Shown here piece by piece: positions 1 to 64,000 of a stretch of 64,000 bases of DNA (position 1 is the stretch's first letter; every line of letters starts with the position of its first letter). The notes under the pieces were generated by a model, which saw only the letters and a list, made by a program, of their open reading frames with translations, made no database searches and was not told the origin of the DNA. Origin of the DNA: Tepidanaerobacteraceae bacterium. Its GTDB lineage: Bacteria > Bacillota > Thermosediminibacteria > Thermosediminibacterales > Tepidanaerobacteraceae. The position numbers and the translations under genes were made by a program. The DNA lies in assembly GCA_029982615.1 (NCBI GenBank), contig JARRBK010000001.1, positions 1-64,000 of the forward strand. The letters are read 5' to 3'.

Positions 1-143
1 CTGATGCCGGAAAAGCAGTCAAGATATAATGTTTTCATGTGTTTTCGGGCGCGCTTTTGGGCGCTTCCTCGGCCTCCTTTTGTTTAGATTTTAGTTCTTA
101 TTGTTCTTGCATCTGTTCTTTTAAGTAGGCATTAGTCCTGTTT

Positions 144-890
144 TTAGCCCCCCAGCTTGTTTATCTGGTGGGCGGCAAATCCCGCTCCGAAGCCGTTGTC
201 GATATTGACCACGGTAACTCCTCCTGCGCAGGAGTTGAGCATAGTGAGCAACGCAGAAAGCCCGTGGAAATTGGCTCCGTATCCTACGCTGGTGGGCACC
301 GCAATGACGGGCTTGTCTACGAGCCCACCCACCACGCTGGCAAGCGCTCCTTCCATGCCCGCCACCACTATGATCACCCGGGCCTTGTGCAGGACATCCA
401 TATTCATAAAAAGCCGATGTATTCCCGCCACACCTACGTCATAGAGCCTTTCCACCTTATTCCCAAAGACTTCGGCGGTAACGGCGGCCTCTTCGGCAAC
501 GGGGATATCGGAAGTTCCTGCAGAAACCACAGCTATAACACCTTTATTCTGCGGCAGTTTTTCCCGCTCTATCAGGAAAATCCTGGCATCATCATAGTAT
601 TTTGCGTCAGGGGCAATTTTTTTGATTTCTTCATAAATATTTTTATCCGCTCGGGTCCCCATAATGACAGAACTTTTATCCAGCATATGCCGCACGATTT
701 CTACTATTCGAGGCAAAGTTTTCCCCTCGCAGAATACCACTTCCGGCACGCCGCGCCTCAAAGCCCGATGATGGTCAATCATGGCAAAGCCCAGGTTTTC
801 ATACGGTAGCAGTCGAAGGTTTTCCATGGCTTTTTCAAGGGTGATTTCATTATTTTTATATTTTTCCAGTATTTCTCTTATTCTTTCCAA
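144..890 (-). CDS. larB: LarB-type nickel pincer cofactor biosynthesis (pyridinium-3,5-biscarboxylate) carboxylase
   Basis: 248 aa ORF; AIR-carboxylase-like C-terminal motifs (AGTSDIPVAEEAAVTAEVFGN, GMEGALASVVGGLVDKPVIAVPTSVGYG) typical of LarB; adjacent to larE. Confidence 0.93.
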   Translation of the reverse strand: MERIREILEKYKNNEITLEKAMENLRLLPYENLGFAMIDHHRALRRGVPEVVFCEGKTLPRIVEIVRHMLDKSSVIMGTRADKNIYEEIKKIAPDAKYYDDARIFLIEREKLPQNKGVIAVVSAGTSDIPVAEEAAVTAEVFGNKVERLYDVGVAGIHRLFMNMDVLHKARVIIVVAGMEGALASVVGGLVDKPVIAVPTSVGYGANFHGLSALLTMLNSCAGGVTVVNIDNGFGAGFAAHQINKLGG

Positions 891-908
891 CTCTTCTCAT
901 TCCCCCAT

Positions 909-1757
909 TTAATTTTTCCACAAGGCCTTTTGCTCACCTTCTAAAACTTCATTCATGCTGCCGCTCCTGTATCCCAGAAGGTCGAGCGTCACATATTTAA
1001 AGCCTGCCTGTTTTATTTTCGCCGCTGTATCCTCTCTAAGCTCTCTGTCAAAAAAGCGCTCCATATCCTCGGGTTGTACCTCTATGCGGGCGATGTCGCC
1101 GTGGCTTCTCACTCTGTACTGAGAAAACCCAAGGGCTCTCAATATTTCCTCTGCCCGGGCCACCCTTTCAAGTTTTTCCAGGGTAATTTTTTCACCGTAA
1201 GGAAATCTAGATGAAAGGCACGCAAAGGAGGGTTTGTTCCAGGTGGGAAGCCCCATTTCTTTTGAGAGGGCCCTTATATCATCTTTGGTAAAACCCGCTT
1301 CTTTCAGCGGGCTTCTTATGCCCAGTTCGGCAGTAGCCCGCATTCCAGGGCGGAAATCCCTGGTGTCATCAAAATTGGAACCGTCCACCACAACATTAAA
1401 GCCTTCCCTGCGGGCAGTATCCAGTAATTTGCCGAAAACCTCCTTTTTACAGTAGTAGCACCTTTCAGGTGGGTTGTCAGAAAATCCTGGAATCTCCAGC
1501 TCTTCAGTCTTGACTATTTTGTGGCGGACTCCAAGCATTCTGGCAAGTCTTTCGGCAGCCTGCAATTCCCACTCTGGATGTATGGCGGATTTTGCCGTAA
1601 CTGCCAGCACATTATCGCTTCCCAGAAATTCCAGACATACTTTCAACAAAAAAGTGCTGTCCACGCCTCCAGAAAATGCCACCACTGCGCTGGACATGTT
1701 TTTTATTATTGATTTTAACCGCTGCAGTTTTTGTCCTAACCCTTGGCTTTTGGTCAT
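909..1757 (-). CDS. larE: ATP-dependent sacrificial sulfur transferase LarE
   Basis: PP-loop motif AFSGGVDSTFLLKV, PERCYYCKKEVF, SFACLSSRFPYGEKIT; next to larB. Confidence 0.93.
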   Translation of the reverse strand: MTKSQGLGQKLQRLKSIIKNMSSAVVAFSGGVDSTFLLKVCLEFLGSDNVLAVTAKSAIHPEWELQAAERLARMLGVRHKIVKTEELEIPGFSDNPPERCYYCKKEVFGKLLDTARREGFNVVVDGSNFDDTRDFRPGMRATAELGIRSPLKEAGFTKDDIRALSKEMGLPTWNKPSFACLSSRFPYGEKITLEKLERVARAEEILRALGFSQYRVRSHGDIARIEVQPEDMERFFDRELREDTAAKIKQAGFKYVTLDLLGYRSGSMNEVLEGEQKALWKN

Positions 1758-1834
1758 TAATGGCCCCCCTTCTTCTATATAAAAATTCTTCCCAGGTAAA
1801 AACCAAGCCTTCCGGAGATGTCAAAAGGCACCGT

Positions 1835-4021
1835 TTACCTTGCGCCATCGAATTCTGCCACCAATCTATCCGCAAGGCGGCTGTATCGCGCCATGGCTTT
1901 GTTGTTGCGTATGGCTATTTGCAGAGCCTGTTTCGTGCCTACCAGTACCAGAAGTTTTTTTGCGCGGGTGACGGCGGTATACAGCAGGTTTCTCTGCAGC
2001 ATCACGTAGTGCTGGGTGGTTATGGGCATTACTACCGCAGAAAATTCGCTGCCCTGGCTTTTGTGCACCGAAAGGGCATAGGCCAGGCTTAGTTCCTCCA
2101 GGTCCTGTGCCTGATAGATTATCTCCCGTTCCTTGTCGGGCTCAGCAAATGCCACCAAAACCCTACCCTCTTCATCTATTTTAATTATCCTGCCCAGATC
2201 GCCGTTGAACACTTCCTTTTCGTAATTGTTTTTAATCTGCATCACCCTGTCGCCTTCCCGAAAAACGGTGGAGCGAAAGCGCCATTCCTTTTTTACAGAA
2301 TCCATCGGATTCAACAGCTGCTGAAGCTTTTCATTCAGGTTTATCACACCCACAATACCTTTTTTCATGGGTGTTATGACCTGGATATCTTCCATGGGGT
2401 CAAATCCAGCATAGGACGGAAGTCTCGTCTTGACCAAGGATAACACTGCATTTAAAACTTCCTCCGGCGATAGCACCTGTTCAAAGAAAAAATCCCTGCC
2501 CTTTACATTTAGGTATGGGAAAAGGCCTCTGTTTATTCTATGGGCGTTTACCACTATCATGCTCTCCCGGGCCTGACGGAAAATCTCGTCCAGCACCACC
2601 ACAGGTACTCTGCCGCTGGATATTATTTCTTGTAGCACGCTACCCGGTCCTACCGACGGGAGCTGATCCTTGTCACCCACCAGTATAAGCCTTGCCCCAG
2701 GCTTCAGGGCTGAAAGCAGGTGGTGCATGAGAATAACATCAACCATGGATGTTTCATCCACGATAATCACATCTTCTGCTAGTGGTTCATCTTGATTCTT
2801 ACCGAAAGTCATCCCGCCCTCTCCGTAGGCTTTGTATTCCAGAAGTCTATGTATAGTCCTTGCCTCATGGCCTGTGGCTTCCGCCATTCGTTTGGCTGCC
2901 CTTCCAGTGGGAGCTGTCAAAGCCACTTTGAGTTTTTGCCCTCTGAAAAACTCAATAAGTCCCTTTATGGTGGTGGTTTTGCCTGTGCCCGGGCCACCGG
3001 TGATCACAAGCACTCCCGAAGAAGCGGCTTTTTCCAGTGCCTCCCGCTGCTTTTTTGCAAGCTTAATGGCACATTTTTGCTCTATGAAATCTATGTCTTT
3101 GTCGGAAATTTCCAGAGGCTTTCTCATCATTGCCGCTATTAAAAATATGCGCCTTGCCACAGATTTTTCCGACACAAAAAACGGTGCAAGGTAAACGTCT
3201 TCTCTGCCCCAGGTCTTGTCCACAACTACATCCTGTTTTTCCTCCAATGCTAAAAGTGCCTGGTTTAAAGCTTCTTCATCCTCTATTTCCAGCAATTTTA
3301 CCGCCCTGCGCACGAGCTCATCTTTTGGCATAAAAACGTGGCCTTCCTCCGCCCCTTTATATAGGGTGTATTTCAGGCCGGCGCAAAGCCTTTCTAAGGA
3401 ATTCATCTGGATTCCCATCTTCCTAGCTATCTTATCGGCGGTCTTGAACCCTATGCCGTATACCTCATCTGCAAGTCGGTAGGGATTTTCCTGCAGCACT
3501 TCTATGGATTTTCCCCTGTAATTTTTGTAAACCCTTATAGCCACTCCCGGGCCGATGCCGTATTGCTGTAAAAACAGCATTATATCCCGCGTTTCCTGCT
3601 GTTCTCTATAGGACTCGGCTATCATTTCCATCCTTTTTTGCCCGATGCCGTCTATTTTAAGAAGTTCTTCAGGGGATGCCGCCAAAATATCCAGTGACTT
3701 TTCCTTGAATTTTTCAACGATTTTTCTTGCAGTAACCGGTCCAATTCCGCGAATTATTCCAGATGCCAGGTAGTTTTCGATATCTTTAACGTTTGCGGGC
3801 ATAAGGCTTTCGTAATATTCCACCTTGAACTGGTTGCCATATTCTTTATGCATCACCCATCTGCCCCTCAGTTTCAGGACTTCTCCCACTTCTATGCAGG
3901 GAAAATATCCGACCGCCGTTACCAGGTCATGGTTTTGCTTTATGGAAATTTTCGCGACCGTGAAACAGCTCTCCTCGTCGTGGAAGGAAACCCTTTCCAC
4001 TACACCCTCCATCTCTACCAT
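1835..4021 (-). CDS. recD2: RecD-like ATP-dependent DNA helicase
   Basis: 728 aa; Walker A GGPGTGKTTTIKG, N-terminal HhH region, C-terminal VHKSQGSEF and YTAVTRAK motifs. Confidence 0.92.
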   Translation of the reverse strand: MVEMEGVVERVSFHDEESCFTVAKISIKQNHDLVTAVGYFPCIEVGEVLKLRGRWVMHKEYGNQFKVEYYESLMPANVKDIENYLASGIIRGIGPVTARKIVEKFKEKSLDILAASPEELLKIDGIGQKRMEMIAESYREQQETRDIMLFLQQYGIGPGVAIRVYKNYRGKSIEVLQENPYRLADEVYGIGFKTADKIARKMGIQMNSLERLCAGLKYTLYKGAEEGHVFMPKDELVRRAVKLLEIEDEEALNQALLALEEKQDVVVDKTWGREDVYLAPFFVSEKSVARRIFLIAAMMRKPLEISDKDIDFIEQKCAIKLAKKQREALEKAASSGVLVITGGPGTGKTTTIKGLIEFFRGQKLKVALTAPTGRAAKRMAEATGHEARTIHRLLEYKAYGEGGMTFGKNQDEPLAEDVIIVDETSMVDVILMHHLLSALKPGARLILVGDKDQLPSVGPGSVLQEIISSGRVPVVVLDEIFRQARESMIVVNAHRINRGLFPYLNVKGRDFFFEQVLSPEEVLNAVLSLVKTRLPSYAGFDPMEDIQVITPMKKGIVGVINLNEKLQQLLNPMDSVKKEWRFRSTVFREGDRVMQIKNNYEKEVFNGDLGRIIKIDEEGRVLVAFAEPDKEREIIYQAQDLEELSLAYALSVHKSQGSEFSAVVMPITTQHYVMLQRNLLYTAVTRAKKLLVLVGTKQALQIAIRNNKAMARYSRLADRLVAEFDGAR

Positions 4022-4269
4022 ACGCCCACTCCTAAAAGCCTTTTTCGGCAGTTTCGGGGTTGCTCTGCGTTAAATTGTACCATTTTTTCACACGTAGCGC
4101 AACATAGCCCTCCAATTTTCATCTTCTCGTTTTCCAGTGTCGATTTTCTGGACGATAAAAAAAGGAAAAAGCTCTTTTTTGTCGAATAGGGTCTTTGCAG
4201 GACATTTTTTTTCTTTTCTTTTTCTCGGATTTTTGCACAATTAGCGCCAGGTGTCGGGGAGGATTTACG

Positions 4270-5928
4270 TTGCATTTACGGAAAATATTTGTGCCGCTTT
4301 TTATTGTTTTGGGTACAGTTTTTTGCATTATGATTTTTAAAAGTCTATGCTTTATTCAGGAATATCCAGAGGATAAAACCACGCTGATTTTTGAGAATAA
4401 AATTTTCAGCGATAAACCCTTTATAATAGAAGATGGAAGCATCCTCGTATCATATAATATATTGAAAGAAAATCTTGACCCGTATATATACTGGGACCCT
4501 GAGGAAAACAGGGTTATCATCACCACCCGCAACAAAACGGTCCGTCTGAAAACCGACAGTCTCACTGCCATTATTAATACAAAACCCGTGAAAATTTCCT
4601 TCCCTGTTAAAGTATTGAAACAGCCCTATATACCAGCAAGGCTTCTGGAAGATTTATATAATATTGAGGTGCGTAAGGTTGATGAAAACAGGGTAATAAT
4701 CGACCGCCGTCTGCCCGTCAAGAAAATGGGTAGGGCTATTGAAAGAGAAGTTTATATTAAACTTTATCCATCATGGTTTTCCCCAAACGTGGCAAAAATC
4801 CATGCGGGCGACAGCCTTGTTTTGTTCGATCTCAAAAGAGGCTGGTATCAGGTGAGGACCGATAATGGAATCATCGGTTACGTTTTAGGAAAAAAACTGG
4901 AGGTATATGAAGTGAAGAATAAAATATCTGTTCCTGCTAAGAAAATGCCTCCTCCTGTACGGGGAAAACTTAATATGGTATGGGACTATATCCACAGTGC
5001 AGATTTCAATATTCGCAGGGAAAAGCCGCCAAAGGGCCTGGATATAATTTCTCCCACATGGTTTTCCATCGTCGATGGCAAAGGCACCATTGAGAGCAGA
5101 GCCAATCTCTCATATATAGATTGGGCTCACAAAAACAACCTAGCTGTATGGGCACTTATAGACAACAATTTCGATCCAGAATTAACCCATGAATTCCTCA
5201 AAAGTTCTGATGCCAGAGAAAACATTATAAGGCAGATTCTCATGTATGCAGAACTTTTTCATTTGGACGGCATAAATATCGATTTTGAAAACATCAATAT
5301 CGAGGACAGGCACCTACTGGTGCAGTTCATGCGGGAACTGGTACCCGTAATGCATGAAGCAGGCATTACAGTTTCCCAGGATGTCACTGTAAAATCGCAA
5401 AGCCCCAACTGGTCATTGTGCTATGACAGAGCAGAATTGGGTAAAATCGTAGATTATATGGTTTTAATGGCGTATGACGAACACTGGGCAGCAAGCCCCA
5501 AGAGTGGTTCAGTAGCTTCCATAGGATGGGTGGAAAAAGGAATAAAAAGCCTTCTAGAAGATGTTCCGCCAGAAAAGGTGATTCTGGGCCTGCCATTTTA
5601 TACCCGAGAATGGGAGGAAAGCTCTGGCCCCAACGGAACGTCGGTGGTAAAATCCAAAACCCTTTCCATGACTCAGGCGCAACAAACTTTGAAAAAAAAC
5701 AAAGCTAGGACATCATGGGATGAAAGTGCCGGTCAGAACTTCGCATATTACACAAAAGGTAATTCTGTTTTCAAGATATGGCTTGAAGACGAGAAATCCA
5801 TTGAATTGAAGGCTTCACTGGTGAAAAAATACAACCTGGCCGGAACTGCAGCATGGAGAAAGGGATTTGAGGTTCCTGCCGTCTGGGATGTTATCTACAA
5901 TGTGTTGAAGGCTCCTGTCCGAATGTAA
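4270..5928 (+). CDS. Copper-amine-oxidase-N-like stalk / SH3-like / glycoside hydrolase family 18 domain protein, membrane anchored
   Basis: DGINIDFENI (GH18 DxxDxDxE-like) and ILGLPFYTREWEE; N-terminal hydrophobic segment; TTG start at 4270 preceded by GGGGAGGA SD-like sequence (ORF track extends to 4195). Confidence 0.8.
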   Translation: MHLRKIFVPLFIVLGTVFCIMIFKSLCFIQEYPEDKTTLIFENKIFSDKPFIIEDGSILVSYNILKENLDPYIYWDPEENRVIITTRNKTVRLKTDSLTAIINTKPVKISFPVKVLKQPYIPARLLEDLYNIEVRKVDENRVIIDRRLPVKKMGRAIEREVYIKLYPSWFSPNVAKIHAGDSLVLFDLKRGWYQVRTDNGIIGYVLGKKLEVYEVKNKISVPAKKMPPPVRGKLNMVWDYIHSADFNIRREKPPKGLDIISPTWFSIVDGKGTIESRANLSYIDWAHKNNLAVWALIDNNFDPELTHEFLKSSDARENIIRQILMYAELFHLDGINIDFENINIEDRHLLVQFMRELVPVMHEAGITVSQDVTVKSQSPNWSLCYDRAELGKIVDYMVLMAYDEHWAASPKSGSVASIGWVEKGIKSLLEDVPPEKVILGLPFYTREWEESSGPNGTSVVKSKTLSMTQAQQTLKKNKARTSWDESAGQNFAYYTKGNSVFKIWLEDEKSIELKASLVKKYNLAGTAAWRKGFEVPAVWDVIYNVLKAPVRM

Positions 5929-6070
5929 TTAACAGACGTCTTTGAAACAGGCTGCACTATTCCTTTTCTCCCGCTTTGCCCCGAACACAAGAACCGTCTT
6001 CGCTTTTTTACCGAAAAAAGGCTGCAGCGGGTTAAAAAGCCTCTATTTTGCGCTTTCAGTAATAAAATTC

Positions 6071-6102
6071 AAAAAAAAAAGACCCTTAGCAATCTCAGGG
6101 TC
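6071..6102 (-). terminator. Rho-independent terminator after the degSU/GT-like operon
   Basis: Minus strand GACCCTGAGATTGCTAAGGGTC followed by a 10-nt T run. Confidence 0.8.
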
Positions 6103-6271
6103 AACACCACGAAAGAAAGGGGGGCATAAAAAAGAACTAAGGGGTAAAACTTTTGAGAAGAAATAGGGCTTTTACATTTATAATTATAAACGGAATCGTA
6201 ATAAATTGATATCACACGGTTGTCCTAATTTTTATAGTAATTTAGACCCATTTCGACGCTTTTTTTGCGAT

Positions 6272-6700
6272 TTAGAAAAAAATGTCACTTTTGTTTTTCG
6301 TACGATCAGTCAAATCGATTATTAGTATTAAAGGTCCATCTATATATTTTAAAACCTCCTGCATACATGCCTTTGCAGACAAATCTGGTAGCAGCAGGGA
6401 TTTCAACCCTGTAAATTCAAAGGATAATCTCTCCAGAATTGCCGCTGTCTCGTCTGAAGAGCCGCCGTCCACAACCCAGAGTTCTTTTTCACCATTGTTA
6501 TGATAATGCCCGTAAAAGCTTCTTACAATGCCTTCTATCTTATCTTGGGCGTTTTTTACAATTATCACTGTTTCAGGACATATTTCGATTTTTTTTAAAA
6601 ATGCTGAAGAGATTCCATAATACAGCCCCATCGAACCTAAAACGGCAAGCATAGAAATCAATATGATTTTAGCATCCAGCTGCACGTTCAATCCCCCCAT
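6272..6700 (-). CDS. Small membrane-anchored glycosyltransferase family 2-like protein
   Basis: 142 aa; N-terminal TM segment then a GT2-like WVVDGGSSDETAAILERL motif; no full GT2 catalytic domain. Confidence 0.55.
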   Translation of the reverse strand: MGGLNVQLDAKIILISMLAVLGSMGLYYGISSAFLKKIEICPETVIIVKNAQDKIEGIVRSFYGHYHNNGEKELWVVDGGSSDETAAILERLSFEFTGLKSLLLPDLSAKACMQEVLKYIDGPLILIIDLTDRTKNKSDIFF

Positions 6701-6744
6701 CCCAGCTATATATTCATTTTATTCGGATGGGGGCAAAGCCGTTA

Positions 6745-7386
6745 CTACACCAATTTATTCTTCAATGCAAACACCGCTACCTGAGTGCGGTCTTGCAGAT
6801 TTAATTTTCTCAAGATACTGCTCACGTGGTTTTTTACAGTCTTTTCGCTTATATTGAGTTTGCTTGATATCTCGCTGTTGTTTAGACCATCGGCTATGTA
6901 AGCCATCACTTCCTTTTCCCTGGCTGTCAGCGGTTTTTTTGCTCCGACCACCGGCTGAGTCATACGGTTGTATTCTGCAATCAACGCCCGGGTTAGGTTT
7001 GGCTGGATGTATGCTTCTCCTCGGCTGGCGGATCTTACCGCATCGATCAGCCCCTGCGGGTCTATATCTTTTAATATGTACCCCACAATTCCCATTTTTA
7101 TTAGTTCAAGAAGATACTCCCTGTCATCATATATGGTAAGGATTACTATATTCGTATTTATCCGTTCTTTTTTTAAAATTTTTGTAACCTCGATGCCGTT
7201 CATTTTAGGCATATTTATATCCATCAACACTACTTGGGGCTTTTTTTCCATTATGACTTCAATGGCAGTAGGCCCATCTGAAGCCTCCCCAACCACTTCG
7301 ATATCTTTTTCCATTTCCAAGATTTTTCTCAATCCCTTGCGCACCAGCACATGGTCGTCTGCCAGGACCACTGAAATTTTTTCCAT
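6745..7386 (-). CDS. NarL/LuxR-family response regulator (DegU-like)
   Basis: Receiver domain (VVLMDINMPKMNG) plus HTH LuxR (LTAREKEVMAYIADGLNNSEISSKLNISEKTVKNHVSSIL). Confidence 0.93.
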   Translation of the reverse strand: MEKISVVLADDHVLVRKGLRKILEMEKDIEVVGEASDGPTAIEVIMEKKPQVVLMDINMPKMNGIEVTKILKKERINTNIVILTIYDDREYLLELIKMGIVGYILKDIDPQGLIDAVRSASRGEAYIQPNLTRALIAEYNRMTQPVVGAKKPLTAREKEVMAYIADGLNNSEISSKLNISEKTVKNHVSSILRKLNLQDRTQVAVFALKNKLV

Positions 7387-7402
7387 CCAATTTTTCCCTC
7401 CC

Positions 7403-8566
7403 TCATTTTTCTTTAACAGGAATTGTAATATATACCTTTGTTCCCCTGCCTGGCGCAGTTTCGATGTGCACTGTACCGTTTAAAAGTTCAGTTCGTTCCT
7501 TTATGCTCAAAAGGCCAAACTTGTCATGCATGCCGCTAAATTCTGACGACGTATTCAGCCGGAAGCCGCTGCCGTCGTCCATAATTATGAGATTCACCCT
7601 GCCGCTTTCCACCTCCAGTTTTATGATTGCATTATTTGCACACGAATGTTTCTTTATGTTAGAAAGAGCTTCTTGAATAATCCTAAAAAGAGTCACCTCT
7701 ATATTGGAATCGAGCCTCATTTTATCTCCAAAAACCTTAAATTCTGTATTTATTCCCGTATCCTCCTGAAATTCAGAACAAGATCGCCTCACTACTGCCT
7801 CAAGGCCGAGGTCATCCAAAGCCGACGGCCTCAAGTTAAAAATAATTTTGCGAAGTTCCTTGAGAGAGCCTCTTACAATTTCTTTCAGCTCTTTTAGCTC
7901 CTGCCTTGCCTTATCCATATCAATGTCAAAAAGTTTTTCGCATATTTCTGCCTGGATTATCACATTGGCCATGGTTTGAGCTGGACCGTCGTGTATATCT
8001 CTTGCTACCCGCTTTCGCTCTTCCTCCTGAGCTTTTATTATTTGCGAAGCAAAATTGCGCTTTTGGGAAACATCAATAAGCTGACCGGAAATGTTTTCCA
8101 GATTATCCTTTAAAAAGCTTAAAGCAACGCCTACTTGCATGGTTAAGTGTTCTGCATGATTCAGGATGGTCATCATGTTTTTATAGTTTCTCTCCAGGTC
8201 GTCTCTCTTTTCTCTAAGCTGCACTTCCCTTTCTCTTTCCAGAGATAGCCTGACCTGTATATCCCTGGCTTCTTCATAAGCAGCTTTTATATCCTCTTCG
8301 CTGTACTTTCTAAAATCCCGGCTAACCATCATGAGTTTGGCTCTTGCAGCTTTCTCTTGCTTTTCCAATTCATCGACTTTTTTTATGGTCTCAGTTATCT
8401 TATGCTTAATGTTAAGCATTTCCCTCTCGAGCCTTTCACATTCCCGCTTCGAATGTTCGGCTATGTTGAAAATTTCATTCTGGCCCTTTTCCACAGCCTC
8501 TATCGTAGAATCAATTATTTTATTAAGCTGTCCTATATCCAGCTTGCTTTTTTTCAGGCACATCAC
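7403..8566 (-). CDS. DegS-like sensor histidine kinase
   Basis: Coiled-coil N-terminus, HisKA_3 motif ERKRVARDIHDGPAQTMANVII, HATPase; partner regulator downstream. Confidence 0.92.
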   Translation of the reverse strand: MMCLKKSKLDIGQLNKIIDSTIEAVEKGQNEIFNIAEHSKRECERLEREMLNIKHKITETIKKVDELEKQEKAARAKLMMVSRDFRKYSEEDIKAAYEEARDIQVRLSLEREREVQLREKRDDLERNYKNMMTILNHAEHLTMQVGVALSFLKDNLENISGQLIDVSQKRNFASQIIKAQEEERKRVARDIHDGPAQTMANVIIQAEICEKLFDIDMDKARQELKELKEIVRGSLKELRKIIFNLRPSALDDLGLEAVVRRSCSEFQEDTGINTEFKVFGDKMRLDSNIEVTLFRIIQEALSNIKKHSCANNAIIKLEVESGRVNLIIMDDGSGFRLNTSSEFSGMHDKFGLLSIKERTELLNGTVHIETAPGRGTKVYITIPVKEK

Positions 8567-8632
8567 CCCCTGCTCAGATAATATTCGACAAAAACCGCAT
8601 ATCTCCTTCTATCTTACAAAAATAGCAGCCAT

Positions 8633-9829
8633 TTACAGGCTGCTCGCTTGTTTCCTCAATATTTCCGCTTTATCGGTCCTTTCCCATGCAAGGTCCAGAT
8701 CGGGCCTTCCAAAATGTCCATATGCCGCTACTTGTTTATATATGGGCTTTCTCAAGTCCAAGTCCCGAATTATGGCTCCAGGGCGCAAATCAAAGTTTTC
8801 TTCAATCAGTTTACGTATCTTTTCGTCGGAAATAACTCCTGTACCAAATGTATCCACCATAATTGAAACCGGATGGGAAACTCCTATGGCGTAAGCCACC
8901 TGAACCTCGCACTTGGACGCCAATCCCGCCGCCACTACATTCTTTGCCACATATCTTGCGGCATAGGATGCAGAGCGATCCACCTTGGTGGGGTCCTTCC
9001 CAGAAAAGGCTCCTCCGCCGTGCCTTGCATAACCTCCGTAAGTATCCACTATGATTTTCCTGCCGGTCAGTCCTGAGTCTCCATGAGGGCCGCCCACCAC
9101 AAACCTGCCGGTAGGGTTTACATATATTTTTGTGCGGCTATCCATCAAGCCCTCTGGAACCACTTTTTTCACAACGTGCTCTATTATGTCGGATTTTAAG
9201 GTCGACAATTCCACCGACGATTTGTGCTGGGCAGACACCACTATCTTGTCCACTCTTACGGGCTTTGAGTTTACATACTGAACTGTCACCTGGGTCTTGC
9301 CGTCAGGCCTTAAATACGTCAGCAGTTTGCTTTTTCTGACTTCCGCCAGCCGTCTTGCAAGCTTGTGAGCCAGGGATATGGGCAGAGGCATGAGCTCCGG
9401 CGTTTCATCTACAGCAAACCCAAACATCATGCCCTGATCGCCAGCTCCCATCCTGTCAATATCATCGCGTGCTTCTTTGGCTTCTCTCGACTCATAAGCA
9501 TTTTCAATTCCCATGGCAATGTCGGGAGACTGTTCGTCTATTGAGGTCAACACGGCACACGTGTCGCAGTCAAATCCAAATTTTGCTCGGGTATATCCTA
9601 TCTCTCTTATGGTTTCCCGAGTAATTCTTGGAATATCCACATAACAATTTGTGGTAATTTCCCCCATCACCATCACTAGACCGGTGGTAACAGCAGTTTC
9701 GCAAGCCACCCTCGCGTAAGGGTCTTCCTTTAAAATTGCATCCAATATGGCATCTGAAACCTGGTCGCAAATCTTGTCAGGATGGCCTTCAGTAACAGAT
9801 TCTGAAGTAAACAGAAAATCCTTTCCCAT
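8633..9829 (-). CDS. metK: S-adenosylmethionine synthetase
   Basis: 398 aa; [54 protein letters not shown]-type motif. Confidence 0.98.
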
Positions 9830-9857
9830 TCTATACCTCCTTTTTTAAATTAAAACA

Positions 9858-11441
9858 TCATTCAAACGCATCGGGGTTCACCCTCATGTCAAAACCATTT
9901 TTCATGTTGTTGAGGGCTACCCTGAGACTTTCGATAATCATTCTCTGTATAAACGGATGGTAGTAAAGCGGAGTTATATTAATATGAAAAAGCGCAGAAA
10001 GAACAATTTTCACCAGTTCTTTTTGACCCGCCCGGACGAGAAAATCAGCTGAAAGTTCCAGCATCCTGCTAATCATGTTAATCTGAGGCTCAATCAGTTC
10101 CTGGGTGAATTTTGCAAACAGCTTTTCTGCTCTTTGCCTGCTCATTTTTTTTATAACGTAGCCTCTTTTTGATTTATTCTCATCTGCATAATCGTACACC
10201 CTAGGCTCTGCAATGAACCAATCATCAAATATCCTGTAATTGAACAGGTCAAAGGTTCTTTTAAAATACTCCTCATTGTTCAAGATATCCTTTGTGTCAA
10301 AACCCTCAAACGACGGCTTATAAGCTGCTGGGCTCAAGTTATAGTTCTGCTCCAGAAGATGTTTCCAGAAAAAAAACTGATATGGTATTTCAGTCCCACT
10401 TTCTCGATTGCGCAAAAGAGCATCCCTTATGATTGCTATAGCGTAATCCATGTCACATTCAGCTATGAGAGTAGTGCTGGAAAGTTCTTTGACTGAAGCA
10501 TTGAATTCCCGCGCAGTTATCTGAGGCACGCCCCAGCAATCTTTAATTCCCGATTGCACATTCAGCAGCAAGTTCATCGAGATAAGTTTCCGGGGCTTCA
10601 AAGGGTTTTTCCATGCAATCCACAGCGCTCGGCTTCCGAGACCGTCTATGGATGAGATTATTATTTTCACCGGTTCAGAAAGTTTCACAGGGACCGGTGT
10701 TATTTCCATCTGCACTCCGCTGAATTTTAGCCTCTGGATCTCTTTCTCAACAATTTTCTTTAACCGATCGTCATTTATTCGATTTGATAATTTATTGAGC
10801 GCAAAAAGGGACTTTCCAGACTTTATTTTTCCTAAAGCTTTCACGGCTTCCTGTGCCAGCGGAATATCATCCATCATGGCGATAACCTCTAGAAGCCCCA
10901 CAGCTCTCTCGTCCTTCAGGTCTCCAATATCCCTCACATAAGCTAGTTTCATTTCCAGCGAAAATTCTTCCATGTCATCAAGTATATATAATATTAAAAA
11001 ATAATCTTTTTCAATGTCCTCCAGCATCTCAGTGAGGGATTCGGAAGCAACACCGTCAAAATCCTTCATTATTAAATCCAGGGGAAGCTCTCCCGCATCC
11101 ACTCCGTAATGGGAAAGCACAGTAAGAATCCTAGCCTTTACCTTGTCAGATATTTGCGGCATAATGAGTATGTCCATAAGCGGCGGTACCACATCGTAGT
11201 TATTTGCATACTCTAGAGCATAACAGACGACAGGGGCCAGGCCTTCGTCATTTTCCCTTAGTTTGGAAAGGCAAACCTGAACAACTTGTTCACCCATGCT
11301 GAAGAGCTTTTTCATGGATTCATTCATCTGCCATACTGTATATTCCTTGTCTTTTAAAGATTCCAGAAAGTCCACTATTTTTCTCTTATATAAAAGTCGG
11401 TAATCGACTTTAGATGCCTTTTCAGAGACCCTTTTCTGCAT
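9858..11441 (-). CDS. HEAT-repeat-like protein of unknown function
   Basis: 527 aa; repeated alpha-helical segments (KDERAVGLLEVIAMMDDIPLAQEAVKALGKIKS); directly upstream of metK. Confidence 0.6.
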   Translation of the reverse strand: MQKRVSEKASKVDYRLLYKRKIVDFLESLKDKEYTVWQMNESMKKLFSMGEQVVQVCLSKLRENDEGLAPVVCYALEYANNYDVVPPLMDILIMPQISDKVKARILTVLSHYGVDAGELPLDLIMKDFDGVASESLTEMLEDIEKDYFLILYILDDMEEFSLEMKLAYVRDIGDLKDERAVGLLEVIAMMDDIPLAQEAVKALGKIKSGKSLFALNKLSNRINDDRLKKIVEKEIQRLKFSGVQMEITPVPVKLSEPVKIIISSIDGLGSRALWIAWKNPLKPRKLISMNLLLNVQSGIKDCWGVPQITAREFNASVKELSSTTLIAECDMDYAIAIIRDALLRNRESGTEIPYQFFFWKHLLEQNYNLSPAAYKPSFEGFDTKDILNNEEYFKRTFDLFNYRIFDDWFIAEPRVYDYADENKSKRGYVIKKMSRQRAEKLFAKFTQELIEPQINMISRMLELSADFLVRAGQKELVKIVLSALFHINITPLYYHPFIQRMIIESLRVALNNMKNGFDMRVNPDAFE

Positions 11442-11501
11442 GAGCCACTCCTTCCTTTTCAGCGAAATGCCACTTTGTCTATTATATTACAATTATTTTT
11501 T

Positions 11502-12179
11502 TTATGCAATGCCGCTTTCTTCTTTTCTGTTCTTTCCTTCCTGCCCATAGCAGCGCACATAAAAATCCTTCAAGCGGCACACTTCGCTCAAGTTTAGAGA
11601 ATAGGGCTGCCCTAATATCTTTGATTTTATAAATATTTCAGCAGTCTTCTCCACCATCAAACTCAGTTTGAAAGCTTCCTCCAGGCAACTTCCCACTGTA
11701 ACAACCCCATGATTTGCCAGGATAACGGCATTCCTGTGTTCCAGGGCAGCCACTACATTTTCGGCCAGTTCCTGGGTGCCGGTAGGAGCGTATTTTGCCA
11801 CCTTCACCGGCCCCCCTACCATTGATGCTATATCTTCCATTATGCACGGTATTTCAGTTCTGGACGCAGCACATGCACTGGCATTTATGCTATGGGTGTG
11901 AATAATAGCTTTTACATCCGCTCTCGCCCTATATATAGCTGCATGCATCGGCGTTTCTACAGAAGGCTTCTTGCTGTTATCAATTGGATTGCCCGCAAAA
12001 TCTACAGCCACGATGTCCTCAGGGCTCAGCGTATTATAATTTAATCCGCTGGGCGTGATAACAAACAAATCCTTGTCTTCTTCTCTGGCGCTCAAATTTC
12101 CCCAAGTGGCCACCACAAGGCCTTCTTTTACAATTTTTTCTCCGTATTCTACCACCATTTGTTTGAGTTTGAGTAGCAT
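11502..12179 (-). CDS. Class II aldolase/adducin family protein
   Basis: WGNLSARE, ITPSGLNYNTLSPEDIV, IHTHS, NHGVVTVG motifs. Confidence 0.9.
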   Translation of the reverse strand: MLLKLKQMVVEYGEKIVKEGLVVATWGNLSAREEDKDLFVITPSGLNYNTLSPEDIVAVDFAGNPIDNSKKPSVETPMHAAIYRARADVKAIIHTHSINASACAASRTEIPCIMEDIASMVGGPVKVAKYAPTGTQELAENVVAALEHRNAVILANHGVVTVGSCLEEAFKLSLMVEKTAEIFIKSKILGQPYSLNLSEVCRLKDFYVRCYGQEGKNRKEESGIA

Positions 12180-12224
12180 GAAATCACCTGTCCCATGGTT
12201 TTCTAAATTTTTTAACCCAGTTAT

Positions 12225-13028
12225 TTATGCCATCCTTGCGCTCTTGAGTTCTTCGCCACACCTGCAGCTTCTTTTTTCAGGTATGCGCATTATTATATCA
12301 TACAGCAAGTCTTTCAATTTTCCGATATTTTCATTAAAAACCTTCATTACCATCTCATGGCTCACCGGTTCTATGTCAGGGTTTCCTTCAAGGCCAACGT
12401 CGTAGTCTGTTACGAGAGTAATATTGGCATAGCATATTTCCATTTCCCGCGCAAGAACAACTTCTGGATACTGAGTCATATTTATAACTTCCCAGCCGCG
12501 GCCGGAAAATTCCCGACTCTCTGCCCTGGTTGAAAACCGCGGTCCCTGGACAACAACTACAGTGCCTCTTTCGTGCACAGGCAGACCTTTTTCCTTTGCC
12601 GTTTCAATGGCTATTTTGCGCAGTTCCGGGCAGTACGGTTCTGCACCGCCAATATGTGTGGTGATGGGCCCATCGTAAAAAGTATCTTTGCGCCCCCAGG
12701 TGCGGTTTACAAATTGATCGCATATGACAAAATCTCCAGGCTTTACATGAGGCTGCAGGCTGCCCGACGCACATGGCCCCAGGATCCTGGTTACCCCCAG
12801 CTGTTTCATGGCGTATATATTGGCACGGTAGTTTATCATGTGGGGGGGAATGGTGTGGTGCCTCCCGTGCCTCGGCAGAAATGCCACTGTCTTGTCTCCT
12901 ATTCTGGCAAGGGATATTCTCTCGCTAGGCGGTCCATATGGAGTTTCCACAGTTATTTCTTTTACATCATCCAGGAAAGAATAAAATCCTGAACCGCCAA
13001 ACACGCCGATATCGGCTTTGAAATTCAT
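12225..13028 (-). CDS. mtnP: S-methyl-5'-thioadenosine phosphorylase
   Basis: ADIGVFGGSGFY, FLPRHGRHHTIPPHMINYRANIYAMK, GPRFSTRAESR, ITLVTDYD; start chosen at the internal Met at 13028. Confidence 0.93.
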   Translation of the reverse strand: MNFKADIGVFGGSGFYSFLDDVKEITVETPYGPPSERISLARIGDKTVAFLPRHGRHHTIPPHMINYRANIYAMKQLGVTRILGPCASGSLQPHVKPGDFVICDQFVNRTWGRKDTFYDGPITTHIGGAEPYCPELRKIAIETAKEKGLPVHERGTVVVVQGPRFSTRAESREFSGRGWEVINMTQYPEVVLAREMEICYANITLVTDYDVGLEGNPDIEPVSHEMVMKVFNENIGKLKDLLYDIIMRIPEKRSCRCGEELKSARMA

Positions 13029-13155
13029 TAAAATCATCTCCTTAAACATAAAATTAATACATCTTTTTGCTATAATGATATTATAACATTAACTTATGAT
13101 AAGCGTAGTTATATATACACATATTTTACTACTTCCTGCAGAAAATTACACCACT

Positions 13156-13908
13156 TTATAGCAGAATATCCAGTATTTTAAGATTTGCCGCCTGATTTAT
13201 GCGTATTTTTTCTATATCCTCCCTGGTGTGAAAAATTCCATCTGGCGGGACAGGCCACTCTCCACAAATATCAGCGCTGATAATATCCTTGGCTTTTTTA
13301 ATAATTTTTATAAAATCCAAAAGCTCTTCCAGTTTCAATGACCCCTGATCCCAATTGGTATAAGCCTCTCCCGAAACGAGTACATCCTTGTCAATGCTTA
13401 TATAAACTGGTTCGGAATATTTCATCAGTTCTTTCATTACACCCGACACTTTTTTCTCATGGGGTATATTTTGGGGGAAAAACACCACCTTGCCGTCGGA
13501 CTTTGAATCGGAAAACATCTCATCCCTTACGTTTTGCCCCACAATTATACATTTCTTCACCTTTCCACTATTTAAAGCCGCTCTGACCCATGAACCACAG
13601 CTAATGGTGCCAGGCGGGGCTTCCATCATGTCCGAATGGTGGTCAAAAAGTACCAAAAGCGGTTTTGTATGCAGTTTATTGAGAAAGTGCAGACAAAGGT
13701 GGTGAAAATCTCCGGGCCCCAGGAAGCAAACCCCGGGCTTTAGATGATGAATTCTGTGATAAAGTCCCATAAAATCTTTTATTTCTCCACAGAACCGCAC
13801 TCCTCTTACATCTTTTAAATCTACAACTGCCGACGCCTTTTTCATCAACTCCTCCTGAAATACCATGCCTGTACCTGCATCGATAATATTCACCGTCTTC
13901 AGGTTCAT
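13156..13908 (-). CDS. Arginase/agmatinase (ureohydrolase) family protein
   Basis: FDHHSDMM and SIDKDVL metal-ligand-type motifs; start chosen at MNLKTVNII. Confidence 0.75.
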   Translation of the reverse strand: MNLKTVNIIDAGTGMVFQEELMKKASAVVDLKDVRGVRFCGEIKDFMGLYHRIHHLKPGVCFLGPGDFHHLCLHFLNKLHTKPLLVLFDHHSDMMEAPPGTISCGSWVRAALNSGKVKKCIIVGQNVRDEMFSDSKSDGKVVFFPQNIPHEKKVSGVMKELMKYSEPVYISIDKDVLVSGEAYTNWDQGSLKLEELLDFIKIIKKAKDIISADICGEWPVPPDGIFHTREDIEKIRINQAANLKILDILL

Positions 13909-14005
13909 AAGACCACCTTCTAATTTTATGCATTTTTCTGCATGGCTTTGATTAACTGACATTTATATTCGACAGTTCATGGCCTTTTTCCTTTGCATAC
14001 AAAAT

Positions 14006-14040
14006 AAAAATTCAGGCGGGTTTAACATTCCCGCCTGAAC
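14006..14040 (-). terminator. Rho-independent terminator downstream of the FBPase gene
   Basis: Perfect 10-bp stem TTCAGGCGGG/CCCGCCTGAA followed on the minus strand by TTTTTATTTT. Confidence 0.88.
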
Positions 14041-14052
14041 CCAGAGTTTGGT

Positions 14053-15141
14053 TCAACTGAACCTATTTTTCAGTTTTTCCATTACCTGAGGCATGGTCGT
14101 ATACTCCATCTCGTCCAGCGGAAGCCGGTGGGGTTCAAAAGGCCCCAGGCTCCGCATATAATCTGCCATTTCCAGAGCCTTATATCTTGCCCTGTCATAA
14201 GCCATATCGGCAAAGAGGTCCTGCGGCCCTATTAGCTTTCCATCTGCCAACTGGAATCCCAGCGCCACCACCCTTGGAGGCCCGTCAAAGCGAGTTGGAG
14301 TCGATTCTTTTTGCGAAACTGGGACTATAGGGCCAAAATGAGAACCGCGCATCCAGCCCGCCACCAAATGCGGCCTGGCAAACGGCTCCAGTGCCTCCCC
14401 CACGGCAGGTAGCCCATTCTGGCAGCGCACTATAAGCACTGGGTCGTCTTTTCCCACATACCTTCCTGCCATAAGGTTCATCCGCTGGGTGGAAGACGCC
14501 GCAGCTATTTCGCCGTCTTTGCGGAAAACGGCCCTGACTGCATACCTGTTGGCAGCTCCCAAAAACACCAGCATATCATAAAGTTCTTCCGGGCATGAAA
14601 AAGTAACTTTTTTGTTTTCAATCAGGTCAAGAATTTCAAATATAAAACCATCATGCATCTTGGGGTCTATAATCAATCCGATGGTGTTGAAAGGGTCTGC
14701 AAACATTTTGTAAAGCGGCAGATTCCACGCACCAGGCTCGGTTTTGTCCGCCATGAACACTATAACGGGTTCGCTCGGACGTTCTTCAAATTCCATCTCC
14801 GCCAATCCCGGCCCCATACCTTTAATATTTCCAGAAAAGGCATCTGAAAGCAAATCCTGCCCTGCTCCGTAAAGTTTCATTTTTTTAGCAATTTGAGTGC
14901 ACGAAATAAACGTTTCCCATGCCAACCGGTGTATGTTTTCATTGTCTACGCCATTTCTGTGGGTCATTATGAGGTTTATATCATCGCCCACACTGGTTAC
15001 TTTGAAATCTTCCAACAAACCTTTGCCTTTTTCCCCAAGAGCCTTCTCGGCTTCCTGCAAGAGCTCCGGGTGGACGCTGCTGTGGCCCACAAAACCACCG
15101 ATATCTGCCTTGATTACCGATAATGTGATTTTTTTGCTCAC
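14053..15141 (-). CDS. fbp: Bifunctional fructose-1,6-bisphosphate aldolase/phosphatase (class V FBPase)
   Basis: ITLSVIKADIGGFVGHSSVHPELL, NLIMTHRNG, GAGQDLLSDAFSGNIKGMGPG. Confidence 0.95.
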   Translation of the reverse strand: MSKKITLSVIKADIGGFVGHSSVHPELLQEAEKALGEKGKGLLEDFKVTSVGDDINLIMTHRNGVDNENIHRLAWETFISCTQIAKKMKLYGAGQDLLSDAFSGNIKGMGPGLAEMEFEERPSEPVIVFMADKTEPGAWNLPLYKMFADPFNTIGLIIDPKMHDGFIFEILDLIENKKVTFSCPEELYDMLVFLGAANRYAVRAVFRKDGEIAAASSTQRMNLMAGRYVGKDDPVLIVRCQNGLPAVGEALEPFARPHLVAGWMRGSHFGPIVPVSQKESTPTRFDGPPRVVALGFQLADGKLIGPQDLFADMAYDRARYKALEMADYMRSLGPFEPHRLPLDEMEYTTMPQVMEKLKNRFS

Positions 15142-15352
15142 CTAAAATACCCCCTAATCTATATTGTTGCTCATAATTAATGTATAACTAATGGCTCAAT
15201 GTGCTATACTATATATTTATTCTACAAAAATAAAAACATTCCTGCTGATTTTATAAAAATTTTTTATCACAATGATCATCATATATATCTTTCTGTCGTA
15301 ATTATTGTAGCATTTATAGAAAACGAACTGCATAAATTTTTTAGAAATTTGG

Positions 15353-15390
15353 TGAATAAAAAAACCGCTCCAAATTGCAGGCAGCGGTAT
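15353..15390 (-). terminator. Terminator downstream of aroB
   Basis: Minus strand ACCGCTgcctgcaatttggAGCGGTTTTTTTATT. Confidence 0.75.
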
Positions 15391-15434
15391 GTTTTCTTGA
15401 AACATTAAGGCTTCTTTTTTTGCCTAAAAGCAAT

Positions 15435-16508
15435 CTATAAAATAACAGCATTTAAAATTTCATCCACAGTTATATCCGAATAAACACCCGTACTTCCCAA
15501 TTTTTCGGGCAGTATAAAAACAATCTTGTCATCCAAATTCTTTTTGTCCAGGCTCATGCTTTCAATAATTCGTCCCAAATCGGGCTCATGCGGCATTATA
15601 GCTGGCACTGCAGATTTTATCAGCCCTTCGATTCGAAAAAACGTCCTTTCGTCAATTAGTCTCCTCGAGAGGGCTAACTTTGCTTCAAAAATCATACCCA
15701 ATGCCACCGCCTCACCATGCAGCAGAGTCCCATACCCGAAAGCCGCTTCCAGTGCATGGCCGATAGTGTGGCCGTAATTCAAAATCCTGCGAAGTCCCCG
15801 TTCAGTTTCGTCTTTGGATACAATCTCGGCCTTAATCTCACACGATCGCTTTATGGAGTAAACCAGGTTATCGGTGTTGCATCTTAGCCCATTTATATTT
15901 TGCTCCAGCCACCTGAAAAAATCTGCATCTTTTATAATCCCATACTTTATGATCTCTGCCAGACCTTCTTTGAATTCCCTGTCGGGAAGGCTCAACAGCA
16001 CGCTCGTATCAATGATTACAAGAGAAGGCTGGTAAAAGGCCCCTACAATATTTTTGGCCCTGGGCAAATTCACCGCCACTTTGCCTCCCACGCTGCTGTC
16101 CACCTGGGCAAGAAGTGTGGTGGGGACCTGGATGTAACCTATGCCCCTCATGTACGTGGCCGCTATAAAACCTGCCAAATCTCCGACAACTCCGCCGCCC
16201 AGCGCCAAAATTGCGGAACTTCTGTCAAGCCTGTGGTCGAGCGCGGCATCGTAAATTGTTTGGGCCATTGCAAGGGATTTGCTGGATTCTCCTGCGGGCA
16301 CTCGTTCCACATAAACTTTATATCCTGCATTTTCCAAGCCGGCTGCCACCCTGCCCGCATATAATTTATACACATTGTCATCGGTTATAATCATTATTTT
16401 TCGGCCGGGAAATTGCCGTTTTACGAGGTGACCGACTTCGTCGATTAATCCGTCCCCTATCATTATATTATAAGACCGCTCGCCCAAGTCTACATCTATT
16501 ATTTCCAT
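15435..16508 (-). CDS. aroB: 3-dehydroquinate synthase
   Basis: LGGGVVGDLAGFIAATYMRGI, PTTLLAQVDSSVGGKVAVNLP, NYGHTIGHALE. Confidence 0.97.
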   Translation of the reverse strand: MEIIDVDLGERSYNIMIGDGLIDEVGHLVKRQFPGRKIMIITDDNVYKLYAGRVAAGLENAGYKVYVERVPAGESSKSLAMAQTIYDAALDHRLDRSSAILALGGGVVGDLAGFIAATYMRGIGYIQVPTTLLAQVDSSVGGKVAVNLPRAKNIVGAFYQPSLVIIDTSVLLSLPDREFKEGLAEIIKYGIIKDADFFRWLEQNINGLRCNTDNLVYSIKRSCEIKAEIVSKDETERGLRRILNYGHTIGHALEAAFGYGTLLHGEAVALGMIFEAKLALSRRLIDERTFFRIEGLIKSAVPAIMPHEPDLGRIIESMSLDKKNLDDKIVFILPEKLGSTGVYSDITVDEILNAVIL

Positions 16509-16539
16509 AAGCTCACTCCTTACTGCTTAGTCGCAAAAT

Positions 16540-17688
16540 TTAGTGATTAATCCTATATCCCGCATCCAAAAGCTGATGCTCATAATTCTTAAAATTGTTT
16601 CTCATTTCCTCCACGCTGTCTCCACCAAACTTTTCCACCACTGCCTCCGCCAGAACCCACGCTAAGGCTGCTTCTCCCACAATGCTGGCAGCTGGAACCG
16701 CACATATGTCAGAGCGTTCAATGCTAGCGAAAAAAGGCTCTTTTGTCTTGATGTCCACGCTTCTCAGAGGCTTGTACAATGTAGGGATGGGTTTCATGGC
16801 AGCCCTCACCACCACCGGACATCCGTTGGTAATTCCCGCTTCCAAGCCTCCAGCGTTGTTTGTTTTGCGAAAGTAACCTCTGTTCTCATCATAAAAAATC
16901 TCATCATGTACCTCTGAACCTTTTTTTCGGGCAGCTTCAAAACCCATGCCTATCTCAACGCCTTTTACAGCTTGAATACTCATGAAGCTTGCGGCAATGA
17001 GGCCGTCAAGTTTTCGATCCCAATGGGCGTGACTTCCGAGGCCCACTGGCACGTTTTCCGCTACCACTTCAAACACGCCACCAAGGGAATCTCCTATATT
17101 CCGGGCTTCATCTATGGCTTTCATCATCTGTTCTGAGACCGACTCATCTATGCACCTCACAGGGGACTTATCGGCTCCTGCCAGTTCCTCAATGGAATAG
17201 CTTCGGGAAGTTAAACTCACACTGCCTATGGAAACCACATGGCTCATTATGCGCACTCCGAATGCCATAAGAAGCTGCTTTGCCACAGCTCCCACCGCTA
17301 CCCTTGCGGCTGTTTCCCTGGCGCTGGCCCTTTCAAGCACATTTCTTATGTCATCCTGGTTATATTTCAATATGCCCGCCAGATCCCCATGGCCCGGTCT
17401 GGGCTTTGTGACAGGCTGCAGCGTTCTGCCCTTCCAATTGTCATAATCCAGATTTTTTATCATGAGAGCAAGAGGGCTGCCTATGGTCCTGCCTTTTATA
17501 ATACCGCTTATTATTTGCACCTCATCCTTTTCTATTTTCATCCGCCCGCCCCTGCCGTAACCCTGCCTGCGCCTCTGAAGTTCTTGGTTTATTACGTCTT
17601 CGCTTATAGAAAGATTTGCAGGAAGCCCTTCTATTACTGCTATCAGCGCTTTGCCGTGAGACTCGCCCGCTGTCAAAAACCTTAACAT
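16540..17688 (-). CDS. aroC: Chorismate synthase
   Basis: [50 protein letters not shown]; start chosen at MLRF rather than the ORF-track start. Confidence 0.96.
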
Positions 17689-17720
17689 CACTATCCCTCC
17701 GTGTCTTACTTGTAAACAGT

Positions 17721-19190
17721 TTAACCGGCATTCTGCCCTTGCCTTGCGGTTTTCGGATCTGGTTTTACCATCCTCCATGCTGTTTTGTCCACATATCTTC
17801 CATTTGTGGAAGTAACCGCATTTAAAAAAATCTTTTCCGGATCGCCGATACGTTCGGAAGGAATGGAAAACCAAATCCGGTTTTTGTACACATTAATCGC
17901 AATCGGATGTTTGAAAAAGGCTCTCTTATTCTTTTTCATAACAGCTGTCGCCTTGAAATTCCTTATTAATACCTTCATCCTTGTAGTATCCTTGTTTTTA
18001 TACAAAAATAGCGCATTAAAAATATAATCCGTATTCTTTGCAGCATTTCCACGGGTCTCAATGGCAAAGAAGTAATCTTTTCTCGAACGAACCATACCGA
18101 GAGCCTTTAAATCGTCACTTCCCTCCAGCCTGAGCAGCGGATTGTCCATAATGCTGGCATAAACAACTTTATAGGGAAGTTCCTTTCTGGATTTGAAATC
18201 CGGCACTTCATCTGTATATTTATAATAAGCATCCTCATATGTTCCGAAAAGTTCGTTTCTCCTGACAAAAGCATCAAGAAAGACACCCATAATCTTAAAC
18301 TGGGATTTATAATCCCTCATGACCTTTTGTTTAGCTCTTTCAGCTTCAGCATCTATCCTGTATATGTGCCATTTAGTTCCAACATTTTCCAACGAAAGAG
18401 GTGGGTAAAGCCCCGCCGCTGGGAGCAGAGCCCAGGGTTCGGGCCACTGATAGTGATGGACAAGATAAGAATACATGTGGGCTTTGTAATCGTGCAATTC
18501 TACGGTGTATTTCACAAAAGCGCCCACCGCCCAATGGTCGTGATGCATATCATCGGGGTCCGGGTAAAAAATATCGGTGGGTTTATAATTATCAATTATC
18601 TGCCACAGGTCTTTCACGAGGTTTTTCCCACAGTAAACCGCATTTTTGTCATAGCTGTTATTGTAAGGGGTCTTGGTATAACCGTTCCGGCTCAAATGTG
18701 GGTTGCTGTAATCCCAGTTTTGATCCCAAAGGCTATTTATGCTGCCGTCGGCATAACCCAAAAAAATTATATCGTTCACAGAAAGGCCCAAGTGCCGCAT
18801 TGCATTTGCGGTTTCCTGCTGCCTTATGAGTCCCAGTTTAATGTAGTCTTCAGGCTTTATTGTTTTTGGCCTTAAGTTTTCCTTTACTGCTCTTTCAAAT
18901 CCGTCGCCGTTTGTAACTAACACAACCTTTATCTTTTTACCCTTCCTTAGCTCAGTATATATCAAGCCGCCCATTCCCAAATTTTCGTCATCGGGGTGTG
19001 GAGCAACGATCAATATCCTGTTGCCCAATTTTATTGGTGAGGTATACAATTTGTCTCTGCTTCTTTTTACAGCATATCCCACATTTGTACAAAAATATCC
19101 AAATACTCCTATGCTATAAAAAAGGATGAAAATAACTATGGTAACCGTTAAAAAGTATTTTTTCCTGTAGAACGCATATTCTCGGCCCAT
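17721..19190 (-). CDS. PIG-L family deacetylase, membrane anchored
   Basis: [32 protein letters not shown] motifs; N-terminal TM segment. Confidence 0.88.
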
Positions 19191-19360
19191 AATGTATCTC
19201 CTTTATATATTGATGCCGGCCGTAATTTACATCCTGTCTTATTCTGCTTGAAGGTTTTAGTATAAAAAGCCGCTTTCCTGCCGGAGAGGGCTCTGGAAGA
19301 GGCCTTGGTTTTTACACCCAAATCATATGAAAAATTATATCATTTAAGAATTCATATGTA

Positions 19361-19387
19361 AAGAAAAACGGCTTTTTCAGCCGTTTC
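19361..19387 (-). terminator. Terminator overlapping the pstA stop
   Basis: Minus strand ACGGCTGAAAAAGCCGTTTTTCTTT directly after pstA. Confidence 0.75.
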
Positions 19388-20273
19388 AAATTCCCGTCGT
19401 CCTTTTGTATAGCCACCTTGCAACCCATCTTGCAGTTATATTAAACAAAAGCACAATGATTATCAAAACTGCGGACGCGCCATCTGCTATCTGCCTGGCA
19501 TCAGGAGCCATCCCTTCACTGTTAACTTTCCATATGTGCACCGCAAGAGTCTCAGCCGGGCGGAATAAGTACAGAGGAGAATTTGAATTAAAGGGATTCC
19601 AGTTGGAAAATTCAAGGGGCGGTGTGGTTATACCGGCAGTGTACAGCAGTGCTGCAGCTTCACCAAACACGCGCCCCGCAGTGAGTATAATGCCCGTCAC
19701 CAGGCCGGGAATGGCTGCCACCAGCACCACATGCACTATGGTCTGCCACTGGGTAGCTCCCAGGGCAAGAGAGGCTTCCCTTAATTCATTTTTGACGCTT
19801 CTTAATGTATCTTCTGATATCCTTGTCATAACTGGTAGATTGAGCACCGTAAGCGCTAGAGCGCCTGACATTATGGAAAAGCCCCATTTTAAAACCGTCA
19901 CGAAAAATAGCAGGCCGAAGAGACCTATGACTATGGATGGAAGGGAAGCCAGGGTCTCTGTACAGATCCTGATTATTTTAGTCCAACGGGTTTCCCGGGA
20001 GAACTCGGCAAGGTAAATCCCCGCGCCAAGGCCTATGGGTATTGTAAAAATCATGGTAAGAATGAGGATAAGAAAGGAGTTGAATATTTGGGGCCCTACA
20101 CCTCCGCCTGCCCTGAAAGCACTGGGAGGACTGGTAAGAAAATGCCAGTTGACGACCCGTAAACCATGGTATAAAATGTATCCTACCAGAGCTAATAATA
20201 TCATTGTAACAAACAGTGCCATTGTACAAAAAACAAAAGTAGCTATTTTATCGCTTGTTCTGGCATTTATCAT
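19386..20273 (-). CDS. pstA: Phosphate ABC transporter permease PstA
   Basis: Binding-protein-dependent permease signature (LREASLALGATQWQTIVHVVLVAAIPGLVTGIILTAGRVFGEAAALLYTAG). Confidence 0.92.
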   Translation of the reverse strand: MINARTSDKIATFVFCTMALFVTMILLALVGYILYHGLRVVNWHFLTSPPSAFRAGGGVGPQIFNSFLILILTMIFTIPIGLGAGIYLAEFSRETRWTKIIRICTETLASLPSIVIGLFGLLFFVTVLKWGFSIMSGALALTVLNLPVMTRISEDTLRSVKNELREASLALGATQWQTIVHVVLVAAIPGLVTGIILTAGRVFGEAAALLYTAGITTPPLEFSNWNPFNSNSPLYLFRPAETLAVHIWKVNSEGMAPDARQIADGASAVLIIIVLLFNITARWVARWLYKRTTGI

Positions 20274-21160
20274 CTCGCTGCCCTCCTGCTTTCAATCAAC
20301 CTTATGAGCATAATAAACATAAACGAGATCAGCATCAACAGCAGTGCAATGGACCAAAGCGCATCGTTCCACACGGTACCCATCACCGTATTGCTCATTT
20401 CCATGGTTATTATACTGGTCATGGTGTGCATCGGCTTCAATAGCGAATCCGGCATCCTGACGGCATTTCCTATAACCATCTGTACCGCCAGCGCTTCTCC
20501 GAAAGCGCGGGCAAGCCCAAGAACCACGCCCGTCAAAATTCCCGGCAAAGCCGCGGGAAGAAGCACCATCCTTATGGTCTGCCACCGGGTAGCTCCCAGT
20601 GCAAGAGAGGCTTCTCGTATGTCTTTTGATAGTGTTTGTAGGCTATCAGTGGAAACACTGGCTATAGTGGGAAATATCATGATGGCAAGCACTATTGCAC
20701 CCGCCAGCAAACTGAATCCAAGACCACCGATATGGTTTCTAATGAAGGGCACCATTACGCTGAGGCCTATCCAGCCATAAACCACTGACGGTATGCCTAC
20801 GAAGACCTCGATTATCGGCTGAAGAATTTTACGGCCCCAGCCGGGTGAAATTTCAGACATGAATATCGCTACACCTATGCTAAAAGGGGTTATTAAAATA
20901 AGAGCGAGGAGAGAGACTGCCACAGAACCCGCAATAAAAGGCAATGCGCCGATAAACGGACCTCCCTCGGATTTCGGAGCATCCGGGCGCCATACTGTGG
21001 TAAACAAAAAATTTCCGATGGAGGCACCGTCTATGATAAAAGTTGAAAGGCCTTTTGAAGCGATGAAGATTATTATCGAAAGGGTCGTCAGTATAATAAA
21101 AGTTGCACACAACATTGTAAAACTCTTGCCAAGCTTGTTTATTATCTTCTGATCAGCCAT
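20270..21160 (-). CDS. pstC: Phosphate ABC transporter permease PstC
   Basis: IREASLALGATRWQTIRMVLLPAALPGILTGVVLGLARAFGEALAVQMVIGN; overlaps pstA by 4 nt. Confidence 0.93.
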   Translation of the reverse strand: MADQKIINKLGKSFTMLCATFIILTTLSIIIFIASKGLSTFIIDGASIGNFLFTTVWRPDAPKSEGGPFIGALPFIAGSVAVSLLALILITPFSIGVAIFMSEISPGWGRKILQPIIEVFVGIPSVVYGWIGLSVMVPFIRNHIGGLGFSLLAGAIVLAIMIFPTIASVSTDSLQTLSKDIREASLALGATRWQTIRMVLLPAALPGILTGVVLGLARAFGEALAVQMVIGNAVRMPDSLLKPMHTMTSIITMEMSNTVMGTVWNDALWSIALLLMLISFMFIMLIRLIESRRAAR

Positions 21161-21219
21161 TTCCGGTCCCCTTTTGAATTTTGTCCCATTAAAATCATAA
21201 CAAGTTTACATTTAAATAA

Positions 21220-21258
21220 TGTTATTAAAATGTTAAGTTTATGTAAATTTTGAGTAAA
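21220..21258 (-). promoter_or_regulatory. Putative four-repeat PhoP (Pho) box upstream of pstC
   Basis: Minus strand TTTACT-caaaa-TTTACA-taaac-TTAACA-tttta-ATAACA: four TT(A/C/T)ACA-like hexamers at exact 11-bp spacing. Confidence 0.72.
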
Positions 21259-21293
21259 TTTCAATGTGACATCTTAATGCTTTGCCATTTAAA

Positions 21294-21321
21294 AGCCCAG
21301 AGCATTCGGCTTCTGGGCAAA
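21294..21321 (-). terminator. Terminator-like hairpin downstream of guaA
   Basis: GCCCAGA/TCTGGGC inverted repeat in the intergenic region followed by a short T run on the minus strand. Confidence 0.55.
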
Positions 21322-21325
21322 TTTT

Positions 21326-22861
21326 TTATTCCCACTCAATCGTTGATGGCGGTTTTGAGGTAATGTCGTAGACTACTCTGTTGACCCCCGGAACTTCATT
21401 GACTATGCGGGTGGATATGTTATCCAGGACATCTGCCGGCAGCCTAGCCCAATCAGCGGTCATGCCGTCTTCACTTACAACAGCCCGTATCGCTACCGTA
21501 TACGCATAAGTGCGTTCATCTCCCATTACCCCAACGCTCCTTATATCCGGCAGCACCGCAAAGGCTTGCCATAACTGCCTGTAAAGGCCCGCCTTCTTAA
21601 TCTCTTCATGAACAATGGCGTCAGCCTCCCTCAAAATATCCAGCTTTTCTGGGGTCACCTCGCCCAGCACCCTTATGGCAAGGCCGGGGCCGGGAAAGGG
21701 CTGTCGGTATACTATGTCTTCCGGAAGGCCCAGCTGGGCCCCTATCTTTCTCACCTCATCCTTGAATAAGTCCCTTAACGGCTCTATGAGTTCAAATTCC
21801 ACATCCTCTGGAAGCCCCCCCACATTGTGGTGGCTTTTTATTACAGCTGCGGTTTCAGTGCCGCTTTCAATCACATCAGGATACAGAGTCCCCTGAACAA
21901 GGTAATCTATTTTCCCGAGCTTTGCCGCCTCGCTTTCAAAAACCCTTATGAACTCCTCACCAATGATTTTCCTCTTTCTTTCCGGATCTGTCACTCCTTT
22001 CAGCTTATCCAAGAATCGATTGGAGGCATCTACAGCTATCAGATTGATGTGAAATTTATCCCTAAAGGTTTTCTCCACGCTTTGAGCCTCATTTTTCCTT
22101 AAAAGGCCGTGGTCCACGAAAATGCAGGTAAGCTTGTCCCCTATAGCCTTATGGGTAATCAGCGCGGCTACAGAAGAGTCCACACCTCCGCTTAAAGCGC
22201 ACAGTGCTTTTTTGTCCCCTACTTTTTTTCTGATCAGTTTTACCTGTTCTTCAACAAAAGCCTTCATGGACCACGTTCCGCTCAAACCTGCCACACCGAA
22301 GAGAAAATTGTTCAGGATCTCTCTTCCCCTGGGAGTATGGACCACCTCGGGATGAAACTGCACTCCGAAAAGATTTTTCCCGTTACTCACAGCCGCATAC
22401 GGTGTGTTTTTTGTATGAGCCAGTGTCATAAACCCCTCCGGCAGGGCGAGAATAGAATCGCTGTGGCTCATCCATACGATCATTTTTTTCTCAAGCTCCC
22501 GGAAAAGCCCTCCGTCTTGATCCACAAAGAGCTCCGTCCGCCCATATTCCCTTGCCCGGGCTGGCTCTACCCTGCCCCCGAGCAGGTGGCACATGAGCTG
22601 CATACCGTAGCATATCCCCAGGATAGGGATCCCCGTCTCGAAGAGCCTCCTGTCGCAAATTGGAGCATTTTCAGAGTATACACTGGCTGGCCCACCGGAG
22701 AATATGATGGCTTTAGGCCGCTTTTTCAAAATATCCTCAAGCGGGGTTCTGTACGGCAGGATTTCGCAAAAAACATGAGCTTCCCGCACCCGCCGGGCTA
22801 TAAGCTGGCTGTACTGGCCGCCAAAATCCAGAATGATGACGTTTTCCTTAATATCCGGCAT
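21326..22861 (-). CDS. guaA: GMP synthase (glutamine-hydrolysing)
   Basis: [54 protein letters not shown]. Confidence 0.98.
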
Positions 22862-23043
22862 TAAAAGACCTCCATTTCAGATGTATAAAAATAATGCTGA
22901 ATTTTATATTTTTAACTTTTTTATTATATTATCCCATAAAATTTGAAGCTTTTCCCCAATAAACAGCAAAAAATTAATTCATTTGACAACCCTTTAAGGG
23001 AGCACTGCGTGCTCGTATGCATTCGGATTAAGGATATTGTTTT

Positions 23044-23637
23044 TTATGCCATTTCAGAAAAACAATATAATGCATTTTCGGTTATTAACATATCCATTTT
23101 TACATCATGTTCTTCAGTTGGAAGGTTGTCAGTCACCTGCATTTCGAAGGCAACGGCAATTTTTTTAACCTCCGGCCGGAGCTTGGGCAAAAAGCTGTCA
23201 TAATACCCCGCTCCATAGCCCATGCGGTTTCCATTTTTGTCAAAGGCCACGCCCGGAACCACCACCAGGTCTATTTCTTCCGGCGAAATGCCTTTGTCTC
23301 CAGGGGGCTCCGGTATGCCGAAAGCGCCCGGCAAAAGATCATCCAGCCCTTTTATTTCCACGGCCAAAAGCCCGAAGCCTTTTTTCACTTTGGGCACCGC
23401 CACCCTTTTCCCTTCCGCCAGAGTTTTTGTGATGGCATCTCCGGTTTTAACCTCGTTTTTTGCATCCACGTAAAACATAATCGTATTTGCTCTATGAAAT
23501 TCCTCAAGAGAGAAAAGCCTGGACATGATTTTTCCGCTTTTTTCCATTACATCTTCTGCGGCAAGCTTGGAACGAGCTCTTAAAAATGTGCTCCTCAATT
23601 CTTTTTTATTATTCATGGGATATTTCTCTTCTGTCAC
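23044..23637 (-). CDS. 5-formyltetrahydrofolate cyclo-ligase
   Basis: VVPGVAFDKNGNRMGYGAGYYD signature. Confidence 0.93.
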   Translation of the reverse strand: MTEEKYPMNNKKELRSTFLRARSKLAAEDVMEKSGKIMSRLFSLEEFHRANTIMFYVDAKNEVKTGDAITKTLAEGKRVAVPKVKKGFGLLAVEIKGLDDLLPGAFGIPEPPGDKGISPEEIDLVVVPGVAFDKNGNRMGYGAGYYDSFLPKLRPEVKKIAVAFEMQVTDNLPTEEHDVKMDMLITENALYCFSEMA

Positions 23638-23673
23638 GACATAAGACCTCCCCCGCCTTCATCTCTGTGTACT

Positions 23674-24522
23674 TTAATTTACAATATGCGCCATATGTCT
23701 TTCTCCCTTTTTCCTGCATTCTTGACAAGTCTTATTTCGGGCAGAATGCCATTTGAATTTATGACGGCCAGTTTCACACTCAAAAACAACAAGAGATTCT
23801 CGGCAAACCTGCCTCCCGACGACATCGTATACGAAGTAATCTATTAAGCAAGGGCTATCGATACACTCATCAGGGTATTTTAGCTTCCATAATTCCCATA
23901 CTCTTCTCCAGGCGCGGGCATTCATATTATCTATATATCCATATTGATAGCAAAAAATGTCAAGAAAACTTGAGAGCAGTGGAATTGAAGTTTTCATTAT
24001 ACCTGTTCTCAATGCTACTTTGATTGTATTTACATCACTAGCCACATCTAGATAATCAAAGTTTTTTATATCATCCCAAACCTTCAATACAACCATATCT
24101 CTAAAAACATATCGGCTTTCTTGTTGCCGTATCCAGCTCCACGTTCTTTAATAAGAAAATTCGCTCCTAACTTCCTGAACATTAAGTTCTTTATTTAAAT
24201 CCAGGCCCATCTCATTTAAAATCGATTTAAAAAAAGCAGTAAAGTTTTCCATTTTTCTCCCTTCAAATAAAAACACTTGCATGATTTGAAAACCAATGGG
24301 TACCGTTGTACCACCACCTACAAACTGATCTAACACTGTTTCTCCCGGCTATGAATACCGCATAATTATATTTCTAGGTATATAAGGAGACCAGTTGCCA
24401 CGATACTTTCCATTATGTGTTGCCCATTCTCCCCTATCAGGAAAACTCCAAACCGTAGTAGTTTCCAGCTTAAAATTTTCCGGTTGCAAGGATTTTTGCC
24501 TTTTATTTTTATACTCCGTCAT
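23674..24522 (-). pseudogene. Decayed restriction-modification gene: N-terminal DNA methyltransferase remnant in a single reading frame with two in-frame stops and an uncharacterised C-terminal part
   Basis: One frame from ATG at 24522 reads MTEYKNKRQKSLQPENFKLETTTVWSFPDRGEWATHNGKYRGNWSPYIPRNIIMRYS*PGETVLDQFVGGGTTV...SEFSY*RTWSWIRQQESRYVFRDMVVLKVWDD..., ending at 23674. Confidence 0.75.
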
Positions 24523-24542
24523 GTTTTGCTCCTTTATTTATA

Positions 24543-25478
24543 TTAAAATACTGCACATCTACCAGCCACTCTTTCTTCGGCAGGAAGGTAATTGGTTATT
24601 AGAAGTTCATTAATATTCCCCCTGCCATTTCCCTTACTGTTTATTGCTCGCTTCGCTTTAACCCGATAAATGTAATAACCTTCATAGAGTATATCAAAAA
24701 AATCATCATGGGGATTTGTGTTCTTCGGATCAGAATTGCTTAGGATAAGTTTAGCGCCTCTAGCATCTAAAAATCTGTAGAAATCTGCCAACTCTTTTTG
24801 ATGCTTATCTGTAAAATCATCTTCATGATAAGCTGTAAAGCTCGAAGTGGAGCTTATGGGACGATATGGAGGATCAAAATACACCAGCGTATGTCTGTCA
24901 ACATAATCTGCGCAAGTTTTATAATCTTCACAGGTTATGGTAACATTTTTAAGTAATTTACTTACCGTCAAGAGGTTTGATTCATCACAAATAGTAGGAT
25001 GCTTATATTCACCTGCCGGAACGTTAAACAGGCCATCCCGATTAACCCTATAAAGGCCGTTATAACAGGTACGGTTTAAAAATATAAAAAGGGCAGCTTT
25101 TTCTATATCAGCATCTTTTTCATTTTCGTGGGAGGTTTTCAACTCATTAAATCTATCCCTTACATAATAATAATATTTTTTACGATCGCCGTATTCTAAG
25201 GATAAATAGTTATGCTCATATATTTTTAAAATATCAATTAGTTCATTTACATTATATTTTAAAACAATATAGGCGTTTATGAGATCGTTATTTAAATCAT
25301 TTATATATATTTCTTTTAAATTGTAGTGTGTTAAAATATCGAAAAGCACGGCACCACCACCCACGAAGGGTTCACAGTACTTGTACACGGTATCACCCAG
25401 TTCTTCAGGATAGTAGCTCCGAATAGTACTTAAGAGTTGACTTTTGCCTCCAGCCCATTTAACAAACGGTTTTGCCAT
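24543..25478 (-). CDS. Dam-type DNA adenine methyltransferase (D12 class, DpnM-like)
   Basis: PFVKWAGGKSQLL, EPFVGGGAVLFD, VYFDPPYRPIS motifs. Confidence 0.93.
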   Translation of the reverse strand: MAKPFVKWAGGKSQLLSTIRSYYPEELGDTVYKYCEPFVGGGAVLFDILTHYNLKEIYINDLNNDLINAYIVLKYNVNELIDILKIYEHNYLSLEYGDRKKYYYYVRDRFNELKTSHENEKDADIEKAALFIFLNRTCYNGLYRVNRDGLFNVPAGEYKHPTICDESNLLTVSKLLKNVTITCEDYKTCADYVDRHTLVYFDPPYRPISSTSSFTAYHEDDFTDKHQKELADFYRFLDARGAKLILSNSDPKNTNPHDDFFDILYEGYYIYRVKAKRAINSKGNGRGNINELLITNYLPAEERVAGRCAVF

Positions 25479-25777
25479 TACAATATCCTCCGAGACAGAA
25501 TTTAAATTATCAATCCAGAAACATTATACCATAGCGAGCAGGATTTATCATCTTATCAAAAAACCCTGGTCTACTTTATATTGAAGCCAGGGTAAAATTA
25601 TGCATTTTCTTTTGCGTATTTATTTCATTTTTACCTTCATAAGCACATCCTGACCTTTTTTACATATTTTTTCCTTTTCCTTCGGAATGTTTGAATATAT
25701 TAAGCATTCAGATTAATATTCAATATGCAGCAGTGTTTCATCCTTGAGTTTTAATATGTACTCCTCATTTATAATCG

Positions 25778-26506
25778 TTACTCTGTTTTTCTGTAAACCT
25801 TAATTCCGATTGCGGCAAAAATCAATAAATATATTATTAACACTAGAATGTGCATAACTATTGAATAACCATAATTTATGTTTCTAAGTCCTTGAGTTGT
25901 ATGGGTAAGAGGCAAAAAAAGTATAATTTGCTTTAACAAATAAGGCATTTTTTCTATGGGAAAAAATGTACCACACAAAAACGCCATTGGAGTTATGATA
26001 AAATTATTGAATTTACCCATATCTTCATGAGAAGTCACGACAAGGCCTGACGTAAAGCCTAGAGCAGCAAAAACAAGGCAATTAAGCATAGCTACCAACA
26101 TAAAACAACCATTTACTTTAATATTTGTTTTAAACAAAAATGCCAATAAAAGTATCAATACAGCAGAATACATGCCTCTAAAAGCACTCGCTAGAATTTT
26201 GCCAAAAGTAAATTCCAACGGGCTTATAGGAGCAATTACAAATTCTTCCAATGTCTTTTCGTATATTTTTGCGATGTTAATAGAATAAGCCGCCGAGCTA
26301 AAGCTTGTCGTCATAGTAGTAAGTGCAATAATACCCGGGACTATAAAAGCTATATAATCTTTTCCCCCCACTTTTATTTCACTGCCTATCCCCCATCCAA
26401 AAGCAATTAAATACAAAGTAGGAGAAATCATATTGCTAAAAGTAATGCTCCAAAATTTTCTTTTAAAAAAAATGTACTCTTGCCATAAGACGGTCAATAT
26501 CCCCAT
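25778..26506 (-). CDS. ABC-2 type transporter permease
   Basis: Six hydrophobic segments; FLCGTFFPIEKMPYLLKQIILFLPLTHTTQGLR signature; next to ATPase. Confidence 0.9.
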   Translation of the reverse strand: MGILTVLWQEYIFFKRKFWSITFSNMISPTLYLIAFGWGIGSEIKVGGKDYIAFIVPGIIALTTMTTSFSSAAYSINIAKIYEKTLEEFVIAPISPLEFTFGKILASAFRGMYSAVLILLLAFLFKTNIKVNGCFMLVAMLNCLVFAALGFTSGLVVTSHEDMGKFNNFIITPMAFLCGTFFPIEKMPYLLKQIILFLPLTHTTQGLRNINYGYSIVMHILVLIIYLLIFAAIGIKVYRKTE

Positions 26507-27346
26507 TTACTCCATCCTCCGGTTAGTGAGCTTTAAAAATACATCTTCCAAATTCGTCTCTCTTATGTTGACACTACTACTATGTAATGCTTCAGCCCTT
26601 TTAAATGCTTGTTCTCTTGTGGCAAAAAATTCTCTTACAGTCTTGCCGTCAACAAAATATTCCAGTACAAAGCTCCCTGCTTTCTTTATTAAATCTTTAG
26701 GGTTACCCAATTCAACCAAAACACCTTCATTCATAAGCCCTACCCTCTCACAAAGCATTTCTGCCTCTTCAATGTAATGGGTGGTTAATACAACAGTTAA
26801 ATTTTTTTGATGCAAGGTTTTGGCTAAGTCCCATATCTTTCTTCTTATATCCGGATCCAAGGAAGCTGTAGGTTCATCCAGTATTAATACTTGAGGGTCA
26901 TGCATCAGTGCTCTAGCAATCATTAACTTCTTTTGCATACCGCCAGATAGCTTTCTAACCTCTTCCTTACTCTTCGATGCAAGTTCAAAAAAGTCCAGCA
27001 ATTCTTCAATTTTCCTCTTCCTTTTTTGAACAGGAATTTTGTAAAGGCGGCCATGGAGCTCTAAATTTTCCCAAACAGTCATTTCCCATTCTAAATTTAT
27101 ATACTGCGGTACCACTCCAAGTTTTCGTTTTACCAAAGAATTGTCTCTACTGATATGAATACCATCAACAAACACCTCACCCGATGTGGAAGAAGTTAAT
27201 GTACAAAGTATTTTAACAACACTCGTCTTACCTGCGCCATTAGGGCCTAACAATCCAAAAAATTCCCCTTTAGAAATATTCAAACTTAAATTGTTGACTG
27301 CCAAAACATTGCCATATTTTTTCGTTAAATTTTGTATAACAATCAA
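26507..27346 (-). CDS. ABC transporter ATP-binding protein
   Basis: GLLGPNGAGKTSVVK, RKLSGGMQKKLMIARALMHDPQVLILDEPTASLDP; TTG start at 27346 with AGGAGG upstream (ORF track extends to 27475). Confidence 0.93.
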   Translation of the reverse strand: MIVIQNLTKKYGNVLAVNNLSLNISKGEFFGLLGPNGAGKTSVVKILCTLTSSTSGEVFVDGIHISRDNSLVKRKLGVVPQYINLEWEMTVWENLELHGRLYKIPVQKRKRKIEELLDFFELASKSKEEVRKLSGGMQKKLMIARALMHDPQVLILDEPTASLDPDIRRKIWDLAKTLHQKNLTVVLTTHYIEEAEMLCERVGLMNEGVLVELGNPKDLIKKAGSFVLEYFVDGKTVREFFATREQAFKRAEALHSSSVNIRETNLEDVFLKLTNRRME

Positions 27347-27548
27347 CCCATCTGCCTCCTTATAAATTCTGCGGTAGTATGTCTTTTTTCTTTTGATCAG
27401 TTTTCTGTCCAGGCTGTAAACTTCGTCAAGAAAGAAAACATGGCAGTCGATGGAAACCTCGCAATAAATATTCATCCCTGCTCGGGTGTGCAGTTACATT
27501 CTCGCATACGAGTTTTATAAAATTTGTAATTAAATACAAATTCTGCAT

Positions 27549-27596
27549 TTGACATGCGCCTAGATATATCATAATATTAATATATAATATTAATAT
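27549..27596 (+). promoter_or_regulatory. Promoter with tandem 13-bp repeat upstream of ArsR-type gene
   Basis: TTGACA (27549) -17 nt- TAATAT (27572); ATAATATTAATAT repeated exactly at 27571-27583 and 27584-27596. Confidence 0.55.
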
Positions 27597-27611
27597 TTAA
27601 AGAGGGCTAAA

Positions 27612-27911
27612 ATGGAAAAAGAAGAATATAAAAACAAGCTGGCCAGGATAGCAGAGATATTGAAGGCAATAGGGCATCCCGCAAGGCTTTGCATCATATG
27701 CAAGTTGATGAACAAGGACTGCAATGTTTCAACCATGCAGAACTGTCTTGACCTCCCCCAGTCTACGGTTTCCCAGCACCTGGCAGTTCTAAAGTCCAGA
27801 GGAATCATCGAAGGCAAAAGGAAAGGCGTGGAAGTAATTTATTCCCTCGCTAACGAAGATGTAAAGAAGATTATTAATGCTCTTTTCGACCTTGAGGAGC
27901 TTTCAGATTGA
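27612..27911 (+). CDS. ArsR/SmtB-family HTH transcriptional regulator
   Basis: IGHPARLCIICKLM...LPQSTVSQHLAVLKSRGIIEGKRKGVEVIYSL. Confidence 0.9.
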   Translation: MEKEEYKNKLARIAEILKAIGHPARLCIICKLMNKDCNVSTMQNCLDLPQSTVSQHLAVLKSRGIIEGKRKGVEVIYSLANEDVKKIINALFDLEELSD

Positions 27912-27993
27912 ATATAAGCAGGCTGCGGTGATACCGGTGCAAAGTTGGATATAGTGAAAAAACAGTGCAATAACGCATGTAATGAATAGTTGC

Positions 27994-29644
27994 TCAGCAG
28001 TGCTGGCGGGCAATACTTTCCACTGCCCGCTTCAGGAGCTTCGGAGCCACATTCAGGGAATAATCCAGTTCAAGCCTCTCGGTGTATTTGTGATCGTCCT
28101 TGCCCGAAGGCCCGATGTTCAATACAGGAACATCCAGTTTTACCAGATCATCTATCGGGATGTCATAAATATGCCCCCATCCGGGCATTTGATCCGACAA
28201 TGATTTGAGTTCTTCCATCTCACCCTGAAATCCAAAATAGCTAAGATCGGTAATCCCCGCAAAGCAATTCACTACTTTCATATCAATGCCATATTCTTTT
28301 TCCGCCACATTCACCACTTCATCGACAGCTTTTAAAACCATTTTTTCCTTCACGGTAGCCCCGGAATTTCTGCGGTGAGGGTAATAAGGCGGCAAAAACC
28401 CAATCACTATCATGGGGGCCTTGTGGGGATAAAGTTTCAGCAGTTCTCCCACCAGCGACATAGCTTTTTCCCTTTCGTCAAGGCTATCCGGCAGAGAATC
28501 CAAAAAGCTTTTCACATATTCCGACATATTTCCCGGGAAATCCCGCCTTACCTGTTCCAAAAGCTCATGATATGTAATTACCTTTTTCTTCCAGAGTATA
28601 TCAACATTTTTGCCGGTTTTTTCGGAATATACCGAAGCAGCCTTTTTTACGCGTTCAATGGCCATATCGAAAGCTTCTCCCGCTGCTTTTTTCATGGATT
28701 CCAGAATTTGAAGCGGCGTTCTGGACACCGTAAGGAGGTTATAATAAGCCACTGCCTTTTCCGGGAGCGTTACCGAATAAGATTCCCTCAAATCCTTAAG
28801 CTTCAGGCATGCAGGCGGTGGGAATATATTTTTTTCATCCCTGTCTGCAAATTCTGGATTTGCTTCCAGCACTAGGTTTAAACATGAGACCAATAGACTT
28901 GCATTCAAGCCCCCCAAAATATTCCCCTACATGGCTTTCTTTTCCTACCACATAAAAAAAGGGCATTATTTTCCCTATTGTTCCGGTAAATATATAGCGG
29001 TATCTGTCATCTGCAGCCCCTGGTCCTGACGGCTCGCAGTTAATGGCGACAGCATAATCGAGCTCGAATTTATCCCTTATTTGAACAAGATGAGAGAGAG
29101 CTTCCCTCATCCCGGTGGAATTGTTTTCCTCATCAGGCACCGCAAGAAACATTAGGTTTAAACCGAGCTTTCCCGGATTGGATGAAGCCTCAGCCATCAG
29201 CGCCATCTGAATGGCAAGGCCGCATTTCATATCCGAAACGCCCCTGCCGAAAATATAATTCCCCGATTCCAGGTCCCTTTTCGCCTCTTTCGGAAGGTTT
29301 TCTCTGTAAAGCCGCCGGGTATATTCCATCGGGTCAAAGGCATATTGTTTTAAAACTCCAAAACATTCCACATCCACCACATCGTAATGGCCTGTCAAAA
29401 TTACGGTCTTTTTTACCGCAGGTTCAGCTTTTATGAGTGCAAAGACTGTACTGCGGCCCAGAGATTCCTTTTTTAAAGGAAGCAATTGCAAATATTCGGG
29501 ATGAGCCTGAAAATATGCAAGTGATGCCAGCTTATGATAAATCTTCTGCGCCATCTCGACTTCGCCGGAAGTCGCGGAAATGCTGGGAACGGCTGTAAGC
29601 TCCAGCAACAGCTTAAATATGCCTTCACGGCTGTTTTCAATCAA
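27994..29644 (-). pseudogene. RocB-like M20 family peptidase interrupted by a single frameshift
   Basis: N-terminal ORF 28835..29644 (TGHYDVVDVE, GRGVSDMKCGL) and C-terminal ORF 27994..28917 join as EYFGG|LNASLL if the six-C run at 28910-28915 is reduced to five. Confidence 0.78.
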
Positions 29645-29861
29645 TTATCTCACCGCCTTAAATTACTTTTCCTTAAAGGCAATTGTTTATTTTCATTGTA
29701 ACATGCGGTAATCGGATGTCAATCCTGTTGGAGGAAATATACGGGACATATGATCACAAAAAGGCAGTGTAAAATTTAAGTAGGTGCTCAAGAAGGAAAA
29801 AATTGGCTTGTGAGAAATTAATTAATATAGTTATAATAATACTAGTCGACAATAAAATAGC

Positions 29862-30018
29862 AAAACAGGTGCTCGAAAAGAGAGAATAGGGAACCGGGTG
29901 AAAATCCCGGGCGGTCCCGCCGCTGTAAGCGGGGAATGTTCCTTCAAGAGCCACTGGTATCTCACCGGGAAGGGGAAGGAATGTCGTGATCCGCAAGCCA
30001 GAAGACCTGCCTGTTTTG
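29862..30018 (+). ncRNA. Cobalamin riboswitch aptamer
   Basis: Conserved AGGTGCTCGAAAAGAGAGAATAGGGAA...GCCGCTGTAAGCGGGG...GCCACTGG...AAGCCAGAAGACCTGCCTGTTTTG with P1 pairing CAAAACAGG/CCTGTTTTG. Confidence 0.93.
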
Positions 30019-30065
30019 GATGTTGCCTTTCCACAGTGGACGTAAAGTCACACAGGAATGATGGT

Positions 30066-30117
30066 AAAGTTCCTGGATACAAGCTTTTTGTATTCAGGAA
30101 CTTTATTTTAATTTTAT
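30066..30117 (+). terminator. Riboswitch expression-platform terminator
   Basis: AAAGTTCCTGGATACAAgctttTTGTATTCAGGAACTTTATTTTAATTTT. Confidence 0.88.
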
Positions 30118-30148
30118 ATTATATCATATCAGGAAAGGGGGATTCTTT

Positions 30149-30385
30149 ATGGAAAAACTGCAAAATACAGTAAACAAAATCGCGCCTTTAGACCGGTCAG
30201 CTGCAGAAAAAGCGTCTCTAAGGCTCGACTCGCTGACCAAACCTCAGGGCAGCCTGGCATTTCTCATTATAGAAGCCGCAACCCGCATCCAGAGCGAAAT
30301 GGCGACTTTTGAATCTGCGGGTGTATCCGGAAAAATTATCGATGCAAACAACAAAGACGCCTTTGGCGCGGATGAATGCAGATGA
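30149..30385 (+). pseudogene. cobT: cobT remnant: N-terminus fused to C-terminus with the catalytic middle deleted
   Basis: 78 aa: CobT-like N-term (APLDRSAAEKASLRLDSLTKPQGSL) joined to CobT-like C-term (LIIEAATRIQSEMATFESAGVS); intact CobT is about 350 aa. Confidence 0.8.
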
Positions 30386-30425
30386 ATTTATTCAGACTAT
30401 TGCATCCGAATCAATCCATTTTAAA

Positions 30426-30455
30426 ATTGATTTAATCAATCACAGGTGTTATAAT
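30426..30455 (+). promoter_or_regulatory. Promoter with perfect 7-1-7 palindrome at the -35
   Basis: ATTGATT-T-AATCAAT (30426-30440) overlapping TTGATT -17 nt- TATAAT (30450-30455). Confidence 0.6.
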
Positions 30456-30511
30456 GGGATTGTGAAAAATTTATCATGATGCTGCTGCATCATGTCGATG
30501 GAGGGATTTGG

Positions 30512-31318
30512 ATGCAGAAGAATTTTTTATCGCCTGTTGAAATTGCGCACGCCACCATTGCTACAGGTATCAAGAAGGCTGAACTGGCTTCTTTGCAGAT
30601 GATTCTGCTGGGTTTTTTCGCAGGAGCCTTTATCGCTTTTGGAGCCAACGCTGACATAATAATAATGCAGACTTTCAAAAAAATAGATGTAGGGCTCGCG
30701 AAATTTTTGGGCGCAGCGGTGTTCCCAGTAGGCCTTATGCTTGTAGTCATAGCCGGAGCTGAGCTTTTTACAGGAAATAATCTTATGACCCTTGCCTTAT
30801 TTGATAAAAAAATAACCATATTGCAGCTTTTAAAAAACTGGCTCCTGGTGTACGCTGCAAATTTTTTAGGGTCCGTTTTCATAGCATATTTGGTTTCAGC
30901 GTCGGGTTTGCTGACCGGCACTGCTGCTGAAACCGCAATAAATATAGCAAAAGCTAAGCTGTCTTTAAATTTCTTCAGCGCTTTTTTAAGGGGTATCGGT
31001 TGCAACATGCTGGTGGTGCTGGCTGTATGGATTGCCACGTCTGCTCAGGACATCGCTTCCAAGCTGTTTTCATGCTGGTTCCCCATAATGCTTTTTGTGC
31101 TGTCCGGTTTTGAACACAGCGTGGCTAACATGTTCTTTCTGCCAGTCGCCAGATTCCTTGGGTTTCCAGCATCATGGAGTAAAATATGGTTTGCAAACCT
31201 CATCCCCGTAACTCTTGGAAACATCATAGGAGGCGCCGTAATAGTCCCGTTGGTTTATTATATATGCTATGTCCTTCCGGAAAGAAAAAAAGATTTTTCA
31301 AGCTTTCGGGCTGCATAG
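30512..31318 (+). CDS. Formate/nitrite transporter (FNT/FocA) family protein
   Basis: FNT signatures GAFIAFGANAD, AGAELFTGNNLM, GFEHSVANMFFLP; start at Met 30512 after GGAGGG. Confidence 0.92.
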   Translation: MQKNFLSPVEIAHATIATGIKKAELASLQMILLGFFAGAFIAFGANADIIIMQTFKKIDVGLAKFLGAAVFPVGLMLVVIAGAELFTGNNLMTLALFDKKITILQLLKNWLLVYAANFLGSVFIAYLVSASGLLTGTAAETAINIAKAKLSLNFFSAFLRGIGCNMLVVLAVWIATSAQDIASKLFSCWFPIMLFVLSGFEHSVANMFFLPVARFLGFPASWSKIWFANLIPVTLGNIIGGAVIVPLVYYICYVLPERKKDFSSFRAA

Positions 31319-31338
31319 GATTTTTAAGCAGGCACAGG

Positions 31339-31370
31339 AAAAGACCCGCCGTAACCGACGGGTCTTTTTG
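31339..31370. terminator. Bidirectional terminator between the FNT gene and groEL
   Basis: AAAAGACCCGCCGTAACCGACGGGTCTTTTT. Confidence 0.82.
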
Positions 31371-31391
31371 CTTCGCCCTTTATTGTATTTT

Positions 31392-33017
<1,626 letters not shown>

Positions 33018-33030
33018 TTAAATTTTAAAT

Positions 33031-33315
33031 TTATTGTATTATGGCAAGAACATCGCTCTGTCTCAAAATAAGGTACTCTTCGTCATCAATTTTTACTTCT
33101 GTGCCTGCATACTTGGAGAATATGATTTTATCTCCAACCTTGACTTCAAGAGGCACTTTCTGACCGTCGATTATTTCACCGCTGCCTACCGCCAGAACTT
33201 CACCCTTCTGGGGTTTTTCCTTGGCAGTATCTGGCAGAACGATGCCACCCTTGGTCTTTTCCTCTTTCTCAAGAACTTTGATGACGATGCGGTCACCTAA
33301 CGGTTTGATGTTCAT
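33031..33315 (-). CDS. groES: Co-chaperonin GroES
   Basis: [38 protein letters not shown]. Confidence 0.99.
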
Positions 33316-33356
33316 CTATACCCCTCCTTTTAATTATTAGCTGCTCCTGCGTGCTG

Positions 33357-33383
33357 TTAGCACTCGCATTTGACGAGTGCTAA
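33357..33383 (-). promoter_or_regulatory. CIRCE element (HrcA operator)
   Basis: TTAGCACTC-GCATTTGAC-GAGTGCTAA, perfect match to TTAGCACTC-N9-GAGTGCTAA upstream of groES. Confidence 0.97.
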
Positions 33384-33655
33384 TCACATGATATATCTTA
33401 TACAATGCTGGTTTTAAAATCAATATTCTCCTTAGATATTATCCCCTGAAAATATGTTATATCATAGCATTATATGGATATTGATTCTATTTTCGTGAAT
33501 TTTCTCCATGTTCCTTTTGTTTTTGAATATATCATTGTAAATTACTAGCTTACTACTATATTTTTCCCATCCAGCTAAACATTATACATTCTTTATTTCA
33601 GTAGTTGAGTATATCTGGTCTTATTCCAGCACCATAAATACAATTTGCTTCCTTT

Positions 33656-34420
33656 TCATGCTATAATCTTTTCCAGGAAGCTTCTAGTCCTTTCGTGCTT
33701 AGGAGCTTTAAAAATATTGAGGGGCACATCTTCTTCTAATATCCTTCCGCAGTCCATAAACACCACCCTGTCTGCCACCTCTTTGGCAAAACCCATCTCG
33801 TGGGTTACCACCATCATGGTCATTCCGTCCTTTGCGAGGTTTTTCATTACATAAAGCACTTCTCCCACCAGTTCTGGGTCAAGAGAGGACGTGGGCTCAT
33901 CAAAAAGCATCACTTTTGGCTGCATGGCCAATGCTCTGGCTATAGCAACCCGTTGCTTTTGGCCGCCGGACAAGCGGGAAGGGTATACATCCTTTTTGTC
34001 TGCTAAGCCTACCTTATTTAGAAGGTCCATGGCTATTTTCTCTGCATCTTTTCGATGCATCCTCTTTACGGTCACGGGACCTTCCATAACGTTTTCAAGC
34101 GCTGTCATATGAGGGAATAAATTAAAATGCTGAAACACCATACCAATCTCCTGCTGCAGTGATTTAAACGATCTGCTTTTGGCTTCCAGAGGCCTGCCTT
34201 CCACAAAAATTTCGCCCTTTTCAGGCCGTTCCAGGTTTTTAATACACCTCAAAAGCGTGCTTTTGCCAGAGCCGCTGGGCCCAATGATGACCACTACTTC
34301 CCCGGAAAACACCGTAAGGTTTATATCTTCCAGCACTTTTAAGTTCCCGAAGGATTTATACAGATTTTTTATTCTAATCATAGGAGTTTTCCCAGCCGCA
34401 CCTGTCGAAACTTCATTCAT
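33656..34420 (-). CDS. Polar amino-acid ABC transporter ATP-binding protein
   Basis: [53 protein letters not shown]. Confidence 0.94.
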
Positions 34421-35063
34421 ATAACGAGAACCTCCTCTCCATCTTTCCGAATATTACAGTAAAAACCGACGTGAGAATAAGGTAATAAATCCCAGCCATG
34501 GTAAACACTTCTATGGGCTTAAAGGAATTGGCGTACATCTGTTGGGCTACCCTCATCAGTTCTACCATGGCAATGGTGGAAACTAAAGATGAATCTTTCA
34601 AGAGGGCTATAAATTCATTGCCCATGGGCGGAATCAGCCTTCTATATGCCTGGGGAAGTATTATCCTCCTCATGGCCTGACCGTACGTCATGCCCAGAGC
34701 TTTCGCTGCCTCCATCTGGCCTTTATCGATGGATTGAATGCCGGCCCTTATGATTTCAGCCACGTAGGCGGCAGAATTTGCGCTCATGCCCAGCACCGCA
34801 GCCACGAAAGGAGGAAGGTTTACCCCTATGGAAGGCCCGCCGTAGTAAATGGCAAAAAGCTGCAGCAACAGCGGAGTGCCCCTCATCACATAGATGTAAA
34901 ACCCTGCAGCCCTGGAAAGCATTACATTCGAAGAAATTTTCATAAGGGCTAGCAAAAGCCCGATGAAGGTCCCGAATATAATAGAAAGCAGAGTAAGTTC
35001 CACTGTGGTTACGGCTCCCATTCCCAAAATAGGTATAAGGCTTTTCATATATTCAAAATCCAT
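34413..35063 (-). CDS. Amino-acid ABC transporter permease (HisM/GlnP type)
   Basis: [60 protein letters not shown]. Confidence 0.94.
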
Positions 35064-35258
35064 TGGTCCACCTCAAAATTCTGCGATTAGTTTAATTAAA
35101 TTAATAAAAATAAGTTCGCCCTTTGAAATCTCAAAGGGCATAGCTTTTGAAAACGGCGTCTGCACTCGCATAAAATTTTCGCCAATTTTTTTATCCAGCA
35201 ATGTGGCACATATATTTCAATCGGCAAAAGCAAAAAGTTATGGGAAGTCATCGCGATT

Positions 35259-36140
35259 TTAAAACTTTACATCTTCAAGGGTAGAAATATCCTCTCCGAA
35301 CCATTTTTTCGAAATTTGAGCCATTGTGCCGTCTTGCTTCATTTCCTCTAGCACCTTCACAAGGGCTTTTCTCAACGCTTTATCCTCTTTTCGGAAAGCA
35401 ATCCCTATGGGTTCCTTTACCAAGGGAAAAGCAACTTTGAACTCATTGGGCCTTTTGGTCATGTAGTACCGCCCCACCAGTTCGTCCACCACTATCGCCT
35501 GGGTCCTGTTGTTGGCCAAATCGAGAAATGCTTCTGTAAACTTGGAGTATTTCTTGAGCTCTTTTAGGCCTTCAATCTTTTTGGCGGCTTCCTCGCTGGT
35601 GCTGCCCAGTTGGGTTCCCACAATTTTTCCCTTCAAATCCTCCTGTGTCTTTATGGAATCATCTCCGGCCCTTACTACCACCACCTGGGCTTCGTTGAGA
35701 TACGCTGGGGAAAAATCCACCTGCTTCGCCCTCTCAGCGGTCATGCTCATGCCAGACCAGATGATGTCGAACTTCTTTGAGTTCAACGCCAAAATAACCC
35801 CGTTCCAATCGGTAGGTATCCACTCGGCTTCAACGCCCAGCCTTCTGGCAGCTTCTCGTGCCAGGTCGATATCGTAACCCACCAGCTGATTTTTTTCATC
35901 CCTGAATTCCAGGGGTGGGAAGGCATCATCGATTCCTATGGTTATCTTTCCGGCTTTTTTAACCCTTTCCAGAGAATCGTCCACAGTTGCATTGGCCGAT
36001 TCGTCGGTTTGACTTTGTTCATTTTGGGCTGCCTGCTCCGATGTGTTTGTCCCGGAAGACTCCGCAGCTTTCTGCCCGCAACCTGCTACAACTGCTGCAA
36101 TAAAAAATAGGACCATGACAAGAGAAAATATTTTCTTCAA
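35259..36140 (-). CDS. Amino-acid ABC transporter substrate-binding lipoprotein
   Basis: Lipobox VAGC; SBP_bac_3 signature ITIGIDDAFPPLEFRDEKNQLVGYDIDLAREAARRLG. Confidence 0.93.
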   Translation of the reverse strand: MKKIFSLVMVLFFIAAVVAGCGQKAAESSGTNTSEQAAQNEQSQTDESANATVDDSLERVKKAGKITIGIDDAFPPLEFRDEKNQLVGYDIDLAREAARRLGVEAEWIPTDWNGVILALNSKKFDIIWSGMSMTAERAKQVDFSPAYLNEAQVVVVRAGDDSIKTQEDLKGKIVGTQLGSTSEEAAKKIEGLKELKKYSKFTEAFLDLANNRTQAIVVDELVGRYYMTKRPNEFKVAFPLVKEPIGIAFRKEDKALRKALVKVLEEMKQDGTMAQISKKWFGEDISTLEDVKF

Positions 36141-36217
36141 AACAAATTCCCCTCTCCCAACAAAATTCTGGTCCTATTATACTTTAATATATTAAACTTG
36201 TAAAGAGATAAAAGTAT

Positions 36218-37552
36218 TTAGAGCAATTCCGCTGCCAGCTGTGCCAACGGCGAGCGCTCTCCCTTTATAAGGTTTACATGGCCTGCCAATGCCTGGTCTT
36301 TGAATTTTTCCACCACATAGGAAAGACCATTGCTGGAATAATCAAGGTACGGATTGTCTATCTGTTCAGGATCGCCTATGAGCACTATCTTGCTGCCTTC
36401 ACCTACCCTGGAAACTATGGTCTTCATTTCATGGCGTGAGAGGTTCTGGGCTTCATCGACTATTATAAACTGTTTTGCTATGCTCCTGCCCCTGATATAA
36501 GTCAGGGCTTCCACCTCTACATTTTTGAGCCCCACCATTATATCATCAATATCTTCTCCGTTCCTGATATTAAAAATATACTCAAGGTTGTCGTATATCG
36601 GCTGCATCCATGGCCTAAGCTTTTCGTCCTTGTCACCTGGCAAAAATCCTATATCCCGCCCCATAGGCACCACCGGTCGGGCCACCACCAGTTTTTTATA
36701 CGCCTTTTCATCTTCGGTTTTTAAAAGCCCTGCAGCCAGAGCCAGCAGGGTCTTGCCGGTGCCAGCGCGCCCTGTTATAGTTACAAGAGGTATATCATCG
36801 TTTAAAAGCAAGTCAAGAGCCATCTTCTGTTGGGCATTTTTAGGGCGAATCCCCCAAACCGTCTCTCTCGCACTGTATAAGGGAACAACTGACTTTTTCT
36901 GAAAAAAATATCGGCCCAGCGCTGATTTGGATGAACCATAAACATCCTTAAGTATAACATATTGATTGGGATAGAAAGCTTCATCATCAAAGTACTCCAT
37001 CGAAAGGCTTCCATCCATGTAAAACACATCTATTACTGACGGGTGAACATTCTTCTCCACATATCCCTGGTAGAAATCGCTGGCCGTTACTATCTTGTCT
37101 GAAAGGTAATCCTGAGCTTCAATCCCCAAAGCATCGGCTTTTACTCTCATTATAGCATCTTTAGAAACAAGGATGACCTTTTTAGGCCGCGACTTCTGAT
37201 TTTCTTCCAGTTGTAGGTTTTTTGCCACCGCCAGAATCCTGTGGTCGTTATTGTACTCCACGAAATAATCAGCAAGATATGTCATAGCCTTGTGGTTAAG
37301 CTCCACTCTAAAGGTGCCTCCGCCTTCCAGCTGAATGCCCTCGTGTAATTTGCCCTTGTTTCTGAAACCGTCAAGAATTCTAGAAATACGTCTGGCATTT
37401 CGACCTATTTCATCCTGATAGTTTTTTTTGGAATCGACTTCTTCGATTACCACGGCCGGAATTACCACATCATTATCATCAAAAGAAAAAAAGGCATTGG
37501 GATCACTGAGTAGGACGCTGGTATCCAGCACATAAATCTTTTCCAATGCCAT
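36218..37552 (-). CDS. PhoH family protein with N-terminal PIN domain
   Basis: YVLDTSVLLSDPNAF PIN motif; TGRAGTGKTLLALAAG, IIVDEAQNLSRHEMKTIVSRVGEGSKIVLIGDPEQID. Confidence 0.92.
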   Translation of the reverse strand: MALEKIYVLDTSVLLSDPNAFFSFDDNDVVIPAVVIEEVDSKKNYQDEIGRNARRISRILDGFRNKGKLHEGIQLEGGGTFRVELNHKAMTYLADYFVEYNNDHRILAVAKNLQLEENQKSRPKKVILVSKDAIMRVKADALGIEAQDYLSDKIVTASDFYQGYVEKNVHPSVIDVFYMDGSLSMEYFDDEAFYPNQYVILKDVYGSSKSALGRYFFQKKSVVPLYSARETVWGIRPKNAQQKMALDLLLNDDIPLVTITGRAGTGKTLLALAAGLLKTEDEKAYKKLVVARPVVPMGRDIGFLPGDKDEKLRPWMQPIYDNLEYIFNIRNGEDIDDIMVGLKNVEVEALTYIRGRSIAKQFIIVDEAQNLSRHEMKTIVSRVGEGSKIVLIGDPEQIDNPYLDYSSNGLSYVVEKFKDQALAGHVNLIKGERSPLAQLAAELL

Positions 37553-37569
37553 ACCTCCTGTTTAAGTTT

Positions 37570-37716
37570 TTATGCGCCTTTTTTCATGGCTTCTATCTGT
37601 TCTTCTATTTCCATTATACGCACCAGGAGATTAACCTTATTACCTTCATTTTTAGTCCATTGGCTCAACAGCTTTTCCCTCTCCTGTTCCAGCATTGTTA
37701 CCCTGTTTTTTATCAT
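37570..37716 (-). CDS. Small (48 aa) coiled-coil protein of unknown function
   Basis: MIKNRVTMLEQEREKLLSQWTKNEGNKVNLLVRIMEIEEQIEAMKKGA, preceded by AAGGAGGAAGTGAA; below ORF-track size cutoff. Confidence 0.55.
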   Translation of the reverse strand: MIKNRVTMLEQEREKLLSQWTKNEGNKVNLLVRIMEIEEQIEAMKKGA

Positions 37717-37847
37717 TTCACTTCCTCCTTTTCTGCTTAATGTATACACAATTCATGATAATGCGTTTCAATTATAGTATATAAAGAATTTGTGAAGTAA
37801 AAATTATCAAAAAGTTAATTTTTTGTGATGAAATCTACCAATGGACA

Positions 37848-38393
37848 TCAAAAGCTGGGCGGCACCATGGCCCATACGGATATGGCGGTTTTATCTCCAA
37901 TATTTACATACCTGTGGGGAACTGTGCTATCAAAATAAATACTATCGCCTTCTTCCAGAATATACTCTTTGCTGCCCCATTTTACCTTTAACCTCCCTTT
38001 TAACACCAGACCACACTCTTCTCCCTCATGGCTTATCTGATCATCATAATTGCATTCTCCTGGCTTTATCTTGACCAATAAGAATTCTATTTTCTTTTTC
38101 AGGTCAGGGCAGAGCAATTCATAAGTTATCTTTGAATTGGGCAATTTAATTTTCTTGCGCTCTCTTTTTCTGACCACTGGGTCCTGTTTTTCATACTCTT
38201 CAAAAAAATAATTCATTGAAGCGTTCAGCGCTTTTGCTATTTTCCACAAAGAAGCGACTGAAGGTCCTGTTTTATTTCTTTCTATCTGGCTGATCAGCCC
38301 CGTGCTGAGACCGGTTTTTTCCGCCAGCTGTTCAATGGTAATATTCTGGCTCATTCGAAGCTGCCTTATTTTAGTTCCCAGTTCCATATCCAT
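37848..38393 (-). CDS. XRE-family transcriptional regulator with C-terminal cupin domain
   Basis: KIRQLRMSQNITIEQLAEKTGLSTGLISQIERNKTGPSVASLWKIAKAL then cupin (HEGEECGLVLKGRLKV...YFDSTVPHRYVN). Confidence 0.9.
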   Translation of the reverse strand: MDMELGTKIRQLRMSQNITIEQLAEKTGLSTGLISQIERNKTGPSVASLWKIAKALNASMNYFFEEYEKQDPVVRKRERKKIKLPNSKITYELLCPDLKKKIEFLLVKIKPGECNYDDQISHEGEECGLVLKGRLKVKWGSKEYILEEGDSIYFDSTVPHRYVNIGDKTAISVWAMVPPSF

Positions 38394-38415
38394 GCACCTT
38401 TCTTTGATAACTGCT

Positions 38416-39603
38416 TCAGTTTCTCGTTTTTGCACCTTTTAAGCCGCTTGAGGCTTTTTTCAGCAGGTTTGTGTCGAATGAATATATATTATTTTCCTGT
38501 TCCCTGCGCCTTTCTATTGCAAATCCAATCAGATTATCGATAAGATCTTGAAATTTTATCCCTTGAGGCTCCCATAAGTAAAAAGCCATAGAGCCCGGAA
38601 TTGTATTTATTTCATTTATATAAACTTTCATGCTTTCCTTTTCCACAAGAAAATCAATTCGCGCCACACCGGCACAGTCCAGTACTTTAAATGCTTTTTT
38701 TGCAAGGTGTTTGATTTCCTCTGCCTTTTCTTCAGAAATTGGTGCCGGAATTTTTCTCGCAGCCCCCTTCATACCCGTTTTCATGCTCTCATTATGCATA
38801 TATTTATCGTCATAGCTCAAAAAATCCTGCCATGATACAGGCATCTCGCAAAGGGAAGCCGACAGTTCATCGTCCTTGCCCATAACCGAGCAATTTATTT
38901 CAATAGGTTCTTTTACGGCTTCTTCTACGATTATTTTTCTGTCATACTTTGACGCAACTTCAACAGCATAAATCAGTTCTTTTTTCGATTTTGCTTTGCT
39001 GATTCCTATGCTCGAACCCAAATTGGCCGGTTTAACAAACACCGGGTATCTCAATGTGCTTTCCACATTTTCTATCGTTGCTTCTGGGTCTTTCTCATAA
39101 TTTTTTCTGAAAAACCACGTGTAATTTACTATAGGTAAATCATTTGACTTGAAAATATGCTTCATAATTATCTTATCCATGCCCACACCGGAACCCACCA
39201 CACCCGGTCCCGTATAAGGTATGCCTGCCAGTTCAAGAAGCCCCTGTATGCAGCCATCCTCGCCAAAAGCCCCGTGGAAAGCCAATAAAGCCACATCCAC
39301 CTGCAGGCCATCCGGCTCTTTTCTCAACAAGCCTGCCTTGAACGGATAAAAATAAAATTTTTTTAGATTATACGTGGGCAGCAAGACAATTTCCCTGCTT
39401 TTTTTGATCAGGGATGAAATATCCTGATAATTCTTTATGTCCGTCAACGCTTCCCCTGTATACCATCTGCCATCCTTGCTCAAGTAAATTGGTATAGGGC
39501 GGTATTTTGATTTATCAATATTTTCCATGATCTGAAGCCCTGTAATCACAGACACCTCATGCTCAACGGATCTGCCGCCAAACATAACGGCTACGTTTAA
39601 CAT
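38416..39603 (-). CDS. ddl: D-alanine--D-alanine ligase
   Basis: [59 protein letters not shown]. Confidence 0.95.
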
Positions 39604-39702
39604 TATAAACCCCTCCATATTCAAAACAGAATATAAAATAATATTATATTAAAAAATATTATTTAATATTATGTTATATATGTATTTGACGTGATTTAAA
39701 AA

Positions 39703-41331
39703 TTATTCATCATAATTGTCCGGAAGGTCATTTTCAAACAACACAACATCCTTCTGCCTTACAATGCTGCTCAACACTTTTGTGGCTTCATCCAAATTCG
39801 GCACCACCTTTATATTATCCGGTGGAAAGTTTTCTTCCATCAAGCCCTCCACTATTGGCCTGGTTCTCTTTTTGCCGACGATAATGGCATAATCGCAGCA
39901 GCGGGCCATAAGCCTTCCCATCTTCCTATTTTCTTCGCTCTCGACGGCCCCCAATTCCACCATCCCGGGAGTAACTATAATTTTTTTTCTCCCCTCTATC
40001 TCCTTCAAAACCTCAAGAGCCTGCCTTACCCCTTCAGGGTTTGAATTGAAGGCATCATCAATTACGGTTACCCCGTTGTCAGTATCCAAAATCTGAAGCC
40101 TGTGGGGCACGGGCTTTATTTCTCTGAGGCCTGCCTGAATTTCACCCACGGTGAGCCCCATTTTTAAGGCAACACAAATGGCAGCCAGCAAGTTGCTTAC
40201 ATTGTGCCTGCCCAAGAGGGAAGTCCTGCAGTCAAATTCAATTCCGTCAGCAGTTCTTACTTTGAACTTCAGGCCTTCCCTTGAATTGTTTATGCCGCAG
40301 GCAGTTATGTAATACTGGGAGTTGGAATTCATTCCATATAAAACAGCATTGGTTTTGATGCTGTTCACCTTTTTTATTATGTATTCATTGTCTCCGTTAA
40401 GTATGCTGATGCCATTGTCCGGGAGGGATTCGATAAGTTCAAATTTTGTATCAATTATGTTTTCTATGGAATGAAAGGTTTCAAGATGCTGCGGGCCGAT
40501 GGATGTCACCACACCAATAGTGGGGTTCACGAGGTCGCACAGCTTCCTTATATCACCCTTATATCTTGCACCCATCTCACACACAAAAACCTCATGCAAA
40601 TCAGTCAGCTGCTCTCTTATCACTTTTGTGACGCCCATGGGCGTATTATAGCTTTCAGGCGTCATCAGGGTATTATACTTTTGCTTTAAAAGAGTTGCGG
40701 TGAAATACTTTGTGCTGGTCTTCCCGTAGCTGCCGGTTATTCCTATAACTTTTAAATTCTTCATTTTTTTTATTTTTTCCCGGGCATCTATGAAATATCT
40801 ATTTTGAATATGCATTTCCAGTGGAGTCGTCAAAACCGTTGCAACGAGCATATAAACCGGTATTACATATACGATTATTGATAAAATCATCAAATCTGCA
40901 AAAACTACGCCTGCTTTGGCACAGTAAAAATAAATTGAAGCTGCCGAAAGCAAAAGTTCAAATACAAAAAGCCTTGTAGCTCTTTTGGTAAACACCAGAG
41001 GTTTTTTTGCCTTCTTTTCTAAGCCGTATAAGTAAAAGGAGTAATAACCCATGCTCAAAAACCATATTATAAAAACGACCGCGCCTTTTATAGATATTGT
41101 TTTGTCGATTTTAAAAACCAAGTATGCTGCTAACGATGTCAGTAGAATAATTAAGCTTTCCCGGAAAAAAATCCTCTCCGCATTAACCCTCAGCCACCTG
41201 GCATACTGCCCCGGTTTGTAGCCCTCCAGCTGGGCCATGTGCAAATATCTCTTACTGCTGAAAAACAGCGAAAATATAAGTGCTGCCCAGAATAACGGAT
41301 AAAAAATAAAAGTTTTATAAACGCTCATCAC
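39703..41331 (-). CDS. murF: MurF-type UDP-MurNAc-tripeptide--D-Ala-D-Ala ligase with N-terminal polytopic membrane region
   Basis: VIGITGSYGKTSTKYFTATLL, CEMGARYKGDIRKLCDLVNPTIGVVTSIGPQHLETF; about 190 aa hydrophobic N-terminus. Confidence 0.82.
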   Translation of the reverse strand: MMSVYKTFIFYPLFWAALIFSLFFSSKRYLHMAQLEGYKPGQYARWLRVNAERIFFRESLIILLTSLAAYLVFKIDKTISIKGAVVFIIWFLSMGYYSFYLYGLEKKAKKPLVFTKRATRLFVFELLLSAASIYFYCAKAGVVFADLMILSIIVYVIPVYMLVATVLTTPLEMHIQNRYFIDAREKIKKMKNLKVIGITGSYGKTSTKYFTATLLKQKYNTLMTPESYNTPMGVTKVIREQLTDLHEVFVCEMGARYKGDIRKLCDLVNPTIGVVTSIGPQHLETFHSIENIIDTKFELIESLPDNGISILNGDNEYIIKKVNSIKTNAVLYGMNSNSQYYITACGINNSREGLKFKVRTADGIEFDCRTSLLGRHNVSNLLAAICVALKMGLTVGEIQAGLREIKPVPHRLQILDTDNGVTVIDDAFNSNPEGVRQALEVLKEIEGRKKIIVTPGMVELGAVESEENRKMGRLMARCCDYAIIVGKKRTRPIVEGLMEENFPPDNIKVVPNLDEATKVLSSIVRQKDVVLFENDLPDNYDE

Positions 41332-42095
41332 ACATTCCCGTTCCCTTCAAAAAACTTAGACACAATAATATTAAAGTCATGCAAACGTTCAAGATAGGAA
41401 AAATGACCGGCCCCTTTAAATACTACAATACCCGCATCGGGAATATGCCTTTCCATGATTTTTGCAAAATACAGCGGCGTCTGGTCATCTTTTTCTCCCC
41501 ATATGAGCAAAGTGGGGGATTTTATGGAAGGCAAATATTTTTTTAAATCCTGATTTACCACTTTTACAAAAGTGCTTCGCAAATTTCCAGCTTCTTTATA
41601 ATCCTTTGAACCATACCTTTCATAAAACCTCTTCAGTTTTTCTTCGGTCGGGCCACGGGAAAACATTATGTAAAGCTTTTTCATCAATTTAAAGGAATAC
41701 ACCTTTAGATAGTAGGAAAGGGACCTTTTCGGAATCAGGCCCGCACTGTCGACAAGCACTATTTTGCCGACCACCTCGGGATGCAAAGCCGCCAGCATTA
41801 TGGTGACCCTTCCGCCGAATGAATGAGCTATTATATGCGTTTTTTCAATGCCCAAAAGTTTTATGAATTCGTAAGTCACCCGCATGTAATCTTCAACGCC
41901 CCAGGGCTCTGGCGGCGGGGTGGATTTGCCAAATCCCGGAAAATCCAATGCATAAACTTCAAAGTTTCCAGAAAGGTAATTGAATACCGGCAGGAAACTA
42001 TCCGCACACCCCCCCCAGCCGTGCAAAAGCAATACCTTTGGTCCGCATCCAGCTTTTTTATAAAATATCTTTGTTCCATCCACGGTTAAGTACAT
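41328..42095 (-). CDS. Alpha/beta hydrolase
   Basis: LLHGWGGCADSF, AHSFGGRVTIMLAALHPE, LIWGEKDDQTPL, GAGHFSYLE; start chosen at MYLTVDG. Confidence 0.9.
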   Translation of the reverse strand: MYLTVDGTKIFYKKAGCGPKVLLLHGWGGCADSFLPVFNYLSGNFEVYALDFPGFGKSTPPPEPWGVEDYMRVTYEFIKLLGIEKTHIIAHSFGGRVTIMLAALHPEVVGKIVLVDSAGLIPKRSLSYYLKVYSFKLMKKLYIMFSRGPTEEKLKRFYERYGSKDYKEAGNLRSTFVKVVNQDLKKYLPSIKSPTLLIWGEKDDQTPLYFAKIMERHIPDAGIVVFKGAGHFSYLERLHDFNIIVSKFFEGNGNV

Positions 42096-42228
42096 AAAAC
42101 ACCTCTTGTTTTTTATCTTTTTTATTATAACTAATTTATTATAACTAAAGATCAAAGGGCAGGACAGCTTTGTTACATAATATATTCTACTATATAATTT
42201 ATTATTTTAACAACGAAAATAAATAAAA

Positions 42229-42252
42229 AAGCCGGTTTTTGTACCAGCTTCA
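42229..42252 (-). terminator. Terminator downstream of M19 dipeptidase
   Basis: Minus strand AAGCTGGTacaaaAACCGGCTTTTTTATT. Confidence 0.7.
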
Positions 42253-42260
42253 ATTAAAAT

Positions 42261-43232
42261 TTATTTTATCACTTCTTTAATAACTCGTTCAATGTTTTTA
42301 TGGGTAATTTTTTCTATATCATCAGAGCTAAAACCTTTTTCTGCAAGCATTTTTACAAATTTGGGAATCTTGGTCGCATCTTCCAGGCCTGACGTAGATG
42401 CTGATTCGCCTGCCTGAAAGCTCTGGGTCGTGTCCTCGCTTAAAAAATCACAAAAATCAAATCCGAAACAAATGTAATCTGTACCCACCAAATCTGCAAT
42501 GTAAACCACATGCCTTAAAAGATTTTCTGCCGATGGCTCATCTTTATCAATAAAATCAGGCCATGCATTTATTCCTATAACGCCGCCCCGTTCTGCCACT
42601 GCTTTTATCTGGTCGTCTTTCAGGTTTCTGGGCACAGGACACAATTTATACACGTTGGAATGAGAGGCTATAAAGGGTTTTTCAGTGTTTTCATAAATAT
42701 CCCAGAAGGTCTTTTCATTGCTGTGGGATACATCAACAACCATGCCCAATTTCTCCATCCTCTTTAATGCCTCAATCCCTAAAGGCGTAACTCCTCTTTC
42801 TTTGTTTGGGCTCCCAGCTCCGGTGGCAAATTCGTTTTCTTCATTCCACGTCAGCATCCCATGGCGGACGCCCAACCTGTACAGCACATTTATAAAGCTC
42901 ACGTTGCCGCCCAAGCCACTCATTCCTTCCATGCCAAGCAACACTGCAATTCTTCCCGAATCCTGAATTTTTTTAATATCGTCGTATTTATACACCACAC
43001 CGGCACAGTCGTTCATTTCTTCCATTTCTTCGCAGGCAGCTCCCAGGACCTGCAGCATCCTTGAAGTGGGGTTGCCGGTATAAGGAGGGTCTACCCATAT
43101 CACCAGTATGGTGCCGTTAACCATTCCCTTTTTCAATCGCTCAAAATGGTATTTTTTGAAAACATTTTTTTCTCCTCTCAATCTTCTTATGGTCACATCA
43201 GTCAAAATATCCGAATGGGCATCAAAATTCAT
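42261..43232 (-). CDS. Membrane dipeptidase (peptidase M19)
   Basis: FDAHSDILTD, GMEGM, MVVDVSHSNEKTFWDI, IASHSNVYKLCPVPRNLKDDQIKAVAERGGVIGIN. Confidence 0.94.
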   Translation of the reverse strand: MNFDAHSDILTDVTIRRLRGEKNVFKKYHFERLKKGMVNGTILVIWVDPPYTGNPTSRMLQVLGAACEEMEEMNDCAGVVYKYDDIKKIQDSGRIAVLLGMEGMSGLGGNVSFINVLYRLGVRHGMLTWNEENEFATGAGSPNKERGVTPLGIEALKRMEKLGMVVDVSHSNEKTFWDIYENTEKPFIASHSNVYKLCPVPRNLKDDQIKAVAERGGVIGINAWPDFIDKDEPSAENLLRHVVYIADLVGTDYICFGFDFCDFLSEDTTQSFQAGESASTSGLEDATKIPKFVKMLAEKGFSSDDIEKITHKNIERVIKEVIK

Positions 43233-43478
43233 TATCAATTCCTCCCTCACCAATCTTAATTGAAAAATACGATATAAAAAATTTACCATTTATAAAAGAG
43301 ATTCTTCATAATCTTGAAAATTCCTCTTTGTTTTTATTTTATTTATTAAATATCAATCCACCATTTTGTTAAATATTCTTTCATCATATTGAAAAAATAA
43401 TTTTACAAATGCAGGAATTCCAAAATTCATGCAGAATAATATCAATATAATGAAATAAATTAATTCAGGAGGGATTTT

Positions 43479-44663
43479 ATGAGTCTCATTAAACCCGACG
43501 ATGTGTGGCTGCTTAGCGGATTCCTTGTAGGGTGGGCAGCTGTGAGCATTTACCTTGAGCAGCATTATAAATGGGCTGCAAAAATGACGGGTGCCATTAT
43601 CGCCCTTATCGGAGCATTGGTCCTGGCAAATCTCAACATTATTCCCACTGACAGCCCCATATGGGACGGGGTATGGAACTATGTGGTGCCTGTGGCGGTT
43701 CCACTCCTGCTATTCAAAGCTGATATAAGGAAAATATGGGGCATGAGCGGAAGAACTTTTTTAATCTTTAATATCAGCGCCGTTGGAACTATGATCGGAG
43801 CTGTTTTAGCTACATTGATAATCGGCAGATGGGTGCCCGAAGCGGCAAAAGTGGCCGGAATGATGACCGGAAGCTATATAGGAGGCGGAGTGAATTTCGC
43901 CGCCATGTCAGCGGCTTTTAAGGCTTCAGGCGAAGTAGTCAGCGCCACCACGGTAGCAGACAATCTTAACATGGCATTATACTTCTTCGTGCTTCTTGCC
44001 ATCCCGGGCATAACATTCTTTAAAAAAATGTACAGCCATCCATACGAGGATAAAATACAGGAAGGCAGTAGCGACCCAAATAAGACCAATGCCGCAAAAT
44101 ACTGGGGCGCAAAGGAAATATCGCTTCAAGACATTGCACTGGCCATGGGAAGCGCCGTGGTGATAGCAGCCCTATCCACAAAATTCGCTTCTTTCGTAAA
44201 GGCATCCAATGCTCCATGGATTATTCGGATGGTCTTCGGCCAGCAGTACCTGATTATTACTACACTTACCGTTGTTCTTGCTTCAATTTTCCCGAATTTC
44301 TTCTCCAATATAAAGGGAGCCGATGAACTGGGTACTTTTCTTATATATCTCTTCTTTGTAGTGATCGGAGTCCCTGCTTCCATAAGCATGATTCTGACAA
44401 AAGCTCCAATCATACTTTTATACTGCGCCATTATGGTTATCGTAAATATGATTGTGTCACTGGTAATGGGAAAAATCTTCAAGTTTAATCTGGAGGAGAT
44501 TCTCATAGCCTCAAACGCCAATATAGGCGGGCCAACAACCGCCGCAGCAATGGCTATCGCAAAAGGCTGGGATGAACTGGTGCTTCCAGCTGTCCTGGTG
44601 GGCGTGTGGGGTTATGTAATCGGAAATTATTGCGGTCTTTTTATCGGAAACCTTTTTATGTAG
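43479..44663 (+). CDS. DUF819 family integral membrane protein
   Basis: About 10 hydrophobic segments; GSYIGGGVNFAAM and NANIGGPTTAAAMAIAKGW repeats characteristic of DUF819/YjcL-like proteins. Confidence 0.85.
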   Translation: MSLIKPDDVWLLSGFLVGWAAVSIYLEQHYKWAAKMTGAIIALIGALVLANLNIIPTDSPIWDGVWNYVVPVAVPLLLFKADIRKIWGMSGRTFLIFNISAVGTMIGAVLATLIIGRWVPEAAKVAGMMTGSYIGGGVNFAAMSAAFKASGEVVSATTVADNLNMALYFFVLLAIPGITFFKKMYSHPYEDKIQEGSSDPNKTNAAKYWGAKEISLQDIALAMGSAVVIAALSTKFASFVKASNAPWIIRMVFGQQYLIITTLTVVLASIFPNFFSNIKGADELGTFLIYLFFVVIGVPASISMILTKAPIILLYCAIMVIVNMIVSLVMGKIFKFNLEEILIASNANIGGPTTAAAMAIAKGWDELVLPAVLVGVWGYVIGNYCGLFIGNLFM

Positions 44664-44787
44664 TTCAATAAGCTTTTAAATAACCAAACATTGCCCTATC
44701 GAAAGAGATAATCCTGAAGTCATCATAAATTGTTTCACATTTGTCCAAAAATAGGCAATTATTTTATCGGATTTTGTTTTCTTCAAT

Positions 44788-44817
44788 AAGTGCCGTTTTT
44801 CGGCACTTTTTGTTTTT
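44788..44817 (+). terminator. Terminator downstream of DUF819 gene
   Basis: AAGTGCCGTTTTTCGGCACTTTTTGTTTTT. Confidence 0.85.
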
Positions 44818-44856
44818 GTTGTGTGCAAGGATAAAAATTTATTTTTAAAAAAACCA

Positions 44857-44886
44857 TTGACAATTAATAATAATTATTATTATAAT
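44857..44886 (+). promoter_or_regulatory. tpx promoter with overlapping PerR/Fur-like palindrome
   Basis: TTGACA (44857) -18 nt- TATAAT (44881); perfect palindrome TAATAATAATTATTATTA at 44865-44882. Confidence 0.65.
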
Positions 44887-44934
44887 ATACATATGATTTC
44901 CAGCTAAATAAAAAATACAAGGAGGTGAGCTTCA

Positions 44935-45468
44935 ATGAATGATTTTATAGAGCGCAAGGGCGATGTGACATTTAAAGGACAACCTCTGACAGCCGCAGGG
45001 CCTGTATTGAAAGTCGGTGAAAAAGCTCCGGAATTTGCCGCCGTAAACAACGCACTGGAAGAAGAAACGCTTTCTACCACTCATGGCAAGATAAGGCTTA
45101 TTGCTTCGGTGCCTTCCCTGGATACCCCAGTTTGTGATATTGAGATTCGCAGATTCAATAAAGAAGTTACTTCTTTCAGCCGTAATGTGGAAGTTATAAC
45201 GATCAGCATGGATCTGCCCTTCGCTCAGAAAAGATGGTGTGCCGCGGCGGGCGTAGAAAGGGTAAGAACTCTTTCAGACCACCGGCAGGCCTCTTTCGGA
45301 AAAAACTGGGGGGTTCTCGTAAAGGAACTGCGGCTTCTCCAGAGAGCTGTTTTTGTGGTGGATGAAAATGATATTTTACGTTATATAGAATACGTCAGAG
45401 AAATAGGCGAAGAGCCCGATTATGCTGCAGCTTTGAATGCCGTAAAATCTTTGACCTCGGAACAGTAA
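44935..45468 (+). CDS. tpx: Thiol peroxidase (atypical 2-Cys peroxiredoxin)
   Basis: VTFKGQPLTAAGPVLKVGEKAPEF, SVPSLDTPVCDIEIRRFNKE. Confidence 0.95.
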   Translation: MNDFIERKGDVTFKGQPLTAAGPVLKVGEKAPEFAAVNNALEEETLSTTHGKIRLIASVPSLDTPVCDIEIRRFNKEVTSFSRNVEVITISMDLPFAQKRWCAAAGVERVRTLSDHRQASFGKNWGVLVKELRLLQRAVFVVDENDILRYIEYVREIGEEPDYAAALNAVKSLTSEQ

Positions 45469-45603
45469 TAAAGCATCAAAAATTAACAAAAAATATTTAC
45501 ATCCAGCAGGATTTTTAATAAAAAATATTTAATAATACTAAGTAAATTTAATTAAATTTGTAAACCCCCGGACCCATAAAAATTTAAATCGGAGGTAATT
45601 GGT

Positions 45604-46107
45604 ATGAAAACGATGACAAAAGAAAATTTAAAGAGTGCATTTGCCGGCGAAAGTCAGGCCCATATGAAATATCTCATTTTTGCAGATACAGCCGAAAAGG
45701 AGGGCAAGCCTAACATAGCAAGATTGTTTAGAGCGATAGCTTATGCGGAACAGGTCCACGCCACCAATCATTTTAAAGCCCTGCAGGAATTAAACGGCAC
45801 TCCAGACAACCTTCAGGTCGCCATCAATGGAGAGAACTTTGAAGTCGACGAGATGTACCCAGCGTATGATGCGGTCGCAAAGCTTCAGGATGAAAAAACA
45901 GCCGAAAAAAGCTTTCACTATGCCATTGAAGCTGAAAAGATCCATGCCGCACTGTATGATGAAGCAAAAAAACTGGCTCAAAATGATAATGATATAGACG
46001 GAGAAGAAATTTATGTGTGCCCTGTATGCGGTTATACCGTAAAGGGCGCTGCTCCAGACAAATGCCCGATATGCGGAGTTTTAAAGGGCAAATTCGCCAA
46101 GTTTTAA
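45604..46107 (+). CDS. Rubrerythrin
   Basis: FAGESQAHMKYLIFADTAEKEGKPNIARLFRAIAYAEQVHATNH plus C-terminal rubredoxin-like CPVCGYTVKGAAPDKCPICGVLKGKF. Confidence 0.96.
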   Translation: MKTMTKENLKSAFAGESQAHMKYLIFADTAEKEGKPNIARLFRAIAYAEQVHATNHFKALQELNGTPDNLQVAINGENFEVDEMYPAYDAVAKLQDEKTAEKSFHYAIEAEKIHAALYDEAKKLAQNDNDIDGEEIYVCPVCGYTVKGAAPDKCPICGVLKGKFAKF

Positions 46108-46265
46108 AAATTCACCGTAAAACAATTTCATCTTTTTGCAGAAAATAATCCTTAAATCGTTTGATGCTGGATGTCTGCCTGCATTTGCGCCAAAGCCTCG
46201 CATGCAGGCAGGTATCCCGCCTGCTATATAAATCAACTTATTTTGAATTTAAGGAGGGAAATGTC

Positions 46266-46589
46266 ATGCCTGATTTTGGCAACCCGTTTTCTGGGCTTGC
46301 AAAAGACCGTAAACTCACTGAACAGGAACTTATTAGAGCTATAAGGTTTATGGTTGCTGCAGAGTATGAAGCAATACAGCTATACATGCAGTTGGCTGAA
46401 TCAACAGACAATGAATTGGCAATTGAAGTTTTAAAGGATATTGCCGACGAAGAAAGGGTTCACGCAGGAGAGTTTTTAAGGCTTTTAAAAGAGCTCGCTC
46501 CAGATGAAGAAAAATTTTATGCAGAAGGTGCTAAGGAAGTGGAAGAAGAGTTTTTGAATATACATAACAACAGAGCTAAAAAAATTTAA
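46266..46589 (+). CDS. Small ferritin-like protein (encapsulated-ferritin-like cargo candidate)
   Basis: EYEAIQLYMQLAES...IADEERVHAGEFLRLLKEL di-iron-type helices; directly upstream of encapsulin remnant. Confidence 0.8.
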   Translation: MPDFGNPFSGLAKDRKLTEQELIRAIRFMVAAEYEAIQLYMQLAESTDNELAIEVLKDIADEERVHAGEFLRLLKELAPDEEKFYAEGAKEVEEEFLNIHNNRAKKI

Positions 46590-46660
46590 CCGTGGGGGAG
46601 CTAAAAAACAATAATTGAAATGCAGGTGAAAAAGGCGGCATTTACCAATACCGCCGTGTT

Positions 46661-47169
46661 ATGTCAGATTTTCTAAACAGACAGTCTTCACCTCTTTCGG
46701 ACGAACAGTGGAAAGCGTTCGAGGATGCCATTGTCTCAGTAGCTAGGGAGCAGCTGGTGGGTCGCAGGTTCATACCCATAGTGGGGCCATTGGGAGCAGT
46801 GGCGCTCGCCGAGGACAGCCTTATTTTCAACGGCAAAGCAGAAATGGGTATATCTGGATGCCATGGTGACAAGCCCAAAATTGTTTGCCGCTCTGAACAG
46901 AGTATATAAAGATACTCCGTACCTCGAGCTGGACCGAATTAAAAACCTAATGGCCGCCGGCGTTTTTCAATCCCCTGCTATATGTTCCAACAGCGCGGTC
47001 ATCGTGTCAACCGGCGCTCAGAACATCGATCTGGTAATCGCGCTGGACTTAAACCTTGGCGTTTTTAAAGACTACAAAAATGAACCATACTTTCAGGGTG
47101 ATGGAAATGGTCATGCCGAGCATTAAAAGGCCGGATGCCATTTGCACCCTCGAAATGGAAAGGTGCTAA
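46661..47169 (+). pseudogene. Decayed family 1 encapsulin shell protein gene
   Basis: Pieces in three frames: MSDFLNRQSSPLSDEQWKAFEDAIVSVAREQLVGRRFIPIVGPLGA | VALAEDSLIFNGKAEMGISG | MVTSPKLFAALNRVYKDTPYLELDRIKNLMAAGVFQSPAICSNSAVIVSTGAQNIDLVIALDL | FRVMEMVMPSIKRPDAICTLEMERC*. Confidence 0.85.
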
Positions 47170-47193
47170 AAAATAATTTAAGGGGGAAGTCTT

Positions 47194-47529
47194 ATGGCAA
47201 AATGGCAGTGTTCAGTCTGCGGATATATTCACGACGGAGATGAAGCTCCTGATAAATGCCCAAAATGCGGTGCTCCCAAAGAAAAATTCACAAAAATGGA
47301 GGAACAAGCCGCATCTTTAGTGGAGCGGGCACGCTTTTCCAATAATCTTCATATGGAACTGCTCACACTGATGGAAAAGGCAAAAGAAATATGCGACAAA
47401 GGAATCAGAGACGAGCTCGATCCCGGCTGCGTATCCGTTTTTAAGACGGCAATGGCAGCAGCTTATGAAGTGCAGCAGAAGGTGAAAGCCGAGCTTAAAA
47501 CCCATATGAGCAAGGGCAAATGGGGTTAA
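47194..47529 (+). CDS. Rubredoxin-like domain protein with C-terminal helical domain
   Basis: WQCSVCGYIHDGDEAPDKCPKCGAPKEKF. Confidence 0.85.
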   Translation: MAKWQCSVCGYIHDGDEAPDKCPKCGAPKEKFTKMEEQAASLVERARFSNNLHMELLTLMEKAKEICDKGIRDELDPGCVSVFKTAMAAAYEVQQKVKAELKTHMSKGKWG

Positions 47530-47622
47530 TGCCGGTATAGGCTTAAATTTCATGCATTTACTTCATTTATAAAAATTTAATAAACAAAATAATGACTTTA
47601 ATACGATTGCGGAGGAACGAAT

Positions 47623-47781
47623 ATGAAAAAATGGGTTTGCACCGTTTGCGGATACATCTATGATCCCGAAAAAGGCGATCCGGACAATGGAATTGCTCCA
47701 GGCACGGCTTTTGAGGACCTGCCCGATGATTGGGTTTGCCCAGAATGCGGAGTGGGTAAAGATATGTTCGAAGAAGCATGA
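47623..47781 (+). CDS. Rubredoxin
   Basis: [63 protein letters not shown]; below ORF-track cutoff. Confidence 0.97.
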
Positions 47782-47805
47782 TGATATTTTGTATTGCCAT
47801 TTTTT

Positions 47806-47835
47806 ATAAGGCCCGTGACAACGGGCCTTATTGCT
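47806..47835 (+). terminator. Terminator after rubredoxin
   Basis: AATAAGGCCCGTGACAACGGGCCTTATTGCTT. Confidence 0.7.
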
Positions 47836-47866
47836 TAAATCAAATCACTATGACAGGGGGTATTTG

Positions 47867-48496
47867 ATGACAGATAGCAAAAATCCCGTAGTTATTATAG
47901 GTAACTGTGCAGCAGCAGTATATGCCATAGAAGCTTTCCGCGAGCACAATAAAAATACGCCTATATATGGTAATAAGCAAAGAACCTTACTTGGCATATT
48001 ACCGCATGAAATTGTCTCATCTTCTTGGAGAAAATCCAACGGTGGATGAAATTTTAATCCATAAACCCGAATGGTATAAACAAAACAATGTCGAAATTCT
48101 TCTCGGAACTCAAGCGTTGTCGATAAACCCTGTCAATAATTCAATTAAGCTTGACAGCGGACAAACGTTACAATATTCGTCCCTGCTTCTCGCCATGGGA
48201 AGCCATGCTTTTGTGCCGCCTGTCAAAGGCACAGATTTGAAGGGAGTTTTTTCTATCAGAACTCTGGATGATGTAAAAAAACTTTACCTGTATTCCCATG
48301 ATAAGGAAAAAGGAGTTATCATCGGCGGCGGAGTTCTGGGACTTGAAGCCGCCTGGGTACTATATTAATAGGGGATACCAAGCCAGCCATCAAGATATCC
48401 AACGCAATCAAAAAAAGAGTAAGCATCCCTCAGGAAATAGTAAAATCGAAAGATTTCAATCTTTTTTTAGAGAACCTTGCTTAAAAAATCAATGCG
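47867..48496 (+). pseudogene. FAD/NAD-dependent oxidoreductase (rubredoxin/NADH oxidase-reductase family), frameshifted and internally deleted
   Basis: N-term PVVIIGNCAAAVYAIEAFREHNKNTPIY, shift at about 47966, then MVISKEPYLAYYRMKLSHLL...GVIIGGGVLGLEAAWVLY, then in another frame GDTKPAIKISNAIKKRVSIPQEIVKSKDFNLFLENLA*. Confidence 0.78.
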
Positions 48497-48516
48497 CTAA
48501 ATAATAATTTTACAGC

Positions 48517-48556
48517 CCGCACACCGGTAATAGTATGTACGGGCCGTAAAATTTAT
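48517..48556 (-). terminator. Terminator-like hairpin downstream of the iron-containing alcohol dehydrogenase
   Basis: Long interrupted inverted repeat ATTTTAC-GCCCG/CGGGC-GTAAAAT; approximate coordinates. Confidence 0.45.
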
Positions 48557-48607
48557 GCTGAAAAAAGCAACAGAACTGCCTGCAATCCCTGCTTTCTGTA
48601 TGGATAT

Positions 48608-49768
48608 TTACAGCGATTCTCTATATATTTTTTTTACATCTTCCAGTGTGGGCACTTTTGGGCTGACCTCCAAGTTATGGGTCATCCATTTAAAGGCATG
48701 TTCAGCCAGCTCATCAATATCTTTTTCAGTAATGCCGAAAGCTGATATGCTGCGGGGAACTCCCACGCTGTCCATTAAATCTTTAAGGGCCTCCACAGAC
48801 TTTTCGGCTGCTTCCATCAGTGTAAGCCCTCTCACGTCCACTCCCAAGACTTCAGCCACTTTTGCGAATTTCCCGGGAGCTTCAGGAATGTTGAAGCGCA
48901 TAAATGCCAGGGATACGGCCGCCAGGCTTTCTCCGTGAGGCACGTTGTAAATGCCGCTGAGCGGATGCCCCATGCCGTGGATGCCGCAAGTGCCTGAAAG
49001 ATTTATAGCAACACCTGCCAGTGTGTTTGCCCAGGCCATGCGTTCGCGATACCGGATGTCCCCGCCATGCTCACATGCTCCCCTCAGATTTTCCACCACC
49101 AATCTCATTGCTTCCAGTGCCAGCGCATCGGTAAAAGGCTGACTCCTTCTTCCAACGTAAGCCTCCATAGCGTGGAAAAATACGTCTATACCTGTGGAAG
49201 CTGTAACCTTTTTGGGAACAGTCAGCATGAGCTCCGGATCTATAATGGAAAACCTGGCGTAAGTTCTCGGAGACTTGAGGGATTTTTTAACCTTTGTGTC
49301 TGGGTTTGTAAACACAGCATAATTGTTAGCTTCGCTGCCAGTGCCAGCCGTTGTGGTAATCAGCGCAATGGGCAGCGCATCGCCCCCTGGCTTTCCGGCT
49401 ATGTAATCAGACACGGGACCTTCATTTAAAGCTGCAAAGGCTATGCCCTTAGCTGTATCCATGGCGCTGCCTCCGCCGAGGCCAATGACGAATTCTACGC
49501 TATTTTCTCGCGCAAGCTTTGCCCCTCTTTCCACAGTGGTTGTGATGGGGTTGGGTTCCACTTCATCGAAAAGTATCCAGTCTATTTGCTCCTGCTCCAG
49601 GCTTTTTGTCACAACATCCAGATAACCTGCTTTTTTTGCACTGGATTTTCCGGTAACTATAAGAGTTTTTTTCCCCAGGGACTTTGCATTGACGCCGACT
49701 TCTTTAACCTTCCCGGGCCCGAATATAAGCCGGGCGGGCATGAAAAATTCAAAGTTCAATGGTTGCAC
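48608..49768 (-). CDS. Iron-containing alcohol dehydrogenase
   Basis: LGGGSAMDTAKGIA, FHAMEAYVG, GIHGMGHPLSGIYNVPHGESLA metal-binding region. Confidence 0.94.
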   Translation of the reverse strand: MQPLNFEFFMPARLIFGPGKVKEVGVNAKSLGKKTLIVTGKSSAKKAGYLDVVTKSLEQEQIDWILFDEVEPNPITTTVERGAKLARENSVEFVIGLGGGSAMDTAKGIAFAALNEGPVSDYIAGKPGGDALPIALITTTAGTGSEANNYAVFTNPDTKVKKSLKSPRTYARFSIIDPELMLTVPKKVTASTGIDVFFHAMEAYVGRRSQPFTDALALEAMRLVVENLRGACEHGGDIRYRERMAWANTLAGVAINLSGTCGIHGMGHPLSGIYNVPHGESLAAVSLAFMRFNIPEAPGKFAKVAEVLGVDVRGLTLMEAAEKSVEALKDLMDSVGVPRSISAFGITEKDIDELAEHAFKWMTHNLEVSPKVPTLEDVKKIYRESL

Positions 49769-49850
49769 CTCCAGATCGTATTATTAAAAACCATTTTTAA
49801 ACTCCAACAATCATCCTTACTTCTCCCATATTGTAGCATTTATCTTTAAT

Positions 49851-50618
49851 TTATTCAATCCGCCACCCCATTTTCAGCGAAATACTGCGGGCGCATTCCA
49901 CTGCCTTCTGCGCAAAAAAATCGAATTTGTCAGCAGTTATAGTTACTGTTGACCCCGAAATGCTCAGCGCTCCGATAACCGTTCCGGAGTAATCAAAAAT
50001 AGGGGCTCCTATGCATCGTATTCCTTCCTCATTTTCCTCATCATCCAGCGCGTATCCGGCTTTTCTGACGTTTTCAAGGTGTTTCATAAGCTCGCCGGGG
50101 TCTGTGATGGTCTTTGCAGTGTATTTTTCCAGCCCCTCGTCGATTACTTTTTTTACAAAATCATTCGGGGAAAAAGCCAAGATAGCTTTGCCCACCGCTG
50201 AAGCGTGCATGGGAGCCTTGCGGCCTATTTGAGAATACATGCGGATGGTCCTGTTGCTATCTATTTTATCGATATAAATGGCGCTGTTGCCGTCGGGCAC
50301 TACCAGGTGAACGGTTTCATTCACCTCTGATGAAAGCTCTTTTAGAAGTTCATGAGCTTCGCGGCGAAGGTCCATTCTTTCCAGGATCGTCCCCGCCAAG
50401 TGAAGCAACTTCATGCCCAGGCGATACTTTTCGGTATAGGGATTTTGCTCCACGTATCCAAAAAACATAAGTGTGGCTAAAAGGCGGTGAACAGTGCTTT
50501 TATGGAGGGACAGGCGCCGGGAAAGTTCAGTTACGCCAAGCCCTTCCCTTTCATCTGCCAGCTGCTCCAGTATTTTTACAGCCCTTTCAATAGACTGGAC
50601 GGTGTAATCTTGCGGCAT
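49851..50618 (-). CDS. IclR-family transcriptional regulator
   Basis: LGVTELSRRLSLHKSTVHRLLATLMFFGYVEQNPYTEKYRLG; C-terminal IclR effector domain. Confidence 0.94.
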   Translation of the reverse strand: MPQDYTVQSIERAVKILEQLADEREGLGVTELSRRLSLHKSTVHRLLATLMFFGYVEQNPYTEKYRLGMKLLHLAGTILERMDLRREAHELLKELSSEVNETVHLVVPDGNSAIYIDKIDSNRTIRMYSQIGRKAPMHASAVGKAILAFSPNDFVKKVIDEGLEKYTAKTITDPGELMKHLENVRKAGYALDDEENEEGIRCIGAPIFDYSGTVIGALSISGSTVTITADKFDFFAQKAVECARSISLKMGWRIE

Positions 50619-50898
50619 GATTTCCCTCCAATGTTTTTGAAGATGTGCCGTAATAAGAAAAATGGTTTTGCTGCTTCAATATAGCAATTCGACATTTATA
50701 GTTAAAATCCTTTCCTTAATCCAAAAAAACCGTTCCCTAATCTATTATTGATTTCGGTGTAAACATTAGGCAAGCATCCCCGCCTTTGATTTTATGAAGC
50801 ACTTTAAGCCTACCACCTTTGAAGGCATTTTTCATTGAAATTGTAAGCTTCGGTACGTTATAATGTTTTTAATTTAAAAATCATGGGGAGAGGCAGCG

Positions 50899-52254
50899 AT
50901 GGATAATTTTAACATTATGATTTGCAAAACACTTTTACATTCAAAAGAACTAGTAGTTTATAAGAACATATTAAAAGACGCTGTAATCATTAAATTTCAG
51001 GATATTCTTAACCAGGCCCTTGACGGCGATTCGGGGGATATCTTATCGAACTATCACGATTTTCTCGGAATGCTGGTGGAAAGAGTAGAACTCGAAGGAA
51101 TAATTTTTTCCGGTAATCTATGGAAGGATTTCATGCTCGATCTGGTGATTTCCGACGAAAACCCTTTCAGCCTCATATGTGAGTCGTCAGGTTTCAGCGC
51201 AGTGGGATATGCCCTTTTGAATCTTGTAATCCGCGACTTGCAGTGTTTGCAACGACTATACAATTTCGATTTTTCTCTTTTTATGGAATTTTTACATAAA
51301 AAATTCCCCGAGATAGAATTTAGGAGCTTCCCTTGTTGCTATGAATCCTGCGGAGCAAAAGGCCCATCTTTCCCCCCCACATTCATTGAAAAAAAGAAGC
51401 ATCTGGCCAAAATACTCGACAATTCACCTGACTGGGGTTTAAATGCAAAAGATGTGGCCTCTTTTTATAAAGAGGCGGGGTGCGGTAAATTTGCCAGATA
51501 CTGGAGCTTCAAAGTGGTGGAGACTGAAAACGGCCCCATGCTCTGCGGCATTCCGGACCCCGACCCGGTCAGGCTTTCAGATCTGGTGGGTTATGAATCC
51601 CAGAAAAAAGAAGTGGTGGAAAACACCCGCCAGTTTGTTGCAGGCTACAGCGCCAACAATATGCTGCTCTACGGAGACCGCGGCACGGGAAAATCGTCTA
51701 CCATTAAAGCCCTGCTTCACGAATTCGGGAAAGACGGCCTTCGACTGGTAGAGGTCCCAAAATACCATCTTATGCACCTTAACCGCATAATCTCCGAACT
51801 TAGGGCAAGGCCCCAGCGCTTTATTATCTTCATAGATGACCTTTCTTTTGAAGAAAACGAAACAGAATATAAATATCTGAAGTCCATTCTCGAGGGAAGC
51901 CTTGAAGCAAAGCCGGAAAACGTGCTGATATACGCCACTTCCAACCGCCGCCACCTGGTTAGGGAGTTTTACAGCGACGCTACGGGCGATGAAATAAAAT
52001 CCCGGGACACGATACAGGAAAAATTGTCTCTTTCAGACCGTTTCGGCATAACGGTTATCTTTCCATCGCCGGATAAGGCTGAATATCTCCAAATAGTAGA
52101 AGGCATTGCCAAAAAACGAGGGATAAACCTTGATGCCCAAAAGCTGCGGGAACTTGCCCTCAAATGGGAGCTCTGGAACAACCAGCGTTCCGGCAGGACT
52201 GCCAGGCAGTTTATAGATGACCTTTCTGGAAAAATGGGCTTGGGCGAAATTTAG
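50899..52254 (+). CDS. DUF815-family AAA ATPase
   Basis: LLYGDRGTGKSSTIKALLHEFG, FIIFIDDLSFEENETEYKYLKSILEG, TSNRRHLVREF. Confidence 0.9.
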   Translation: MDNFNIMICKTLLHSKELVVYKNILKDAVIIKFQDILNQALDGDSGDILSNYHDFLGMLVERVELEGIIFSGNLWKDFMLDLVISDENPFSLICESSGFSAVGYALLNLVIRDLQCLQRLYNFDFSLFMEFLHKKFPEIEFRSFPCCYESCGAKGPSFPPTFIEKKKHLAKILDNSPDWGLNAKDVASFYKEAGCGKFARYWSFKVVETENGPMLCGIPDPDPVRLSDLVGYESQKKEVVENTRQFVAGYSANNMLLYGDRGTGKSSTIKALLHEFGKDGLRLVEVPKYHLMHLNRIISELRARPQRFIIFIDDLSFEENETEYKYLKSILEGSLEAKPENVLIYATSNRRHLVREFYSDATGDEIKSRDTIQEKLSLSDRFGITVIFPSPDKAEYLQIVEGIAKKRGINLDAQKLRELALKWELWNNQRSGRTARQFIDDLSGKMGLGEI

Positions 52255-52298
52255 GATAAAAACCTAAGTCTTTCTCTTGCTGCAGTCGTATAAAAGCT

Positions 52299-52334
52299 AA
52301 GGCCTCAATTAGAATCTTATTGAGGCCTTTTTGC
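52299..52334. terminator. Bidirectional terminator between DUF815 gene and aroE-like gene
   Basis: 11-bp stem AAGGCCTCAAT/ATTGAGGCCTT followed by TTTTG on the plus strand. Confidence 0.85.
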
Positions 52335-52865
52335 CAAATACTCCATCATTGATTTTTTCATGATTTCCAAGGGTGCTTCTCTTCCAGTCCATATTTTAAA
52401 GGCAACAGCAGCCTGATGAATGAGCAGGCTTGTCCCTGCAATCGTCTTAAGATTGAGGCTTGCAGCTTTTTTTAAAAATGAGGTTTCCAGAGGCTCGTAT
52501 ACGGTATCATAAATCACTGCATCTTTTTGCACATACTGCCACGGAACTAGTACAGCCAGATCTCCTTTATTGTTCATGCCCAGCGATGTGCAGTTTATTA
52601 TCAAATCGCTCTCATTTAGCGCATTACTCCATTGTCGGGTTTCCCAGGGTAAAATTCTTACTTCAATTTCTTTAAAATTGCTCAATTTGTCTGCCAGAGC
52701 GAAAGCCCTCTCGAAATTTCTGTTGGTTATATATATTTTCTTAAACTTATTCATCGCCAATTGAACCGAAACGGCTTTTGCCACCCCTCCGGCGCCGAAA
52801 ACAAATGCACACCACAGTTTGCGGTTTGCACGCACGAAATACCGTTTCGGCTTAAATAAATTCAT
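52317..52865 (-). pseudogene. N-terminally truncated shikimate/quinate 5-dehydrogenase-like gene (NAD(P)-binding domain only)
   Basis: 182 aa: FGAGGVAKAVSVQL, INCTSLGMNN, YDTVYEPLETSFLKKA, GTSLLIHQAAVAFKIWTG; substrate-binding N-terminal domain (about 100 aa) absent. Confidence 0.65.
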
Positions 52866-54275
52866 TTATAAACATAAACTTATTATAAAATTGAACATTA
52901 GATCTTCGTATTTTTTAATTTTTTCCGATATGACGCTCTCTGGCCTGTCTTCCAATTCCGAATGCTTTTCTTTGTATTTTTCCCAGGTTGTAAAATACTT
53001 TGATTTTATATTTTTGTCTATTTCACTTATTATTCGGTCGGTATTATCGACTCGGCCCAGCCTTTGCGTATTGCCGAGGCGTTCTGATTCAGAGTACCTG
53101 CCGTTTTCGTATACATACTGTAAAACTGACTTCAGATTTTCCACAATATTACCGTGCAAATCAAGGACGCTTTTATCAAAATCGAACCAATATTTTCCTC
53201 CTGGTGCAAGAATATCCAACAGTTCTTTTGCTTTATCAATGCATTGTTCTTTTGTCCCTTCGTGTAGAAGCGATATGGGGTAAAATCCGGAGATGATATG
53301 TTTTTTGCCCAATTTGTCTTTTACAATCTTCGGATCTCCGTATTCAAAGCGCAGGATTGTATTTTCCGGCAATTCATAAAGGTAGTCCAGATACCTCATC
53401 CAGTCATTTTCCAAAAATAGCAATACATTAATCCCCATCTCGGTAAGTGCTTCCACCTGTTTCTTCAGTGTGGGCCAGTAGAATTTTTCAAAATCCTTCA
53501 GGCGCATGTAAGGAGCCATATGAAGCGGAATCAATGTCATTCCGAAATCTGATGGAGCCGGCAGCCTGCCTTTTTTTATGAGCAAAGGCATCACTGCTTC
53601 GCATGCTGCCACCACTTTATCGGGAATGCGCCGAATGTCTTTGGAAATACCGGTAAAACTTCTAAAACAGTCTGCTAAAAAATCGTACGGCGCTTCCGTT
53701 TGGCCGCCAGGTATGCTTGCATAGCCGTACCTTGCGCGCAATTTTGCCGACAGGGCTCCAAAGGTTTCCGTTTCATCGCCGTAAGCTCTCATTGCTTTGG
53801 CCAGAGTCAGTGATTTAATATTGGGGTCTTCTGTATCAAGTTCAGTATACAGCCTGGGCAAAATCTTTTCAATAATGCAATCATAGGGCGAAGCTATGAA
53901 TTCATCATAATCTTCAGGCAGCATGCCTTCAACGTTCGGATGTTGCATAACCCCGTTGGAAGCCATGACAAAGGATTTCGACCCCAAAAGCTGGTAGAAT
54001 GAAGGGCTCCTTTGGGTATTGCTGCCCGGAAGAACATCGGAGAAAAATTCCTGACAGACTTTATCAAAGGCTTCCTCTGCTCTGGTCATGTCCCAATATA
54101 CTTCTGCAAGATTCAGATTCGAGTATTCGACAATGGCATCGAAAGCAAGAGGATTTTTGACTGGTATTCTAGAAGGAACATTCCCTCTGAAAAGGTCAAT
54201 GAATATTTGTTGTCTTTCCATTTCCAGCGTTTTCACATCACTCAATTTTTTCACCCATCCCTGGCAGATTTTCAC
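52866..54275 (-). CDS. Uroporphyrinogen decarboxylase (URO-D) superfamily protein
   Basis: 469 aa; URO-D-like fold motifs (KQVEALTEMGINVLLFLENDWMRYLDYLYELPENTILRFEYGDP, ISGFYPISLL); function not assignable. Confidence 0.65.
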   Translation of the reverse strand: MKICQGWVKKLSDVKTLEMERQQIFIDLFRGNVPSRIPVKNPLAFDAIVEYSNLNLAEVYWDMTRAEEAFDKVCQEFFSDVLPGSNTQRSPSFYQLLGSKSFVMASNGVMQHPNVEGMLPEDYDEFIASPYDCIIEKILPRLYTELDTEDPNIKSLTLAKAMRAYGDETETFGALSAKLRARYGYASIPGGQTEAPYDFLADCFRSFTGISKDIRRIPDKVVAACEAVMPLLIKKGRLPAPSDFGMTLIPLHMAPYMRLKDFEKFYWPTLKKQVEALTEMGINVLLFLENDWMRYLDYLYELPENTILRFEYGDPKIVKDKLGKKHIISGFYPISLLHEGTKEQCIDKAKELLDILAPGGKYWFDFDKSVLDLHGNIVENLKSVLQYVYENGRYSESERLGNTQRLGRVDNTDRIISEIDKNIKSKYFTTWEKYKEKHSELEDRPESVISEKIKKYEDLMFNFIISLCL

Positions 54276-54338
54276 GCTTCATTCGTTCTCCGACCGCCTG
54301 TTTTAATACGTTCATGTGAAGCAAGATTTTACCTCTCT

Positions 54339-55616
54339 TTAAGGCATGAATTTATTTGGCAAGTACATGGTTATTCCTGGAATAAATGTAATCAATCCAA
54401 GGACAAAAATCATCACAGCCCAGAATGGTATTAAGGATTTGAACATCTTGGACATGGGCATGTTTGCGATGCTGGACGATACGAATAAAGTGAGACCCAC
54501 CGGCGGTGTGGATAAGCCTATCGCCAGATTTGTAACTGTTATAAGACCAAAATGCACGGGATCAATGCCCAATTTCGTCACAATAGGCAGTAGGATGGGA
54601 ACTATCAGGATAATGGCCGGTGTGGTATCAAGAATAGTACCTAAAAATAAAAGTATAATATTTATTAATATCAATATAATTATGTGGTTTTGAGTAACAG
54701 ATAAAATAGCAGCCGCCATTTTTATTGGAATCTGCTGGTTTGTCAAAATCCATGATAATATCGCCGTCGTTGCCACACAGAACATTACCATGGCAGTGGT
54801 CACGCCGCTTTCTACAAAAATTTTAGGAAGGTCGCTTAATTTTAACTGTTTATATACAAACATGCCTACTATGATAGAATAAACAACTGCTACCACTGAA
54901 GCTTCGGTGGCGGTAAAAACCCCGCTTAAGATTCCTCCCATGATTATAACCACCATCAGAAGGGCCCATATCGACTCTATAAAACTTTTCCAAAGGCTCT
55001 TTAAGCTCGCTTTGGGTTCAGCCGGGTATCCCCTCTTGATGGCAAAATAGTAGCTTACTGCCATTAACCCCAGACCAATCAGCAATCCCGGAATATATCC
55101 ACCTAAAAATAATTTGCCTATTGAAACGCTTCCTGTAATAGCATATATTACCATTGGGATGCTCGGGGGGATTATTACTCCTATGGACCCGGCGGTGGCA
55201 ATCAGGGCTGCAGCAAAACTTTTTCCATAGTTCTTTTTTTCCATAGCCGGAATTAAAACCGAACCTATGGCCGCACTGTCGGCAGCTGCAGAACCCGATA
55301 TTCCTCCAAAAATCATGGAAGCTACCACAGAAACCATTGCCAGGCCACCTCTTATATGGCCTACCAGGTTGCCTGCAAAGTTAATGATTTTTATTGAAAT
55401 CCCGCCTCTATCCATCAGATTCCCTGCCAGTATAAAAAACGGCACAGCCATGAGCGGGAAAGAATCTATCTGTGTAAACATTCTTTGAGGCACTACCATA
55501 AGCGGAATATTGCCTACAGATATGATGCCGTAAATGGAAGCCAGGGCTATAGCAAAGGCTACAGGCAATCCCATAAGGCAAAATACTGCCAGCAGCAGGA
55601 ATAATATAGCAATCAT
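54339..55616 (-). CDS. dctM: TRAP transporter large permease DctM
   Basis: 425 aa, TRAP DctM signature (GGISGSAAADSAAIGSVLIPAMEKKNYGKSFAAALIATAGSIGVIIPPSIPMVIYA). Confidence 0.96.
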   Translation of the reverse strand: MIAILFLLLAVFCLMGLPVAFAIALASIYGIISVGNIPLMVVPQRMFTQIDSFPLMAVPFFILAGNLMDRGGISIKIINFAGNLVGHIRGGLAMVSVVASMIFGGISGSAAADSAAIGSVLIPAMEKKNYGKSFAAALIATAGSIGVIIPPSIPMVIYAITGSVSIGKLFLGGYIPGLLIGLGLMAVSYYFAIKRGYPAEPKASLKSLWKSFIESIWALLMVVIIMGGILSGVFTATEASVVAVVYSIIVGMFVYKQLKLSDLPKIFVESGVTTAMVMFCVATTAILSWILTNQQIPIKMAAAILSVTQNHIIILILINIILLFLGTILDTTPAIILIVPILLPIVTKLGIDPVHFGLITVTNLAIGLSTPPVGLTLFVSSSIANMPMSKMFKSLIPFWAVMIFVLGLITFIPGITMYLPNKFMP

Positions 55617-56092
55617 TTTTCTTCCCCTTTTCCTCCATTATCATTAAATAAAAATCTTTCAAGAGTGTGAAAAAATATCAGCAGGCCAGACAAAGGCAGC
55701 GCAAAATATGGTACTGCCATGTTCAACTGAAGTGCAGGAGACAACTGGACAGAAGTGTATTGAGTCAGAACAAAACCGTAATACACAATGATGGAGGCAA
55801 AAAGCATTATCAATACATATATAGCTGACTCAATTATCTTTTTAATATTATCGGGAAAAAGATTCACCACAATATCCACCTGAAAATGCCCCCATCTATG
55901 CAGGGCTACGCTTGCACCGATAAAAGTTATCCAGACAAAAAGGTATCTAGCTAGTTCTTCCGACCATGCCAGAGGTGAATTCAGCACGAAGCGAAAAAAA
56001 ACCTGAGCAAAAGTTACTACAGTCATAGCTCCAATGAGCAGAACAAGAAGGTATTCTTCTAACTTAATAAGGTATTTCCTGATAGCCGTCAT
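55613..56092 (-). CDS. dctQ: TRAP transporter small permease DctQ
   Basis: 159 aa; WSEELARYLFVWITFIGASVALHRWGHFQVDI. Confidence 0.95.
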   Translation of the reverse strand: MTAIRKYLIKLEEYLLVLLIGAMTVVTFAQVFFRFVLNSPLAWSEELARYLFVWITFIGASVALHRWGHFQVDIVVNLFPDNIKKIIESAIYVLIMLFASIIVYYGFVLTQYTSVQLSPALQLNMAVPYFALPLSGLLIFFHTLERFLFNDNGGKGEEK

Positions 56093-56149
56093 AATATCCC
56101 TCCAGAGGAGTTAAATCCGGGGTTTGGCTTGAGCCAAACCCCCTTTATC

Positions 56150-57193
56150 TTACTTTGTATCAACAATCTGCTGGATCAAATCTTTGCCCAGTTTGTCCTG
56201 ATATTTCCCCCATACCTTTTGAGCTGCTTCCTTGAATGGTGCAGTATCAACCTCATTGAATTCAACACCTTTTGTTTTGAGGTCTTCTAAAGTTTTGTTT
56301 TCAAGGTCCTGCCACAACTTCCTTTCATATTGCTGGGTTTCCAGTCCTGCCTTTAACACAGCCTCCTGAATATCTTTCGGTAATGTATCATAAAATTTCT
56401 TGCTTATCATCAAAACATCTGGAGTCATGATATGGTTTGTATAAGAAAAATATTTAGACACCTCGTAATGTTTCTGGTCGTTGTAAAATATTGGAGCATT
56501 CTCAGCACCATCGATTACATGGGTTTGAAGGGCTGTATACATCTCACTAGCTGCCATGGGAGTCCCAGTAGCACCGAAAGCAGCCATCATATCTATATAT
56601 ATGGGGCTTTCTGGAACTCTGAGTTTAAGGCCCTTCATGTCATCCAGAGTTTTTATGGGATGTTTGGAGTTATACACGCTCCGCACACCTGCATCAAACA
56701 ATGCTACTCCAACCACCCCGATTTTTGGCAGTTTATCATGCAAAAAACTCTGACCAACTGGACCATCCAATACTTTGTAGAAATGATCCCTGTCTCTGAA
56801 AATATACGGAAGATCAAAAACCTGCACTTCCGGCAAGAAACTAGCAAGTACCGTCATCATCGATTTGCACATTTGAAGGGTGCCCATCTGCAAGCCTTCC
56901 ACCATATCTCTCTGATTGCCAAGCTGCGAATTTGGGAATACCTGAACTTCAACCTTTCCATTGGTGAGTTCCGCCATTCTCTTTGCGAAAAAATAATAGG
57001 ATTGGGTATGAGGATGATTTTCCGACAAAGCGTCTCCCAATTTTATTATTATTTTATCCTGACTATTGTCTGAAGCCTGCTCCTGGCTGCTCTCACTCTG
57101 CTCCTGCGTCTGCTGCTTAGCTTTTTGGCCGCATCCCGCAATAAGGGTAATCGAAAGTAACATCACAAGACAAATAATTAATAGTTTTTTCAC
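56150..57193 (-). CDS. dctP: TRAP transporter substrate-binding lipoprotein DctP
   Basis: Lipobox IAGC; IIIKLGDALSENHPHTQSYYFFAKRMAELTNGKVEVQVFPNSQLGNQRDMVEGLQ. Confidence 0.95.
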   Translation of the reverse strand: MKKLLIICLVMLLSITLIAGCGQKAKQQTQEQSESSQEQASDNSQDKIIIKLGDALSENHPHTQSYYFFAKRMAELTNGKVEVQVFPNSQLGNQRDMVEGLQMGTLQMCKSMMTVLASFLPEVQVFDLPYIFRDRDHFYKVLDGPVGQSFLHDKLPKIGVVGVALFDAGVRSVYNSKHPIKTLDDMKGLKLRVPESPIYIDMMAAFGATGTPMAASEMYTALQTHVIDGAENAPIFYNDQKHYEVSKYFSYTNHIMTPDVLMISKKFYDTLPKDIQEAVLKAGLETQQYERKLWQDLENKTLEDLKTKGVEFNEVDTAPFKEAAQKVWGKYQDKLGKDLIQQIVDTK

Positions 57194-57321
57194 AAAATAA
57201 CCCTCCCTTTAACATTTGGCGCAAATTTGTTGTTGCAAGAATTTACATCATTTTTAATTCTAAAACCAACAACCTCCTTTCCCAAGATTATTTGGATGAG
57301 ATTTTTAACGCAACTTTCTGT

Positions 57322-57338
57322 TCGCTTGTGCTATCGTT
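57322..57338 (-). promoter_or_regulatory. Putative LacI-family operator upstream of dctP
   Basis: TCGCTTGTGCTATCGTT (plus strand), 15/17 match to 58508-58524. Confidence 0.5.
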
Positions 57339-57404
57339 TCGGCATAGATATTCTAAGGCAAAAACTTGCTTTCTTTATCCATATGCTCATTTTTAAGTGC
57401 AGAT

Positions 57405-58397
57405 TTATATGATTGACTTTCTTACCACCAGCTCCGCTGGTAGCACTTCCACCTTTGCCTTTGGCTTCTTTTTTGACTCTATTATTTTTATCAACCTTTC
57501 GCAGGCTTTTACACCCATATCATAAAAAGGCTGAGAAACAGTGGTCAAAGGCGGTTCCAGAAATGGAGCTATATCGGAATTGTCAAAACCCATCACCGAT
57601 ATATCTTCAGGGACTTTCAGGCCAAAATCCTTTATGGCCCGCAAAACTCCTACAGCTTTAGGGTCGCTGGTGGCAAATACGCCGTCAATTTTGAGGTTTG
57701 CTTCCAAGAGATTTTTCATGGCCTGATAGCCATCTTCCCAGCCATAGACTTCGTGGATTATCAACTCTTCTTTTAAAGGGATACATGCTTCTTCCAGGGC
57801 TTTTTTATATCCTTCAAACCTCTGCTGGTAAAGATAGATATCCATACAGCCGTTTATAAGGGCTATATTTTTGAGCCCCCTTGATATCATGTACTTTGTG
57901 GCGTCATAAGCTCCTTTGAAATTGTCAATAACTACAGTATCTATATCTTCGCCCATCTGCCTGCTAAGGAATACCAGAGGGAATCCTTCTTTTTTCAATT
58001 CAAACAAATATTCATGTCCCGGGCGAGCGGTGGAAAATATAAATCCATCTATAAAGCGCCGGCGTAAATTATCGATATAGAACTTTTCTGTATCAATATC
58101 TTCATCAGTATTGCAAAGAACAACAGTATAGCCATGTTTTTTTGCCGTATCCTCAATCCCTCTTATAGCTGCAGGAAACACCAGATTGCGCACGTTGGGT
58201 ATTATAAGCCCCAGGGTTTTGCTTTTTCCATCTTTTAACCCCTGCGCCAGTATGTTTGGATGATAGTTCAACTCATTTATAGCCCGCAAGACTTTTTGCC
58301 TGGTTTCTTCATTTACCGGTATTTTGCCGCTAAGGGTTCTTGATACAGTGCTGGCGGATACTCCTGCCCTTTTTGCTACTTCTTTAATGGTAACCAT
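57405..58397 (-). CDS. LacI-family transcriptional regulator
   Basis: MVTIKEVAKRAGVSASTVSRTLSGKIPVNEETRQKVLRAINELNYHPN; start at Met 58397. Confidence 0.95.
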   Translation of the reverse strand: MVTIKEVAKRAGVSASTVSRTLSGKIPVNEETRQKVLRAINELNYHPNILAQGLKDGKSKTLGLIIPNVRNLVFPAAIRGIEDTAKKHGYTVVLCNTDEDIDTEKFYIDNLRRRFIDGFIFSTARPGHEYLFELKKEGFPLVFLSRQMGEDIDTVVIDNFKGAYDATKYMISRGLKNIALINGCMDIYLYQQRFEGYKKALEEACIPLKEELIIHEVYGWEDGYQAMKNLLEANLKIDGVFATSDPKAVGVLRAIKDFGLKVPEDISVMGFDNSDIAPFLEPPLTTVSQPFYDMGVKACERLIKIIESKKKPKAKVEVLPAELVVRKSII

Positions 58398-58507
58398 ATC
58401 CAAAGCCCTCCCCTCCTGAGACTGTGCGATTAACTTGACGAACCTAAAATGTATCTTTTTTGGTGATTTTTTTCTTTTTGTATAAGAAGATGAAATTGTT
58501 TGTAGTA

Positions 58508-58524
58508 TCGTTTGTGCAATCGTT
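58508..58524 (-). promoter_or_regulatory. Putative LacI-family operator upstream of the regulator gene
   Basis: TCGTTTGTGCAATCGTT (plus strand), 15/17 match to 57322-57338. Confidence 0.5.
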
Positions 58525-58688
58525 ATCATATTGTTATTATTAATTATTTTCGACGTTAATTATAAAAATCCTGCTACCTTTAAAAATTTTTCCAATAACC
58601 ACTTAAATTCCTTTGATACATTTCTGTACAGATATTTATATTTATCCAGAGGCAGGGGAGGATGCACACTATAAATGCTTTATGTGAA

Positions 58689-60524
58689 TCACATCGGCAC
58701 CTGGGGCCGCTTTTTTTCAAGAACCATGCTCTCGCCACTTTTATAAATCACGATATATTTTTCCCATTCAGGGTCTTTCTTCGCCATCGGCGTGTTATCT
58801 TCATATCTGTCAAACCTCAGGTGCGGCCCTCGGCTTTCGTCCCGCATGAGGGCTGCGGCCAGCACCATTTGTGCCACCACCATCATGTTCCGATTTTCCA
58901 TAAAATATGCCGGGCCGTGTTCATCTATAAAATGCTGTTTTGTTTTAAGCTTCTGCAGCTCCTGCAGCGCTTTTTGAAGTCCTTCGGCGGTCCTCACCAC
59001 TCCTGCTTCGCCCTCAACTATCTTCTGGAGGTTTTTTCGAATTTTTTCCGCGCTGACTTCGCCGTTATTTGCAGAATTCAGCATTTGTACGAGCGTTTTG
59101 GCATCAGCATCGATTAAATCTGTTGCATAATTTATGCTGCTTTCTTTTTTCAATACCTGCTGGGCAGCGTCTTCTCCCGCTATCCTGCCGAACACCTGGC
59201 AGTCCAGCAGGGCATTGCCGCCGGGACGGTTTGCGCCGTGCTGGCCACCGGCGGTTTCTCCCACAGCCCACAACCCCGGCACGGTAGTCCTGGCGTGTTC
59301 GTCGATTTTCACACCTCCCTGGAAATGCTGGGCACATGCCGCCACTTCTATGAGTTCTCCTTTTGTCAGGTTTATGCCCCTGTCGGAAAACCACTTCACA
59401 GAGGGCTCATTTATCTCCATCAATCTGTATAGGGGGGATTCATTTCTCTTCTGCCAGCCGAGGTCGCGGTTCTGTTCTTGCCGGTATCTTAACTGGTTTT
59501 CTTCGGAGAGCATCTCGAATTTGAATCCTTCCGGATTTTTGCTGTAGTCGAGAAAAACTCTGTGACCAGCCTTTACTTCTTTATAAAGCGCAATGTCTAT
59601 AATGTGGGTCTTGTGCTCATAGGATACCGGCCAGCTGGCACCTTTTTTAAACAGGGTATTGTAAATTTCTTCATAGGGTGTGCCATCCGGGAAATACTTT
59701 TTCAAAAATTCCTCGCCGGCGTCGTTGACAAGGCGCGGCACAGCCCGCATCATGCTCCCCGAGCAATTGAATTTGGTTTTGGTGGAAGCTATCCCTATCT
59801 GTATAAACTCCATGTTCACCAGCTCGGCTCCCGCTTCATAAGCCAGGGCATATCCATCTCCAGTCATGCCTGCAGGAAAAACATTGTGTTCGTATATCAT
59901 GCCCCCTCCACCGGTGGCAAGGATTGCTGCCCCGAAAGATATGGGTATTACTGCTTTTTCAGGGTCCTTTTCTCTGGTATCAAGAGCCACCGCTCCGATT
60001 ACCCGGCCGTCTTGCTTTATCAGTTTTGCCACCATGCAAAATTCCAGCACATCGATATTCATTTCTTCAAATTTTCTCATAAGAGCTTCTTCTATATGGA
60101 CCGCAGTATAAGGCCCCGTATAACATGCCCGGGCGTACTCTGAACCGTCAGTCACAAACTGATCCGGCAGGCCGTTTTTCTTTACAAAAGGCACACCGAG
60201 TCTATCCAGGTATTCAAAAGCATCTTTTGCATTTTTTGCCAAAATCTCCGCCAGATTATAATCTGATACTTTTCCACCTATGCGGTAAATATCATCGGCA
60301 TGGTAGCGCCATGCATCGGGACCGCCGGGCTCTGTGTGGTCGAGTGTCGCATGGAAGGCCATGCGATCGGAACATGCTGTGGCAGTCACGCCGCTTTTCC
60401 CGAGCTTGCCTTTTGTGGCAATCACTACCTTTAAATTTTTATTATATTCTTTGGCAGCAATAGCAGCTCTCAATGCCGCACCTCCGCCGCCAACCACAAG
60501 GATATCGCATGTTATGATTCCCAT
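58689..60524 (-). CDS. FAD-binding fumarate reductase/succinate dehydrogenase flavoprotein-like oxidoreductase
   Basis: DILVVGGGGAALRAAIAA, LATGGGGMIYEHNVFPAGMTGDGYALAYEAGAELVNMEFIQ, VGETAGGQHGANRPGGNALLD. Confidence 0.92.
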   Translation of the reverse strand: MGIITCDILVVGGGGAALRAAIAAKEYNKNLKVVIATKGKLGKSGVTATACSDRMAFHATLDHTEPGGPDAWRYHADDIYRIGGKVSDYNLAEILAKNAKDAFEYLDRLGVPFVKKNGLPDQFVTDGSEYARACYTGPYTAVHIEEALMRKFEEMNIDVLEFCMVAKLIKQDGRVIGAVALDTREKDPEKAVIPISFGAAILATGGGGMIYEHNVFPAGMTGDGYALAYEAGAELVNMEFIQIGIASTKTKFNCSGSMMRAVPRLVNDAGEEFLKKYFPDGTPYEEIYNTLFKKGASWPVSYEHKTHIIDIALYKEVKAGHRVFLDYSKNPEGFKFEMLSEENQLRYRQEQNRDLGWQKRNESPLYRLMEINEPSVKWFSDRGINLTKGELIEVAACAQHFQGGVKIDEHARTTVPGLWAVGETAGGQHGANRPGGNALLDCQVFGRIAGEDAAQQVLKKESSINYATDLIDADAKTLVQMLNSANNGEVSAEKIRKNLQKIVEGEAGVVRTAEGLQKALQELQKLKTKQHFIDEHGPAYFMENRNMMVVAQMVLAAALMRDESRGPHLRFDRYEDNTPMAKKDPEWEKYIVIYKSGESMVLEKKRPQVPM

Positions 60525-60620
60525 AAATCATCCTCCGGAAAATTTCGTGATTCAACAATTGCTAATACAATGCCATGATATAGCTGAAATCATATATTTT
60601 TTTTACTCCGGTTACCCGGT

Positions 60621-61004
60621 TTATTTTAATTTGCCTTCCAGTTCCAGCTTCCAATGTTCTACAATGCTTTTTGGAGCATAGCAAAAAATCATTATCATGT
60701 TTTCATTTGAAGTATTGTTGAGGACATGATTGAAACCTGGTGAGATATAAATATAGTCTCCCCGCTTTACATTTTGTTCTTCATCATTAATACAAATTAC
60801 GCCTTTGCCGCTTAAAATCAAATATACTTCTTCTTGCTCATGGGAATGCAAAGGCACGCATCCGGCCGGGTATAAGGTCACGTGGCCCATGACAAAATTC
60901 TGAGCTTCTATTAGAGCTCCAGGCCCCTCCAGCACCCGAATGCACCTGCCTGCCGGAAAATCAGTACCCTTTACCGAGTAAACATTACTTTTCTCCACCT
61001 GCAT
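60621..61004 (-). CDS. Cupin-domain protein
   Basis: PLHSHEQEEVYLILSGKGVICINDEEQNVKRGDYIYISPGFNHVLNN; start chosen at MQVEKSN to avoid overlap with the SDR gene. Confidence 0.85.
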   Translation of the reverse strand: MQVEKSNVYSVKGTDFPAGRCIRVLEGPGALIEAQNFVMGHVTLYPAGCVPLHSHEQEEVYLILSGKGVICINDEEQNVKRGDYIYISPGFNHVLNNTSNENMIMIFCYAPKSIVEHWKLELEGKLK

Positions 61005-61023
61005 CACTCTTTCTAAATCAGAT

Positions 61024-61791
61024 TCACAGCCTTTGTATATGGAATCCACCGTCGACATATATGTGGCCGCCCGTCGTATACAGGAATTTATCGGAACAAA
61101 GCACAGAAACTGCAGCTGCCACATCCTCGGGTTTGCCCCAGCGTTTGATCGGGAACAGGCCGCTTTGAATCAAAGCATCGTATTTTTCCTTAACTTTGGA
61201 TGTCATATCGGTATCAATAACGCCAGGGCGAACCTCATGTACCAGTATGCCTTCCTTTGCAAGGCGATCTGCATATAGCTTCGTAAGCATGGAAATGCCC
61301 GCTTTAGAAACGCAGTACTCACCTCGGCTGGTGGAAGAAACGACAGCAGAGATGGAAGATATATTTACAATCGTGCCTCTCTTCGGGCCAATCACTTCCT
61401 GCTTGAGCATTTGTTTTGCAACAATTTGTGTCATAAACATGGTTCCCTTGGTGTTGATTCCTATTACGCGGTCAAAGCTTTCCTCCGTCATGTCGAGAAG
61501 GTCGCTTCGCACTTTTGGCGCAACACCTGCATTATTGACAAGCACATCAATCCTTCCAAACCTTTCGACAGCCTCTTTTACGCATTTTTGTCTGTCCTTT
61601 GCATTTTCTATGCCGCCCTGAACATATAAATACTCAATGCCATCTTTTTTAAGCAATTCAAGATTGGCCTGATACTCTTCCTGAGGGCTCCTGCCCATAA
61701 TTACGACATTATATCCGTCCTTGCCCAGCTGGCGGGTAATGGCATAACCGATTCCGCGGCCTCCGCCCGTGATAATGGCCGTTTTCTTCAT
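61024..61791 (-). CDS. Short-chain dehydrogenase/reductase (3-oxoacyl-ACP-reductase-like)
   Basis: TAIITGGGRGIGYAITRQLG, VNNAGVAPK, YCVSKAGISMLTKLYADRL, GGHIYVDGGF. Confidence 0.95.
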   Translation of the reverse strand: MKKTAIITGGGRGIGYAITRQLGKDGYNVVIMGRSPQEEYQANLELLKKDGIEYLYVQGGIENAKDRQKCVKEAVERFGRIDVLVNNAGVAPKVRSDLLDMTEESFDRVIGINTKGTMFMTQIVAKQMLKQEVIGPKRGTIVNISSISAVVSSTSRGEYCVSKAGISMLTKLYADRLAKEGILVHEVRPGVIDTDMTSKVKEKYDALIQSGLFPIKRWGKPEDVAAAVSVLCSDKFLYTTGGHIYVDGGFHIQRL

Positions 61792-61806
61792 AATGACACT
61801 CCTTCT

Positions 61807-62844
61807 TCAATCGTTTTCCGGATGTACAATGACCTTTACAGCGCCTGAATTCCTATCGAGGCAGGTTTCAAGAGCCTGCTGCAAATCCTGCAGTTTGAAT
61901 GTATGGGTCACCAGCTTTTCAATATCGATCTCCTTTGTCATTTCCAGCGCAATGGGAAAATCCCAGCAATACCCCTGAGAGCCCTGCACCTTTATTTCAT
62001 GGGTAATAAAACGCGTTGCGGGAATAGTGATGTTTGGATTCTCGAAGATACCTATGATGGTTGCTGTCCCGTTTTTTCTGAGCGTCATCATAGCCTGGTT
62101 AAAAGTGGCTTCCAGGCCCACACATTCAAAGGTTTTATCCATGCCTATGCCGCCCGTTAGTTCGCCCACAGCCTCATAAACATCTTTTTCAGACGGATTA
62201 ATAGCAAAAGTTGCGCCAAGTTCCAGCGCCATTTCCAGCCTTTTTTGCGAATAATCGACGACAGCCACATCTGTTGCACCGCATTTTCTGCAAAGTGCGG
62301 CAATCAATATGCCAATTGCGCCTGCACCAATAACGAGCACCTTTTCGCCCATCTTAATATCTGCCCTGCGCACTGCATGAACGGCTACCGACAGGGGCTC
62401 GATCAATGCACCTGCATTGTAAGACAGATTTTCAGGCAGCTTGTACACATAAGGTTCTTCCACTTTGATGTAATCAGCCATGGCACCGTCTCCCTTGCGA
62501 TAGGTGAAGCTGATGTTTTCGCAGTAGCCGTAATTACCCGTTTTGCATGCGGTGCATTTGCCGCATACAATTACCGGTTCAACTGTTACCCTGTCGCCGA
62601 CTTTCACTTTGCTGACTTCGCTTCCAACGGCCACCACATCACCTGAAAATTCGTGGCCGATGGTGACCGGCAATGGTGCCGACGGGTGTTTGCCCTTGAA
62701 TATATGCAGGTCGCTGCCGCAGATGGCACTGGAGACGATTTTAATTATGACCTGATTCGGCGTCGGAGCATCCAGTGGCCGTTCCAAAAAATCAACCTTC
62801 CCAGCCTCTACAACCCTTCCCACTCTGTTTATAAATTCCATCAT
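61807..62844 (-). CDS. Zinc-dependent alcohol/polyol dehydrogenase
   Basis: GHEFSGDVVAVGSEVSKVKVGDRV, CGKCTACKTGNYGYC, GAGAIGILIAALCRKCGA. Confidence 0.95.
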   Translation of the reverse strand: MMEFINRVGRVVEAGKVDFLERPLDAPTPNQVIIKIVSSAICGSDLHIFKGKHPSAPLPVTIGHEFSGDVVAVGSEVSKVKVGDRVTVEPVIVCGKCTACKTGNYGYCENISFTYRKGDGAMADYIKVEEPYVYKLPENLSYNAGALIEPLSVAVHAVRRADIKMGEKVLVIGAGAIGILIAALCRKCGATDVAVVDYSQKRLEMALELGATFAINPSEKDVYEAVGELTGGIGMDKTFECVGLEATFNQAMMTLRKNGTATIIGIFENPNITIPATRFITHEIKVQGSQGYCWDFPIALEMTKEIDIEKLVTHTFKLQDLQQALETCLDRNSGAVKVIVHPEND

Positions 62845-62939
62845 AGCTACCTCCCCTATATTTGATTCATGTATGCAAAGTCACTTTCCTGCCGGAGACT
62901 GCCCGGCACCGCATCTTTCTGCCGGCAAAACAGATTGTT

Positions 62940-64000
62940 TCAGCTGTGGGATGCATTTTTCCTTGCTTCATTAAACAGCGGAACATAAATTTTGCTGTCC
63001 CTTACAACACAGCCTGTGCGGCCGTGGTCGCGCATAATCTGAGTGCACTTGCTGCAAGCGATGCAGCATTTACCGGGGTCCAGCCTACCTTTTGTGAATA
63101 TATCCTTTGGCGCATCGGGGTAGGCGAATGCCTGGCGTCCGATGCCAACCATGGTGCAGGAACCGTCTGCAAGGTTGGCAGCACCGGCGTTTGCCAGAAA
63201 CTGGCGCAGCCAGCTGTAACCATTGCCTACTACTGGAATATCTCCTGCTGCCTTTTGAATCTGGCGGGTAAATTCAAAGAGGCGTGCGACACTCTGGAGC
63301 GGATGCTCATCCGGTATTTCTCCGCCTATGGTGGGTGTGTCAAAAGGCCTTGTAACATGAGGGAACCGGTAATATGGATTGCCTGCAGAACAGCTAAGGA
63401 GGTTTACACCATTTTCTACCAGAAGTTTGACCAGTGCCAGCGGTTCTGTCAAATCTGGCTTGCTGCAATCCTGCTTGTCTACCCCAAAGCCATAAGGATA
63501 CGGGTGAGCATCGAACACATTGAAGCGGCATGCAATGATAAAATCATCGCCCACTGCTTTGCGAACCGCTTTTATGGTATTGAGCAAAAAACGAGTCCGG
63601 TTTTCGAAACTTCCACCGTATTTGCCTTCTCTGGTATAACTTGCCAGAAGTTCGGACAGCAAGTATCTGTGGCTGGATTTAATGTCAACGCCGTCAAAAC
63701 CTGCTTCCCTCGCGAGAATCGCACTTTCAACGTATTTTTCAACCAGCGCGTCCAGATATTCGTCCGTAACAACAGGTGCATTGGAATCCAGGCCCACTCT
63801 TGAATCAAGCAGGGGATCGTGCTGGGGGATTATCGGCGCCGGTTTGTCGTCTGGGCGCGAATATCTTCCTGAGTGTGTCAATTGGAGAATGTTTACCGGC
63901 TTGTGATCGCTGCCATTTGCCTTCATAGCTGCCAAATTTGAACTTTTTACAAGCTCGGCAAAGGCGGCAACATTGCGCTTTGTGAGGAACATTTGCAGAG
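62940..64000 (-). CDS. NADH:flavin oxidoreductase / old yellow enzyme family with C-terminal Fe-S cysteine cluster (5'-partial at window edge)
   Basis: ILQLTHSGRYS, AREAGFDGVDIKSSHRYLLSELL, VVGNGYSWLRQF, CCIACSKCTQIMRDHGRTGC; frame remains open to base 64000. Confidence 0.9.
   Translation of the reverse strand, partial: LQMFLTKRNVAAFAELVKSSNLAAMKANGSDHKPVNILQLTHSGRYSRPDDKPAPIIPQHDPLLDSRVGLDSNAPVVTDEYLDALVEKYVESAILAREAGFDGVDIKSSHRYLLSELLASYTREGKYGGSFENRTRFLLNTIKAVRKAVGDDFIIACRFNVFDAHPYPYGFGVDKQDCSKPDLTEPLALVKLLVENGVNLLSCSAGNPYYRFPHVTRPFDTPTIGGEIPDEHPLQSVARLFEFTRQIQKAAGDIPVVGNGYSWLRQFLANAGAANLADGSCTMVGIGRQAFAYPDAPKDIFTKGRLDPGKCCIACSKCTQIMRDHGRTGCVVRDSKIYVPLFNEARKNASHS

Follow-up and report, generated by a model that had tools for sequence, protein, structure and literature searches.

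A recently inactivated encapsulin cassette in a Tepidanaerobacteraceae bacterium and its ferritin-like former cargo, possibly now a free protein

What becomes of a ferritin-like cargo protein once the gene for its encapsulin shell has broken down? The question is raised by a locus in an uncultured anaerobic bacterium of the family Tepidanaerobacteraceae (genome G000), represented by a MAG-like assembly of 1.82 Mb in 71 contigs that is 68.5% complete. The window, i.e. the whole stretch of 64,000 nt that was analysed, carries the genes for a thiol peroxidase, a rubrerythrin and a ferritin-like protein, followed by encapsulin remnants, the genes for an RCKP protein and a rubredoxin, and the remnants of a reductase gene (Table 1). 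For comparison, three genomes were central: G001 (Tepidanaerobacteraceae bacterium isolate A05DMB13), which belongs to the same genus; G009, from the same family; and G005, a congener of G009 and thus of another genus than G000, which is a single-contig genome of 99% completeness. With a probability of about 0.6, we read the locus as a family-1 cassette that was recently inactivated and whose 107-aa ferritin-like protein now works free, both parts taken together.

Table 1. Features of the cassette and its surroundings in the window
Feature	Position	Strand	Remarks
Thiol peroxidase	44935-45468		Intact in the window; named by eye
Rubrerythrin	45604..46107	+	Intact; upstream flank of the cassette
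Ferritin-like (EncB/EncFtn-type) former cargo	46266..46589	+	107 aa, without C-terminal cargo-loading peptide
A7 run with cargo frame shift	46578..46584	+	From alignment with G001 and G009
Cargo-loading peptide remnant, out of frame	46583..46618	+	Reads NLTVGELKNNN
Encapsulin pseudogene ORF 1	46661..46909	+	Residues 1-46 joined in frame to 121-140; frame lost thereafter
Encapsulin pseudogene segment 2	46858..47078	+	Covers residues about 182-254, with 85% identity to G001; reached via the 122-nt deletion
Encapsulin pseudogene segment 3	47053..47169	+	Residues 246-283, after the 1-nt insertion
Rubredoxin-like (RCKP/RUBY_RBDX) N-terminal domain protein	47194..47529	+	111 aa, intact
Rubredoxin	47623..47781	+	Intact
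Rubredoxin-NAD+ reductase family (Pyr_redox_2 + Rubredoxin_C) pseudogene	47867..48478	+	Frameshift near residue 33 and 604-nt deletion

What remains at 46661-47169 derives from a single encapsulin gene of family 1 and EncA type (PF04454/NF041155). Encapsulin-like segments spread over three frames had been predicted from the DNA letters, and this was borne out: the ORFs 46661-46909 and 46833-47126 match PF04454 (Pfam) with E values of 2e-16 and 7.9e-14, respectively, and a third segment (47053-47166) aligns with residues 246-283 of the G001 shell. Since the segments match non-overlapping parts of the profile, i.e. 2-45, 170-235 and the C-terminus, chance is excluded. Both G001 and G009 harbour intact 283-aa shell orthologues in the syntenic position, and comparison with this locus, a check suggested along with the original prediction, showed what was lost. 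Relative to the intact orthologues, a 222-nt in-frame deletion at 46798/46799 removes shell codons 47-120 and joins the N-terminal segment directly to a mid-protein segment, as had been foreseen, while a 122-nt deletion at 46857/46858 causes the first frame change. At least two internal deletions and a 1-nt shift had been expected; the kinds of lesion were correct, but the shift is an insertion at about 47056-47059 rather than near 47090. In total, residues 47-120 and about 141-181 are missing, and the surviving parts share 76-89% amino acid identity with G001. The deletion junctions show 0-2 nt of microhomology, as in illegitimate deletion, and no assembly-type overlap was seen at them.

Instead of the full-length HK97-fold ORF of about 260-290 aa that characterizes a functional family 1 shell, the window thus holds fragments in three frames; by descent, i.e. 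by its match to PF04454/NF041155 together with its synteny with an intact orthologue, the gene belongs to family 1 as a pseudogene. The proposed pairing of a family-1 encapsulin with a ferritin-like cargo is likewise upheld by the profile matches and the intact syntenic copies. The shell gene is very probably a genuine and recent pseudogene and, as such, an ordinary one of a known system. The suggested search for a second encapsulin in the rest of G000 found none, an absence that is provisional in an assembly of this completeness. Two apparent cases of decay in other genomes were rejected: the split encapsulin match in G011 is due to a masked run of N, and the encapsulin fragment in G161 sits at a contig end. 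A literature search for encapsulins with pseudogenes or gene loss returned nothing relevant.

The ferritin-like ORF is real. It matches the EncB_fam model NF058679 with 97.6 bits (cut-off 90) and PF02915 with an E value of 1e-7, while its score for TIGR04535 (82.2) stays under the cut-off of 125. Its sequence matches M. xanthus EncC (structure 7s8t, E 8.7e-14) and P. furiosus EncFtn, and its predicted fold, modelled from one sequence with a mean pLDDT of 73.6 and with the two core helices as the confident part, agrees with both. By family and fold, the protein is therefore of the EncB/EncFtn cargo type. Its ribosome-binding site is preserved, as is the iron ligand pattern E..Y..ExxH, in which the R. 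rubrum ferroxidase ligands E32, Y39, E62 and H65 (PMC5012862) are matched in an alignment made by eye. Scans around the cassette gave only sub-threshold matches to RNA families and, for promoters and terminators at the locus, nothing beyond consensus matches.

The original prediction had taken this ORF to be intact, which applies to its body and not to its end. The orthologues carry an in-frame tag (NLTVGDLKNQ in the 116-aa protein of G001, DLTVGDLKNQN in G009) with the LTVG-type motif published as the EncB/EncC targeting peptide (PMC11202242). Compared with them, a 1-nt shift in the A7 run makes the window product stop at 107 aa with ...HNNRAKKI, and the LTVG motif lies downstream, out of frame. 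The C-terminus had been proposed as a place to look for a loading peptide; the peptide is encoded there, out of frame, so the window cargo as read is not packable by it, even given a shell. Of all the lesions, a frameshift of this kind is the one that could most readily reflect sequencing error or leaky slippage. The statement that the shell was destroyed while the cargo gene survived has to be amended accordingly: the shell is gone and the cargo body is constrained, with the targeting peptide frameshifted away. As it stands, the protein resembles the s-FLPs, i.e. a short EncFtn fold without targeting peptide and without functional shell, although the absence of a shell is provisional in this incomplete genome.

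Damage had been noticed in the shell gene only, but it extends to the adjacent reductase gene, which had been missed. This gene is of the rubredoxin-NAD+ reductase type (closest solved chain 3klj), and a short TGGGT-like match is found at the junction of its deletion. In seven other family members without an encapsulin at this place, the reductase gene is intact and adjoins the genes for the RCKP protein and rubredoxin; therefore, the reductase operon predates the shell or is independent of it. Strict co-loss as proof of a functional link between shell and reductase was considered and is weakened by these shell-less relatives, which keep the reductase, and by G004, in which no reductase gene adjoins those for the RCKP protein and rubredoxin.

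The corresponding locus of G005 retains the rubrerythrin, RCKP protein and rubredoxin genes, while it holds no cargo ORF; of the shell only fragments remain, which cover about residues 128-194 and 253-283, and the reductase gene lacks its N-terminal half. In its congener G009 the cassette is intact, and the decay in G005 is independent of, and parallel to, that in G000. The joint damage to shell and reductase in the two genomes is suggestive only. Just beyond the truncated reductase on contig 1 of G005 (L019, 437000-451000) lie an IS110-like transposase gene and a group II intron reverse transcriptase-like ORF, both named by eye; a D-Ala-D-Ala ligase-like gene in L019 is frameshifted. In G001, the thiol peroxidase gene beside the operon appears broken or truncated (L018 9600-9851; contig 35, about 78600-78850), while it is intact in the window, i.e. 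gene losses in this common antioxidant island differ by species.

Along the branch to this species, the cargo gene accumulated 2 nonsynonymous and 15 synonymous substitutions (omega 0.035), and the ferritin-like body is thus under strong constraint. The shell remnants show 11 nonsynonymous and 30 synonymous substitutions on the same branch (omega 0.108), compared with an omega of 0.176 for the shell on the G001 branch. Neutrality of the remnants over the whole branch is rejected (P about 1e-11), which under simple assumptions places the death of the shell no earlier than the final 6-16% of the branch; nearly the whole branch was passed under purifying selection, and the shell loss is therefore recent. 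Since the cargo constraint spans the whole branch, it is no proof of present function and may mostly be older than the shell loss. So many lesions with so few substitutions are unusual for drift alone, and a rapid deletion bias must be assumed.

The recent date suits the alternative that survives best, according to which the whole cassette is dying, including the cargo, whose ORF would be a pseudogene with its body still unhit and without present function. In line with it, the frame of the loading peptide is already lost, G005 has no cargo left at all, the reductase is broken too, and all cargo constraint could predate the loss of the shell. We nevertheless consider this unlikely, if not by a wide measure, given the few nonsynonymous changes in the cargo body, its preserved ribosome-binding site and iron ligands, and a shortened product that is as long as conserved free homologues. 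The constrained body, the lost loading peptide and the many close homologues without shell or tag argue instead for a cargo that probably works outside the cage. Given a shell pseudogene, the sequence data would favour a working free protein with about two chances in three, and an unencapsulated action of the cargo, as had been suggested, is plausible.

It is improbable that the real gene is intact and that the lesions arose during assembly or consensus calling of a metagenome-assembled genome. In favour of such an artefact are the incomplete, MAG-like assembly, one lesion that falls within a homopolymer, and a number of lesions that is high for so few neutral substitutions. Against it, the 222-, 122- and 604-nt deletions, with their short junction matches, are neither k-mer joins nor homopolymer errors, the neighbouring genes are intact, and the same cassette has decayed in the single-contig G005. 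Assembly error is thus an unlikely cause of the shell deletions, these being clean, large and flanked by intact genes. Furthermore, the lesions are clustered, unlike spread-out sequencing error, most of the approximately 50 genes available for comparison in the window being full length; error throughout the contig was ruled out on the same ground. That a shortened shell or fragment protein still functions, e.g. like the family 4 A-domain encapsulins, is hardly credible: the first deletion is in frame and a C-terminal ORF (46863-47126) has its own ATG, but the frame is broken twice more, both residue stretches named above are absent, no such form occurs in any relative searched, and the parts lost in G005 differ.

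Proteins of this type without a shell are common in the phylum. An EncB_fam protein over the cut-off was found in 48 of 399 genomes, 37 of which gave no family-1 encapsulin match, and the loading-peptide motif was not found in those shell-less homologues whose sequences were read. The nearest homologues of the window cargo are shell-free, tag-less proteins of 99-107 aa; over 95-98 residues, it is 94% and 92% identical to the shell-less proteins of G380 and G039, and 94% and 90% identical to the tagged orthologues of G001 and G009, respectively. Maximum-likelihood analysis placed the three cargo sequences together as a clade within a group of 27 members, 24 of them without a shell (an inner fork of 25 rows has support 99/99). 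It is therefore probable that an originally free protein acquired a tag and thereby became cargo. The shells of G001 and G009 are sister to those of four genomes from another family of the order (98/97), and beside the three of these that were read lies a tagged cargo of about 300-320 aa, which is a different protein. These larger cargos (L012 491-1462, L013 2328-3290, L009 1281-2183) contain repeated ferritin-like segments and have the tails FTVGSLKE, FTVGSLKD and FTIGSLRK.

Read most simply, the sequences would reflect the recruitment of a free protein as cargo and its return to the free state in this species. The cassette comprises cargo and shell and is placed between the rubrerythrin gene and the RCKP protein-rubredoxin-reductase operon. 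An ancestor of the genus pair would have taken a free ferritin-like protein, added a C-terminal loading peptide and packed it into the shell, and shell and tag would have been lost almost together in the species studied here. If expressed, the 107-aa protein may be a free two-helix protein of the ferroxidase or detoxifying type, without mineral storage, like its shell-less homologues. The reductase may have been lost through the same relaxed selection on, or deletion-proneness of, an antioxidant/iron island. As a tentative generalization, encapsulation of the ferritin-like protein could be evolutionarily reversible, i.e. the tag was gained and the shell entered before both were lost together here.

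Among known systems, Myxococcus xanthus EncA is close to the intact shell of G001, which is 42-45% identical to Myxococcus-type shells and matches EncA structures (4pt2, E 2.7e-80). The cargo side likewise resembles EncB/EncC in its match to 7s8t and in its LTVG-type loading peptide. Unlike the Myxococcus system, the window has a destroyed shell and a cargo without in-frame loading peptide. Ferritin-like proteins that are short and have no targeting peptide are known (PMC11202242), and the window protein shares with the s-FLP of Nitrosomonas europaea (NE0167, 3k6c) the short, tag-less EncFtn fold, 3k6c being among its fold matches. It differs from the s-FLP in that shell-less proteins of the same phylum are closer to it in sequence, and in its past as a cargo, of which a remnant of the tag can still be recognised. 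With EncFtn of Rhodospirillum rubrum and Pyrococcus furiosus it has in common the two-helix fold and the E/Y/ExxH iron-site pattern. EncFtn oxidises iron alone and needs the shell for iron storage (PMC5012862); by analogy, the free window protein could oxidise iron and hardly store it, in which it would differ from these encapsulated forms.

If the preferred reading of a free former cargo is true, the locus offers a natural experiment on what a ferritin-like enzyme gains from its shell, with close species that have a tagged protein and a shell, an untagged protein without a shell, or no cargo, while the operon context is the same throughout. Furthermore, it implies that annotation as EncB family does not equal encapsulated, as most sampled genomes of the phylum with such a protein are without a family-1 shell. 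The interest therefore lies in the reversible packing of the cargo, the shell itself being a decayed member of a known system.

Decay by internal deletion is also seen in other genes of the contig, since the window at 30128-30328 shows a clean in-frame deletion of 858 nt, which joins the first ~46 codons to the last ~25 of a gene that encodes 358 aa in G001 and is CobT-like by reading of its sequence. Furthermore, a 555-aa gene at 28009-29644, peptidase-like by the same kind of reading, lies in two frames that change near 28889-28974, while its G001 orthologue is intact.
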